Origin: Tannerella sp.
GTDB taxonomy: Bacteria > Bacteroidota > Bacteroidia > Bacteroidales > Tannerellaceae
Assembly (NCBI RefSeq): GCF_030528505.1
Contig: NZ_JAUMYS010000020.1
Location: forward strand, 1-44,440
DNA: 44,440 bases
Direction of reading: 5' to 3'
Shown one piece after another: positions 1-44,440 of this stretch. How positions within the stretch are numbered: position 1 is the stretch's first letter; each line of letters opens with the position of its first letter. A program made the translations under genes and the position numbers. The notes beneath the pieces are model-generated. The model was not told where the DNA came from. It ran no database searches and worked only from the letters and a program-made list of their open reading frames with translations.

Positions 1-10
1 CACTTTTCTC

Positions 11-826
11 TCACTTCTTAATCAATTTCTGCGTATACGTCTGTCCGTCTTTGACGACGCGCACGAAGTACAGTCCTGCCGGCAGTCCGGCCATCGGGAT
101 TTGGAACGTCGGCTCATTCGTCCGGAACGACCGCAGCATCGTCATACCGCTCCAGAGCTGGATTTCGTAGGTGCTTCTGTCGGTCGAGAGCACGCTTAAT
201 CCGCTGACTTCGTCCGTCTCCATCAGCTGCAAGGTCACTGCATCCGTTGCCGGGTTGGGCGAGAGGGTGAAGAAATTCGAACCACAGCTGTATTCATACC
301 TTGCGAAAGGTATATAACAAGGATATCCTGTGATTTCTACGGTAATCATGTAGGTGCCGGGGCCGGGGAATGTAACAACCGGTTGGATGTTTAAGAAGGT
401 GGTATTCGGATAATACCCAATTAAAGTATAACCGCTTCCGTCTATTTTCGTATAACTCCAACGATAATTTAAAGGGACATTCTGTAAGTCTCCATTTTCT
501 CCTTGAGGTGTCAGAAAGAAGCTGGCAAAATTGCTTCCTGAATAGCCGAGAGGTTGTATCTGAAATTTGGGTTGACCGGTCATTACGCGTTCTTTCCTGA
601 TGGTTAATTCGTTTCCTCTCGTGAAAATGTTCGCTTCCACATGAGTTAACGCAAAGGTTTGATTGGTAACTCGCAATACTCCGTTATTGCTTATCGTAGC
701 GACATTCGAATTCGATACGCTCCATTGCACCGTTGCGCCCGGCGGCAGATTTTCTACCGTGTAGGTCGCCTGATTGCAGACCGATGCAGGGCCGGAGATA
801 GAGGGTTGGCAAATAGTTATACTGTG
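11..826 (-). pseudogene. C-terminal part of the same protease: second Ig-like repeat and T9SS sorting domain ending KLIKK
   Basis: This is the continuation of the protease, one frame away from the catalytic part. It is open from the TGA at 827-829. It opens with ISGPASVCNQATYTVENLPP, closely matching the repeat ISGP/IGPMTICNQ seen in the first part, so the frame change lies between 797 and 829. After an Ig-like stretch comes SPNPATDAVTLQL, the start of a type IX secretion (Por) type A sorting domain of about 75 residues. It carries GLPAGLYFVRV and ends in KLIKK. This domain directs outer membrane export and surface attachment. The piece has no convincing start of its own (the first in-frame start after the shift is GTG at 730), so it is probably not translated unless ribosomes shift frame. 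KLIKK endings are characteristic of six T. forsythia proteases (knowledge of the family). Confidence 0.75.
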
Positions 827-2483
827 TCAAGTTGGCAATTGTGATTCCGTTAAAACGAATGGCTGCTCGTATCTCTGCGTTGGCAAATCCGGTTTGCCTA
901 AATAGAGCCGTTGCTGTTCCCTGACCGGACTGCAACGTCATGCTATTGTTACTAGCACTCCACTGTACGGTTGCTCCCTGCGGAAGGTTCTTTATTGTGT
1001 AGGTATAGTTAGGCTGGTTGCAAATGGTCATGGGCCCAATGAGAGTAGGTCTTCCTATGCCATTTAACGTTTGCGGATTTGTCCCTTGTGGATCCAACCA
1101 ATCTCTCAACCGCCTTCTCGAATCGGTAGCGCCGTTTCCTGTCCAGGAAACACTGAATTTGCCGTACCAATCGGGTGAATTTAAAGAACTACAACTCGAC
1201 AGTCCTCCATGTAGCTGGCCGATTACTCTATGATCGTTATTCAATAATGGGGAACCGGAAGAACCTTTTTCTGTAACTCCATGATGTGGCTCTGTAGGAC
1301 TCCATGTTATCCGCCAATGGGTAGCGGAATTGTTTGGAGAATTACTCTCATAAGCAGTAGATATAGGTACATTTCTATATGTCGATATCTTTTTTACATC
1401 TCCACTCGGATGGTGAATACCGACACCGCTTGTTCCCGAATTACCGGAACGATCCCAACCTAAATAATAAGGGGTAAATCCGGTTAAATTACGCGGGTCT
1501 TGCGTTAATCGAAGTAAAGCAAAATCAGATGATCCATTGTTCGCAACCACGGTAGCCCTAACCGTTGACCGATGAGCCGGTTCGTTGCCATCGGAACAAC
1601 CCGGATGTTCATACCCCCAATAGAAAACCCATCGAGAGGCATTCGGATTGCTAATCGCATCAAACAGATTTTGACCATAACCATTTTGCAAACAATGATC
1701 GGCCGTCAATACATAGGGAGTGTTGTCGTTATTGGTGTTATTGACCAATGAACAGGAACACCATCCTGATCCGTAATCCGAGACAACCATAATTCTGGCA
1801 ATAGCATCCTTTTCCATTCTCCAATTCGCTCCCTCCGGACAGTTTACATTTACCTGACAGTCGCCGGAGTCATCAAAAGATCTTGTTCGGACAGTATAGG
1901 GACTGTTAATATACCTGTATCCATAATCGATGCGAGAGATGGATATAATGGCTTCTTCACGAACGGTTTCCGGTTGATAATATTCGAAAGTAACCGTTTC
2001 TCCATATATCAAGCCGGTTGAAAATGCAAATGCACCGTTTGATTCGTTATTAAGGTACTCGGAGGTTATGGCCCCGATAGATTGCCTTGTATCTTCACTG
2101 TATACATAGAACTTTGCTCCTTTAGGCAACCGGAACTTATCGTATAGAGCGTTCGTGGAAAGGGCTCCTGGCAATCTAACCTTTAGCCTCCACAATTTGC
2201 TGCCATCTTCTAACGTTTGCCACACCCCGGAATTAGCTAATGTGTAATGCACTTTTACGGGATAAGCAAATCGCAAAGGGCCACCCGGTAAAGCGTCTTT
2301 GACTTTGTCTTGCGCCTGTATTATCGTCATATTCGGAGCAGATAACTCTTGTGTAGAAATATCTCTTAATAACTGAGAGGGAGTGACTCCGAAACTAAAA
2401 GGAACTTCATTGGTCGTTATTTGTGCGCTTAAAAATTGTATAAAAAACAAGTATCCTAAAATAGAGAGTATTATTCTTTTCAT
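684..2483 (-). CDS. Trypsin-like (lysyl-endopeptidase-type) KLIKK serine protease, catalytic part; frameshifted
   Basis: Secreted serine endopeptidase. Residues 1-20 form a signal peptide ending at FLSA/Q, and residues 21 to about 205 are probably a propeptide. The catalytic domain starts near DDSGDCQVNVNCP, a pattern like Achromobacter/Lysobacter lysyl endopeptidase. The triad is visible: His263 in TADHCL, Asp320 in SSDFALL and Ser409 in GSSGSP. After residue 480 an Ig-like repeat begins (PTLIGPMTICNQ), followed by a second repeat (PTL). The frame then shifts and about 40 unrelated residues are read before the stop. The lost continuation is in the frame covering 11-826, so the intact protein would be about 823 residues. 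The ATG shares ATGA with the stop of the preceding lipoprotein gene. From memory, two potempins (B1, B2) precede miropsin-1 in T. forsythia, so miropsin-1 is the best guess. That identity is inference. Confidence 0.82.
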   Translation of the reverse strand: MKRIILSILGYLFFIQFLSAQITTNEVPFSFGVTPSQLLRDISTQELSAPNMTIIQAQDKVKDALPGGPLRFAYPVKVHYTLANSGVWQTLEDGSKLWRLKVRLPGALSTNALYDKFRLPKGAKFYVYSEDTRQSIGAITSEYLNNESNGAFAFSTGLIYGETVTFEYYQPETVREEAIISISRIDYGYRYINSPYTVRTRSFDDSGDCQVNVNCPEGANWRMEKDAIARIMVVSDYGSGWCSCSLVNNTNNDNTPYVLTADHCLQNGYGQNLFDAISNPNASRWVFYWGYEHPGCSDGNEPAHRSTVRATVVANNGSSDFALLRLTQDPRNLTGFTPYYLGWDRSGNSGTSGVGIHHPSGDVKKISTYRNVPISTAYESNSPNNSATHWRITWSPTEPHHGVTEKGSSGSPLLNNDHRVIGQLHGGLSSCSSLNSPDWYGKFSVSWTGNGATDSRRRLRDWLDPQGTNPQTLNGIGRPTLIGPMTICNQPNYTYTIKNLPQGATVQWSASNNSMTLQSGQGTATALFRQTGFANAEIRAAIRFNGITIANLTQYNYLPTLYLRPCIGLQSGDLHGRKSAAGRNGAMERIEFECRYDKQ

Positions 2484-2914
2484 GACTTCGAGTATTTATA
2501 AAGTAAGTAATATTGTTTATTGTCGTAGAAAAATTTCAGTTCATTTTTCTCCCATGTGTACGATTCGAGCTTCTTTATGATGTGATAGAACAGCGCGGCA
2601 TCGCCGTTATGATCATCCCCAACCTTCGTTACTATATCAATATGAGGAGGAGTTGTAAGATAAACCCTCATATCATTAAAGACGGAACGCCCTTGGGCTT
2701 TTGTCTCGGAAATAAATTTAAACCAGTAGCTGCCTTTCGGTGCAAGGGGAGTGATTTTCCCGGTTTTTGCATCCACTATTCCGGCCAGTTCCCACCGAGT
2801 ACCGGTCAGTTGCGTAGGAACCTCGTAGTCCTTGTTCTTCTCGCACCCCGCTCCTGCTGTTAGCAAGAACAGAGCGATTACGGTAAATAAAATAGTCTTT
2901 CGTTTCATAATCAT
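2480..2914 (-). CDS. Potempin-like outer-membrane lipoprotein (candidate protease inhibitor)
   Basis: Small lipoprotein of 144 residues, or 142 from the second ATG at 2908. The signal peptide ends at TAGAGC, giving a mature chain of about 121 residues. The body starts LTGTRWELAGIVDAKTG and ends with beta-rich KLESYTWEKNELKFFYDNKQ. This suggests a small up-and-down beta-barrel like its neighbour at 2911-3342. Its stop overlaps the protease ATG as ATGA (2480-2483), and its own start overlaps the previous stop in the same way, so all three are translationally coupled. Potempins are 98-132-residue lipoproteins encoded directly upstream of KLIKK proteases that they inhibit (established for T. forsythia). 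Two in a row before a serine protease fits the B1/B2 pair. Inhibition here is inferred from context and size. Confidence 0.72.
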   Translation of the reverse strand: MIMKRKTILFTVIALFLLTAGAGCEKNKDYEVPTQLTGTRWELAGIVDAKTGKITPLAPKGSYWFKFISETKAQGRSVFNDMRVYLTTPPHIDIVTKVGDDHNGDAALFYHIIKKLESYTWEKNELKFFYDNKQYYLLYKYSKS

Positions 2915-3342
2915 TTCTTTTTAAACAGTAAATAATTGGTATCATCATAACATAGCTTCAATTGCTTTGAGGCTATTTCGAAGCGATGAACTTTATATAA
3001 AGCCTCTACATAGTTTCGACCATCGAAAAGTTCATTGATTTTAGTTCCTCCTATTTTTAGAAAATGAAGGCTTTCACCTTTTATCTGGTACTCTCCACCT
3101 ATTTCATTTGTAGAAGTATGTCCTGTTATCGTTCCGTCACTTAAAAATGTTATTGTATAGCATTTTTCACACTCTTTGGGTTCGGCTTCCCGCAAAGTCT
3201 TGTCTGCCGTGTTGCCGAAACCAGCCAGTTTCCATGTCCCGTACAATTCGGTAGAACCGTACTCTTCTTTCTCTTTCTCGCACCCCATTCCTACCATCAG
3301 CAAAAGCAAGGCGCCTATCCATAAAATGATTTGCTGTTTCAT
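2911..3342 (-). CDS. Potempin-like outer-membrane lipoprotein (candidate protease inhibitor)
   Basis: Lipoprotein of 143 residues. The signal peptide ends at MVGMGC (Cys21), leaving a mature chain of about 123 residues with an acidic EKEKEEYGS linker. The domain begins LYGTWKLAGFGN, resembling the first strand of META/lipocalin-like barrels. It has a KECEKCYTITF segment with two close Cys and alternating strands to the end. It resembles the next gene (GTRWELAG; a terminal FFYDNKQYYLL versus LCYDDTNYLLF), so the two are probably tandem duplicates. It is the first full gene after the promoter at 3494-3526 and overlaps the next start by ATGA. It probably shields the cell from the coupled protease at the outer membrane (inference from known potempins). 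Confidence 0.72.
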   Translation of the reverse strand: MKQQIILWIGALLLLMVGMGCEKEKEEYGSTELYGTWKLAGFGNTADKTLREAEPKECEKCYTITFLSDGTITGHTSTNEIGGEYQIKGESLHFLKIGGTKINELFDGRNYVEALYKVHRFEIASKQLKLCYDDTNYLLFKKK

Positions 3343-3394
3343 GTTTTTTTATTTTTAGAGGTTTATACTTGTTTCCGCGTTCCGGATATTTCTT

Positions 3395-3466
3395 TTACGC
3401 TGCGCCTCCGGTGCGGTTTGCGAGGCGCATCGGCTTGTCGGGTGGAGTATCGGTCGTTTTTTCCAT
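3395..3466 (-). CDS. Conserved leader peptide, copy 1 (23 residues)
   Basis: Tiny reading frame reading MEKTTDTPPDKPMRLANRTG and then GAA and TAA. It lies between the promoter at 3494-3526 and the lipoprotein gene at 3342. The core DKPMRLANRTxGAA recurs in two other places (4489-4563 and 5619-5726). Base changes among the three copies in the first half of the core fall at third codon positions and are silent (AAG/AAA, CCG/CCA, CTC/CTT), which favours translation. The same bases form a hairpin, TGCGCCTC pairing with GAGGCGCA, so an RNA function is also possible. I do not recognise the peptide. Confidence 0.45.
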   Translation of the reverse strand: MEKTTDTPPDKPMRLANRTGGAA

Positions 3467-3493
3467 AGTGTTGTGTTTTTTTATGTGTTACTG

Positions 3494-3526
3494 CAAAGAT
3501 AGATACAGTTTTTGATTATATGCAAA
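3494..3526 (-). promoter_or_regulatory. Bacteroidetes-type sigma-A promoter for the potempin-protease operon
   Basis: Minus-strand TTTG (3523-3526), 21 nt spacer and TATCTTTG (3494-3501), a full match to the Bacteroidetes -33/-7 pattern. It points toward the leader peptide, the two potempin-like genes and the protease. Confidence 0.7.
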
Positions 3527-3622
3527 TATTTCGCCTGTTTTTTTATGTTTTTTTGACACACGGGAAATAGAGTGTTGGGTGTTATGTAAACCAACCCCAT
3601 TAAACATCTCGCAGGGCTTTCG

Positions 3623-4044
3623 TTATTCAAAAACTCCATTCCCATACTCGTAAATTAATTTCCAGTCTTTACTTGTACGGCAAAAATGATCTGTAGCAAT
3701 CTCTTCCTTACTCCAAGCAACTCGCTTTCCTCCGTCATAATACACTTCGCAAAATAAACATGAACTTAAAAGTTCTTTACAAAATAAACGGCCTTCTCAT
3801 TCTATTCACCTTGATATAATCTGATTTTGACGATAGCAATATCTTTTTCATTTTCTTTCTCCATTTGATTTACTTTTTCTGAAAGCCAATCCGGAAAATC
3901 TTTTTTCGCCATAATATCGTGAGGCGCTTTTTGTAAATTAGAAAAGAAAATATCTACCATATTCTTTTCATCTTTTTCCTCGCATCCCATCCCTGCCATC
4001 ATTATGAGCAAGGCACTTATCCATAAAGTAATTTTTATCTTCAT
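3623..4044 (-). pseudogene. Lipoprotein pseudogene with a nonsense codon and a frameshift
   Basis: The open part (3802-4044) encodes an 80-residue lipoprotein with signal peptide ending at MAGMGC, then FPDWLSEKVNQMEKENEKD and IRLYQGE, and stops at TAG. The bases after the stop still encode family-like sequence: NEKAVYFVKN in the same frame, then after a 1-nt shift LLSSCLFCEVYYDGGKRVAW through SKDWKLIYEYGNGVFE to TAA at 3623. The TAG sits where related Bacteroidales lipoproteins tend to have Trp (YQGEW), so TGG to TAG plus a single-base deletion explains it. Two independent lesions argue for real decay rather than a sequencing error. It begins with an ATGA overlap from the gene at 4041-4436. 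The family function is not known to me. Confidence 0.65.
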
Positions 4045-4436
4045 ATCTTCTTTTTTATCGTTGACAATTTAATAAAGTAAACAGGATCCCGTTTAATCCA
4101 CGGCTTGATATATTCACTACAATCAAAGACTTCTCCACTGATTATAACGGAGAGGCCATCTTTTTTGTATTTTTCAGGAATATCACATCCGCGGGGGATA
4201 AGATAAAGTCCATGTACAAGCTCTTTATTCTCTATTTCCAAAGCAAAATCATTTCGCCTTTTTATATATCGAAAATGGGCATTTTCATTCTTAAGGGTTA
4301 CAATCGGAATCTTCTCTTCCACACATTCGCATGAGCAAGAGATGTGGCTTTCTTCCTCGGAACTTTCTTTCTCACACCCCGCTCCTGCCGTTAGCAAAAG
4401 CAGGGCACCTATCCATAAAATGATTTTTGTCTTCAT
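4041..4436 (-). CDS. Cys-rich small lipoprotein, paralogue of the 4560-4985 gene
   Basis: Lipoprotein of 131 residues. The signal peptide is almost the same as its neighbours' (MKTKIILWIGALLLLTAGAG, Cys21). The mature part begins EKESSEEESHISCSCECVEEK, a three-Cys cluster shared with the 4560-4985 product. It then has beta-rich sequence with GCDIPEKYKKDGLSVIISGEVFDCSEY, where two more Cys are conserved between the paralogues. Mature length is about 111 residues, within the size range of potempins, and an OB-like or small barrel fold is possible but unproven. It follows leader-peptide copy 2 and couples to the decayed gene at 4044 by ATGA. Function unknown. Confidence 0.65.
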   Translation of the reverse strand: MKTKIILWIGALLLLTAGAGCEKESSEEESHISCSCECVEEKIPIVTLKNENAHFRYIKRRNDFALEIENKELVHGLYLIPRGCDIPEKYKKDGLSVIISGEVFDCSEYIKPWIKRDPVYFIKLSTIKKKI

Positions 4437-4488
4437 ATCTTCTTTTTTTAAAGGTTTATAATTGCTTTTCGCGTTCCGGATATTTCTT

Positions 4489-4563
4489 TTACGCTGCGCC
4501 TTCGGTGCGGTTTGCGAGGCGCATTGGCTTGTCGGCAGGTCGCTGTTTAGGTCGTTTCTTCAT
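4489..4563 (-). CDS. Conserved leader peptide, copy 2 (24 residues)
   Basis: Tiny frame reading MKKRPKQRPADKPMRLANRT then EGAA and TAA. The N-terminal part is basic and differs from copies 1 and 3, while DKPMRLANRT-x-GAA is shared. Its ATG overlaps the stop of the lipoprotein gene at 4560-4985 as ATGA (4560-4563), so it sits inside an operon and not only behind a promoter. The hairpin stem is kept but shortened (TGCGCCT/AGGCGCA). The next gene begins about 50 nt downstream. Confidence 0.45.
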   Translation of the reverse strand: MKKRPKQRPADKPMRLANRTEGAA

Positions 4564-4985
4564 GGCGTTGTATTTTGTAACTGATACCGTTTTATACTGG
4601 ATAATTGGATGTAAAAGCGGTGATAGTATCTGGCGTTAGGCTTATAATACTCACTACAATCGAACTTCTGTCCACTGACAATAACAGGCAGGTCTTCCTG
4701 TTTATATCTGTCAGGAATATCATTTTCGCATGGAACGATAGGAATTTGGAATTTTCCTTGTGCTTCTTCTTTACTCTTGGAGACTAATACATATTTCTTT
4801 AAGAAACTGTTATATTGGACATATAACGTTTCATCTTTCAGTTCCATGATATGTACCTTCTCTTCCACGCATTCGCATGGACAAGAGATGTGGCTTTCTT
4901 CCTCGGAACTTTTTTTCTCACACCCTGTTGCTCCTAACATCAAGAGCAGAAAAAATGCGTAGGATAAAAATGTTTTTATTTTCAT
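4560..4985 (-). CDS. Cys-rich small lipoprotein, paralogue of the 4041-4436 gene
   Basis: Lipoprotein of 141 residues. The signal peptide ends at MLGATGC (Cys22). The start of the mature chain, KKSSEEESHISCPCECVEEK, is nearly identical to that of the 4041-4436 gene. Downstream NDIPDRYKQEDLPVIVSGQKFDCSEYYKP aligns with the paralogue (IPEKYKKDGLSVIISGEVFDCSEYIKP), so this is a tandem duplication with a diverged middle. The start lies one base after the stop of the gene at 4987-5598, and the stop overlaps the leader-peptide ATG. Function unknown. It may be an envelope inhibitor or binding protein by analogy with nearby potempin-like genes. Confidence 0.65.
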   Translation of the reverse strand: MKIKTFLSYAFFLLLMLGATGCEKKSSEEESHISCPCECVEEKVHIMELKDETLYVQYNSFLKKYVLVSKSKEEAQGKFQIPIVPCENDIPDRYKQEDLPVIVSGQKFDCSEYYKPNARYYHRFYIQLSSIKRYQLQNTTP

Positions 4986-4986
4986 G

Positions 4987-5598
4987 TTATCGGATTTTAA
5001 AATTAATTTTGAAATGAATGTCTTCTGTTTCCATATGTTTACCTCCCGAAACAGGGAACAATTTAAATTTATGAGAGAAACTTGTGTAATAACTTCCTGC
5101 TTTAAGAGGCTTTCTCTTTAGGCTTCTATAACGGAAATCTCCACCTTGAACGATCGATTCTTCAGGATGAACCCATGATACTTTAAAGATATAACTGTCG
5201 TTATTATTAAATGGATAAGCTGCTATGCCGATATCTTCCTGCGCCATAGCTTCATAAGATTTTCCTACTGTTTTTCCGGAAGAGTACCAAATGGAAAAGA
5301 AATCCTTCGCATAAACACATGGATAGGCATTGTAGTAAAAATTTTTTCCCGTCTCATTTTTTATTCGGAAATAAAAGGTGAAATTTTCTCCTTCCTTAAA
5401 GACTGTTGCCGGTTTTCCCTGTTCATTAAGCAGACAAAACTTAAAAGCAATACCGTTTATCTTCTGCTCTATAACGGCTTGCTTTCCATCGGGCGATATT
5501 TCCCATAGCTGATCATCATCCTTGTTACAGCCCGTTATTCCAGCGGTTATCCATAGTAATAATAAACGTACAAATAAGACTTCTTTTTTTGTCTTCAT
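4987..5598 (-). CDS. Lipoprotein with a BsuPI-like beta domain
   Basis: About 203-residue lipoprotein from the ATG at 5598. A start at 5637 would add an unlikely lysine-rich 13-residue prefix and would overlap the leader peptide. The signal peptide ends at TAGITGC. The mature chain holds FKFCLLNEQGKPATVFKEGE then NFTFYFRIKNETGKNFYY, which resembles the BsuPI intracellular proteinase-inhibitor fold family common in Bacteroidales lipoproteins. It ends with KAGSYYTSFSHKFKLF. The ATG is preceded by an A-rich AAAAAAAGAAGA stretch 20 nt after the leader-peptide stop. It is the first full gene of the upstream transcript. Protease inhibition is only suggested by fold resemblance and context. Confidence 0.6.
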   Translation of the reverse strand: MKTKKEVLFVRLLLLWITAGITGCNKDDDQLWEISPDGKQAVIEQKINGIAFKFCLLNEQGKPATVFKEGENFTFYFRIKNETGKNFYYNAYPCVYAKDFFSIWYSSGKTVGKSYEAMAQEDIGIAAYPFNNNDSYIFKVSWVHPEESIVQGGDFRYRSLKRKPLKAGSYYTSFSHKFKLFPVSGGKHMETEDIHFKINFKIR

Positions 5599-5618
5599 AA
5601 TATCTTCTTTTTTTAAGT

Positions 5619-5726
5619 TTATACTTGTTTTCCGCATTTCGGATATCTCTTATACGCTGCGCCTCTGGTGCGGTTTGCAAGGCGCATCGGTTTGTCGGGC
5701 GGAGTATAATCGTTTATCGCTTCCAT
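5619..5726 (-). CDS. Conserved leader peptide, copy 3 (35 residues, longer form)
   Basis: Reads MEAINDYTPPDKPMRLANRT then RGAAYKRYPKCGKQV and TAA. The core matches copies 1 and 2. Their TAA stop after GAA is TAT here, so the frame runs on for 11 residues; the equivalent bases after the stop in copies 1 and 2 would read similarly (KKYPE). The hairpin keeps pairing through a G-T (G-U in RNA) substitution. It is the first frame after the promoter box at 5738 and ends 20 nt before the next lipoprotein gene. Confidence 0.45.
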   Translation of the reverse strand: MEAINDYTPPDKPMRLANRTRGAAYKRYPKCGKQV

Positions 5727-5737
5727 GATTTGTTGTA

Positions 5738-5745
5738 CAAAGTTA
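5738..5745 (-). promoter_or_regulatory. -7 promoter box for the upstream lipoprotein transcript
   Basis: Minus-strand TAACTTTG matches TAnnTTTG and lies 11 nt before leader peptide copy 3. The nearest TTTG upstream is at an unusual 13-nt spacing, so only the -7 element is well supported. Confidence 0.5.
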
Positions 5746-5880
5746 GTAGATATATCATCAAACGTTTTTTAGATATGATGCAAAAAAGGTTGAAAACGCT
5801 GCTCGGCGAAGTGTTAAAATCGCAGGATAAGGCCGATTCATATAAAAACCGTATTTTTGCTTTCGAAACAAATGTTCAGC

Positions 5881-6336
5881 ATGATCAGACAAAAGATAAA
5901 GAAAGCAGGACTTTTACTCGTCTTCGTACTCTGTGCATGGAGCGGGTATGCGCAAGTCCCTTCGAAGCCTGTCGACGCCTTCACCCTTCGCGCGGGATAC
6001 AATCATAACCGGGATAAAAATACGGCGTTTCTGGGGGGAGGTTACCTCGTAGGCGATTATTTCTGGGCCAGCGCTACGTTTTACGGGGGGGTACATTATC
6101 TGAAGTATGACGGAAGGCATCGTATCGTTCCCGAAATCGGCGCCGATTTTCATGCGGTAATGGTGATGGCCGGCCTCTCGGTCACTCCCTGCTCCGTTCA
6201 GCCGAAAGTAGGACTGAGCATCTTATCTATCGCCAACGTGACGGCAGGATACAGCATACCGTTCGGACGGGAGCAGCTTTTTAAAGGGTTTACGTTGGGC
6301 GTACAGTTTCAGTTGCCCGTCATAAATCGCAAATAA
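5881..6336 (+). CDS. Small outer-membrane beta-barrel-like protein
   Basis: About 151 residues. The signal peptide is MIRQKIKKAGLLLVFVLCAW ending near YAQ. The mature part alternates Gly/aromatic strands (FTLRAGYN, LGGGYLVGDYFWASATFYGG, VTAGYSIPFG), as expected for a small six- to eight-strand barrel. It ends GFTLGVQFQLP, a typical outer membrane C-terminal strand. ATG at 5872 is an alternative start. The TTG at 5857 is unlikely because the -7-like box TATTTTTG (5852-5859) overlaps it. It is transcribed divergently from the lipoprotein region. No specific family was recognised. Confidence 0.65.
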   Translation: MIRQKIKKAGLLLVFVLCAWSGYAQVPSKPVDAFTLRAGYNHNRDKNTAFLGGGYLVGDYFWASATFYGGVHYLKYDGRHRIVPEIGADFHAVMVMAGLSVTPCSVQPKVGLSILSIANVTAGYSIPFGREQLFKGFTLGVQFQLPVINRK

Positions 6337-6383
6337 TATACATACCGGATGAACGGAGCTGTTTATCATCGGAGAAATATGCC

Positions 6384-6391
6384 TATTTTTG
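6384..6391 (+). promoter_or_regulatory. -7 promoter box upstream of rhaB
   Basis: TATTTTTG followed by TGCG, 19 nt before the rhaB ATG. No clear TTTG at the expected spacing. Confidence 0.45.
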
Positions 6392-6410
6392 TGCGAAAAA
6401 TTCGGAAATC

Positions 6411-7832
6411 ATGAAGAAGCATTATTTTCTGGCATTCGATTTGGGCGCTACCAGCGGACGGTCGATGCTCGGCATGTTAGAAGACGACAAGTTTGAAATC
6501 AGGGAACTGACACGCTTCCCAAACGCCATCATGGAGCTTCATGGCAGATATTACTGGAACGTTTTCAGTCTGTACGAGTCGTTGAAGGACGGACTGCGCG
6601 AGTGCGCCCGTCAGGGAATCCGGCTCACGTCGATCGGTATCGATACGTGGGGCGTCGATTTCGGCTATATCGGTCGTGACGGTACGATACTCGGGATGCC
6701 GCGCGCCTACCGCGATCCTTATACCGACGGAGCGCCGGATGAATTCTTTCAGCTCGTTCCGCGTGATAAAGTGTATGGCATGACAGGGATTCAGGTGATG
6801 AATTTCAACAGCCTCTTCCAACTGTTTTGTGCCAAAGCCGAAGCGTTCTCTCCGCTTGCGCAGGCCGACAAAATCTTGTTCATGCCCGATCTGTTGATTT
6901 ATATGCTGACCGGTAAGCAAGTCTGCGAATATACCGAGGCATCGACATCGCAACTGCTGAATCCTGCGACAAGGCGTTTCGAACCGTCCCTGCTGACGGC
7001 CATGGGCCTTTCGCCTTCATTGCTTCATCCGCTCGTCGACCCCGGCACCCCGATCGGCACCCTCACCGACGCGCTCGCCGAGGAGACAGGGGTAGGAAAA
7101 GTGCCGGTCGTAACCGTTGCTGGACACGATACGGCATCGGCCATCCTTGCCGTCCCGGCGGAGAATCCGCGTTTTGCCTATCTGAGCAGCGGTACCTGGA
7201 GCCTGATGGGGATCGAGACATCGGAACCGATCGTGACGAAAGAATCGTTCGAGCATAACTTTACGAACGAGGGCGGCGCCGAGGGAACGACTTGCTTTCT
7301 GAAGAACATCACCGGCATGTGGCTGCTCGAACAGTGCCGCAAGGAATGGGAGAAGGAAGGGCGCGTCTATACGTATCCGCAAATGGTCGATATGGCGGAG
7401 CGTGTCGGAAAAGCGCATGCCGTCATCTCGCCCGACGATTCGCGTCTGGCCAACCCGTCGAGCATGTCGCAAACCATCGCTGCGCTTTGTCGCGAAAAAG
7501 GGATGATACCTCCTTCGAACGATGCCGAATATATCCGTTGCATCTTCGAAAGTCTTGCGCATCGATATGCCGAAGTAACGGAAAAACTTGCGGAAATGGC
7601 TCCGTTCCCGATCGAAAAGTTACACATCATCGGGGGAGGATCGCAGAACGACCTGATGAATCGGTTGACGGCTCGTGCGTTGGGCATTCCCGTCGTAGCC
7701 GGTCCGTCCGAAGCAACGGCTATCGGTAACTGCATGACGCAGGCCAAAGCGGCCGGACTCGTAAGCGACCGCTGGGAGATGCGCCGCCTTATCGCGCGAG
7801 CGTTTGCCGTAAAAACGTATCTTCCGGAATGA
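6411..7832 (+). CDS. rhaB: Rhamnulokinase
   Basis: Cytoplasmic FGGY-family sugar kinase of 473 residues, a normal family length. It phosphorylates L-rhamnulose to L-rhamnulose 1-phosphate. The N-terminal ATPase motif is FDLGATSGRSMLG. The substrate region contains SIGIDTWGVDFGYIGRDG. The second domain has the phosphate motifs AGHDTASAILAVP, LSSGTWSLMGIE and HIIGGGSQNDLMNRLTARAL. TWGVDFG and GTWSL are typical of rhamnulokinases within FGGY. It lies 89 nt before rhaD, and the two are probably cotranscribed from the promoter at 6384. No rhamnose isomerase, permease or AraC-type regulator lies next to them here. Confidence 0.93.
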   Translation: MKKHYFLAFDLGATSGRSMLGMLEDDKFEIRELTRFPNAIMELHGRYYWNVFSLYESLKDGLRECARQGIRLTSIGIDTWGVDFGYIGRDGTILGMPRAYRDPYTDGAPDEFFQLVPRDKVYGMTGIQVMNFNSLFQLFCAKAEAFSPLAQADKILFMPDLLIYMLTGKQVCEYTEASTSQLLNPATRRFEPSLLTAMGLSPSLLHPLVDPGTPIGTLTDALAEETGVGKVPVVTVAGHDTASAILAVPAENPRFAYLSSGTWSLMGIETSEPIVTKESFEHNFTNEGGAEGTTCFLKNITGMWLLEQCRKEWEKEGRVYTYPQMVDMAERVGKAHAVISPDDSRLANPSSMSQTIAALCREKGMIPPSNDAEYIRCIFESLAHRYAEVTEKLAEMAPFPIEKLHIIGGGSQNDLMNRLTARALGIPVVAGPSEATAIGNCMTQAKAAGLVSDRWEMRRLIARAFAVKTYLPE

Positions 7833-7921
7833 AGACGAATGAAACGGATGAGACCGGGGACTTTTCCATCGGGTTTGTCCTTAAATAATTGAAATAAAAA
7901 CGACTTAAAAGCATCATAAAC

Positions 7922-8731
7922 ATGAAATCAATTTTAGATCATCGTCCTGCCTTGACGCGGGAAGTACATCAAGTGGCCGAAGTGGCCGGATACCTTTGGC
8001 AAAAAGGCTGGGCCGAACGGAACGGAGGTAATATTACCGTCAACATCACCGAATGGGTTGACGACGAAATCCGTCAGCTGCCGGCTCTGGGCGAAACGAT
8101 TCCTATCGGACTGACGCTGCCTCACCTCAAAGGCTGTTATTTTTACTGCAAAGGAACGAATAAACGAATGCGCGATCTGGCCCGATGGCCGATGGAGAAC
8201 GGTTCCGTCATCCGGATTACGGACGACTGTTCGGGGTATGTGATTATTGCCGACCATCCGGTAAAACCGACGTCGGAGTTGCCGTCACACCTCTCCATGC
8301 ACAATAAGTTTATCGCTTCGGGAAACGGTTACAAGGCGGTGCTGCACACGCATCCGATCGAACTGATTGCGATGTCGCACAGCAAAAAGTTTCTTCAGAA
8401 AGATGTGCTCACCCGTCTTTTATGGTCGATGATTCCGGAGACGAAGGCTTTCTGTCCGCGCGGACTGGGCATTATTCCTTACGAGATGCCGTCGTCCATC
8501 AACTTGGCGGAGGCGACGCTCAAAGAGCTGGATGACTATGACGTGGTGATGTGGGAAAAGCATGGCATCGTGTCGGTAAGCACCGATATTATGGAGGCAT
8601 TCGATATGGTCGATACGCTTAGCAAGTCGGCGCAGATTTACATCAATAGCAAATGTATGGGCTATGAGCCGGACGGAATGAGCGACGAGCAAATGGCCGA
8701 GATGACGCGAGCGTTTCATTTGCCCAAGTGA
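7922..8731 (+). CDS. rhaD: Rhamnulose-1-phosphate aldolase
   Basis: Class II zinc aldolase of 269 residues that cleaves L-rhamnulose 1-phosphate to dihydroxyacetone phosphate and L-lactaldehyde. The zinc ligands expected from the E. coli enzyme (His141, His143, His212) appear as HTHP (His142, His144) and EKHG (His214). The catalytic Glu equivalent is Glu119 in PTSELPSH. The N-terminal GWAERNGGNITVNI is a typical aldolase-II phosphate-binding region. It follows rhaB in the same direction, giving two of the three enzymatic steps of the pathway. Confidence 0.94.
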   Translation: MKSILDHRPALTREVHQVAEVAGYLWQKGWAERNGGNITVNITEWVDDEIRQLPALGETIPIGLTLPHLKGCYFYCKGTNKRMRDLARWPMENGSVIRITDDCSGYVIIADHPVKPTSELPSHLSMHNKFIASGNGYKAVLHTHPIELIAMSHSKKFLQKDVLTRLLWSMIPETKAFCPRGLGIIPYEMPSSINLAEATLKELDDYDVVMWEKHGIVSVSTDIMEAFDMVDTLSKSAQIYINSKCMGYEPDGMSDEQMAEMTRAFHLPK

Positions 8732-8759
8732 GTTTTTCTACGACACGTGTGCATCATGT

Positions 8760-8789
8760 GTGCGTTTCTTCTCCGAAAGAAAGACGCAC
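8760..8789. terminator. Possible bidirectional terminator between rhaD and dapA
   Basis: GTGCGT and ACGCAC flank an imperfect TTTCTTCTCCGAAAGAAAG hairpin in the 86-nt space where rhaD and dapA converge. The U-tract is weak. Confidence 0.4.
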
Positions 8790-8817
8790 TTGATTATTCC
8801 GCGGCTGACGTGCTGTT

Positions 8818-9711
8818 TCAGCATTGGATATGCAGCCGATGCAGCACGTCACGTATCTTCTCATACGTCGTGATGCGCGTCGGAACGAGGGGGAGACGCA
8901 ATTTGTTCTCAATAAAGCCCATCATGTTCAGCATGCTCTTTACACCGGCCGGATTGCCGTCGACGAAGAGTAATTCGAACAGTTCCATAAAACGCGAATG
9001 GATAACCCGTGCATTCGTATAGTCGCCTTCGAGCGCGAGCCGTACCATACGGCCGAATTCTTTGGGGAACGCGTTCCCGATTACCGATATCACTCCAACG
9101 GCTCCTAAGGCAATGAGCGGGAATGTGATGCCGTCATCGCCTGAGATGACCTGGAAATCTGCGGGCTTATGTTTGATGATATCATCCATTTGTTTGATGT
9201 TCCCCGACGCCTCTTTGATGGCTACGATATTCTCAAATGCGGAAGCGAGTCGGAGGGTCGTTTCCGCCGTCATGTTTGCTCCCGTGCGTCCGGGCACGTT
9301 ATAGAGCACCACCGGCAGCGGGGTCGCTTCGGCCACGGCTTCGTAGTGCCGAAAAAGTCCTTCTTGCGAAGGTTTATTGTAGTAGGGAACTACGGATAAG
9401 ATGGCGTCGATACCTTGAAAGTCACCGTGCTTTAACGTGTCGACTAACACTTGGGTGCAGTTTCCGCCGACACCTAACACAATCGGGATGCGGCGCCGCA
9501 CTTGTGTCACGACTTTCCGTACGATTTGCGCTTTCTCTTCCTCCCTCAGTGTGGGCGTTTCCGCCGTCGTTCCCAGTACGACCAAATAATCCGTACCGCT
9601 CTGTACCTGAAATTCGACTAATCGGAGCAAAGCCTCGTAGTCAATGCTTCCGTCCTGTCTGAAAGGTGTGATCAGGGCAACGCCCATCCCTCTTAAATCG
9701 ATTGTAGCCAT
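8818..9711 (-). CDS. dapA: 4-Hydroxy-tetrahydrodipicolinate synthase
   Basis: Cytoplasmic TIM-barrel enzyme of 297 residues. It condenses pyruvate with aspartate semialdehyde in the lysine/diaminopimelate pathway. Visible are GTTAETPTL near residue 47 (substrate Thr pair), Tyr137 in LYNVPGRTGANM and the Schiff-base Lys166 in AIKEASGN. GDDG and GAVGVISVIGN follow. Length is normal. It is the last gene of a minus-strand run with the DUF6913 gene (23 nt upstream) and ligA, an arrangement I associate with Bacteroidales. Confidence 0.95.
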   Translation of the reverse strand: MATIDLRGMGVALITPFRQDGSIDYEALLRLVEFQVQSGTDYLVVLGTTAETPTLREEEKAQIVRKVVTQVRRRIPIVLGVGGNCTQVLVDTLKHGDFQGIDAILSVVPYYNKPSQEGLFRHYEAVAEATPLPVVLYNVPGRTGANMTAETTLRLASAFENIVAIKEASGNIKQMDDIIKHKPADFQVISGDDGITFPLIALGAVGVISVIGNAFPKEFGRMVRLALEGDYTNARVIHSRFMELFELLFVDGNPAGVKSMLNMMGFIENKLRLPLVPTRITTYEKIRDVLHRLHIQC

Positions 9712-9734
9712 AAGTGAAAACCGGTGCTTTCCGT

Positions 9735-12298
<2,564 letters not shown>

Positions 12299-12486
12299 CA
12301 TAAAAAAACTGTTTTTTATACGTCGTTTGATAAAAATCGAGGTTTTTGGTTGTTTTGTTGTGGTTTAATATTCTCAAACGTAGGCTTGAATACATGTAAG
12401 GGATTTTCGAGGCGGCAAGCGATCGCCTTATGCAGACTTCGGGGATGTTTTTCCTGTACGTGTTCAACGTCCAAAATCACACTTAC

Positions 12487-13122
12487 TCAGGGTGTGTGTG
12501 CTTGGAGGCATTTATCGACTGCGTTGCGCCAGTCTTGGCCGTTTTCAACAAGCAAGGTTACGAATCCTAACGATTTTGCCGTTTCGAGATGCTGCATGCC
12601 ATCGTCGATATATAAAGATTTGGAGGGGAGGATGTCGCTGTCGGCAATCATTTTCCGGAAAATTTCGGGGTGGGGTTTCATGCATTTCAGTTCGTACGAG
12701 AAATACATCTGATCGAAATAGTCGGAAATCGGGCGGCGGGCATCGGAGAAGTCGCTCGTTTTTGCCCATTCCACGATCATATCGTTATTATTGCTCAGCA
12801 CGTAGCATTTGTATTGTTTACGCAATTCCAGAATATAATCGAGTTTATAGACGGGTGCCGGATTGACCATGCTCTTCCACGCCTCACGAATGGCCTCGGG
12901 GTGAAGTGTTTTTCCGCAATGTTCGGATAATAGTTTGCAGAATTCGAGCGTGGTAATGTCGCCGTTTTCAAGGGAACCGAACAGACCGTTGTGGCTGTAG
13001 GGATTGATGAGGTCGGACGCATCGCTGACTCCCAAAGCCTCGAACTGACGGACGGAACGCTCGCGAGAGAGGTCTACCAGTACGCCTCCCATATCGAATA
13101 CGATGTTTTTTATCATAGCCAT
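12487..13122 (-). CDS. HAD-superfamily phosphatase (IA type)
   Basis: 211-residue cytoplasmic hydrolase. Motif I is IVFDMGGVLVDL with nucleophile Asp10. Motif II is CYVLSNNND. The conserved Lys is in KCMKPHPEIF, and motif III is SLYIDDGMQHLETAKSLG. A helical cap lies between motifs I and II. This is the YihX/alpha-D-glucose-1-phosphatase-like pattern, but the substrate cannot be told. An internal ATG at 13116 is an alternative start. It lies 53 nt after the DUF1015 gene on the same strand. Confidence 0.85.
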   Translation of the reverse strand: MAMIKNIVFDMGGVLVDLSRERSVRQFEALGVSDASDLINPYSHNGLFGSLENGDITTLEFCKLLSEHCGKTLHPEAIREAWKSMVNPAPVYKLDYILELRKQYKCYVLSNNNDMIVEWAKTSDFSDARRPISDYFDQMYFSYELKCMKPHPEIFRKMIADSDILPSKSLYIDDGMQHLETAKSLGFVTLLVENGQDWRNAVDKCLQAHTP

Positions 13123-13175
13123 AACGAAACGAAGCGCGAAGAATCTTTTGCTCCTCCGCGCTCCGTCGATTTTTT

Positions 13176-14420
13176 TTAAGACAGTTTATGAATGACCAGT
13201 CCCGAACGCAGTTTGGGTTCGAACCACGTTGTTTTGGGCGGCATGATATTGCCGGTATCGGCGATGTCGATCAGTTGCTTCATCGACACCGGATAAAGGG
13301 CCAGCGCCACTTTCATTTCGCCGCTGTCGACCCGTTTTTTCAACTCGCCCAAGCCGCGGATACCGCCGACGAAGTCGATCCGTTTATCGCTTCGCAAGTC
13401 TTTGATACCAAGAATTTCGTCGAGAATCAGGTTCGACGAGATGGTAACGTCGAGCACGCCGATCGGATCGTTGTCGTCATACGTTCCCGGTTTGGCCACG
13501 AGCGAATACCAGTTGCCGCTGAGGTAGAGCGAGAACTCGTGCAGACGTGTCGGTTTGAAAATCTCCGCACCTTTCTTTTCGACGGTAAAGTGTTGGGAGA
13601 GTTTGTCCAGAAACGCTTCGTCCGACAGTCCGTTCAGGTCTTTCACGACGCGGTTGTAATCGATAATCGTCAATTGGTTGGCCGGAAAACAAACGGCCAT
13701 GAAGTAGTTGTACTCCTCATCGCCGCGATGGTTCGGGTTTTGCTGCGCTTTCTCGGCGCCGACGAGGGCAGCCGCGGCCGAACGGTGATGTCCGTCGGCG
13801 ATATACAGGGCCGGCATGGCCGCAAACAGTTCGGTGATGCGCCGGATGTCGGTCTCGTCGTTAATTACCCAGAACGTGTGACGGAAACCGTCTAACGCAG
13901 CCGTAAAGTCGTACTCCGGTTGTCCGGCCGTGTACTTGGCCACAAGCGCGTCGATCTCTCCGTTTTCGGGATAAGCGAAGAATACGGGTTCGATATTGGC
14001 GTTGTTCACCCGCACGTGTTTCATGCGGTCTTCTTCCTTGTCGCGGCGCGTGAGCTCGTGCTTCTTGATCTTGCCGGTCATATAGTCTTCGACATAGGCG
14101 CAAACGACTAACCCGTACTGGGTCTTTCCGTCCATCGTTTGGGCGTAGATGTAGTACTGTTCTTTATCGTCCTGTACCAGCCACCCTTTGTCTTGAAACA
14201 TCTTGAAGTTCTCCGCCGCTTTCTCATAGACTTTCGGGTCATGCTCGTCGGTGCCGACGGGGAAGTCTATTTCGGGTTTGATGATGCGATAGAGCGACTT
14301 TTCGTTGCCCTGCGCTTCGGCACGCGCTTCTTCGGAGTTCAATACGTCGTAGGGGCGAGACTGTACCTGTTCCACTACGTCCTTCGGCGGACGTATGCCT
14401 TTAAAAGGTTTGATTTTCAT
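13176..14420 (-). CDS. DUF1015 family protein
   Basis: 414-residue soluble protein with the DUF1015 hallmarks. The N-terminus is KPFKGIRPPKDVVEQVQSRP followed by YDVLNSEEARAEAQGN. The centre has LYIADGHHRSAAAA, and the C-terminus FVGGIRGLGEL. The catalytic role is not established; genes of this family are regularly next to serA/serC, as here, which suggests a link to serine or phosphoserine metabolism. Separated from serA by 93 nt holding a long inverted repeat. Confidence 0.85.
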   Translation of the reverse strand: MKIKPFKGIRPPKDVVEQVQSRPYDVLNSEEARAEAQGNEKSLYRIIKPEIDFPVGTDEHDPKVYEKAAENFKMFQDKGWLVQDDKEQYYIYAQTMDGKTQYGLVVCAYVEDYMTGKIKKHELTRRDKEEDRMKHVRVNNANIEPVFFAYPENGEIDALVAKYTAGQPEYDFTAALDGFRHTFWVINDETDIRRITELFAAMPALYIADGHHRSAAAALVGAEKAQQNPNHRGDEEYNYFMAVCFPANQLTIIDYNRVVKDLNGLSDEAFLDKLSQHFTVEKKGAEIFKPTRLHEFSLYLSGNWYSLVAKPGTYDDNDPIGVLDVTISSNLILDEILGIKDLRSDKRIDFVGGIRGLGELKKRVDSGEMKVALALYPVSMKQLIDIADTGNIMPPKTTWFEPKLRSGLVIHKLS

Positions 14421-14437
14421 GTTGAATTCATATTAGA

Positions 14438-14503
14438 AGACCTCCCGAAAGGGTAATCTCAAATACGATGATAGCGATGGGATTGATTGTCATCGGGAGG
14501 TCT
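14438..14503. repeat. 11-bp perfect inverted repeat between serA and the DUF1015 gene
   Basis: AGACCTCCCGA (14438-14448) and TCGGGAGGTCT (14493-14503) are exact inverse complements separated by 44 nt. On the minus strand the structure lies after serA and ends 17 nt before the next ATG, without a U-tract. It could be an mRNA processing or attenuation element. Confidence 0.5.
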
Positions 14504-14513
14504 TTCCGGTTCA

Positions 14514-15434
14514 TTACTTGTTTACCTGAAATGTTCGATTGCCGTTTTTCAGGAAGTCCACAATCTGGTTGGCTGCGGCAATTCCTGCGTTGATGTTGGC
14601 TTCGGCCGTTTGCGCGCCCATTTTCTTGGGAGTGCTGAAGTAGCGTCCGGCAAACTTCTCGGTCAGTTCGGCATGGTTACCCGGCATAATGTCCGTGAGG
14701 TACTTGAAGTCGGGGCGTTCTTCCATTACCTTGACGAGCTCGGCCTCGTTCACCACTTCTTTGCGTGCCGTGTTGATGAGCATGGCTCCCTTGGGCATGC
14801 TGGAAAGCAAATCGTAACCGATCAGGTTTTTCGTTTCGGGTCTGGACGGAACATGCAAAGAGATGAACTGGCATGTTTTGTACAATTCTTCGGCCGATGA
14901 AACGGCTTTCACGCCGTCGCTCTCGATGACGCTGGCCGGACGCGAATGATGGTAGGCGTAGACTTCCATCCCGAATCCTTTGGCGATGCGTGCGACGAGG
15001 CGTCCGATGTTTCCGTAAGCATGGATTCCGAGTTTCTTGCCCAGCAGTTCGGATCCGGAAGAACCGTTGAACATGCTGCGCACACCGTAGACCATCATGC
15101 CTAATGCCAGCTCGGCCACGGCGTTCGAGTTTTGTCCGGGCGTGTTCATCACGCATACGTTATGGGCGGTTGCCGCGTCGACGTCGACATTGTCGTAGCC
15201 CGCGCCGGCACGCACCACAATTTTCAGTTGCTTGGCCGCATCCAACACTTCGCTGTCGACCTTGTCGCTACGGACAATGAGAGCGTCCACATCTTTCACG
15301 GCGTCGAGCAGTTGTGCTTTATCGGTATATTTTTCCAATAGCACGCATTCCATTCCGGCTTGCTCTACAGCTTCACGGATTCCCTTCACCGCCACAGCGG
15401 CAAACGGTTTTTCTGTTGCAATTAAGACTTTCAT
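14514..15434 (-). CDS. serA: D-3-phosphoglycerate dehydrogenase (short, Lys-type)
   Basis: 306-residue dehydrogenase that oxidises 3-phosphoglycerate to 3-phosphohydroxypyruvate, the first step of serine synthesis. The substrate-binding part has VRAGAGYDNVDV. The Rossmann motif is GIHAYGNIGR, and the Arg and Glu catalytic sites are in INTARKEVVNEAEL. No C-terminal ACT domain, so allosteric serine control of the usual type is absent. The usual catalytic His of TPHxGA is replaced: the sequence reads STPKKMGAQT. This Lys-type class is known from Entamoeba and Bacteroidetes enzymes. It sits with serC upstream and DUF1015 downstream. Confidence 0.94.
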   Translation of the reverse strand: MKVLIATEKPFAAVAVKGIREAVEQAGMECVLLEKYTDKAQLLDAVKDVDALIVRSDKVDSEVLDAAKQLKIVVRAGAGYDNVDVDAATAHNVCVMNTPGQNSNAVAELALGMMVYGVRSMFNGSSGSELLGKKLGIHAYGNIGRLVARIAKGFGMEVYAYHHSRPASVIESDGVKAVSSAEELYKTCQFISLHVPSRPETKNLIGYDLLSSMPKGAMLINTARKEVVNEAELVKVMEERPDFKYLTDIMPGNHAELTEKFAGRYFSTPKKMGAQTAEANINAGIAAANQIVDFLKNGNRTFQVNK

Positions 15435-15546
15435 TGGTATTTTGTTTATTCGTTTATTTGTTGAATGGTTGAGTTGTTTTTTTGTTGAGTTTTACTTCGT
15501 CTCGCCTGACTGTTTTTCAGCGCATTTAATTTATTCGACAACTCCT

Positions 15547-15858
15547 TTATCTTATCCGAACATTCCGAAAGTCGTCCTCCCTGATGTAATTCAGATCTTT
15601 TGCAAGGAGCAATGAACAATATACTTCGAGTAATGAGCCGTAGGCGATTTCTGTAAAACGCGATTGTTCTTTGAATGATTGCCGGGCTGTTCCCTCGGCA
15701 ATATTCAGCGGAACAGAAACAGCTGCACGCCGTATTTGACTTGTTATATTGTATAGCTCGAAATCAGGGAATTTTTGCAGAAGTTGATAGACTTCTTTGA
15801 CAAAAACACGCGAAACCTGCCATACATCTAACTTCTCAAACGCATACAGATGTTCCAT
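15547..15858 (-). CDS. Four-helix-bundle protein (23S rRNA IVS-type), frameshifted near its C-terminus
   Basis: 103 residues with family signatures FEKLDVWQVSRVFVKEVYQL, ITSQIRRAAVSVPLNIAEGT and LLEVYCSLLLAKDL. These proteins form small helical bundles of unknown role, first seen in rRNA intervening sequences. The frame ends abruptly (REDDFRNVRIR). One frame over, the DNA continues as SECSDKIKELSNKLNALKNS, exactly the expected last helix, with a stop at 15446. A missing T in a TTT run (about 15568-15570) accounts for it. The gene interrupts the serC-serA pair and is flanked by short CAACAATTCAAC-type repeats. Confidence 0.75.
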   Translation of the reverse strand: MEHLYAFEKLDVWQVSRVFVKEVYQLLQKFPDFELYNITSQIRRAAVSVPLNIAEGTARQSFKEQSRFTEIAYGSLLEVYCSLLLAKDLNYIREDDFRNVRIR

Positions 15859-15904
15859 TTTGTGAACACCTCAACAATTCAACATCTCAACAATTCAACA
15901 TTCC

Positions 15905-16972
15905 TCAATTCTTTTTCTCAAATTCTTTCATGGTTTCTACTAAGGCTTTGACGCTATCGAGGGGCATGGCGTTGTAGAGCGATGCGCGGAAGCCGCCTAC
16001 CGAACGATGTCCCTTGATGCCGACCATTCCGGCGGCAGCGGCAAACTCGGCGAAGGAGCTTTCGAGTTCTTTGTATTCGTCGTTCATCACGAAGCAGACA
16101 TTCATCAATGAGCGGTCTTCGGTCGCTGCCGTACCGCGGAAGAGTTTGTTGCGGTCGATTTCGTCGTACAGCACGGCCGCTTTTTCCTGATTTTTCTTCT
16201 GCAATACTTTGACACCACCCTGTTCCTTATACCATTTCAGCGTTTGCAGCGCGGCGAAGATCGGCAATACGGGCGGGGTGTTGAACATCGAATCTTTGTC
16301 GATATGGGTCTGGTAGTTCAACATCGTCGGGATGGGACGTTCTACTGTGCCGAGCGCGTCTTTGCGGACGATGACGATGGTCACGCCCGAAGGAGCGAGG
16401 TTCTTCTGCGCTCCGGCATAGATGATGTCGTATTTGGAGACATCGACCGGGAAGGAGAAGATGTCGGACGACATGTCGGCCACGAGGGGAACGTTCACCT
16501 GAGGGATGTCATGGATTTCCGTTCCGTAAATGGTGTTATTCGTCGTGATGTGGAAATACTCCGTATCCGGCGCAAGAGTGTAGTTCTTGGGGATGTACGT
16601 GTAATTTTTGTCTTTCGACGAGGCTACCAGGTCTACTTCGCCGAAGAATTTCGCTTCTTTGATGGCTTTCGATGCCCATGTACCGGTGTCGAGGTAGGAG
16701 GCTTTTTTCTTCAGCAGGTTGTAGGGTACCATGCAGAATTGAAGGCTCGCGCCACCGCCGAGGAAGACGACTTCGTGTGTGGCGGGAACATCGAGCAGTT
16801 CTTTAATCAATGTCCGCGCTTCGTCGTTGACGGCGATAAATTCTTTGCCCCGGTGGGACACTTCGAGCAGGGATAATCCCGTGCCTGCAAAATTCAATAC
16901 GGCGTCGGCCGTGTTCTTAATCGTGTACTCGCTCAAAATCGAGGGCCCAGCATAAAAATTGTGCTTTCTCAT
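15905..16972 (-). CDS. serC: Phosphoserine aminotransferase
   Basis: 355 residues from the ATG at 16972 ([13 protein letters not shown]), which fits Bacteroidetes SerC starts. ATG at 16984 would add four residues. It is a PLP enzyme that transfers an amino group from glutamate to 3-phosphohydroxypyruvate, the second step of serine synthesis. It shows [33 protein letters not shown] and the PLP Lys190 in [12 protein letters not shown]-terminal [15 protein letters not shown] binds substrate. It precedes serA on the same strand, so both enzymes are probably coexpressed, although a small inserted gene lies between them. Confidence 0.96.
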
Positions 16973-17017
16973 AGCTCTTTTCATTTATTTGTGTTTTAAT
17001 AAAAAAATATCTTGGGG

Positions 17018-17025
17018 CAAAGATA
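17018..17025 (-). promoter_or_regulatory. -7 promoter box upstream of serC
   Basis: Minus-strand TATCTTTG, about 34 nt before the first serC ATG. A matching -33 element was not found at 19-21 nt. Confidence 0.45.
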
Positions 17026-17101
17026 TAAATAAAATCAAGGCATAAGCCATTTAAGGGAGAAATTAACACAAAATAAAAATGATGTATTGAATGTAAGGAG
17101 T

Positions 17102-19981
17102 TTATCTTCCGCAGATGTCGGCGAAGGGGCAATACGAACACATTTTGACGTGAGTCGTTTGTCCGAAGGGGACGGAGGGATCGAAGACTTCGTCGAGGCA
17201 GTGGCGGAGGTTATCTTCGAATTCGTCGCGGAGGACGGCGAAGTCGGTGACTTGTTTTTTCTCCTTGCCATAGTAGACGGACGGGTCGAAGTCGTCGGAA
17301 AAGAGGTGGCGCACGTAGTAGATGGAGGGTTGTACGGGCATGCCGTTGCTTCGGTCGCCGTACATCCACGCGTAGGTAAAGACCTGCATGATGGCGGGTT
17401 GGCGCTTCTCGTCGGTCGGGTCGAAGAGGCTTTCGACGGTTTTGAAGTGCATGTCTTTCTTCGTGCCGGTCTTGTAGTCCACGACGCGGATGGCGTCGCG
17501 CACTTCGTCGAGGCGGTCGATAAAGCCTTTGAGGTTTACGGTTCGTCCGTCGGTGAGGGTGAAGGGGTGGTGAATCTCCATCTCGGAGGCTACGTAGCGG
17601 AAGGGCGTGAGGCGGCGGTCGCGTTCGAGGATTTTGCGTGCGTATTTGCGGATCATTTCACCGGTCAGGTAGCTCTGTCCGCTCAGAGGTCGTGGCTCGG
17701 AGGTGTGGAAAAAGAGTTCGGCGAATGCACGCTGGATTTTTTCGGTCAGCATCTTGTCGTCGGCTGCGAGTCGCAAGAGATCGGCCGTTACTTGCGCTCC
17801 GCAGTAGGGGCGGTACGATTCTTCCATGACCTGATGCAGGATGTTTCCGAACACGCGGTTATCGACGCTTTCGGCTACTTCTTCTTCCTCTTTGAGTTGT
17901 TCGACCGAGGAGAAATAGAACTTCAGCGGACAGTCTAAATACGTGTTGATGGTGCTGGCCGAGAGCGCCCGAGCGCCGTTGCTCAGAAAGTTGTCGAGGA
18001 GGCGGAGGATTTCGTCGGTTTTGGGCACTTGCAAGGCCGGGGGCTTCGAGGAGGCGATGTTGTAAACGACTACTTTTTCACGCAGCGGCATTTCGTAATG
18101 GTAACGCAGCTGATGCACGTAGCGGCTGACTTCGCCCGTATTCAATCCGTCGGTGCGCGTGTCGTAGAGGAGCGTGACATGCTTGGCGCGGGCGATCATC
18201 CGATAGAAATGATAAGCCCAGATGCTGTCCTGATGTTCGTAAGTGGGCAGTCCGAAGCCGCGCCGCAGATTATAGGGAATGAAGGAGGCGGCGGCTTTGC
18301 GGGCGGGGAAAAAGCCTTCGTTGACGGAGAGCACGATGAGCCTTTCGAAGTCGAGCACGCGCGTTTCGAGCACGCCCATGACTTGAAGTCCTGACAATGG
18401 TTCGCCGCGGAAAGGAATGGTGATCGTTTCGGTGAGCCGTTCGAGTAGCCTCGCGTATGTATCGACCGACATTTCGATGCCGGAGGCTCCGATAAGGTCT
18501 CTCATCCGGTTGACGGTCGTGAAATAATGGTAGACGAATTCCTGTTCCAGCTCGTCCATGCCGGTGGGTTGGTCTTCGTTGTCGAAGTCTCGCTCGTCGC
18601 GTCGTGCGGAGAGTATGCGGTTCAGCTCTTGAAGCACGGTGATGAGGTAGGACGAGACGTCGGCGGTCGTTGGCGCGGGGTCGAAGATGAGGGTAAGCAG
18701 GGGTGTCTGTTGGAGATCGGCCGCGGGGATGTAGATGCGGTTATTGTCGGTAATCTGTCTGACGATGGTGACGATTTCGGCGGGCGACGTAGCTTGAATA
18801 TACCGGTGATTAAGCACGGGCAGCACCTCGCGATAGTAGAAACACGACTTTCCGTCGATGACGCGCGTGTTTTTACGCAATGCGAGCACGTTTTCCATCA
18901 AAGAGGCTACGGGCGTGCCCGAAAGCGGATAGCCGAGCGTAACGTTGATATGGCGGATAGCTTCGGGCACGGAGTGAAGGACGGGTATGAGCAGTTGCTC
19001 GTCGGGGAGTACCACGGCTGTGCGCAAGGCTTCGTCGGCGCTCATCGCGTCGCGTCCGTCGAGCACTTCTTCGAGCAGGGCGTGCACCTGTTTGGCCTGC
19101 CCGATGCGCGAAGGGATGCCGATCAGCGTAATGTCGGGCGTGTGCGACGGTTCCTGAGGGAGCTTCAGCGAGGAGGGGAACTGCTTTACGTATTCGCGCA
19201 CGAAGTACGACGCCCGGTTGTCGGAGTCCATCACTTTGTCACCCGTGCCCGTATCCCAGTAGAAGTCGGCGATCTCTTGTTGCTGCAACAATCGGAGCAA
19301 GGTGTATTCGGTTTTCGAGAGGGCGCTTAATCCGACGAAGACGACCTTCGAGTAAGGTAGCCGGCAAGCGCCTTCGCGCTCGATATGTTCGACGACCTCG
19401 CGGCTGATCATCCCTTCATATCCTTTGCCTTGCGCGGCCAGCGTATCGCGCAGCTCGCGGTAGACGGCATAGAGCATCTGCCAGACGCCGAGGAAGTAGC
19501 GGCGGCTCGTTCCTTCTTCGCCGTGACGGAACGACGACCAGAACGCGCGGATGGCTTCGATCTGCTGCGGTTGCAGGTAGCTCAAGTCTTTCTCTACTTC
19601 GTGCAAGTCGGTCACGTTTGTAAACAATTGGCGCGCGTCGGCCATGTATTTGTCTACGTCGTCGAAATCGTTGAGTAACATCTCGCCCCAGAATACGAAA
19701 TCGTCGAATGTTTCCTTCGCTCCGCTGTGGCGAATATAGATATGATAAAGGAGGAAGAGCATTTGTAGCCGGTCGGCCGGCTGCTTGTCGCTCAATTGCG
19801 CGAACAGTTCGCTGATGGTGCATACTGCGGGCGAGAATATCGGTCGGCCGGCTGCTTGCGAGAGGTATTTGCGAAAGAACAGTCCGGCACGACGGTTGGG
19901 AAACACGAAGGCCATCTGTTGTACGTCTGTGCCGTACGTTTCGTAAAATAAAGTCGCGATCTGTTGTAGAAAAGGAGTCAT
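17102..19981 (-). CDS. AddB-like helicase/nuclease family protein with PD-(D/E)XK nuclease domain
   Basis: 959 residues. The N-terminal two thirds resemble the inactivated helicase of AddB/RexB (FVFPNRRAGLFFRKYL; VLPDEQLLIPVL; RVLDFERLIVLSVNEGFFP). The C-terminal RecB-type nuclease shows GNILHQVMEE, GFIDRLDEVRDAIRVVDYKT and a final CSYCPFADIC. With Cys in NTYLDCPLKFYF this gives the four-Cys iron-sulphur pattern of AddB nucleases. It probably works with an AddA/RecB-like helicase, not in this window, in double-strand break processing. It is transcribed alone, with a -7 box at 20002. Confidence 0.85.
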   Translation of the reverse strand: MTPFLQQIATLFYETYGTDVQQMAFVFPNRRAGLFFRKYLSQAAGRPIFSPAVCTISELFAQLSDKQPADRLQMLFLLYHIYIRHSGAKETFDDFVFWGEMLLNDFDDVDKYMADARQLFTNVTDLHEVEKDLSYLQPQQIEAIRAFWSSFRHGEEGTSRRYFLGVWQMLYAVYRELRDTLAAQGKGYEGMISREVVEHIEREGACRLPYSKVVFVGLSALSKTEYTLLRLLQQQEIADFYWDTGTGDKVMDSDNRASYFVREYVKQFPSSLKLPQEPSHTPDITLIGIPSRIGQAKQVHALLEEVLDGRDAMSADEALRTAVVLPDEQLLIPVLHSVPEAIRHINVTLGYPLSGTPVASLMENVLALRKNTRVIDGKSCFYYREVLPVLNHRYIQATSPAEIVTIVRQITDNNRIYIPAADLQQTPLLTLIFDPAPTTADVSSYLITVLQELNRILSARRDERDFDNEDQPTGMDELEQEFVYHYFTTVNRMRDLIGASGIEMSVDTYARLLERLTETITIPFRGEPLSGLQVMGVLETRVLDFERLIVLSVNEGFFPARKAAASFIPYNLRRGFGLPTYEHQDSIWAYHFYRMIARAKHVTLLYDTRTDGLNTGEVSRYVHQLRYHYEMPLREKVVVYNIASSKPPALQVPKTDEILRLLDNFLSNGARALSASTINTYLDCPLKFYFSSVEQLKEEEEVAESVDNRVFGNILHQVMEESYRPYCGAQVTADLLRLAADDKMLTEKIQRAFAELFFHTSEPRPLSGQSYLTGEMIRKYARKILERDRRLTPFRYVASEMEIHHPFTLTDGRTVNLKGFIDRLDEVRDAIRVVDYKTGTKKDMHFKTVESLFDPTDEKRQPAIMQVFTYAWMYGDRSNGMPVQPSIYYVRHLFSDDFDPSVYYGKEKKQVTDFAVLRDEFEDNLRHCLDEVFDPSVPFGQTTHVKMCSYCPFADICGR

Positions 19982-20001
19982 CCGGATGTTCTTTACTTGC
20001 G

Positions 20002-20009
20002 CAAAGGTA
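20002..20009 (-). promoter_or_regulatory. -7 promoter box for the AddB-like gene
   Basis: Minus-strand TACCTTTG followed by CGCAAG, 20 nt before the ATG at 19981. No convincing -33 element. Confidence 0.45.
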
Positions 20010-20178
20010 CAATTTTTTTATTCTTTTTCTTCGCAGGCTTGCTACTGGAGACATGGTCAATGAATTATGAATTGCGGATTACAGATTACAATGTTCCGAA
20101 CGCAAATAGCGCGAATGACGCGAATGGACGCAAATACATTTTTGAGGAGATTCGTCGCATACGTTCAATGTATGCGCC

Positions 20179-20206
20179 GTAGAGACGCAATTCATTGCGT
20201 CCCTAC
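20179..20206. repeat. Palindromic intergenic repeat
   Basis: GTAGAGACGCAAT, a 2-nt loop, then ATTGCGTCCCTAC: 12 of 13 positions pair. This type of GACGCAAT palindrome is, from memory, scattered between genes in many Bacteroidales genomes. Part of a 950-nt gene-free stretch (19982-20937). Confidence 0.6.
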
Positions 20207-20210
20207 AAAA

Positions 20211-20297
20211 AACAGCCCTGAAAGGGCGTATTCATTCAGCCCAATGCGTAGCGAAGTGGAGCATTGGGGAAAAGGCAATACTCCGGAAAAGGGCTGT
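20211..20297. repeat. Nested inverted-repeat element (intergenic repeat family)
   Basis: Outer arms ACAGCCCT and AGGGCTGT (20211-20218, 20290-20297) and inner arms CCCAATGC and GCATTGGG (20240-20247, 20261-20268) are perfect, so the element could fold into a cruciform or branched RNA. The flanking TGTAAGCCTGACATAA and CCTGAAAGGGCGTATTCATT are typical of a widespread Bacteroidales intergenic repeat. Confidence 0.55.
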
Positions 20298-20419
20298 AAG
20301 CCTGACATAATTTAATGGTCAATTGTTATGCGTATTTCTTATCTTTCTTTTTTCAAACGATGTGTTACTGTTTTTATTTCTTGGGACAGATTTTGAAGGC
20401 GATAAGGGAGAGGGGAGAT

Positions 20420-20632
20420 TTGATTAAGGCTTGTTTTTCTTTAATCAATCCATGTATGAGCATGATTAAACAGATTATGGATAAGATAAAGTATATTGTT
20501 TGTTCAATCAAACAGATTGTTCGCTTCATAAAGTATATTGTTCGTCTTCTTATTAACAAGTCTCGTCTTATCATTCATTGTTTTTTACAAATTAGGGAGA
20601 TTGTTTTCTTCATAAAGTATATTGTTGAATAA
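20420..20632 (+). repeat. Degenerate 21-bp minisatellite, about 10 units
   Basis: Ten successive 21-nt units, frame-preserving, start at 20420. The best kept core, ATAAAGTATATTGTT, recurs at 20486, 20528 and 20612, spacings of 42 and 84 nt. A plus-strand frame through it (ATG at 20315, stop at 20632) would encode seven-residue repeats such as IKYIVCS, IKQIVRF, IKYIVRL and IREIVFF. The opposite strand also stays open with repeats such as TIYFMKR and TICLIEQ. The repeat makes both strands look coding, so I annotate it as a repeat and not as a gene. The surrounding 20633-20930 is very AT-rich and I see no gene in it. Confidence 0.65.
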
Positions 20633-20879
20633 TTTATTTACATTGTTGTGAAAATTGTTAAGTATATTTTAGAATTGTGCTTCTGTAAAGAGCAATAAAT
20701 CTTATAAGGGTAAATCCTAAAATTAATATCTGATGAATAGGTGAAAGGTGTAGGTGAAAAATTGTTTAAAAGAGTGAAAAATAAAACGCGTATTCTTTTT
20801 GTACAGGTAAAGGTGAATTAGAAATGGTTAAATATAATTAAATATAAGTCTTTGGTGATTTTTTCTAATAATAATGTAT

Positions 20880-20887
20880 TATATTTG
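20880..20887 (+). promoter_or_regulatory. -7 promoter box upstream of the duplicated helical protein gene
   Basis: TATATTTG fits TAnnTTTG, 50 nt before the ATG. TTTG at 20851 lies 25 nt upstream, longer than usual. Confidence 0.35.
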
Positions 20888-20937
20888 GAGCTGAAAAGAA
20901 AATTCATTATTTGTTAAACATTTAAATTTAAGTGACG

Positions 20938-21651
20938 ATGGTAAACTATTCAGAAACAGGTTTTGGCGCAAAATTGCGCAAGGCACAAGATGTAGTACAT
21001 TACATTGGACAATTTGACGGATATAATCCGCCCAGGTCTGAGGAGACGATCGGTGGAATGAATGATTTATTAAATCAGATCATTGCAGCAAATGCCGAAG
21101 TCGTTCATATGCAGCAACTCTACAAAGGATCGACAACTAAACGAATACAGATGTATCGGGATATGGATTCGTCTATTATGAAACTTCTTCCGTCGATTAG
21201 CGGAGCAGTTGAGGCACAGTATGGAAAAGATTCGATTGAAAGTAATTCAATTAAGGCATTAATTAAAAAAATGCGTGTAACAGGTGTTGCAAAGTCGCCG
21301 AAAGATCCGACCGCAGGGCCGGAGACGAAAAGCATCAGCCGTTCGGAACAATCGTTTGGGTCATTGATTCAAAATTTCAATAACATCATTACGATCTTGA
21401 GTGAACTGACCGGTTATAATCCGTCGAATACGAAACTTTCGGTCGATTCATTAAAAACATTATCGCAAGAGGCTACGAATCTGAATAACTTAGTTGCGAA
21501 GTATATCAGTGATCTTAAAACCGTAAAGGCAAAACGTCTGGGGCTTTATAACGATTTACACGACCGTGTACGGCGCATTAAAGCCTACGTAAAAGCACAA
21601 TACGGTTATTCCTCGGAGCAGTATAAAATGATTAAAGGAATAGCAGTATAG
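20938..21651 (+). CDS. Internally duplicated helical protein of unknown function
   Basis: 237 residues from the ATG at 20938; a GTG two codons earlier is less likely. No signal peptide or membrane segment. The protein consists of two related helical halves: SETGFG at residue 5 against SEQSFG at 136, GYNPPRS against GYNPSNT, RIQMYRDM against RLGLYNDL, and AQYGKDS near 93 against AQYGYSS near 220. A Gly/Pro/Ser-rich linker (residues 114-134) joins them. It is monocistronic, after an AT-rich region and before a hairpin terminator. I recall similar helical proteins as Bacteroidetes hypotheticals but no function. Its lower G+C than the flanking genes may hint at transfer. Confidence 0.7.
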   Translation: MVNYSETGFGAKLRKAQDVVHYIGQFDGYNPPRSEETIGGMNDLLNQIIAANAEVVHMQQLYKGSTTKRIQMYRDMDSSIMKLLPSISGAVEAQYGKDSIESNSIKALIKKMRVTGVAKSPKDPTAGPETKSISRSEQSFGSLIQNFNNIITILSELTGYNPSNTKLSVDSLKTLSQEATNLNNLVAKYISDLKTVKAKRLGLYNDLHDRVRRIKAYVKAQYGYSSEQYKMIKGIAV

Positions 21652-21726
21652 GGGGAAAAAGATAGAAGACTTTATCGAATTATCATCACGAAAGTGGGAT
21701 ATTATATGATTTCATGTAAAACATTT

Positions 21727-21777
21727 ACCCGAATATGATAACAAGCATTTGCTGAAAAACGACTGTCATATTCGGGT
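21727..21777 (+). terminator. Hairpin terminator after the duplicated helical protein gene
   Basis: ACCCGAATATGA (21727-21738) and TCATATTCGGGT (21766-21777) pair perfectly over 12 bp, followed by TATTTCAT. It lies 75 nt after the stop and just before the sigma factor gene. Confidence 0.6.
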
Positions 21778-21797
21778 TATTTCATCATATCTGTTCA

Positions 21798-22379
21798 ATG
21801 GCTGATGATATAGACAGACTGGAGGCTCTGAAAAATGGTTCGAAGAAGGCTTTCGAAGCTATTTATAAACAGTACGCAGGAAAACTGTATCATTTTATTA
21901 TCAGGCTTTCGCATGGTAATCCATATATGGCGGAAGAGATTCTTCAAGCCACTTTTGTTAAGCTATGGGAAATACATCCGCAGGTAAATCCGCAAAAATC
22001 GATTCTTTTCTATCTGTCTTCTATCGCGAAGAATATGCTTTTTAATCGATATCAACGGCAAACGATCGAATTTCTTTATCAAGAAAATTTAGCGCGTGAA
22101 AAATCTTTTTGCGACAGCGATACGGAAAAAGAAATAGACCGAAAATGGTTCGAGGAGTATTTGCATCAAGTAGCGGAGAAACTGCCTCCGGCACGAAAAA
22201 AGATTTTTATTCTGAGCCGGTTAAAAGATTTATCAACGAAACAAATTGCCGAGATGATGCAGATCTCGATCAGTACGGTAGAGACTCAACTTACGTTAGC
22301 CACTAAATTCGTACGGGAACAATGCGAAAAAGATTATGATAAACTGTTTTTCTTTTTCTCGATGTTGTCTTTTGTATAA
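21798..22379 (+). CDS. ECF-type RNA polymerase sigma-70 factor
   Basis: 193 residues. Region 2 shows KKAFEAIYKQYAGKLYHFI and MAEEILQATFVKLWE. Region 4 shows LPPARKKIFILSRLKDLSTK followed by QIAEMMQISISTVETQLTLA. It belongs to the Bacteroides-expanded ECF group and redirects RNA polymerase to transporter operons when released from its anti-sigma partner. The gene is followed 66 nt later by fecR and then by an STN-bearing SusC gene, the classic FecI-FecR-FecA layout. It therefore probably activates the operon starting at 23550. Confidence 0.93.
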   Translation: MADDIDRLEALKNGSKKAFEAIYKQYAGKLYHFIIRLSHGNPYMAEEILQATFVKLWEIHPQVNPQKSILFYLSSIAKNMLFNRYQRQTIEFLYQENLAREKSFCDSDTEKEIDRKWFEEYLHQVAEKLPPARKKIFILSRLKDLSTKQIAEMMQISISTVETQLTLATKFVREQCEKDYDKLFFFFSMLSFV

Positions 22380-22445
22380 GATAGGGCAGACCTCTTAGCG
22401 GAATATGGTTCTTAAACTGTACTATATAAAAGGAAAAAACGAAAA

Positions 22446-23423
22446 ATGATCGATCGGCATTATATAGATATTTTTGAAAAATTTCTTCGTAACGAAATAT
22501 CGGAAGAGGAAATCGAGGAATTACAGGCTATTATGTATATTAATAAAGATATACAACGTTATTTTGAAGACCGGCTTGCCGAAACCGAACATGCTATTCA
22601 GCCTCATTTGCAACAAAAAGTATTTCGTGCGATAGTACAGGACATCGAGCAAAAAACAAAGGGTTCTTTCTTCCGGTCCTACCGTAAAAAAATATTACAA
22701 TGGGCAGCTATTCTTTTATTGCCTTTAATTTCGGGAATCACAGTCTATTATTTTATGTCGGAAGACGGTCGACATACGGCTCCCACCGTTTTTACAACGC
22801 AAAAAGGTGAGAAAGCGGAAGCCATACTCCCCGATGGGAGTAAAGTTTGGATTAATTCCGCATCTACTCTTCGCTACGATGACGGGTTTAACCGCAGTGA
22901 ACGGATCGTTTATTTGGAAGGCGAAGGGTATTTTGAGGTCAAACCCGATGCTGGCTGCCCTTTTACGGTAAAAACTTCGACAATCGCTATTCAGGCTTTA
23001 GGAACATCATTCAATGTGCGTTCGTATGAGGCGGACCAAGAAGCTTCGGCTGTTCTGCTCGAAGGAAAAATAAAAGTACTGGCTTCGGGACAGGAAAAAA
23101 CGCTACAAGTGAATCAGCGTATCCTTTTCGATAAAAAAACACGGCGATTTATTACGGACCGGGTGCGGGCTTCTCATTTTATCGAATGGAAAAAAGGAAG
23201 CCTTTATTTTCATAATCAGACGTATTACGACATAGCCACGACATTGTCGAGGATTTATAATGTAAACATCCGGGTAGCTTCGGAAGAGCTCCGTCCGATG
23301 CGTTTTACAGGAACACTCGGGAGTAACGGAATCAAGAACGCTCTCGATATCTTGTCGCTCACTTCGCCCATGCGGTATGAAGTAAGAGATTCCGTTATTA
23401 TACTTTATCATCAAAGCAAGTAG
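22446..23423 (+). CDS. FecR-family anti-sigma factor
   Basis: 325 residues. An N-terminal cytoplasmic sigma-binding segment (residues 1 to about 80) leads to a membrane helix, ILQWAAILLLPLISGITVYY. The periplasmic FecR domain begins EKAEAILPDGSKVWINSAST and includes LEGEGYFEVKPDAG and ALGTSFNVRSY. The C-terminal DUF4974 domain is FHNQTYYDIATTLSRIYNVN. It carries the signal from the STN domain of the outer membrane transporter to the sigma factor encoded just upstream. Confidence 0.94.
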   Translation: MIDRHYIDIFEKFLRNEISEEEIEELQAIMYINKDIQRYFEDRLAETEHAIQPHLQQKVFRAIVQDIEQKTKGSFFRSYRKKILQWAAILLLPLISGITVYYFMSEDGRHTAPTVFTTQKGEKAEAILPDGSKVWINSASTLRYDDGFNRSERIVYLEGEGYFEVKPDAGCPFTVKTSTIAIQALGTSFNVRSYEADQEASAVLLEGKIKVLASGQEKTLQVNQRILFDKKTRRFITDRVRASHFIEWKKGSLYFHNQTYYDIATTLSRIYNVNIRVASEELRPMRFTGTLGSNGIKNALDILSLTSPMRYEVRDSVIILYHQSK

Positions 23424-23549
23424 TTAAATAATATTAAACACGACAATTCGATAGCGTAAAATTTTGAGCAAACTGTATTCTATATACATGTTTTTGCAAA
23501 GTTTATACGTTTGAGGCAGTTTGTATCATATTAATTTAACTTTTGGTCT

Positions 23550-26500
23550 ATGAATGAGAATCTATTACAAAAGAAAGACAAAACATGGAGTTTGAAAAGG
23601 CTTTTTGTTTTTCTTATACCGTTGTTTTTAATTTCGCCGGTCTATTCGCAGATTACGGTAAATATACAGAATGTGCCTTTGCGAGAAGCGCTTGGCGAAA
23701 TAGAAAAAGTCAGTGATTATCGTTTTTTTTACAGCGAATCATTGGCCGTATTGAATCATGCATGTTCCTTACACGTTACGGATGCGAGCATCGACGACGT
23801 AATGCGTGAATTACTTGCCGGTACGAATGTTACTTACGAGAAGAATAATCGGATTATCGCTCTCGTTGAAAAAGAAGTTAGAAATCAAACAAACAAAATA
23901 CTTATACGTGGACGTATTACTGACACGCAAGGCGAACCTGTTGTCGGAGCCAATATTATAGAAGAGGGCACATCCGGCAACGGAACGATCAGTAACGCAG
24001 ACGGGGCGTTTACTTTGGAAGTCAATCAGGGAGCCACATTGAAAATATCTTATCTTGGCTATCGTGATGTGACGCTTCGTACGGCAGGAAAGACCTCGTT
24101 CGAGGTTGTTCTGGAAGAAGATACGAAGCTATTGAGCGAAGTTGTCGTAACAGCCTTAGGAATCAAACGTGAAGAGAAAGCTTTAGGGTATGCCGTGCAA
24201 AAAATCGACGGTGAAAGCCTGCAAAAAGTATCGGGGGTAGATGTCAGTACCTCGCTTACCGGAAAAATAGCGGGACTTCTGGTACGAAATCCGACAGATT
24301 TCAATGTTGCTCAATCCGTCACGATTCGTGGAGAAGAACCTCTGCTGGTTATTGACGGAGTGGCGTATGCCAATAAGACGTTGCGTGATATTTCGTCCGA
24401 AGATATCGAATCCATCAACGTGCTTAAAGGAGCTACGGCTTCGGCTCTTTATGGTTTCAGAGGTTCGAATGGAACTATTTTGATTACGACAAAGAATGGC
24501 AGTTCGGGGAAGATCGGTGTAACGGTCGATTTCACGACTAATACTCTGTTCTTGGCCGGCTATCTGGCTGTTCCCGAAAAACAAAGCGTATACGGACGCG
24601 GAAAGGATAACGCGTACGATAAAAATTCGACCGAATCGTGGGGTACGTTTATGGACGGATCGATTCAGAATCAATGGGACCCGTTTCTGAAAGAATATCG
24701 TGATTATGAATATCTTCCCGTCGGAAAAGATAACTTCAAGAACTTTCTTGAAAAAGGATACATCACGAATAATAACGTGAACGTATCTTTTAAAGGAAAA
24801 GAAATCGCCTTGCGAAGCTCTGTTAATTGGACTCAGAATAAAGGCCTGTATCCTAATTCGCGACTGAACAAGTATTCCTATACATTAGGCGGAGATATTC
24901 AGCTCGGGAAGTTTCAATTATCGTCGAATATGTCGTATGCGAAAAGAGAATCGCCCAATATGGGCTTCAATTCATACAAAGGATACGACCCGATGTATTC
25001 TCTGTTAATAAACTCCTCGGCCGATTTTAATATTCTGGATTATAAAAACAATTACTGGCTAAAAGAAGGAGAAATACAGAATTATACGTACAGAGATCAG
25101 GTCAATAATCCATATTTCGACAGTTATGAAAAAACAAACGAAGTTTCCAGAGATATATTCAACGCCGATTTGTCCGCGAGCTATCAAGTCGCGGAATGGC
25201 TCAAGGCTACCATAAGGTCGGGGTTGGATTTTTATATCGACCGCGGGAAACTTCGAGTATCGCGAGGCTCGTTCGTATCGACAGGCGATACGGGTATTCC
25301 GGGAAATCCGTATACATGGAACGGAACGAAAACCGGTGCTTATCTGACCGGACGAACACAAGGATTCAGTATGAACAATGATTTCCTGCTTACGGGAAAT
25401 CGAACGCTTTTCGACCGACTTGAAGTCGATTATCTGGCCGGTGGGACAATATTCTACAGAAGAGACGATAATATCAACGCTCAAACAGACGGGGGGATTT
25501 TCGCTCCGGGCTTCTTCTCGCTCAAAGCGTCGGTAAAGCCACCCAAAATAGGAGAGAGTATGCAGGAACAGCAAGTCAACTCGCTTTTTGGCCGGCTTGC
25601 ACTGGCGTGGAATAAAATGATCTATGCCGAAGTGACCGGACGAAATGACTGGAGTTCTACATTGGCCGGTCCTCACGTACCGAAGTCGGATATGTCTTAT
25701 TTCTATCCCTCGGTATCGGGAAGTTTCGTGGTCTCCGAATTATTGCCCGAATCGTCCCGAACATGGTTGGATTTATTAAAAATCAGAAGTTCATGGACTC
25801 AATCGAAAACCCCGGCCGCTATTTACGCCATCAATCAGGGATTTTCCGTAACCACGGGTACTTGGAATACCATGAATGGCGCTTCGGCGCCTCATACCAT
25901 TTATCCGGCTTCGGTCCGTCCCAACGCGTCGAAAACGTATGAAGTTGGGATGCAAGGCGTCTTTCTTAAAAACAGATTGTCGGTCGATGTTTCCTATTAC
26001 GACAAAAATATGTATGACTTTTTGAAAAACGCAAGTATATCTCCGGCTTCGGGGATGACGAATATCTTCGTTAATTTGGAAGAACGAATCTCGCGTCGGG
26101 GATGGGAAGTTTCCGTAACGGCTACTCCCGTAAAAACACCGGAATGGCAGTGGGATATGGCATTCAACTGGTCTACTTATAAGCGTGTCTATACTCAACT
26201 CGATTCGATCTACTCTACTAAAAAACCATGGATTAAGAAAGGGGAACGTGTAGATGCTTACGTAGCCAATGACTTTATGAAAGTTCCGGGAACGAACGAG
26301 TATATTTATTACAACGGACGTCTTCAGAAAAGTAAATATCAATCCGTCATGGGATACTCCGATCCGGATTGGCTATGGGGATTTCATACTACATTGAGGT
26401 ATAAAGATTTTTCGCTGTTTCTCTCGTTCGATGGAGTCGTCGGAGGATTAATGGGCACACGAACCGAAAGTTATATGTGGCAGATGGGCGTACATCCCGA

Positions 26501-26957
26501 ATCCGTCACTCCCGAAAGAGCAAAAGACGTAGAAAATCCGGGATCATTGAATTATTTGGGACGAGGGGTGAAAGTCATATCCGGTAAAGTCACGTTCGAT
26601 ACGGACGGAAACATTACAAGCGATACGCGGACGTATGCCCCGAACGATATTTATACGACTTATAAGCAGGCAATGCAGGATTTGCACGCCAGTAGCGCGT
26701 GGGGAGGCTCTGCAAGCCCAGCCGATATCTATTCAAAGACGTTTATTAAGCTGCGAGAGGTCTCTCTAACGTATCATGTGCCACGATTATTCCTTGAGAA
26801 GTGGGGCCCTGTGAAAAATGCGTCGATCAGTTTCATCGGACAGAACGTATTCTTATGGGCTAAAGATTTTAAATATTCGGATCCGGACGGTGGGAACGAA
26901 GATTTCGTCGATCCGTCTGTCCGATATCTGGGAGCAAATATAAAACTAACCTTTTAA
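23550..26957 (+). CDS. SusC/RagA-family TonB-dependent transporter with STN signalling domain
   Basis: 1135-residue outer membrane transporter. After the signal peptide comes an STN domain (ITVNIQNVPLREALGEIEKV ... YEKNNRIIALVEK), which binds FecR. A carboxypeptidase-D-like beta domain follows (IRGRITDTQGEPVVGANIIE). The plug contains LSEVVVTALGIKREEKALGY and IESINVLKGATASALYGFRG, and a 22-strand barrel ends at YLGANIKLTF. It probably imports beta-glucan oligosaccharides in a pedestal-bin complex with the SusD-like lipoprotein encoded 2 nt downstream. The 126-nt upstream region is the likely target of the local ECF sigma factor. Confidence 0.95.
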   Translation: MNENLLQKKDKTWSLKRLFVFLIPLFLISPVYSQITVNIQNVPLREALGEIEKVSDYRFFYSESLAVLNHACSLHVTDASIDDVMRELLAGTNVTYEKNNRIIALVEKEVRNQTNKILIRGRITDTQGEPVVGANIIEEGTSGNGTISNADGAFTLEVNQGATLKISYLGYRDVTLRTAGKTSFEVVLEEDTKLLSEVVVTALGIKREEKALGYAVQKIDGESLQKVSGVDVSTSLTGKIAGLLVRNPTDFNVAQSVTIRGEEPLLVIDGVAYANKTLRDISSEDIESINVLKGATASALYGFRGSNGTILITTKNGSSGKIGVTVDFTTNTLFLAGYLAVPEKQSVYGRGKDNAYDKNSTESWGTFMDGSIQNQWDPFLKEYRDYEYLPVGKDNFKNFLEKGYITNNNVNVSFKGKEIALRSSVNWTQNKGLYPNSRLNKYSYTLGGDIQLGKFQLSSNMSYAKRESPNMGFNSYKGYDPMYSLLINSSADFNILDYKNNYWLKEGEIQNYTYRDQVNNPYFDSYEKTNEVSRDIFNADLSASYQVAEWLKATIRSGLDFYIDRGKLRVSRGSFVSTGDTGIPGNPYTWNGTKTGAYLTGRTQGFSMNNDFLLTGNRTLFDRLEVDYLAGGTIFYRRDDNINAQTDGGIFAPGFFSLKASVKPPKIGESMQEQQVNSLFGRLALAWNKMIYAEVTGRNDWSSTLAGPHVPKSDMSYFYPSVSGSFVVSELLPESSRTWLDLLKIRSSWTQSKTPAAIYAINQGFSVTTGTWNTMNGASAPHTIYPASVRPNASKTYEVGMQGVFLKNRLSVDVSYYDKNMYDFLKNASISPASGMTNIFVNLEERISRRGWEVSVTATPVKTPEWQWDMAFNWSTYKRVYTQLDSIYSTKKPWIKKGERVDAYVANDFMKVPGTNEYIYYNGRLQKSKYQSVMGYSDPDWLWGFHTTLRYKDFSLFLSFDGVVGGLMGTRTESYMWQMGVHPESVTPERAKDVENPGSLNYLGRGVKVISGKVTFDTDGNITSDTRTYAPNDIYTTYKQAMQDLHASSAWGGSASPADIYSKTFIKLREVSLTYHVPRLFLEKWGPVKNASISFIGQNVFLWAKDFKYSDPDGGNEDFVDPSVRYLGANIKLTF

Positions 26958-26959
26958 AC

Positions 26960-28504
26960 ATGGATATGACAATGAAAAACTGGATTTCTATATGGACTGT
27001 CGTTATCGCTTCGTGCATGATTGCCTCGTGCGATAATTTTGAAGACATGAATCAAAATCCCGACCAGCCGAACAAGGTTTCGCCGGAGATGCTTGCGACG
27101 CAGATTCTGAAAAATACGTACCGTTTCTGGAACCCTGTCCCTGACGACTTTCAGCAGGGGACGAATCTGATGAATAAGCATATCGCGCTGTTGCGCACTA
27201 ACCCGAATCCGGCGCAATATTTCTATTCTTACTGGCCTTACGGCAGTTTCGGGGCGTACGCGGGACTGACCGATTTGCGTTTAATGTCGGAATATTCGAA
27301 AGGTATGAAACAGGAGCCGTCATACAATGGATTAGAGCTGTTTCTCAAGGCTTCGTTTGGGTTTTCTGCCACATTAAACATGGGGGATGTCCCTTATTCC
27401 GAAGCGGGGAAAGCGCATGAAGGAATTACCAAGCCGAAGTATGATAAACAGGAAGAAGTTTTCAAGCAGGTACTGGAAGATTTCCGGAAAGCCGAAGAAT
27501 TCTTTGCTAAGGGAGAGAAGTTTGAAGGCGATATGATGTTTAACGGTGATGCCGAGAAATGGCGTAAACTTTCTAACGCAATGCAGTTGAAAGTATTGCA
27601 GACGTTGAGCCGAAAGATTACCGACGAGCAGAAAACACGCTTCGCCTCAATCGTCGAAGCCGGTCATCTGATGCAGGGTAATGACGATAATTTCAAACTT
27701 GTTTACAGTGATAACCCGAATGCCGGCTATCCGTTCTGGAATGGCGAGACGCATCGGTCGTATACGGCTATTTCGAAACTGTGTGTCGACGCTTTGAAAC
27801 AATTTAAAGACAGGCGTCTCTTCTATTTTGCCGAGCCGGCCGGGAAATTGATAAAAGAAGGAAAGAAGGAGTCGGAGTTCGACGCGTACGAAGGCGCGCC
27901 TACGGAGTTGTCGGCCGAAAAATTGGCGGTCAATAACAGCACGGGCATGTATTCGCTTATCAACAAACGTTATCCGCTCTATCTGGACGGAGAGCCCATG
28001 CTGATCTTTACGTATTCGGAACAGTGTTTTATCATTGCCGAAGCGATTGAAGAAGGATGGGTCAAAGGCGATGCGAAAGATTATTACGAGAAAGGGGTAC
28101 GTGCCATGTTGGAGTATTATATGCATCTTCCGCATACGAAAGAGCATGTCCATGGGATGGCTATCGACAAAGAGTACATCGATAACTATTTTACGGGAGC
28201 TGCGGCTTATGCCGTATCCGGTTCGAAGCAGGAGCGTCTCCAACAAATCTGGACGCAACGATGGCTGATCGACTTCTTTCAGGGGAACGGAGGAAACTAT
28301 GCGCAGTTCTTACGCACCGGTTATCCCGCCTATCCGCTTGATCCGTCCACTTGTATGAACCCCGACGATAAAACGACTTACCCTAAACGATGGATGTATC
28401 CGACCAACGAACAAACGGTTAATCCCGAGCATTATCATAAAGCGATCGATGAACAGTATGGAGGGTATGACGGAATTAATCAGGTGCCATGGTATTTAAA
28501 ATGA
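26960..28504 (+). CDS. SusD/RagB-like nutrient-binding lipoprotein
   Basis: 514 residues; internal ATGs at 26966 and 26972 are possible, and MKNWISIWTVVIASCMIASC is the lipoprotein signal. The mature part starts DNFEDMNQNPDQPNKVSPEM, typical of the SusD-like family 2. It has helical TPR-like segments (FKQVLEDFRKAEEFFAKG; AEKWRKLSNAMQLKVLQTLS) and EEGWVKGDAKDYYEKGVRAM. It lids the SusC transporter on the cell surface and binds glycan. The spacing of 2 nt to susC implies one transcript. A strong terminator follows. Confidence 0.94.
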   Translation: MDMTMKNWISIWTVVIASCMIASCDNFEDMNQNPDQPNKVSPEMLATQILKNTYRFWNPVPDDFQQGTNLMNKHIALLRTNPNPAQYFYSYWPYGSFGAYAGLTDLRLMSEYSKGMKQEPSYNGLELFLKASFGFSATLNMGDVPYSEAGKAHEGITKPKYDKQEEVFKQVLEDFRKAEEFFAKGEKFEGDMMFNGDAEKWRKLSNAMQLKVLQTLSRKITDEQKTRFASIVEAGHLMQGNDDNFKLVYSDNPNAGYPFWNGETHRSYTAISKLCVDALKQFKDRRLFYFAEPAGKLIKEGKKESEFDAYEGAPTELSAEKLAVNNSTGMYSLINKRYPLYLDGEPMLIFTYSEQCFIIAEAIEEGWVKGDAKDYYEKGVRAMLEYYMHLPHTKEHVHGMAIDKEYIDNYFTGAAAYAVSGSKQERLQQIWTQRWLIDFFQGNGGNYAQFLRTGYPAYPLDPSTCMNPDDKTTYPKRWMYPTNEQTVNPEHYHKAIDEQYGGYDGINQVPWYLK

Positions 28505-28524
28505 AGATAGATTAGGTGTGCAGT

Positions 28525-28576
28525 CGTGTCGGAAGATGCTTTTCGAGGCTTTTGAAAGCCTTCCGACACGTTTTTT
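28525..28576 (+). terminator. Strong Rho-independent terminator between susD and the GH16 gene
   Basis: CGTGTCGGAAG (28525-28535) and CTTCCGACACG (28560-28570) pair perfectly, with an inner GCTTTTCGAGG/CTTTTGAAAGC region, followed by TTTTTTAATTTTT. It lies inside the operon, 16 nt before the GH16 start. Confidence 0.85.
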
Positions 28577-28591
28577 AATTTTTGACGTTTG

Positions 28592-29464
28592 ATGATGAAT
28601 TATAAACTATACTTGTTGGCGATAACGTCTCTCCTTTTGTCAGCTTGTGCCGGAAACAAAGAGAAGAAGGAAAGGATGTGCGACTATCAGACGATTACGA
28701 CAACGACCGGGGAGTGGTTGCTGGTCTGGAATGATGAGTTCGACTACGAAGGACTGCCTGATACGACGAAATGGAGTTACGATACGCAAGGAAATGCTTG
28801 GAATTGGGGAAACAACGAAGCGCAGTTCTATACGGCAGATAATCTTGACAACGCGTCTGTGAAGAATGGTATTCTTACGATTACGGCCTGGAAGGAAACG
28901 ATCGAGAACAAGCACTATACGTCTGCCCGGTTAATTATGAAAGCGAAAGGAGACTGGCTCTACGGACGTTTCGAAGTACGGGCGAAGTTGCCGGAAGGGA
29001 AAGGTACATGGCCGGCTATCTGGATGCTTCCGACCGATTCGGAATATGGAGAGTGGCCTGCCAGTGGCGAAATCGATATCATGGAGAACGTAGGGTATGA
29101 CCCGAATCATATCGTGGGTACGGCCCATACGCAAAGCTATAATCATATCAAAGGGACACAAAAAAGCGGGATGCTCTTTCTCCCGACCCATTCGACCGAT
29201 TTTCATGTGTATGCTCTTGAGTGGGAAGAGAAAGAATATCGGCTGTATGTGGATGATAAACTGTTTTTTACTTTTATCAACGAAGGAACGGGGTATGCCG
29301 AATGGCCTTTCGACAAAAAGTTCTATCTTATCCTGAATTTAGCCATCGGAGGAAATTGGGGAGGAAAGCATGGCATCGATGAGGCGTTATTTCCCCACCG
29401 GTTTCATATCGATTATGTGCGGGTCTACGAGAAGAAACTCAATTCTGAGTCTTCTTCGAAATGA
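28592..29464 (+). CDS. glcA: GH16 beta-glucanase lipoprotein (laminarinase-like, GlcA-type)
   Basis: 290 residues from the first ATG at 28592. The lipoprotein signal ends at LLSAC (Cys19). The glycoside hydrolase family 16 fold is clear: LVWNDEFDYEGLPDTTKW, YGRFEVRAKLPEGKGTWPAI and the catalytic GEIDIMENVG with Glu160 as nucleophile and Glu165 as acid/base. It ends with NLAIGGNWGG and FHIDYVRVY. The family hydrolyses beta-1,3 or mixed beta-1,3/1,4-glucans. It closes the sigma-FecR-SusCD locus. A T. forsythia beta-glucanase called GlcA, encoded with such a locus and reported to help Fusobacterium nucleatum, is the likely identity (recalled, not checked). Confidence 0.88.
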   Translation: MMNYKLYLLAITSLLLSACAGNKEKKERMCDYQTITTTTGEWLLVWNDEFDYEGLPDTTKWSYDTQGNAWNWGNNEAQFYTADNLDNASVKNGILTITAWKETIENKHYTSARLIMKAKGDWLYGRFEVRAKLPEGKGTWPAIWMLPTDSEYGEWPASGEIDIMENVGYDPNHIVGTAHTQSYNHIKGTQKSGMLFLPTHSTDFHVYALEWEEKEYRLYVDDKLFFTFINEGTGYAEWPFDKKFYLILNLAIGGNWGGKHGIDEALFPHRFHIDYVRVYEKKLNSESSSK

Positions 29465-29666
29465 TTTGAAATGTTGGGGGCAAGCAATTAAACCAATCAA
29501 CCATCCAATCCTTAAATTATCCCTCAAACTTATCTCTTAACCGCACAGGGCACAACGTTTACGCAAGGGGCTCAGGTGTTTTAGCCGTTTGACTATTAAA
29601 CGACTCAACACACCGACGGCCTAAGGGGATTCCTCCCTATTTTTGGTGACTCTTTTCGTGGGCAGT

Positions 29667-29697
29667 ATCCCCTGTTTTGGGGATTGTGGTTTTTTTC
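29667..29697 (+). terminator. Possible terminator upstream of the heme receptor gene
   Basis: ATCCCC, TGTTTT loop, GGGGAT (29667-29684), followed by TGTGGTTTTTTTCC. It lies in the 281-nt gap after the GH16 gene; I see no gene in the rest of that gap. Confidence 0.5.
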
Positions 29698-29706
29698 CGC
29701 TCATTT

Positions 29707-29714
29707 TATTTTTG
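29707..29714 (+). promoter_or_regulatory. -7 promoter box upstream of the TonB receptor gene
   Basis: TATTTTTG followed by CATCG, 31 nt before the ATG at 29746. A GGAGGG ribosome-binding-like sequence precedes the start, unusual for this organism group. Confidence 0.5.
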
Positions 29715-29745
29715 CATCGTCAAAATAAAATGAAACCGGAGGGTT

Positions 29746-31851
29746 ATGTTTAGGTTACGTATATCGTCTTTAAAATATATATTTCACTTTTATCTGACAG
29801 CCTGTGTAGCAGGATACGCGTCGCAGAGTGTCGCATGGCATTCCGAAGAGGGGCAGACCTTGTTGGTGAACGATGATGATTCGTTGGCCATCAATAAATT
29901 CAAACTCGATGAGGTTGTCATTACGGCCACGCGTACGCCTAAGCGTCTTTCGCAATCGCCTGTTATCACGCAGGTTGTAACCGCACAACAGATCGAAGAT
30001 CGCGGGTTGTCCGATATAAAGAGTTTGCTTACCCAAGAGATTCCGGGCCTTGTCTTCAACGAAGTAGGCTTCGGCACGAGCATTAATTTGCAGGGACTTG
30101 GCGGAAAGCATATCCTTTTTCTCGTAGATGGCGAACGCATGGCCGGTGAAACAGGCGATAACATCGATTATCAGCGTCTCGATTTGAATAATGTAGAACG
30201 TATCGAGATTGTGCAGGGCGCCGCTTCGGCTCTTTACGGATCGCAAGCAATGGGAGGAGTAATCAATATTATCACCCGCAAGCAGAAGCAGCCATTTTCC
30301 GTGTCCGCCTCGGTTAAATGGGCACAACCCTACGAACGGAACTTCACCGACGTAGAAAAGGATGACCGTCTGCGTGTGTATAAGCGCAACGCCGACCGTC
30401 CGAATCTCAACGCCGATGTTAGCGTGGGCGGTAAGTGGCGTAAGTGGACGGGAAAGTCGGTTTTCTCGTACAAGAGCGCCGATGCTTACCGGTTGTTCGA
30501 TACAGATAGTGTGGTGAAATACTTTCCGGAATACGACTATACGTTCCGTCAACCTCGGCGCACGATGCCTACGCTGGTGTCGGGCTACGGCGGGCATCAT
30601 TTTACACAGACTCTTGCGTACGAGCCTACCCAAAAGCTCAGCTTCTCGGCCAAAGGCAATTTTTATGCCATGGATAAGTACGACTTATCGCTTGATAACA
30701 AATACGAACATAATACCGACGCTTCCGGCTCGCTGAATGCCGTCTATCGTCTCGGCGATTTCTCCGACGTTCAAGTTTCTCTCTATGCCGACCATTATAA
30801 TCGTTACCGTGCATTAGAATTGCTTCCGGGACAGAAGGAACATATCTATCGTCATCGTCTTTTGCAGCCGCGCGCGCAATATACGTTTCGCGCCGGAAGC
30901 CAACATGCCCTTAACACAGGCGTCGAATATCTGTATGAAAGCCTTTATGCCGACAAGTTTGAGGCCGAGCGTTATCAGGAACGCAATCAACGGTCAGGTT
31001 CACTCTATGTGCAGGATGACTGGAGCGTAACGCGACAGTTCTCGGTCGTTGCGGGCGTACGTGCCGACTATCATAACGCTTACGGATTTCATGTTTCGCC
31101 CAAGGTGGCGGCCATTGTGAAACGTTTTCCGTTTACGTTTCGTTTCAACTATGCCGCCGGATACCGGTCGCCCAATCTGAAGGAGCTTTATATGAACTGG
31201 GATCATCTGGGCATGTTTATGATTTACGGGAACGCGGCCTTGCGTCCCGAACGCAATCATTATTTCTCGCTTTCGGCCGAATATGTCTCGGAATACCTCT
31301 ATGCCGTGGCTACGGGATACGTCAATCTGTTTTCCGACAAAATCGAAGGCGTCTGGACCAATAACCAAACCGAACTGCATTACCGTAATATCAGCTCGGC
31401 CACGTTAGCGGGCGCTAATGCCAATGTACGGCTCAATCCCTTGAAAGGTCTTTTTCTCTACGCCACGGTCAATTATCTCCATCCCAGACGAACGGGCGGC
31501 GTGCGCCTTCATACGCAAAGCGTCTTGAGCGGAACGACGCGTGCTGAATATGCTTTTCGTGCGGGCAGGCAACATTTCGTCTTTAACGTGTCGGGCAGTC
31601 TGCTCGGCGCAAAAAAATACAGCGTGCTGGAAAAGATTCGGCCGAACCATACCGAAGTGGAAGCGTATTACACGGCGCAAGTGCCGGCCTACAGCCTCTG
31701 GAATGTATCGGCCACGTGGCGTTTCTCGGAGTGGGCGCGTCTTACGCTGGGCGTCGATAATCTGTTCGACTATCGCGCCGGAATTATTCACTTCAACACC
31801 TACACCGGTCCCGGACGAAACGCCTTTGCCGCGGTCTACTGGTCGTTATAA
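29746..31851 (+). CDS. TonB-dependent receptor, HmuR-like (heme/iron uptake)
   Basis: 701-residue outer membrane receptor. After a signal region comes a TonB-box-like DEVVITATRTPKRLSQSP. The plug follows (DIKSLLTQEIPGLVF; LQGLGGKHILFLVDGERMAG; IEIVQGAASALYGSQAMGGV). A barrel then runs to AFAAVYWSL. No carboxypeptidase-like or STN domain, unlike the SusC protein. It is followed 83 nt later by an HmuY-family lipoprotein and a PepSY membrane protein, a layout like hmuR/hmuY in Porphyromonas, so heme is the likely substrate. Iron starvation control is expected, but no operator was recognised. A seven-codon frame (29730-29753) overlaps the start. Confidence 0.88.
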   Translation: MFRLRISSLKYIFHFYLTACVAGYASQSVAWHSEEGQTLLVNDDDSLAINKFKLDEVVITATRTPKRLSQSPVITQVVTAQQIEDRGLSDIKSLLTQEIPGLVFNEVGFGTSINLQGLGGKHILFLVDGERMAGETGDNIDYQRLDLNNVERIEIVQGAASALYGSQAMGGVINIITRKQKQPFSVSASVKWAQPYERNFTDVEKDDRLRVYKRNADRPNLNADVSVGGKWRKWTGKSVFSYKSADAYRLFDTDSVVKYFPEYDYTFRQPRRTMPTLVSGYGGHHFTQTLAYEPTQKLSFSAKGNFYAMDKYDLSLDNKYEHNTDASGSLNAVYRLGDFSDVQVSLYADHYNRYRALELLPGQKEHIYRHRLLQPRAQYTFRAGSQHALNTGVEYLYESLYADKFEAERYQERNQRSGSLYVQDDWSVTRQFSVVAGVRADYHNAYGFHVSPKVAAIVKRFPFTFRFNYAAGYRSPNLKELYMNWDHLGMFMIYGNAALRPERNHYFSLSAEYVSEYLYAVATGYVNLFSDKIEGVWTNNQTELHYRNISSATLAGANANVRLNPLKGLFLYATVNYLHPRRTGGVRLHTQSVLSGTTRAEYAFRAGRQHFVFNVSGSLLGAKKYSVLEKIRPNHTEVEAYYTAQVPAYSLWNVSATWRFSEWARLTLGVDNLFDYRAGIIHFNTYTGPGRNAFAAVYWSL

Positions 31852-31934
31852 TGCGCGGGCGTCATGCGGTAAAAAAACAAGTTGTCAGATAAATTTTTTC
31901 ACTCATCATTAATTTATATAATCCAATAACAAAA

Positions 31935-32579
31935 ATGAACAGATACATTGTATTATCGATTCAGATGGCAGCCGTTGCGCTGCTGGGCTTTTTGTTCGCA
32001 AGTTGCGACAAAGATCAAAAAGAAGCCCCGCTCTCTTCGGTCGTTAAACAACATACGTTGAGCCGCAAAACCGGCTACGGCAACGACTGGGTCTATTATT
32101 CCTTCGAATCGGGGAAAGAAGTGCAGGGCATTAACGAAGAAAATCGCGCCGACCGGCTCGACTGGGACGTGGCTTTCAACCGTTATAGCAACATACGCAC
32201 CAACAGCGGCACGTCAGGCAAAGGAAAAGGCGGTGCGCGCGATATGGGAAAAGTGGCTTTCAAAAGCGTGACGGTTGCTCCGACCGATGGCTATATCGTT
32301 GACCAAAAAGACAGCATTATGTACGGATTAGGCACGATGATGCAAGGCGGAAGACCCGAAATGGGCCCTTCTACGCTGAATGAAGTGCTGAAAGGCGCCA
32401 TCCTTTTTTCCGGACCGCCTCCTACGTACACGATCAGCGAGCATGTTTTCGTCATAAAGACGGCCAGCGGGAAGTATGTGAAGATGCAGGTCGAAGGATT
32501 TCACAACAAGGAAGGAAAATCGGGTTACGTATCCTTCCGTTATGTGTATCAGCCCGACGGTTCCCCGAAATTTGAATAA
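31935..32579 (+). CDS. HmuY-family heme-binding lipoprotein (Tfo-like)
   Basis: 214 residues. The lipoprotein signal ends at FLFASC (Cys24). Family features are DWVYYSFESGKEV, the RLDWDVAFNRYSNIRTNSGT segment typical of HmuY proteins, and a C-terminal VFVIKTASGKYVKMQVEGF / GYVSFRYVYQPDGS. HmuY hemophores hold heme at the cell surface and pass it to the HmuR receptor. In T. forsythia the relative Tfo is reported to use methionines instead of histidines as ligands. Here the loop DSIMYGLGTMMQGGRPEMGP is Met-rich and lacks His, consistent with that. It is cotranscribed with the flanking genes. Confidence 0.87.
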   Translation: MNRYIVLSIQMAAVALLGFLFASCDKDQKEAPLSSVVKQHTLSRKTGYGNDWVYYSFESGKEVQGINEENRADRLDWDVAFNRYSNIRTNSGTSGKGKGGARDMGKVAFKSVTVAPTDGYIVDQKDSIMYGLGTMMQGGRPEMGPSTLNEVLKGAILFSGPPPTYTISEHVFVIKTASGKYVKMQVEGFHNKEGKSGYVSFRYVYQPDGSPKFE

Positions 32580-32596
32580 ACCTGTCCGCTGCTTCT

Positions 32597-34129
32597 ATGC
32601 GTTTCTTTGCCAAGTATCATAAATGGATCGGACTGTTTTTTACGTTCTTCGTCCTGATGTTCGCCATTTCGGGCGTGTTCCTCAACCATCGACGCGCCAT
32701 TGCCACGTGGGACGTCGCTCGTTCGTGGTTGCCGAAACAGTACGGCTATGACAACTGGAACAATGGCGCCATCAGCGGAACGTTGCCGCTGAGTGGTGGA
32801 AGGGTGTTGATGTACGGCGGTAGCGGCGTGTGGATGACCGATACGCTCGGTCGTTCTCCGCAGCCGTTGACCGAGGGCATGCGTCGAGGCGCCGATAACC
32901 GCAACCTGCGTGCCGTGGCACAGACTGCCGCCGGCGAACTTTTCGCCGTGTCGCCTTTCTGCCTTTATCGTTTGAAGGAAAATACGAATCGTTGGGAAGA
33001 GCAACCGGTGACGACGGCTCATGATGCTTTTACCGATGTGCAGGTGAAAGACGATACGTTGTTCGTCGTGTCGCGCTCGCATGTTTATACGGCGTCGGCG
33101 CCTTATACCACGTTTGAGGGGATACAGTTGCAGGAACCGGAAAACTATACGTCGAACGTGTCGCTTTTCAGAACGTTCTGGTTACTGCATAGCGGCGAGC
33201 TTTTCGGGACGACGGGAAAGACGGTCGTCGATACGGTCGGGGTTCTTGTCATCATGCTTTGTATCACGGGGCTGATCATTACATTGTTCAAGATTCCCAT
33301 CAAACGACGCAAGAAAAAGGGCGTCAACACTCCGAAGCTGAAGCAGACCTGGACTTTCTCGCTCAAGTGGCATGCCAAGCTCGGCTATCTCTTTTTTATC
33401 CTGCTGCTTATCATCACCGTGACGGGGATGTTCCTGCGGCCGCCGTTGCTGATACCGATCGCACGCGCGCAGGTGAAGCCTGTGCCCGGATCGACGCTTG
33501 AAAGCGACAACCCTTGGCACGACAAATTGCGCCGTCTCCGCTACGATGATCAACAGCAGGGCTGGCTGCTCTCGTCGAGCGACGGCTTTTACGCGCTCTC
33601 GTCGCTTCGTTCCGTTCCGCAGAAGCTTACGAATACGCCGCCGGTGAGCGTGATGGGGGTAACGGTTTGGCAGAAGAACGGATCGGACGAGTGGTTGATC
33701 GGTTCGTTCAGCGGATTATATCGTTGGAATACCGGCAAACAGGCCGTGTACGATTATCTTACGGGCGAAGCCGTCGCGCCTCGTCGTTCGTCCGGACGTC
33801 CGTCGTTTAAAAACGCCGTGAGTGGTTTCTCTTCCGACTTCTCGCGGGGAGATGTCTGGTTCGAATACGCGAAAGGCGCGTGTATGAAAGAAGAAGTCGC
33901 CTTTGTTCCGATGCCGGGCGCCTTGGCTGAGGGACGCATGTCGTTCTGGAACGTCTGCCTCGAGCTGCATGTGGGGCGTTTATACTATTCTTTTATGCGT
34001 GGCTTGACCGATTGGTATATATTCCTTGCCGGATTGCTGATGCTTTTTATCGCGGTTTCCGGCTACGTCGTTTACCGAAAGCGATACCGCAAAAAACGGA
34101 CTACCGCCAAAAAGCCAGCGGCCGCTTGA
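32597..34129 (+). CDS. PepSY-domain transmembrane protein
   Basis: 510 residues with four probable membrane segments. The first is RFFAKYHKWIGLFFTFFVLM followed by FAISGVFLNH. Another is VVDTVGVLVIMLCITGLIIT. The third is WHAKLGYLFFILLLIITVTG, and the last lies at DWYIFLAGLLMLFIAVSGYV. Repeated KxHxxxG/W-type starts are the PepSY-associated TM signature. Relatives occur with iron and siderophore receptors and may reduce or strip the metal at the inner membrane. It starts 17 nt after the HmuY-like gene, so the three form one operon. Its 3-prime end contains a terminator hairpin for the opposite-strand gene. Confidence 0.82.
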   Translation: MRFFAKYHKWIGLFFTFFVLMFAISGVFLNHRRAIATWDVARSWLPKQYGYDNWNNGAISGTLPLSGGRVLMYGGSGVWMTDTLGRSPQPLTEGMRRGADNRNLRAVAQTAAGELFAVSPFCLYRLKENTNRWEEQPVTTAHDAFTDVQVKDDTLFVVSRSHVYTASAPYTTFEGIQLQEPENYTSNVSLFRTFWLLHSGELFGTTGKTVVDTVGVLVIMLCITGLIITLFKIPIKRRKKKGVNTPKLKQTWTFSLKWHAKLGYLFFILLLIITVTGMFLRPPLLIPIARAQVKPVPGSTLESDNPWHDKLRRLRYDDQQQGWLLSSSDGFYALSSLRSVPQKLTNTPPVSVMGVTVWQKNGSDEWLIGSFSGLYRWNTGKQAVYDYLTGEAVAPRRSSGRPSFKNAVSGFSSDFSRGDVWFEYAKGACMKEEVAFVPMPGALAEGRMSFWNVCLELHVGRLYYSFMRGLTDWYIFLAGLLMLFIAVSGYVVYRKRYRKKRTTAKKPAAA

Positions 34130-34139
34130 CGGTAGTCCG
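34091..34139 (-). terminator. Minus-strand Rho-independent terminator lying in the end of the PepSY gene
   Basis: On the minus strand CGGACTACCG (34139-34130) pairs with CGGTAGTCCG (34106-34097), followed by TTTTTT (34096-34091). It ends the CPBP gene transcript, while its arm and U-tract overlap the last codons of the convergent PepSY gene. Confidence 0.8.
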
Positions 34140-34147
34140 CTTCGGAT

Positions 34148-35095
34148 TCAGGAAAGAACGGGTGAGGGAGGAGGAACGCGGCGTGTCAGGATGCCGAATT
34201 TCCATTTGTAGATGAACGCGAGGATGGCTATAAACACGACGCTGGAAATAACGCCGATGAACAAATCTTCGCTGGGATTGATGATCTTGGCTTTAAACAA
34301 CGCGTCGGTTCGGAGAGCTGATCCTTCGTACGTCATCAGTATAGAGCCCAAAATATTATTGATCGAATGAGCACCCATGGCCAGTTCGATACCGTCGTCG
34401 AGCAGGGAAATCAGTCCGAATGTCAGTCCGATAAGGAAATAATTCGCCATCATCACTCCGAAACCGTATTTGGCTACTTCAGGATTGGCCGAATGCATGA
34501 GTGCGAACAGCACGGAGGGAATCAGAAGCGCCCAAAGGCGGCTGCCTGTCCATGAAGCGACACCTTGCGCCAGATATCCGCGGAATACAAACTCTTCGCA
34601 CGACGATTGGATGGGAATCATCGTCAGGCTGATGATCGTTAGAATGATAAACCGTACGGGTTCGAAGCGGAACTCGAAATTATCGGGATCTGTCATATAG
34701 CTGATAACGAACGATACGACCATCAATGTTCCCCATACGGCCAAGCCGACAAAGAAACGCGACCAGCGGACACGTTTCGTGCCGTTAATGACTTCTGTCC
34801 ATGAGCGTCCGTGAAACGTTTTGATGATCCATATCGCAGTAGCCAGAAATACGACAAACGAGAACACCATAGAAGCCAGAAACAGGTTCGAATCGATACC
34901 GGACATCATACCTCCTTGCGAGAAGCTGTTCATATCGGTGAGTTGTTGAGGGTTTTGTATCCAGCTGGCTATTAAAACGAGGAACAGCGGGATGGCTCCA
35001 ACCGTATTTGCTGCCATAAAACAAATAAATATCACGAGTAAATACCAGTACCACCGGTTCTTTTGTGTAGTAACACATTCTAAATGCTTAGTCAT
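34148..35095 (-). CDS. CPBP-family intramembrane metalloprotease
   Basis: 315 residues with about seven membrane helices. Motif 1 is SSCEEFVFRGYLAQGV (Glu-Glu and Arg), motif 2 is LFALMHSANPE (Phe and His), and motif 3 is GAHSINNILGS (His and Asn). These define the Abi/CAAX protease family. Members process prenylated or signal-type peptides in eukaryotes, and bacterial roles vary, including bacteriocin immunity; none can be assigned here. It is monocistronic and converges with the PepSY gene. Promoter signals would lie in 35096-35284, shared divergently with the asparaginase gene. Confidence 0.87.
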   Translation of the reverse strand: MTKHLECVTTQKNRWYWYLLVIFICFMAANTVGAIPLFLVLIASWIQNPQQLTDMNSFSQGGMMSGIDSNLFLASMVFSFVVFLATAIWIIKTFHGRSWTEVINGTKRVRWSRFFVGLAVWGTLMVVSFVISYMTDPDNFEFRFEPVRFIILTIISLTMIPIQSSCEEFVFRGYLAQGVASWTGSRLWALLIPSVLFALMHSANPEVAKYGFGVMMANYFLIGLTFGLISLLDDGIELAMGAHSINNILGSILMTYEGSALRTDALFKAKIINPSEDLFIGVISSVVFIAILAFIYKWKFGILTRRVPPPSPVLS

Positions 35096-35256
35096 GTAAT
35101 AATAAAGTTAAGTTGTTCAACATCGGAGCGTTTTTTACCCGTGAAAGAGGTTCTAAGGCCCTAAATCACCGAATCTTTCTCCACGATTAAAGACGCTATC
35201 AATGGCAAATATACATGATATTTCGAGACAGCAAGGCATTTCATCGGGATTTTTTT

Positions 35257-35264
35257 TACTTTTG
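35257..35264 (+). promoter_or_regulatory. -7 promoter box upstream of the asparaginase gene
   Basis: TACTTTTG followed by CAATC, 20 nt before the ATG at 35285. Confidence 0.45.
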
Positions 35265-35284
35265 CAATCTAAATTTTTTCAAAG

Positions 35285-36322
35285 ATGAGACCGCTTGATA
35301 AAGCATCCGTTTTGCTGATTTATACGGGAGGAACGATCGGGATGATGGAAAACCCTGAGACCGGCTCGCTCGAGGCGTTTAACTTCCGTCATATCCGTGA
35401 GAATATTCCGGAGTTGAAAAAACTGGGACATGCCGTTTCGTTCGTGCTGTTTGATCCGCCGCTCGATTCGTCGGATATCGGGCCGGAATCGTGGGTGAAG
35501 ATGGTACGGACGATTGTCGATAATTATGACAAATACGACGGTTTTGTTATTCTGCACGGCACGGATACGATGGCTTTTACGGCATCGGCGCTGAGCTTTA
35601 TGCTTGAAAACCTGAATAAACCCGTTATTTTGACCGGCTCGCAGTTGCCTATCAATATGCTGCGTACGGACGGAAAGGAAAACCTGATAACGGCCGTCGA
35701 GATTGCCGCGACGAAGGAGAACGGTAAGCCGGTTGTGCCGGAAGTCTGTATCTTTTTTGAGAACCTGCTGATGCGGGGCAATCGCACGACGAAAATCAAT
35801 GCGGACGATTTCAATGCTTTTCATTCTTCGAACTATCCCGCCCTTGCTCGTGCCGGTGTGACCATCCGCTACGAGACGAACCTGATTTATCGTCCGCAGC
35901 TCATCAAGCCGTTGAAACCGCATTACGAGATGGATGAGCATGTGGTCGTGCTGAAAGTGTTTCCGGGCATATCGGAAGATGTGGTACAATCGATCCTTCA
36001 TATCCCGAACCTGAAAGGCGTCGTGCTCGAAACGTTCGGCAGCGGGAACGCACCGACGGATGAGTGGTTTCTCAGACAGTTGCGCGAGGCCGTCGAACGG
36101 GGTATCACGATCGTGAACGTGACCCAGTGTGCGGGCGGTCGTGTGGAGATGCATCGGTATGAGGCGGGGCGTACCTTGCTCGAATGCGGGGTGCTGAGCG
36201 GTTACGACAGCACGACGGAGAGCGCCGTTACGAAGCTGATGTTTCTCTTCGGTCAAGGGTTGACTCCGAAAGAAGTACGTGATCATATGCAATACTCACT
36301 CATCGGCGAAGTGACGATTTAA
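35285..36322 (+). CDS. ansA: Type I (cytoplasmic) L-asparaginase
   Basis: 345 residues without signal peptide, so cytoplasmic. It hydrolyses asparagine to aspartate and ammonia. Catalytic motif 1 is LLIYTGGTIGMM, with the first Thr nucleophile. Motif 2 is GFVILHGTDTMAFTASALSF, with the Thr-Asp pair. SQLPINMLRTDGKENL carries the conserved region with Lys. The C-terminal domain has VVLETFGSGNAPT and VNVTQCAGGRVEM, expected of the AnsA type. A -7 box lies 20 nt upstream and the gene stands alone. Confidence 0.93.
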   Translation: MRPLDKASVLLIYTGGTIGMMENPETGSLEAFNFRHIRENIPELKKLGHAVSFVLFDPPLDSSDIGPESWVKMVRTIVDNYDKYDGFVILHGTDTMAFTASALSFMLENLNKPVILTGSQLPINMLRTDGKENLITAVEIAATKENGKPVVPEVCIFFENLLMRGNRTTKINADDFNAFHSSNYPALARAGVTIRYETNLIYRPQLIKPLKPHYEMDEHVVVLKVFPGISEDVVQSILHIPNLKGVVLETFGSGNAPTDEWFLRQLREAVERGITIVNVTQCAGGRVEMHRYEAGRTLLECGVLSGYDSTTESAVTKLMFLFGQGLTPKEVRDHMQYSLIGEVTI

Positions 36323-36365
36323 ACAAGACATCAAACAGAAATAGTCAGAAACACGTGTTATTGAT

Positions 36366-36373
36366 TATCTTTG
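36366..36373 (+). promoter_or_regulatory. -7 promoter box upstream of fhs
   Basis: TATCTTTG followed by TCG, 36 nt before the fhs ATG. No TTTG at the expected distance. Confidence 0.5.
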
Positions 36374-36409
36374 TCGTCTATATTCATATATTAAATAACC
36401 GTAAAACAA

Positions 36410-38077
36410 ATGAAAACAGATATTCAAATAGCGAGAGAGACTCCGCTGAAAAAGATAAAAGATGTGGCCGAAAGTTTTGGCATCAATCGAGGTTCGATTC
36501 ATCATTATGGAAGCTATATGGCTAAGGTACCGGCCAATCTGCTCGATAAGGAGAAAATCGACAAGAGTAACCTGATTCTGGTTACGGCCATCACGCCTAC
36601 TAAAACGGGTGTGGGTAAGACCACTGTTTCGATCGGACTGGCTTTGGGCTTGAACCGTATCGGTAAAAAAGCGATTGTGGCGTTACGTGAGCCGTCGCTC
36701 GGACCGGTATTCGGAATGAAGGGCGGCGCTGCCGGCGGAGGATATTCGCAGGTGTTGCCGATGGAAAACATCAACTTGCACTTTACGGGCGATTTCCACG
36801 CCATCACTTCGGCGCATAACACGATTTCCGCGTTGCTCGATAATTATATTTATCAGAATAAGGGGAAAAACAAAGTCATCAAAGAGGTAGTCTGGAAAAG
36901 GGTGCTCGACGTGAACGATCGCAACCTGCGTAATATCGTGACCGGCCTTGTGGGGCTGACGAACGGCGTGACGCAGGAATCGGGTTTCGATATCACGGCT
37001 GCTTCGGAGTTGATGGCGATCTTATGTTTGGCCGAAAACCTGGAAGACCTGCAAAGACGTATCGAAGATATTTTGCTCGCATACACTGTCGAAGGAGAGC
37101 CTTTTACGGTGAAAGACCTGGGAGTGGCGGGAGCGATTACCGTCTTGCTCAAAGACGCGCTGAATCCGAACCTTGTGCAGACGACCGAGAATACGCCTGC
37201 GTTTGTGCACGGAGGGCCGTTTGCCAATATTGCGCATGGCTGTAACTCGATACTGGCTACGAAGATGGCGATGACGTACGGCGAGTATGTGATTACGGAA
37301 GCCGGCTTTGGCGCCGACCTCGGAGCCGAAAAGTTCTTCAATATCAAATGCCGTAAAAGCGGTTTGCAACCGAAAGCGACCGTACTTGTCGTGACGGCTC
37401 AGGGGCTTAAGATGCACGGAGGAACTCCGATCGAGAAAATCAAAGAAGAAGATTTGAACGGACTGACCAAAGGCTTCGAGAACTTACAGAAGCATCTCGA
37501 TAATCTGGCCGCTTTCGGGCAGACGGTCGTGGTTGCTTTCAACCGTTTTCCGACGGACACTGAGGCCGAGATAGAAGCCGTCAGAGCGTATTGCGAAAAG
37601 CATGGCGTACGTTTTGCGGTCAATAAAGCGTTTGTCGAAGGGGGTAGCGGTGCCGAAGACTTGTCGCGTAAGCTCGTGGATGCGGTAGAAAATGAGCCGT
37701 CGCAGCCGCTGAAGTTTACGTATGACGATGAGGACTCGATAGAGAAAAAGATTGAGAAAATAGCCGTGAATACTTACGGAGCTGCCGATGTCGTATTCGG
37801 CGAAAAGGCCATAAAGAAACTCAAGAAGATTAAAGATACGCCGCTCGAAAAAATGCCGGTGTGTATGGCAAAGACTCAATATTCATTCTCGGCCGACCCG
37901 AAAGCGTATGGTGTAGCCAAAGGTTTCCGGTTTAAGGTCAATGATCTGGTCATCAACCGTGGGGCCGAATTTATTGTCGTCATAGCCGGTGAGATGATGC
38001 GTATGCCGGGATTGCCGGCCGAGCCGCAGGCGAAACATATACATATCGTAAACGGCGAAATCGAAGGATTGAGCTAA
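36410..38077 (+). CDS. fhs: Formate-tetrahydrofolate ligase
   Basis: 555 residues, the normal length. It makes 10-formyl-THF from formate, THF and ATP for one-carbon metabolism. The ATP loop is [20 protein letters not shown]. Other landmarks are [20 protein letters not shown], the [15 protein letters not shown] segment and the folate region [19 protein letters not shown]. The C-terminus has [18 protein letters not shown]. It stands alone with its own -7 box and a hairpin after the stop. Confidence 0.97.
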
Positions 38078-38089
38078 TCCGACAAATTG

Positions 38090-38126
38090 CCCGGATAACC
38101 CTTGATCGTGAGACAGGTTGTCCGGG
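38090..38126 (+). terminator. Hairpin after fhs
   Basis: CCCGGATAAC (38090-38099) pairs with GTTGTCCGGG (38117-38126) over 10 bp with one G-U pair, 12 nt after the stop. There is no strong U-tract. Confidence 0.45.
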
Positions 38127-38196
38127 TATCGATTACAACTAACGCGTCCAACGAGACAAACAACGAAACAATAAACAATAAGCCGTTTGCATTTCT

Positions 38197-38227
38197 TTTG
38201 TTTCTGATAAAAGAATGCCTATCTTTG
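38197..38227 (+). promoter_or_regulatory. Bacteroidetes-type promoter for nusB
   Basis: TTTG (38197-38200), 19 nt spacer and TATCTTTG (38220-38227), a full match, 39 nt before the nusB ATG. Confidence 0.7.
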
Positions 38228-38266
38228 CGGTCTGAAAAAAAGAATGTTTAGAAGATCTTTCATACA

Positions 38267-39193
38267 ATGATAAACAGGGTTTTAATCCGCATCAAAGTGT
38301 TGCAAATCGTGTTTGCTTACTATCAGAATGGGAACAATGATTTGAGAGTAGCTGAGAACGAACTCCTTTTGAGTCTGCGCAGATCGTACGATTTATACTA
38401 TTATTTCCTGTTGCTGATTGTGGAGGTAACCCGTCTGCACGAACGACGGCTCGATACGCGGAAAAATAAATATCTTCCCACCGAAGAAGAATTAAATCCG
38501 AATATGCGGCTGGTCAATAATCGTCTGGCTCGGCAGATCGAAGTCAACGAAAAGTTGCTGGCATACGTCAAGGAGCACGGCGTTTCTTGGGTAAACGAGA
38601 CCGACTTTGTGAAAAATGTGCTGGAACTGATCCTGAATTCCGAGCTGTATGCCGAATACAAGGACAGTGAGGATGATTCGTATGAAGCCGATCGTGAATT
38701 CTGGCGTGCCGTATTCCGGAAACTGATCTGCCGGAATGAAGAATTGGAAAACGCACTCGAAGATATCAGTATCTACTGGAACGATGACATCGAGATTATT
38801 CAGACTTTCGTGATAAAGACGATCAAACGCTTCGAAGAGTCGGAAGGGAGCAAGCAGGAGCTGTTGCCGATGTTTAAAGACGAGGAGGATGAGGCTTTCG
38901 CCATTCAACTCTTCCGTAAGACGTTGCTGCATGGCGAAGAGTATCGTGAGCGCATCGACCGGCATCTGAGAAATTGGGAATCTGAGCGCGTGGCAAACAT
39001 GGATTTGTATATTATGCAGATGGCCATGGCCGAGTTGCTCCATTTTCCGAATATTCCCGTCAATGTGACCCTCAACGAATACATCGATGCGGCCAAAGCG
39101 TACAGCACACCGAAGAGCGGAACGTTTATCAACGGGATCCTCGATTCGATCGTGCAGGAACTGACAGAGGAGAAGCAGTTGTTTAAAGCCTGA
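38267..39193 (+). CDS. nusB: Transcription antitermination factor NusB
   Basis: 308 residues, about twice the length of E. coli NusB. The extra N-terminal half (MINRVLIRIKVLQIVFAYYQ and the following helices) is normal in Bacteroidetes. The C-terminal NusB domain shows EDEAFAIQLFRKTLLHGEEY, VANMDLYIMQMAMAELLHFP and NVTLNEYIDAAKAYSTPKSG followed by TFINGILD, the family signature. It binds boxA RNA with NusE (S10) in rRNA antitermination. It heads the nusB-yajC-ybbR-coaE run, though yajC also has its own promoter. Confidence 0.94.
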   Translation: MINRVLIRIKVLQIVFAYYQNGNNDLRVAENELLLSLRRSYDLYYYFLLLIVEVTRLHERRLDTRKNKYLPTEEELNPNMRLVNNRLARQIEVNEKLLAYVKEHGVSWVNETDFVKNVLELILNSELYAEYKDSEDDSYEADREFWRAVFRKLICRNEELENALEDISIYWNDDIEIIQTFVIKTIKRFEESEGSKQELLPMFKDEEDEAFAIQLFRKTLLHGEEYRERIDRHLRNWESERVANMDLYIMQMAMAELLHFPNIPVNVTLNEYIDAAKAYSTPKSGTFINGILDSIVQELTEEKQLFKA

Positions 39194-39207
39194 TTTTTGA
39201 TGTTCTC

Positions 39208-39239
39208 TTTGCTTTTGTGCGTGACTTGTCCTATCTTTG
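39208..39239 (+). promoter_or_regulatory. Bacteroidetes-type promoter for yajC
   Basis: TTTG (39208-39211), 20 nt spacer and TATCTTTG (39232-39239), 32 nt before the ATG. Confidence 0.68.
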
Positions 39240-39271
39240 TCCGGAAACAATTATTTTAAATATAAAGGTGT

Positions 39272-39607
39272 ATGAATTTGCTTAGCGTATTGTTACAGGC
39301 GCCGGCCGGCGCATCGCCTGCAGGGGGAAATGCGGGTTATATGAATATTTTGTTATTGGTGGCTCTGGTGGCGATCTTCTATTTTATGATGATTCGTCCG
39401 CAGCAGAAACGCCAGAAAGATATTCAGAAAGCGCGTGAAGCGATGAAGGTGGGAGATAAGGTAATCACCTCCGGAGGCATTCACGGCAGAATTAAGGAAG
39501 TGGGCGAGACGTCCATGTTGATCGAAGTGTCGGATGGCGTGCGGATCCGGGTCGAGAAGAATTCGGTTTTCGCCTCGTCGGAAGACGTACAGCAGCAAAC
39601 TAAATAA
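39272..39607 (+). CDS. yajC: Preprotein translocase subunit YajC
   Basis: 111-residue inner membrane protein with one N-terminal membrane helix (MNILLLVALVAIFYFMMIRP). The signature is RPQQKRQKDIQKAREAMKVG then DKVITSGGIHGRI. It accompanies SecDF in the Sec translocon. It is followed 9 nt later by ybbR in the same direction, a normal Bacteroidales arrangement. Confidence 0.95.
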   Translation: MNLLSVLLQAPAGASPAGGNAGYMNILLLVALVAIFYFMMIRPQQKRQKDIQKAREAMKVGDKVITSGGIHGRIKEVGETSMLIEVSDGVRIRVEKNSVFASSEDVQQQTK

Positions 39608-39616
39608 AGACCTCGT

Positions 39617-40621
39617 ATGTCGCGGCTTGGAAAATCACCCTCATTCAAGTCTGAGACCCGAAAGATAAAGACCTTTTTCCGGCGACGACAATGGCAGGAG
39701 GTCTTTACTTTTATGATCTTTTTGTTGCTTTCGCTGGGATTCTGGTACTTGCAGACCTTGCAGGACGAATACGAAATAGAGATTGCGATCCCGGTGAAAT
39801 ATAAAAATGTACCGGCCGATAAAATTTTGACGGGCGATAACCCGCAGGAGATTATGGTGAGGGTGAGAGATCGCGGGACGGTGCTGATCAACTACTCGTT
39901 TTTGCGCACGTTCGCACCGATCGAAGTCGATGTCAAGGCTCTTCAGAAGGCCGGAGGGCGCAGGGTGACGGTCACACGCCGGGTCATCGAGACGAATATA
40001 GCGAAACAACTCATTTCGTCAACTTCGTTGCTGAGTTTTGAGCCCTCGTCCATACAGGTCGAATACAACGATTTGCTGAATAAGCTCAAACCGGTGGTCG
40101 CAGACTTGTCGATAACGCTTGAGCCCGGCTTCCAGCTCTCGGATACGGTGATCGTTACCCCTCCGAAGGTGCGAGTGTATGCAGCTCGTGCCATACTGGA
40201 CAGCCTTCTTGTAGTGAAGACCGTTGCTCTAAAGGCTGAAAACCTCCATAAAACGAAAGAATTTACCGTCGGCCTCCAACCGATCGAAGGAGTACGCTAC
40301 GAACCCGAAGAAGTGAAGGTAAGCATTCCCGTCGAAGAGTATACCGAGAAACGACTGACCTTATCCATACAGTGCGACAGTGTGCCGGCAAACTACCTGC
40401 TGCGTATGTTCCCTTCAACCGTCGAACTGTCTTGCAAGCTTCCGCTTTCACGGTTTAAAGAAATCTCTGAGGAAGACTTTGAAATACGACTCCCTTTCAA
40501 TGAGTTTGAAGCCCATCGCGAGGCGGGCGAACTGCCTGTTCGTCTGACCAAACAACCCGACCGACTGTTGAATTTGGAATTGACCCCGCAGAAGATCGAA
40601 TTTATTCTGGAGCAGAAATGA
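39617..40621 (+). CDS. YbbR-like domain membrane protein
   Basis: 334 residues. After a basic N-terminus (SRLGKSPSFKSETRKIK) one membrane helix, FTFMIFLLLSLGFWYL, anchors an extracytoplasmic part. This contains YbbR repeats with the usual motif pattern (EIAIPVKYKNVPADKIL; VMVRVRDRGTVLINYSFL-type; VSIPVEEYTEKRLTLSIQCD). In Gram-positive bacteria YbbR/CdaR regulates the c-di-AMP cyclase next to it; no cyclase gene is present here, so the role is open. Its stop overlaps the coaE start by ATGA. Confidence 0.85.
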   Translation: MSRLGKSPSFKSETRKIKTFFRRRQWQEVFTFMIFLLLSLGFWYLQTLQDEYEIEIAIPVKYKNVPADKILTGDNPQEIMVRVRDRGTVLINYSFLRTFAPIEVDVKALQKAGGRRVTVTRRVIETNIAKQLISSTSLLSFEPSSIQVEYNDLLNKLKPVVADLSITLEPGFQLSDTVIVTPPKVRVYAARAILDSLLVVKTVALKAENLHKTKEFTVGLQPIEGVRYEPEEVKVSIPVEEYTEKRLTLSIQCDSVPANYLLRMFPSTVELSCKLPLSRFKEISEEDFEIRLPFNEFEAHREAGELPVRLTKQPDRLLNLELTPQKIEFILEQK

Positions 40622-41193
40622 CGGTGATTGGAATTACGGGAGGGATTGGGAGCGGTAAGTCTGTCGTCTCTCGTTTGCTCGAAACATACGGCGTACCTGT
40701 TTACGATGCGGACAGGGAGAGCAAACGTTTGACGGTCTCGTCGCCCGTTATCCGGGAGCGCCTCACGGCGTTGCTGGGCGCCGACATCTATACACCCGAC
40801 GGCTTGAACCGGGCGTTGATGGCCGGACGAATCTTTCGCGACGCGGCCCTGCTCGAACGTGTCAATGCCATTATTCATCCTGAAGTGTCGAAAGATTTCA
40901 ACTGCTGGAAGGCCGGCTTGCAGACGGCCGTCTGTGCGCTCGAATCCGCCATTCTGTTCGAGTCGGGTTTTAACAGGAAAGTCGATGAGACCCTGATGGT
41001 TTATGCACCGGAAGAAGTGCGCATCGGTCGTGTTATGGCTCGCGACGGCATGTCGGAGGCCGATGTGCGGCAGCGCATGAATCGCCAATGGCCGGACGAA
41101 CGTAAGAAGGCGCTCGCCGATAAAATCATACTCAACGATGAGCGGACACCTCTGATTCCGCAAATCGAGGCGCTTATGGCTGAGCTCGGGTGA
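40618..41193 (+). CDS. coaE: Dephospho-CoA kinase
   Basis: 191 residues. It catalyses the last step of coenzyme A synthesis, phosphorylating dephospho-CoA. The P-loop is GITGGIGSGKS at residues 5-15. It is followed by YDADRESKRL with the substrate Asp, AIIHPEV and the lid-type DGMSEADVRQRMNRQWPDER. The start overlaps the ybbR stop by 4 nt, so the two are translationally coupled. Confidence 0.95.
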   Translation: MTVIGITGGIGSGKSVVSRLLETYGVPVYDADRESKRLTVSSPVIRERLTALLGADIYTPDGLNRALMAGRIFRDAALLERVNAIIHPEVSKDFNCWKAGLQTAVCALESAILFESGFNRKVDETLMVYAPEEVRIGRVMARDGMSEADVRQRMNRQWPDERKKALADKIILNDERTPLIPQIEALMAELG

Positions 41194-41243
41194 AAAAGAA
41201 GAAGGGGGGGCAACGTCGTACACACGCTAAAAATATGTTTATT

Positions 41244-41276
41244 TTTGTCGGATTCGGAAGAGTTGCATTATCTTTG
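41244..41276 (+). promoter_or_regulatory. Bacteroidetes-type promoter for the DUF5606 gene
   Basis: TTTG (41244-41247), 21 nt spacer and TATCTTTG (41269-41276), 33 nt before the ATG. Confidence 0.7.
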
Positions 41277-41309
41277 TCCGTCATAATAAAAACGTAAAAA
41301 GAAAGAGTT

Positions 41310-41915
41310 ATGCTGAAAAAAATCCTGTCGGTATCGGGTAAACCCGGTTTGTATCAGATGGTTTCTCAAGGGAAGAATATGTTGATTATTGAGTCTCTGA
41401 CGGATAAAAAGCGAATTCCGGCTTATGCGAGAGACAAAGTCATTTCGCTGGGCGATATTGCGATTTATACGAACGAGAAAGAAGTACCGCTCTATGAAGT
41501 GTTGAACAGCGTGAAGCAAAAAGAAGGCGGCCAAAAAGTGTCGCTTGAGTTGACGAAGGCTTCGCCGGACGACCTTCGTGCTTATCTGGCCGAAGTACTT
41601 CCCGATTTCGACCGCGAGCGTGTCTATCCGACGGATATCAAGCGTCTGCTGACTTGGTACAATATCTTGTTGGGGGCCGGTATTACGGAGTATGAACCGC
41701 AGGAAGACAAGCCGGAGGCGGCAGCCGAAGAAGAGGAAAAGGTCGAAGCGCCGAAGGAAGAAACGAAACAAGCGGCCCCCAAGAAGACTACGCGAGCCAA
41801 ATCGACGGCTGCTGCTTCGACGGCTGCAAAAAAGCAGGCCGCGCCGAAGAAAACGACTACGACTGCGGCTAAGGCGCCTGCCGCAAAAGCGACGCAGCGC
41901 ACGCGGCAGAAATAA
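41310..41915 (+). CDS. DUF5606 protein with a Lys/Ala/Pro-rich histone-H1-like tail
   Basis: 201 residues. Residues 1 to about 132 are the DUF5606 domain: MLKKILSVSGKPGLYQMVSQ, then SLTDKKRIPAYARDKVISLG, and a C-terminal RVYPTDIKRLLTWYNILLGA. Residues about 135-150 are acidic (EDKPEAAAEEEEKVEAP). The tail is basic and repetitive (PKKTTRAKS, KKQAAPKKTTTTAAK), like bacterial histone-H1-like proteins. No signal peptide, so cytoplasmic. The function of the domain is unknown; the tail suggests nucleic acid binding (inference). It has its own promoter and a hairpin terminator. Confidence 0.83.
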   Translation: MLKKILSVSGKPGLYQMVSQGKNMLIIESLTDKKRIPAYARDKVISLGDIAIYTNEKEVPLYEVLNSVKQKEGGQKVSLELTKASPDDLRAYLAEVLPDFDRERVYPTDIKRLLTWYNILLGAGITEYEPQEDKPEAAAEEEEKVEAPKEETKQAAPKKTTRAKSTAAASTAAKKQAAPKKTTTTAAKAPAAKATQRTRQK

Positions 41916-41979
41916 TCGCTTGCCGGTTGCTCTTTGACGAGGCGTAGAACCTCATCTTTGCAAGCTCGATAAAACATAC

Positions 41980-42020
41980 AGGGTCTCCCGGCAGTCGCGG
42001 ACTGAAGGGTGACCCTTTTA
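41980..42020 (+). terminator. Extended hairpin after the DUF5606 gene
   Basis: AGGGTCTCCC and GGGTGACCCT (41980-41989, 42007-42016) pair at 9 of 10 positions around a perfect inner CAGTC-GCG-GACTG hairpin, followed by TTTTAA. Confidence 0.6.
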
Positions 42021-42045
42021 ACAAACAGATAGAATACATGGCGTG

Positions 42046-42600
42046 ATGAACGAGGAAATCAAACAAATTGCCGAACGTCTGAAAGGGCTTCGGGAGGCAT
42101 TGGAGATCGGCGCGGAAGAGGTGGCGAAAGTATGTAACATGTCGCCCGAAGAATATTTGCGCCTCGAAAGCGGGACGGTCGATATCTCCGTTAGTGTGTT
42201 ACACAGTATCGCACGTGCTTATGGCGTGGAGTTGACGACCCTCATGTTTGGCGGTGAGCCGAAGATGAGCACGTATTTCGTCACGCGCAACGGCAAAGGC
42301 GTATCGGTCGAACGTACGAAGGCCTATAAATACCAGTCGCTCGCCGCAGGTTTCTCGAAGCGCAGGGCTTACCCGTTTATGGTCACCGTACATCCCAAGC
42401 CGGACAGTGAGCCGCTCTACCTCAATACGCATCCCGGACAGGAGTTCAACTACGTGATCAGCGGGCGTATGCTGTTTCATATCAATGGAAAAGACTTGAT
42501 CCTTGAAACGGGAGACAGTATCTACTTCAACTCCGAATTGCCGCACGGCATGAAGGCGCTCGACGGCGAAACCGTCCAGTTTCTGGCGGTGATCGTGTAA
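42046..42600 (+). CDS. XRE-family helix-turn-helix regulator with cupin domain
   Basis: 184 residues from the ATG at 42046; the preceding GTG is less likely. The N-terminal HTH_3 domain spans residues 5-65 (LKGLREALEIGAEEVAKVCN, then MSPEEYLRLESG). The C-terminal cupin includes HPGQEFNYVISGRMLFHING and GDSIYFNSELPHGMKAL, giving His/Glu metal-site residues and a sensor pocket. Such HTH-cupin proteins usually control the neighbouring metabolic gene. Here it lies 45 nt before the acyl-CoA synthetase gene on the same strand, so it probably regulates its own operon. Confidence 0.9.
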   Translation: MNEEIKQIAERLKGLREALEIGAEEVAKVCNMSPEEYLRLESGTVDISVSVLHSIARAYGVELTTLMFGGEPKMSTYFVTRNGKGVSVERTKAYKYQSLAAGFSKRRAYPFMVTVHPKPDSEPLYLNTHPGQEFNYVISGRMLFHINGKDLILETGDSIYFNSELPHGMKALDGETVQFLAVIV

Positions 42601-42645
42601 TGTACTTTTTTTGAAAACTCAAACAGCTTGGCAACTATATTATAA

Positions 42646-44319
42646 ATGTTAGAACGCTTTGTAACGCAGACGACGTTTTCGTCGCAGGAAGATTTTAGAG
42701 AGAATTTCCACATCAAGATACCGGAACATTTTAATTACGGCTACGATGTAGTCGACGCATGGGCAGACGAAGCTCCGCGGAAGAGGGCTTTGTGCTGGAC
42801 GAACGACCGGGGCGAACATATCGACTTCACGTTTGCCGACATGAAGCGGTACAGCGACCAAACGGCGTCTTATTTCCAATCGCTCGGTATCGGGCGTGGC
42901 GATAAGGTGATGCTGATCCTTAAACGTCGTTATGAGTTCTGGTTCTCGATCATCGCGCTCCACAAACTGGGCGCCGTGGTGATTCCCGCCACCCATCTGT
43001 TGACGAAGAAAGACCTTGTTTATCGGGCTAACGCGGCCGACATAAAAATGATTGTCTGTGTCGGCGAAGAAGAAATTCTGACACACGTCCGCGAGGCTAT
43101 GCCCGATGCGCCGACTGTGCGGACGCTCGTTTCCGTGGGGCCGGAAATCCCGGAAGGGTTCGAAGACTTCGGTCGAGGCATTGAACAGGCGAAACCGTTC
43201 GTACGTCCTGCGCAAGTCAATACGAACGGCGATATGTCGCTGATGTACTTTACCTCAGGCACGTCGGGCGAGCCGAAAATGGTTGCTCACGATTTTCTCT
43301 ATCCGCTCGGGCATATCGCTACGGCCTGCTACTGGCATAATCTGCACGAAGACAGTTTGCATCTTACGATTGCCGATACGGGCTGGGGGAAAGCCGTATG
43401 GGGAAAACTTTACGGCCAGTGGATTGCCGGCGCCACCGTGTTCGTCTATGATCATGAAAAGTTTACGCCTGCCGATATGTTGCAGATGATCCAGACGCAT
43501 AAAATCACGTCGCTCTGTGCCCCGCCCACGATTTTTCGTTTTCTGATTCGCGAAGACCTGACGAAATACGACCTTTCGTCGCTGCAATACTGTACCATCG
43601 CCGGCGAAGCGCTGAACCCGGCCGTGTTCGATACATTTCACAAGCTTACGGGCATCAAACTGATGGAAGGATTCGGTCAGACGGAAACGACATTGACCAT
43701 CTGCACGTTTCCGTGGACGGCACCCAAGCCCGGTTCCATGGGGCTGCCTAATCCGCAGTACGACGTCGATTTGCTACGCCCCGACGGAACGAAGGCCGAA
43801 GACGGCGAACAGGGACAAATCGTTGTCCGGACAGGCGATACAAAACCCGTCGGGCTTTTTCTGGAATATTATCGCGACCCCGAGCGTACGCGCGAAACGT
43901 GGCACGACGGCATTTACTATACCGGCGATGTGGCTTGGCGCGATGAAGACGGTTACTACTGGTTCGTAGGGCGTTCGGACGATGTGATCAAGAGTTCGGG
44001 CTACCGTATCGGGCCGTTCGAAGTCGAAAGTGCCCTGATGACACACCCTTCCGTCGTGGAATGTGCCATTACGGGTGTACCGGACGAGATACGCGGCCAA
44101 GTAGTCAAGGCCACCATCGTGCTCTCGAAAGAATATAAAGACAGGGCAGGAGAGGAGCTGGTGAAGGAAATCCAGCAGCATGTGAAACAGGTGACGGCTC
44201 CCTATAAATATCCGCGCATCGTCGAATTCGTTGATGAACTGCCCAAAACCATCAGCGGCAAAATCAGGCGCGTCGAAATCCGCGCCAACGACCGTGAGAA
44301 ATCTCCTGCGAAATCATAA
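42646..44319 (+). CDS. AMP-forming acyl/acetyl-CoA synthetase
   Basis: 557-residue adenylate-forming enzyme that activates a carboxylate with ATP and links it to CoA. Motif A3 is MYFTSGTSGEPKMVAHD. A5 is LMEGFGQTETTLTICTF, and A7 is IYYTGDVAWRDEDGYYWFVG, with A8 SDDVIKSSGYRIGPFEVES. The catalytic A10 Lys is in LPKTISGKIRR. Length and the FENFHIKIPEHFNYGYDVVD-like start resemble medium-chain acyl-CoA synthetases of the AcsM/MACS type. The exact substrate (acetate, propionate, aromatic or longer acid) cannot be told. It is paired with the XRE-cupin regulator. Confidence 0.9.
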   Translation: MLERFVTQTTFSSQEDFRENFHIKIPEHFNYGYDVVDAWADEAPRKRALCWTNDRGEHIDFTFADMKRYSDQTASYFQSLGIGRGDKVMLILKRRYEFWFSIIALHKLGAVVIPATHLLTKKDLVYRANAADIKMIVCVGEEEILTHVREAMPDAPTVRTLVSVGPEIPEGFEDFGRGIEQAKPFVRPAQVNTNGDMSLMYFTSGTSGEPKMVAHDFLYPLGHIATACYWHNLHEDSLHLTIADTGWGKAVWGKLYGQWIAGATVFVYDHEKFTPADMLQMIQTHKITSLCAPPTIFRFLIREDLTKYDLSSLQYCTIAGEALNPAVFDTFHKLTGIKLMEGFGQTETTLTICTFPWTAPKPGSMGLPNPQYDVDLLRPDGTKAEDGEQGQIVVRTGDTKPVGLFLEYYRDPERTRETWHDGIYYTGDVAWRDEDGYYWFVGRSDDVIKSSGYRIGPFEVESALMTHPSVVECAITGVPDEIRGQVVKATIVLSKEYKDRAGEELVKEIQQHVKQVTAPYKYPRIVEFVDELPKTISGKIRRVEIRANDREKSPAKS

Positions 44320-44366
44320 ATAGTATCGTATCACCTCTCTTGATCGATATTTTTATTTCAATTCTA

Positions 44367-44440
44367 CCTTTCGGGGTTTTCCCGATGGGTAAATCCAATT
44401 GATTTCGCCTTTCGGGGTTTTCCCGACAATCAAATCTAAT
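44367..44440. repeat. Tandem repeat, 41-bp period, running off the window edge
   Basis: CCTTTCGGGGTTTTCCCGA occurs identically at 44367-44385 and 44408-44426. The intervening sequence partly repeats too (AAATCCAATTG against AAATCTAAT). Each core can fold as CGGG-GTTTT-CCCG. Only two units are visible. Confidence 0.55.

Follow-up and report, generated by a model that had tools for sequence, protein, structure and literature searches.

A shared 5′ leader ahead of potempin-type lipoprotein and KLIKK protease operons in oral Tannerella, with a candidate role as RNA

In the stretch of Tannerella sp. DNA analyzed here (contig NZ_JAUMYS010000020.1, positions 1 to 44,440; hereafter the window), a short repeat stands ahead of lipoprotein genes, and the question it raises is what has been kept alike in it: the tiny peptide that it can encode, or the nucleotides themselves. 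The initial annotation described a three-copy element at 3395-3466, 4489-4563 and 5619-5726, each copy ahead of a lipoprotein gene, and proposed a regulatory leader peptide, an RNA element, or both. The coordinates are borne out, with the leader ORFs on the minus strand, and so is the placement, the lipoprotein ATG lying 124-128 nt downstream in each case. The features of the region, all on the minus strand, are as follows.

3494..3501, minus: -7 promoter box of copy 1, TATCTTTG, 35 nt upstream of its leader ATG; consensus TAnnTTTG
3395..3466, minus: copy 1 leader ORF, MEKTTDTPPDKPMRLANRTGGAA and stop
3372..3439, minus: copy 1 conserved 68-nt core, extending past the stop codon into non-coding sequence
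2911..3342, minus: lipoprotein of 143 aa with a META domain, starting 124 nt downstream of the copy 1 leader ATG
2480..2914, minus: second lipoprotein of the copy 1 operon, 144 aa
11..2483, minus: trypsin-like KLIKK protease, miropsin type, of the copy 1 operon, in two frames (684-2483 and 11-730)
4489..4563, minus: copy 2 leader ORF, MKKRPKQRPADKPMRLANRTEGAA and stop; start codon overlapping the upstream lipoprotein gene's stop (ATGA)
4466..4533, minus: copy 2 core, by match to the 68-nt core
4041..4436, minus: lipoprotein, 131 aa, 127 nt after the copy 2 leader ATG
3802..4044, minus: small lipoprotein, 80 aa, after the 131-aa lipoprotein of copy 2
5738..5745, minus: -7 promoter box of copy 3, TAACTTTG, 19 nt upstream of its leader ATG
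5619..5726, minus: copy 3 leader ORF, MEAINDYTPPDKPMRLANRTRGAAYKRYPKCGKQV and stop, continuing beyond the usual stop
5629..5696, minus: copy 3 core, 90% identical to the copy 1 core
4987..5598, minus: lipoprotein after copy 3, 203 aa from the ATG at 5598
4560..4985, minus: lipoprotein, 141 aa; its stop codon and the copy 2 start overlap

The repeat is real and far beyond chance. Searched against its own genome, the 68-nt core finds seven places at E 1.9e-29 to 1e-19 and a half copy at a contig end at 2e-6, everything else in that genome being short, weak matches at E 0.03 and above. The count of three therefore does not stand: there are 8 places, two of them contig-end halves with 20 bases in common, perhaps of a single copy. 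In all, 25 places were found in three genomes of the Tannerella forsythia type (8 in the window's own genome, 11 in G001, one of these fused to a protease gene, and 6 in G002). A fourth Tannerella genome, G003, contributes 7 diverged copies, one of them at L101:11683-11790. A pattern scan of genome contigs, from which the own genome may have been absent, gave 11 stretches, 6 from T. forsythia ATCC 43037 and 5 from OH1426_COT-023.

Beyond these, peptide, DNA and profile searches covered 41 genomes of the genus, a DNA search 123 of the family and a profile search 393 of the order, and convincing copies were present in G000-G003 only. Filtering in the profile searches was strict, and no more than 96 (genus) or 10 (order) candidates were scored per genome, so that weak copies could escape. 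A number of marginal matches were taken as chance: four genomes at E 0.17-1.2 in the genus peptide search; in the genus profile search, ten other genomes with 12 places at E 0.027-0.097, and G000 and G001 with one place apiece; numerous short ones, with E as high as 1, in the genus DNA search; partial matches of 18-30 nt in five genomes of the family; and three genomes at E 0.0026-0.0058 in the order profile search. When nhmmer was run on some of the weakly matching sequences, the best value outside G003 was E 7e-4. The link to lipoprotein genes holds in the readable copies of G000-G003, and no convincing copy appears elsewhere in the genomes searched.

A lipoprotein gene lies downstream in all 24 readable T. 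forsythia places, in second position after a secreted protein in 2 of them, and in 7 of 7 G003 copies; a dispersed intergenic repeat of the REP or MITE type was rejected because all 24 readable places lead into such a gene. Ten of the 24 continue directly into a KLIKK protease, and 3 more end inside a protease at a contig end. In the window, the copy 1 operon runs from two lipoproteins, whose inhibitor role is putative, into the KLIKK protease, while copies 2 and 3 are followed by lipoproteins only until the next leader. The closest known system is the potempin-KLIKK operons of T. forsythia, and the elements sit ahead of operons of this kind. Of the window lipoproteins, one matches potempins over most of its length and one in the signal region: the 131-aa protein (4041..4436) matches potempin A at E 2e-6 and the PDB entry 8ehb, a "putative lipoprotein," at E 4e-65 over its length, and the 143-aa META-domain protein (2911..3342) matches the PDB potempins A, E and C in its signal region only. 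Residues 4-144 of the 144-aa protein (2480..2914) found no PDB or Pfam relative.

The conserved half of the short ORF had been read as a tiny peptide, DKPMRLANRTxGAA, with silent third-position differences among its copies. This does not survive a larger sample. Even in the three window copies, the 14 conserved codons show 3 silent changes (AAG>AAA, CCG>CCA, CTC>CTT), 2 replacements (GGA>GAA, GGA>AGA) and a lost stop, the readthrough in copy 3 having been correctly described. Across the 25 T. forsythia rows, the distinct changes in this half are 8 silent and 20 replacement, spread 10/9/9 over the codon positions, in agreement with the neutral expectation for the core of 0.26-0.29 silent; the 15 intact copies give 3 and 16. 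Beyond the stop, distinct changes are no more frequent (0.58 per site, against 0.67). Five of 23 full T. forsythia copies carry a frameshift or a premature stop, including the one in the karilysin-type operon of ATCC 43037 (PPG, then stop), and in these the core differs by 1-3 changes in 68. In G003, 6 of the 7 ORFs stop at codon 16, with other residues, versus codon 24 in T. forsythia, and most of the core is retained as non-coding sequence. Selection on the peptide was accordingly rejected for the core on silent and replacement counts with the other frames as control; it stays weakly open for the N-terminal half, where a silent excess and a motif common to both species, TPPD or IPPD, are weak signs of translation. 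Copies elsewhere with frameshifts or without a downstream link, and with no sign of codon-level selection or base-pair covariation, had been named beforehand as grounds for abandoning the idea; for the peptide, frameshifts and missing codon-level selection are largely what is seen. The link to lipoprotein genes holds, and this favors an element that works as RNA or DNA.

What is constant instead is the layout. The leader is about 125 bases, nearly constant in length, with 123-129 nt from its ATG to the lipoprotein ATG in 28 of 30 copies from two species (L052 and the fused copy, which has no leader ATG and whose distances run from an aligned base, are left out); position and length are thus fixed across species, in the manner of a structured RNA. 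The core spans about +37 to +92 of the leader ATG in both species, with a between-species identity of 0.72 (0.51 when shuffled), and the spacer is near random at 0.52 against 0.48; the corresponding values are 0.54 and 0.51 for the promoter region and 0.63 and 0.48 for the signal sequence. In most copies a promoter box lies 32-36 nt before the leader ATG, and an exact match to TAnnTTTG, the consensus for the -7 box of the Bacteroides primary sigma factor in the material consulted from PMC7366714, occurs in 19 of 23 T. forsythia and 4 of 7 G003 copies; no box was found upstream of three T. forsythia copies (window copy 2, L043 and the fused copy) and two in G003.

A stem in the core is harder to establish. 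The hairpin had been thought to be kept by a G-U pair in copy 3, but its straight 8-bp register pairs in 92.4% of cells and in 92.5% of shuffled ones, with covariation absent. With an A bulged out, 98.5% of cells pair versus 97.9% shuffled, which is not significant, since 75 of 500 shuffles reach that level; a single cell is altered on both sides. Folding energies are ordinary (z -1.09, 0.70 and -1.05 for the window copies; |z| > 2 in 1 of 12 folded sequences). The predicted pairing probability of the stem averages 0.94 over 25 of 30 copies, omitting five that lack both exact arms (L012, L044:2173, L047, L055:1533 and L102), with one scored copy, L075:5795, at 0.02. A GCGCC/GGCGC stem thus fits the core and is unproven. 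That the element is not known to be described still stands: no Rfam family matches it (cmscan of window positions 1-9000 at E up to 5 gave one chance match, 7904-8026), and a limited literature check found no description.

The reading that we prefer, at a probability of about one half, is that the element is a shared cis-acting 5′ leader of potempin-type lipoprotein-KLIKK protease operons in oral Tannerella, homogenized by recombination and acting at the nucleotide level, most likely as RNA. The core belongs to a 5′ block of about 270 nt (promoter, leader and signal peptide) in which, as in the 3′ CTD block, different operons of one species are more alike than matching operons of two. Of the original choice between leader peptide and RNA element, the leader before lipoprotein genes is retained and the conserved peptide is not. 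Transcription would start just after the -7 box; the core may fold into the GCGCC/GGCGC stem-loop or bind a protein or small RNA; and, fixed about 33 nt before the lipoprotein start, it could set the translation or stability of all these mRNAs jointly. The short ORF may itself be translated, perhaps with ribosomes pausing at its PPD codons next to the stem; even so, the peptide would not be what selection preserves. Against this reading stand the modest clustering between species, a level found in 630 of 20,000 permutations, and the fact that homogenization inflates conservation within a species.

It is possible, though we think it rather unlikely, that the leader has no regulatory role beyond its promoter and is alike simply because operon ends recombine, with homologous tracts at the 5′ side and the CTD by way of which protease-inhibitor cassettes duplicate, move and are rewritten. 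Leader identity averages 0.89-0.93 among paralogues within a species, that is, the other operons of a genome, versus 0.58-0.65 between orthologues (six operon pairs by best blastp hit, from five G003 operons). Blastn among ten operons places most of the shared DNA between roughly -77 (or -315) and +195 and in the CTD; when the karilysin operons of the two species are compared, matches are confined to the middle and the CTD. L046:3046-3151 is a recombinant in which the 5′ part of a miropsin gene joins a leader at a common heptamer, GACACTC, and unrelated sequence runs right up to the leader at window copy 2 and L043. On the other hand, T. forsythia leaders are not clearly more alike within genomes (means 0.854, 0.893 and 0.887) than between them (0.854-0.875), so that recent conversion within genomes is unsupported. 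Moreover, recombination leaves unexplained both the constant 123-129 nt and the retention of the core between species whose spacer and promoter region have diverged. The recombining ends and a regulatory leader can hold together. A doubtful extension makes the promoter-leader-signal and CTD blocks the constant ends of a cassette system, in which recombination would homogenize the ends and shuffle, duplicate or replace the inhibitor-protease pair, the leader keeping new pairs under the same post-transcriptional control.

PPD is a strong arrest motif. A regulatory leader peptide is conceivable in which a ribosome pauses at PPD (codons 8-10) next to a stem with its 5′ arm starting at nt 39, the state of the ribosome (EF-P, proline supply, growth) setting downstream expression in the way of proline- or arrest-dependent leaders. 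Arrest at two or more prolines and rescue by EF-P are covered in the sections used of PMC8092293 and PMC11611912. The ATG and TPPD/IPPD are common to two species whose C-terminal halves differ, PPD occurs in 16 of 23 T. forsythia and 5 of 7 G003 copies, and with PPD at codon 8, GCGCC begins at nt 39 in both. The N-terminal codons of the 15 intact copies show 6 silent and 4 replacement changes (p = 0.03, uncorrected), the other two frames 1 and 6 each. We nevertheless consider this improbable, since the frame is broken in 5 of 23 copies and PPD is lacking in 7 of 23 in operons that otherwise look intact, G003 alone carries no codon signal (5 silent, 10 replacement), and no T-run of a terminator follows the stem in the three window copies, read by eye. 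A DNA operator, still less probable in our estimation, would have a dimeric regulator coordinate the operons from the inverted repeat TGCGCCTC-N13-GAGGCGCA, whose half-sites lie about two helical turns apart (8+13+8 in T. forsythia); GGAGGCGCAGCG is conserved in both species. However, the repeat is probably inside the transcribed leader, and in G003 the left half-site is altered and the arms stand 3-5 nt farther apart, with GCGCC and GGCGC kept in 6 of 7 copies; this fits RNA better than a rigid operator.

The periodontitis literature, in the extracts used of PMC4404884 and PMC7296668, treats KLIKK proteases and potempins as separate enzyme-inhibitor pairs, taken in the latter to co-vary. PMC4404884 reports small lipoprotein ORFs before all six KLIKK proteases, with no significant similarity among them, and an AT tract at the ends; in those extracts neither account of potempin-KLIKK operons mentions a shared leader. 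One leader on these operons makes joint control possible, with joint evolution at both ends, and offers a single handle for measuring or silencing the whole protease-inhibitor set. It is also a natural example of operon ends that evolve in concert while the middle varies, and a reminder that a few repeats judged by eye can mimic codon-level selection.

Leaders with short ORFs have parallels. In Bacteroides thetaiotaomicron, long 5′ UTRs are described that contain short ORFs resembling leader peptides (PMC7366714, in part); the example there is a single gene found by inspection, whereas the Tannerella leader belongs to a whole operon family and its frame is unconserved. In Salmonella mgtCBRU, according to the sections used of PMC8092293, the mgtP leader ORF responds to charged proline tRNA, and the mgtQ short ORF overlaps an inhibitory stem-loop before a virulence-operon gene. 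The mgtQ stem controls access to the ribosome-binding site; in Tannerella, by contrast, the ORF is broken in several copies and sequestration of the start is not indicated, the lipoprotein start being predicted mostly open with a mean unpaired probability of 0.62, a mean that includes offset starts in L044:5980 (+97 versus +124) and L052 (+151). In the signal sequence of L052, one base is missing right after the homologous ATG.

The three leader elements of the window all lie on the minus strand:

3395-3466, minus strand: copy 1, short ORF MEKTTDTPPDKPMRLANRTGGAA and stop; lipoprotein ATG 124 nt after the leader ATG
4489-4563, minus strand: copy 2, short ORF MKKRPKQRPADKPMRLANRTEGAA and stop; lipoprotein ATG 127 nt after the leader ATG
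5619-5726, minus strand: copy 3, ORF extended to ...GAAYKRYPKCGKQV and stop; lipoprotein ATG 128 nt after the leader ATG

A TAnnTTTG box is found upstream of copies 1 (35 nt) and 3 (19 nt) and is absent upstream of copy 2, whose ATG shares bases with the stop codon of the lipoprotein gene before it. In the copy-1 operon, the trypsin-like KLIKK protease (11-2483, minus strand) is split into two overlapping frames, 684-2483 and 11-730, reflecting either a strain frameshift or an assembly error.

All three copies described in the initial annotation are present, but the element is not limited to them. A peptide search of the window's own genome (G000) turned up seven convincing places plus two weak ones, of which one, C98:31063-31101, is a half copy lying at a contig end. 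A DNA profile search of fetched stretches found 25 places: 8 in G000 and 11 and 6 in the T. forsythia-type genomes G001 and G002, where match positions agree with those of T. forsythia ATCC 43037 and OH1426_COT-023. Two half copies in G000, each at a contig end (C98 and C52), have 20 bases in common and may be one single copy. With a profile built from 28 copies, a fourth Tannerella genome, G003, yielded seven diverged copies (E 8e-18 to 3e-15), and no convincing copies were found with it in the remaining 37 genomes of the genus. Across 393 genomes of the order, with few candidates scored per genome, only G000 and G002 reached E 0.01, apart from three weak matches. From its karilysin-type orthologue we infer that G003 is probably T. 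serpentiformis/BU063, an orthologue which the consulted part of PMC7014623 gives for BU063. In other genomes of the family, the 3' part of the core (GCGTAAAAGAAATATCCGGAACGC) has partial matches of 25-30 nt (87-96%), at G013:C315:14464, G115:C8:53822, G046:C162:15625 and G052:C59:23452, possibly by chance.

The proposed position ahead of lipoprotein genes holds at all readable places. Of the 25 T. forsythia places, 24 have readable downstream sequence (L013 stops after 52 nt), and a lipoprotein gene follows in all 24, L011 and L053 included; at L010:7847 and L052 the lipoprotein is second, after a secreted protein that lacks a lipobox. In G003 a lipoprotein follows 7/7 copies. The lipoprotein signal peptides are of two types, MKQQIILWIG.. 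and MKTKKK..LWIT... A KLIKK protease is directly next in 10 of the 24 places, and the contig ends inside the protease in 3 more; the others show lipoproteins alone, a protease that is truncated or in pieces, or a contig running out. In the G003 stretches read, a C-terminal domain (CTD) protein ending KLIKN is then seen after 3/7 copies. The element is thus tied more closely to potempin-type lipoprotein genes than to proteases. For the copy-2 lipoprotein the matches are PDB 8ehb ("putative lipoprotein", E 4e-65), potempin A across residues 1-106 and, within the signal region, potempins C and E; the lipoprotein of copy 1 matches potempins A, E and C over its first 25-43 residues only. The seven leader-bearing lipoprotein operons of G003 (L073, L074, L075, L077, L101, L102), with five CTD matches of which three are seen to end in KLIKN, exceed the karilysin and mirolase orthologues given in the consulted part of PMC7014623. 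At L075:9898-10005 and in L101 (both minus strand) the lipoproteins are of 528 and 511 aa, and one T. forsythia lipoprotein matches each several times; by sequence, they are apparently tandem arrays of inhibitor-like domains.

PMC4404884, in the part consulted, describes ORFs upstream of KLIKK proteases without significant similarity to each other, and the consulted parts of PMC4404884, PMC7296668 and PMC7014623 make no mention of a shared leader (related literature, likewise in part: PMC7366714, PMC8092293, PMC11611912, PMC4176338, PMC6238534). No title on the leader appeared among the matches listed; broader listings are too unspecific to establish absence, and a description in the primary potempin papers is possible.

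The main ground for regarding the peptide as translated had been silent third-position changes in the conserved half, and here the larger set of copies points the other way. Of the 28 distinct changes found in the 14 conserved codons over all 25 rows, 8 are silent and 20 are replacements (neutral expectation, 26-29% silent), with 10/9/9 at the three codon positions; the 15 intact ordinary-frame copies (the 25 less five with a broken frame, three odd ones and two partial ones) carry 3 silent and 16 replacement. Distinct changes per site are similar before (0.67) and after (0.58) the stop. Moreover, the frame is broken in 5/23 full copies, four frameshifted and one stopping after 10 codons, and their cores have just 1-3 changes in 68. 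In the N-terminal half, initially described as variable, silent changes number 6 and replacements 4, with 1/6 in each other frame (p = 0.03, one-sided and uncorrected for several tests); in the G003 copies the codon signal is absent (5/10 silent/replacement). The part common to both species is TPPD or IPPD, with PPD in 16/23 T. forsythia and 5/7 G003 copies.

Interspecies identity was taken over 19 copies from T. forsythia and 7 from G003, leaving out four of T. forsythia with unrelated upstream sequence or no lipoprotein start found. It is 72% in the core (+37 to +92) vs 51% shuffled, 63% vs 48% in the signal sequence, 54% vs 51% in the promoter region and 52% vs 48% in the spacer ahead of the lipoprotein. 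In 6/7 G003 copies the stop falls at codon 16, and thus most of the core lies beyond it. Despite the lost spacer sequence, the two ATGs stand 123-129 nt apart in the 28 copies for which the distance was taken from a leader ATG. The best 22-column window between species consensuses, ACCGCA..CCGGAGGCGCAGCG, has 20 matches, a modest result attained by 630 of 20,000 column permutations. A candidate GCGCC/GGCGC stem is possible in both species and plausible. In a bulged-A register 98.5% of cells pair vs 97.9% shuffled (75/500 shuffles attain the observed value). The straight register initially proposed for the hairpin does no better than shuffling (92.4% vs 92.5%), and folding energies show nothing beyond the ordinary.

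A cis-acting 5' leader RNA is the reading to which we give most weight; that it regulates is inferred from its conservation. Such an RNA would be transcribed from the promoter box with a fixed length, placing a frame-independent core about 33 nt before the start of the lipoprotein, where its partner might be a protein, a small RNA, the ribosome or the stem alone. Ribosome pausing at PPD adjacent to the stem would be an attractive addition; however, PPD is missing from 7/23 T. forsythia copies.

The likeness of the leaders may also be due to recombination, for which they would serve as an arm, and this may be true alongside a leader RNA. Operons were matched between T. forsythia and G003 by best blastp hit.

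Matched pairs, T. forsythia and G003 (blastp identity)
Karilysin-type: protease 51%, its lipoprotein 52%
Mirolase-type: protease 50%
Miropsin-type: protease 54-57%, lipoprotein 51%
Two more lipoproteins: 58-62%

In six matched pairs (five G003 operons) leader identity between species is 58-65%, and leaders of other operons within the same genome average 89-93%. T. forsythia leaders are about equally alike between genomes (0.854-0.875) and within them (0.854-0.893), so that homogenisation is visible at the species level. By blastn, paralogues among ten operons share a CTD block as well as a 5' block that runs from about -77 (some -315) to about +195, with mostly unrelated middles. Exceptions are a match of 60-130 nt that many pairs have further upstream of the CTD, and one pair with 807 nt. 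Between the T. forsythia and G003 karilysin operons, middle and CTD match and the leader does not. The secretion domain parallels the leader, being more alike within T. forsythia (90-100% identical to the query, with two at 81% and 76%) than toward G003 (81-85%). Moreover, L046:3046-3151 (minus strand, G001 contig 76) is an evident recombinant, in which the first ~60 codons of a miropsin gene are joined to a leader at a shared heptamer, GACACTC; another lipoprotein and then a 736-aa KLIKK protease follow. From the homogenised ends and this copy, the within-species likeness is probably due largely to recombination rather than selection, and silent-change counts between paralogues call for caution. 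A recombination arm accounts better for the homogeneity than for the interspecies conservation. Ahead of eleven copies (L010, L044-L050, L052), between about -315 and -80, lies an inverted-repeat stretch (CTTTGCGTTCCTTGCGG...CGCAAAGGACGCAAA); one 92-nt version has just three matches in the window's own genome, two of them at leaders.
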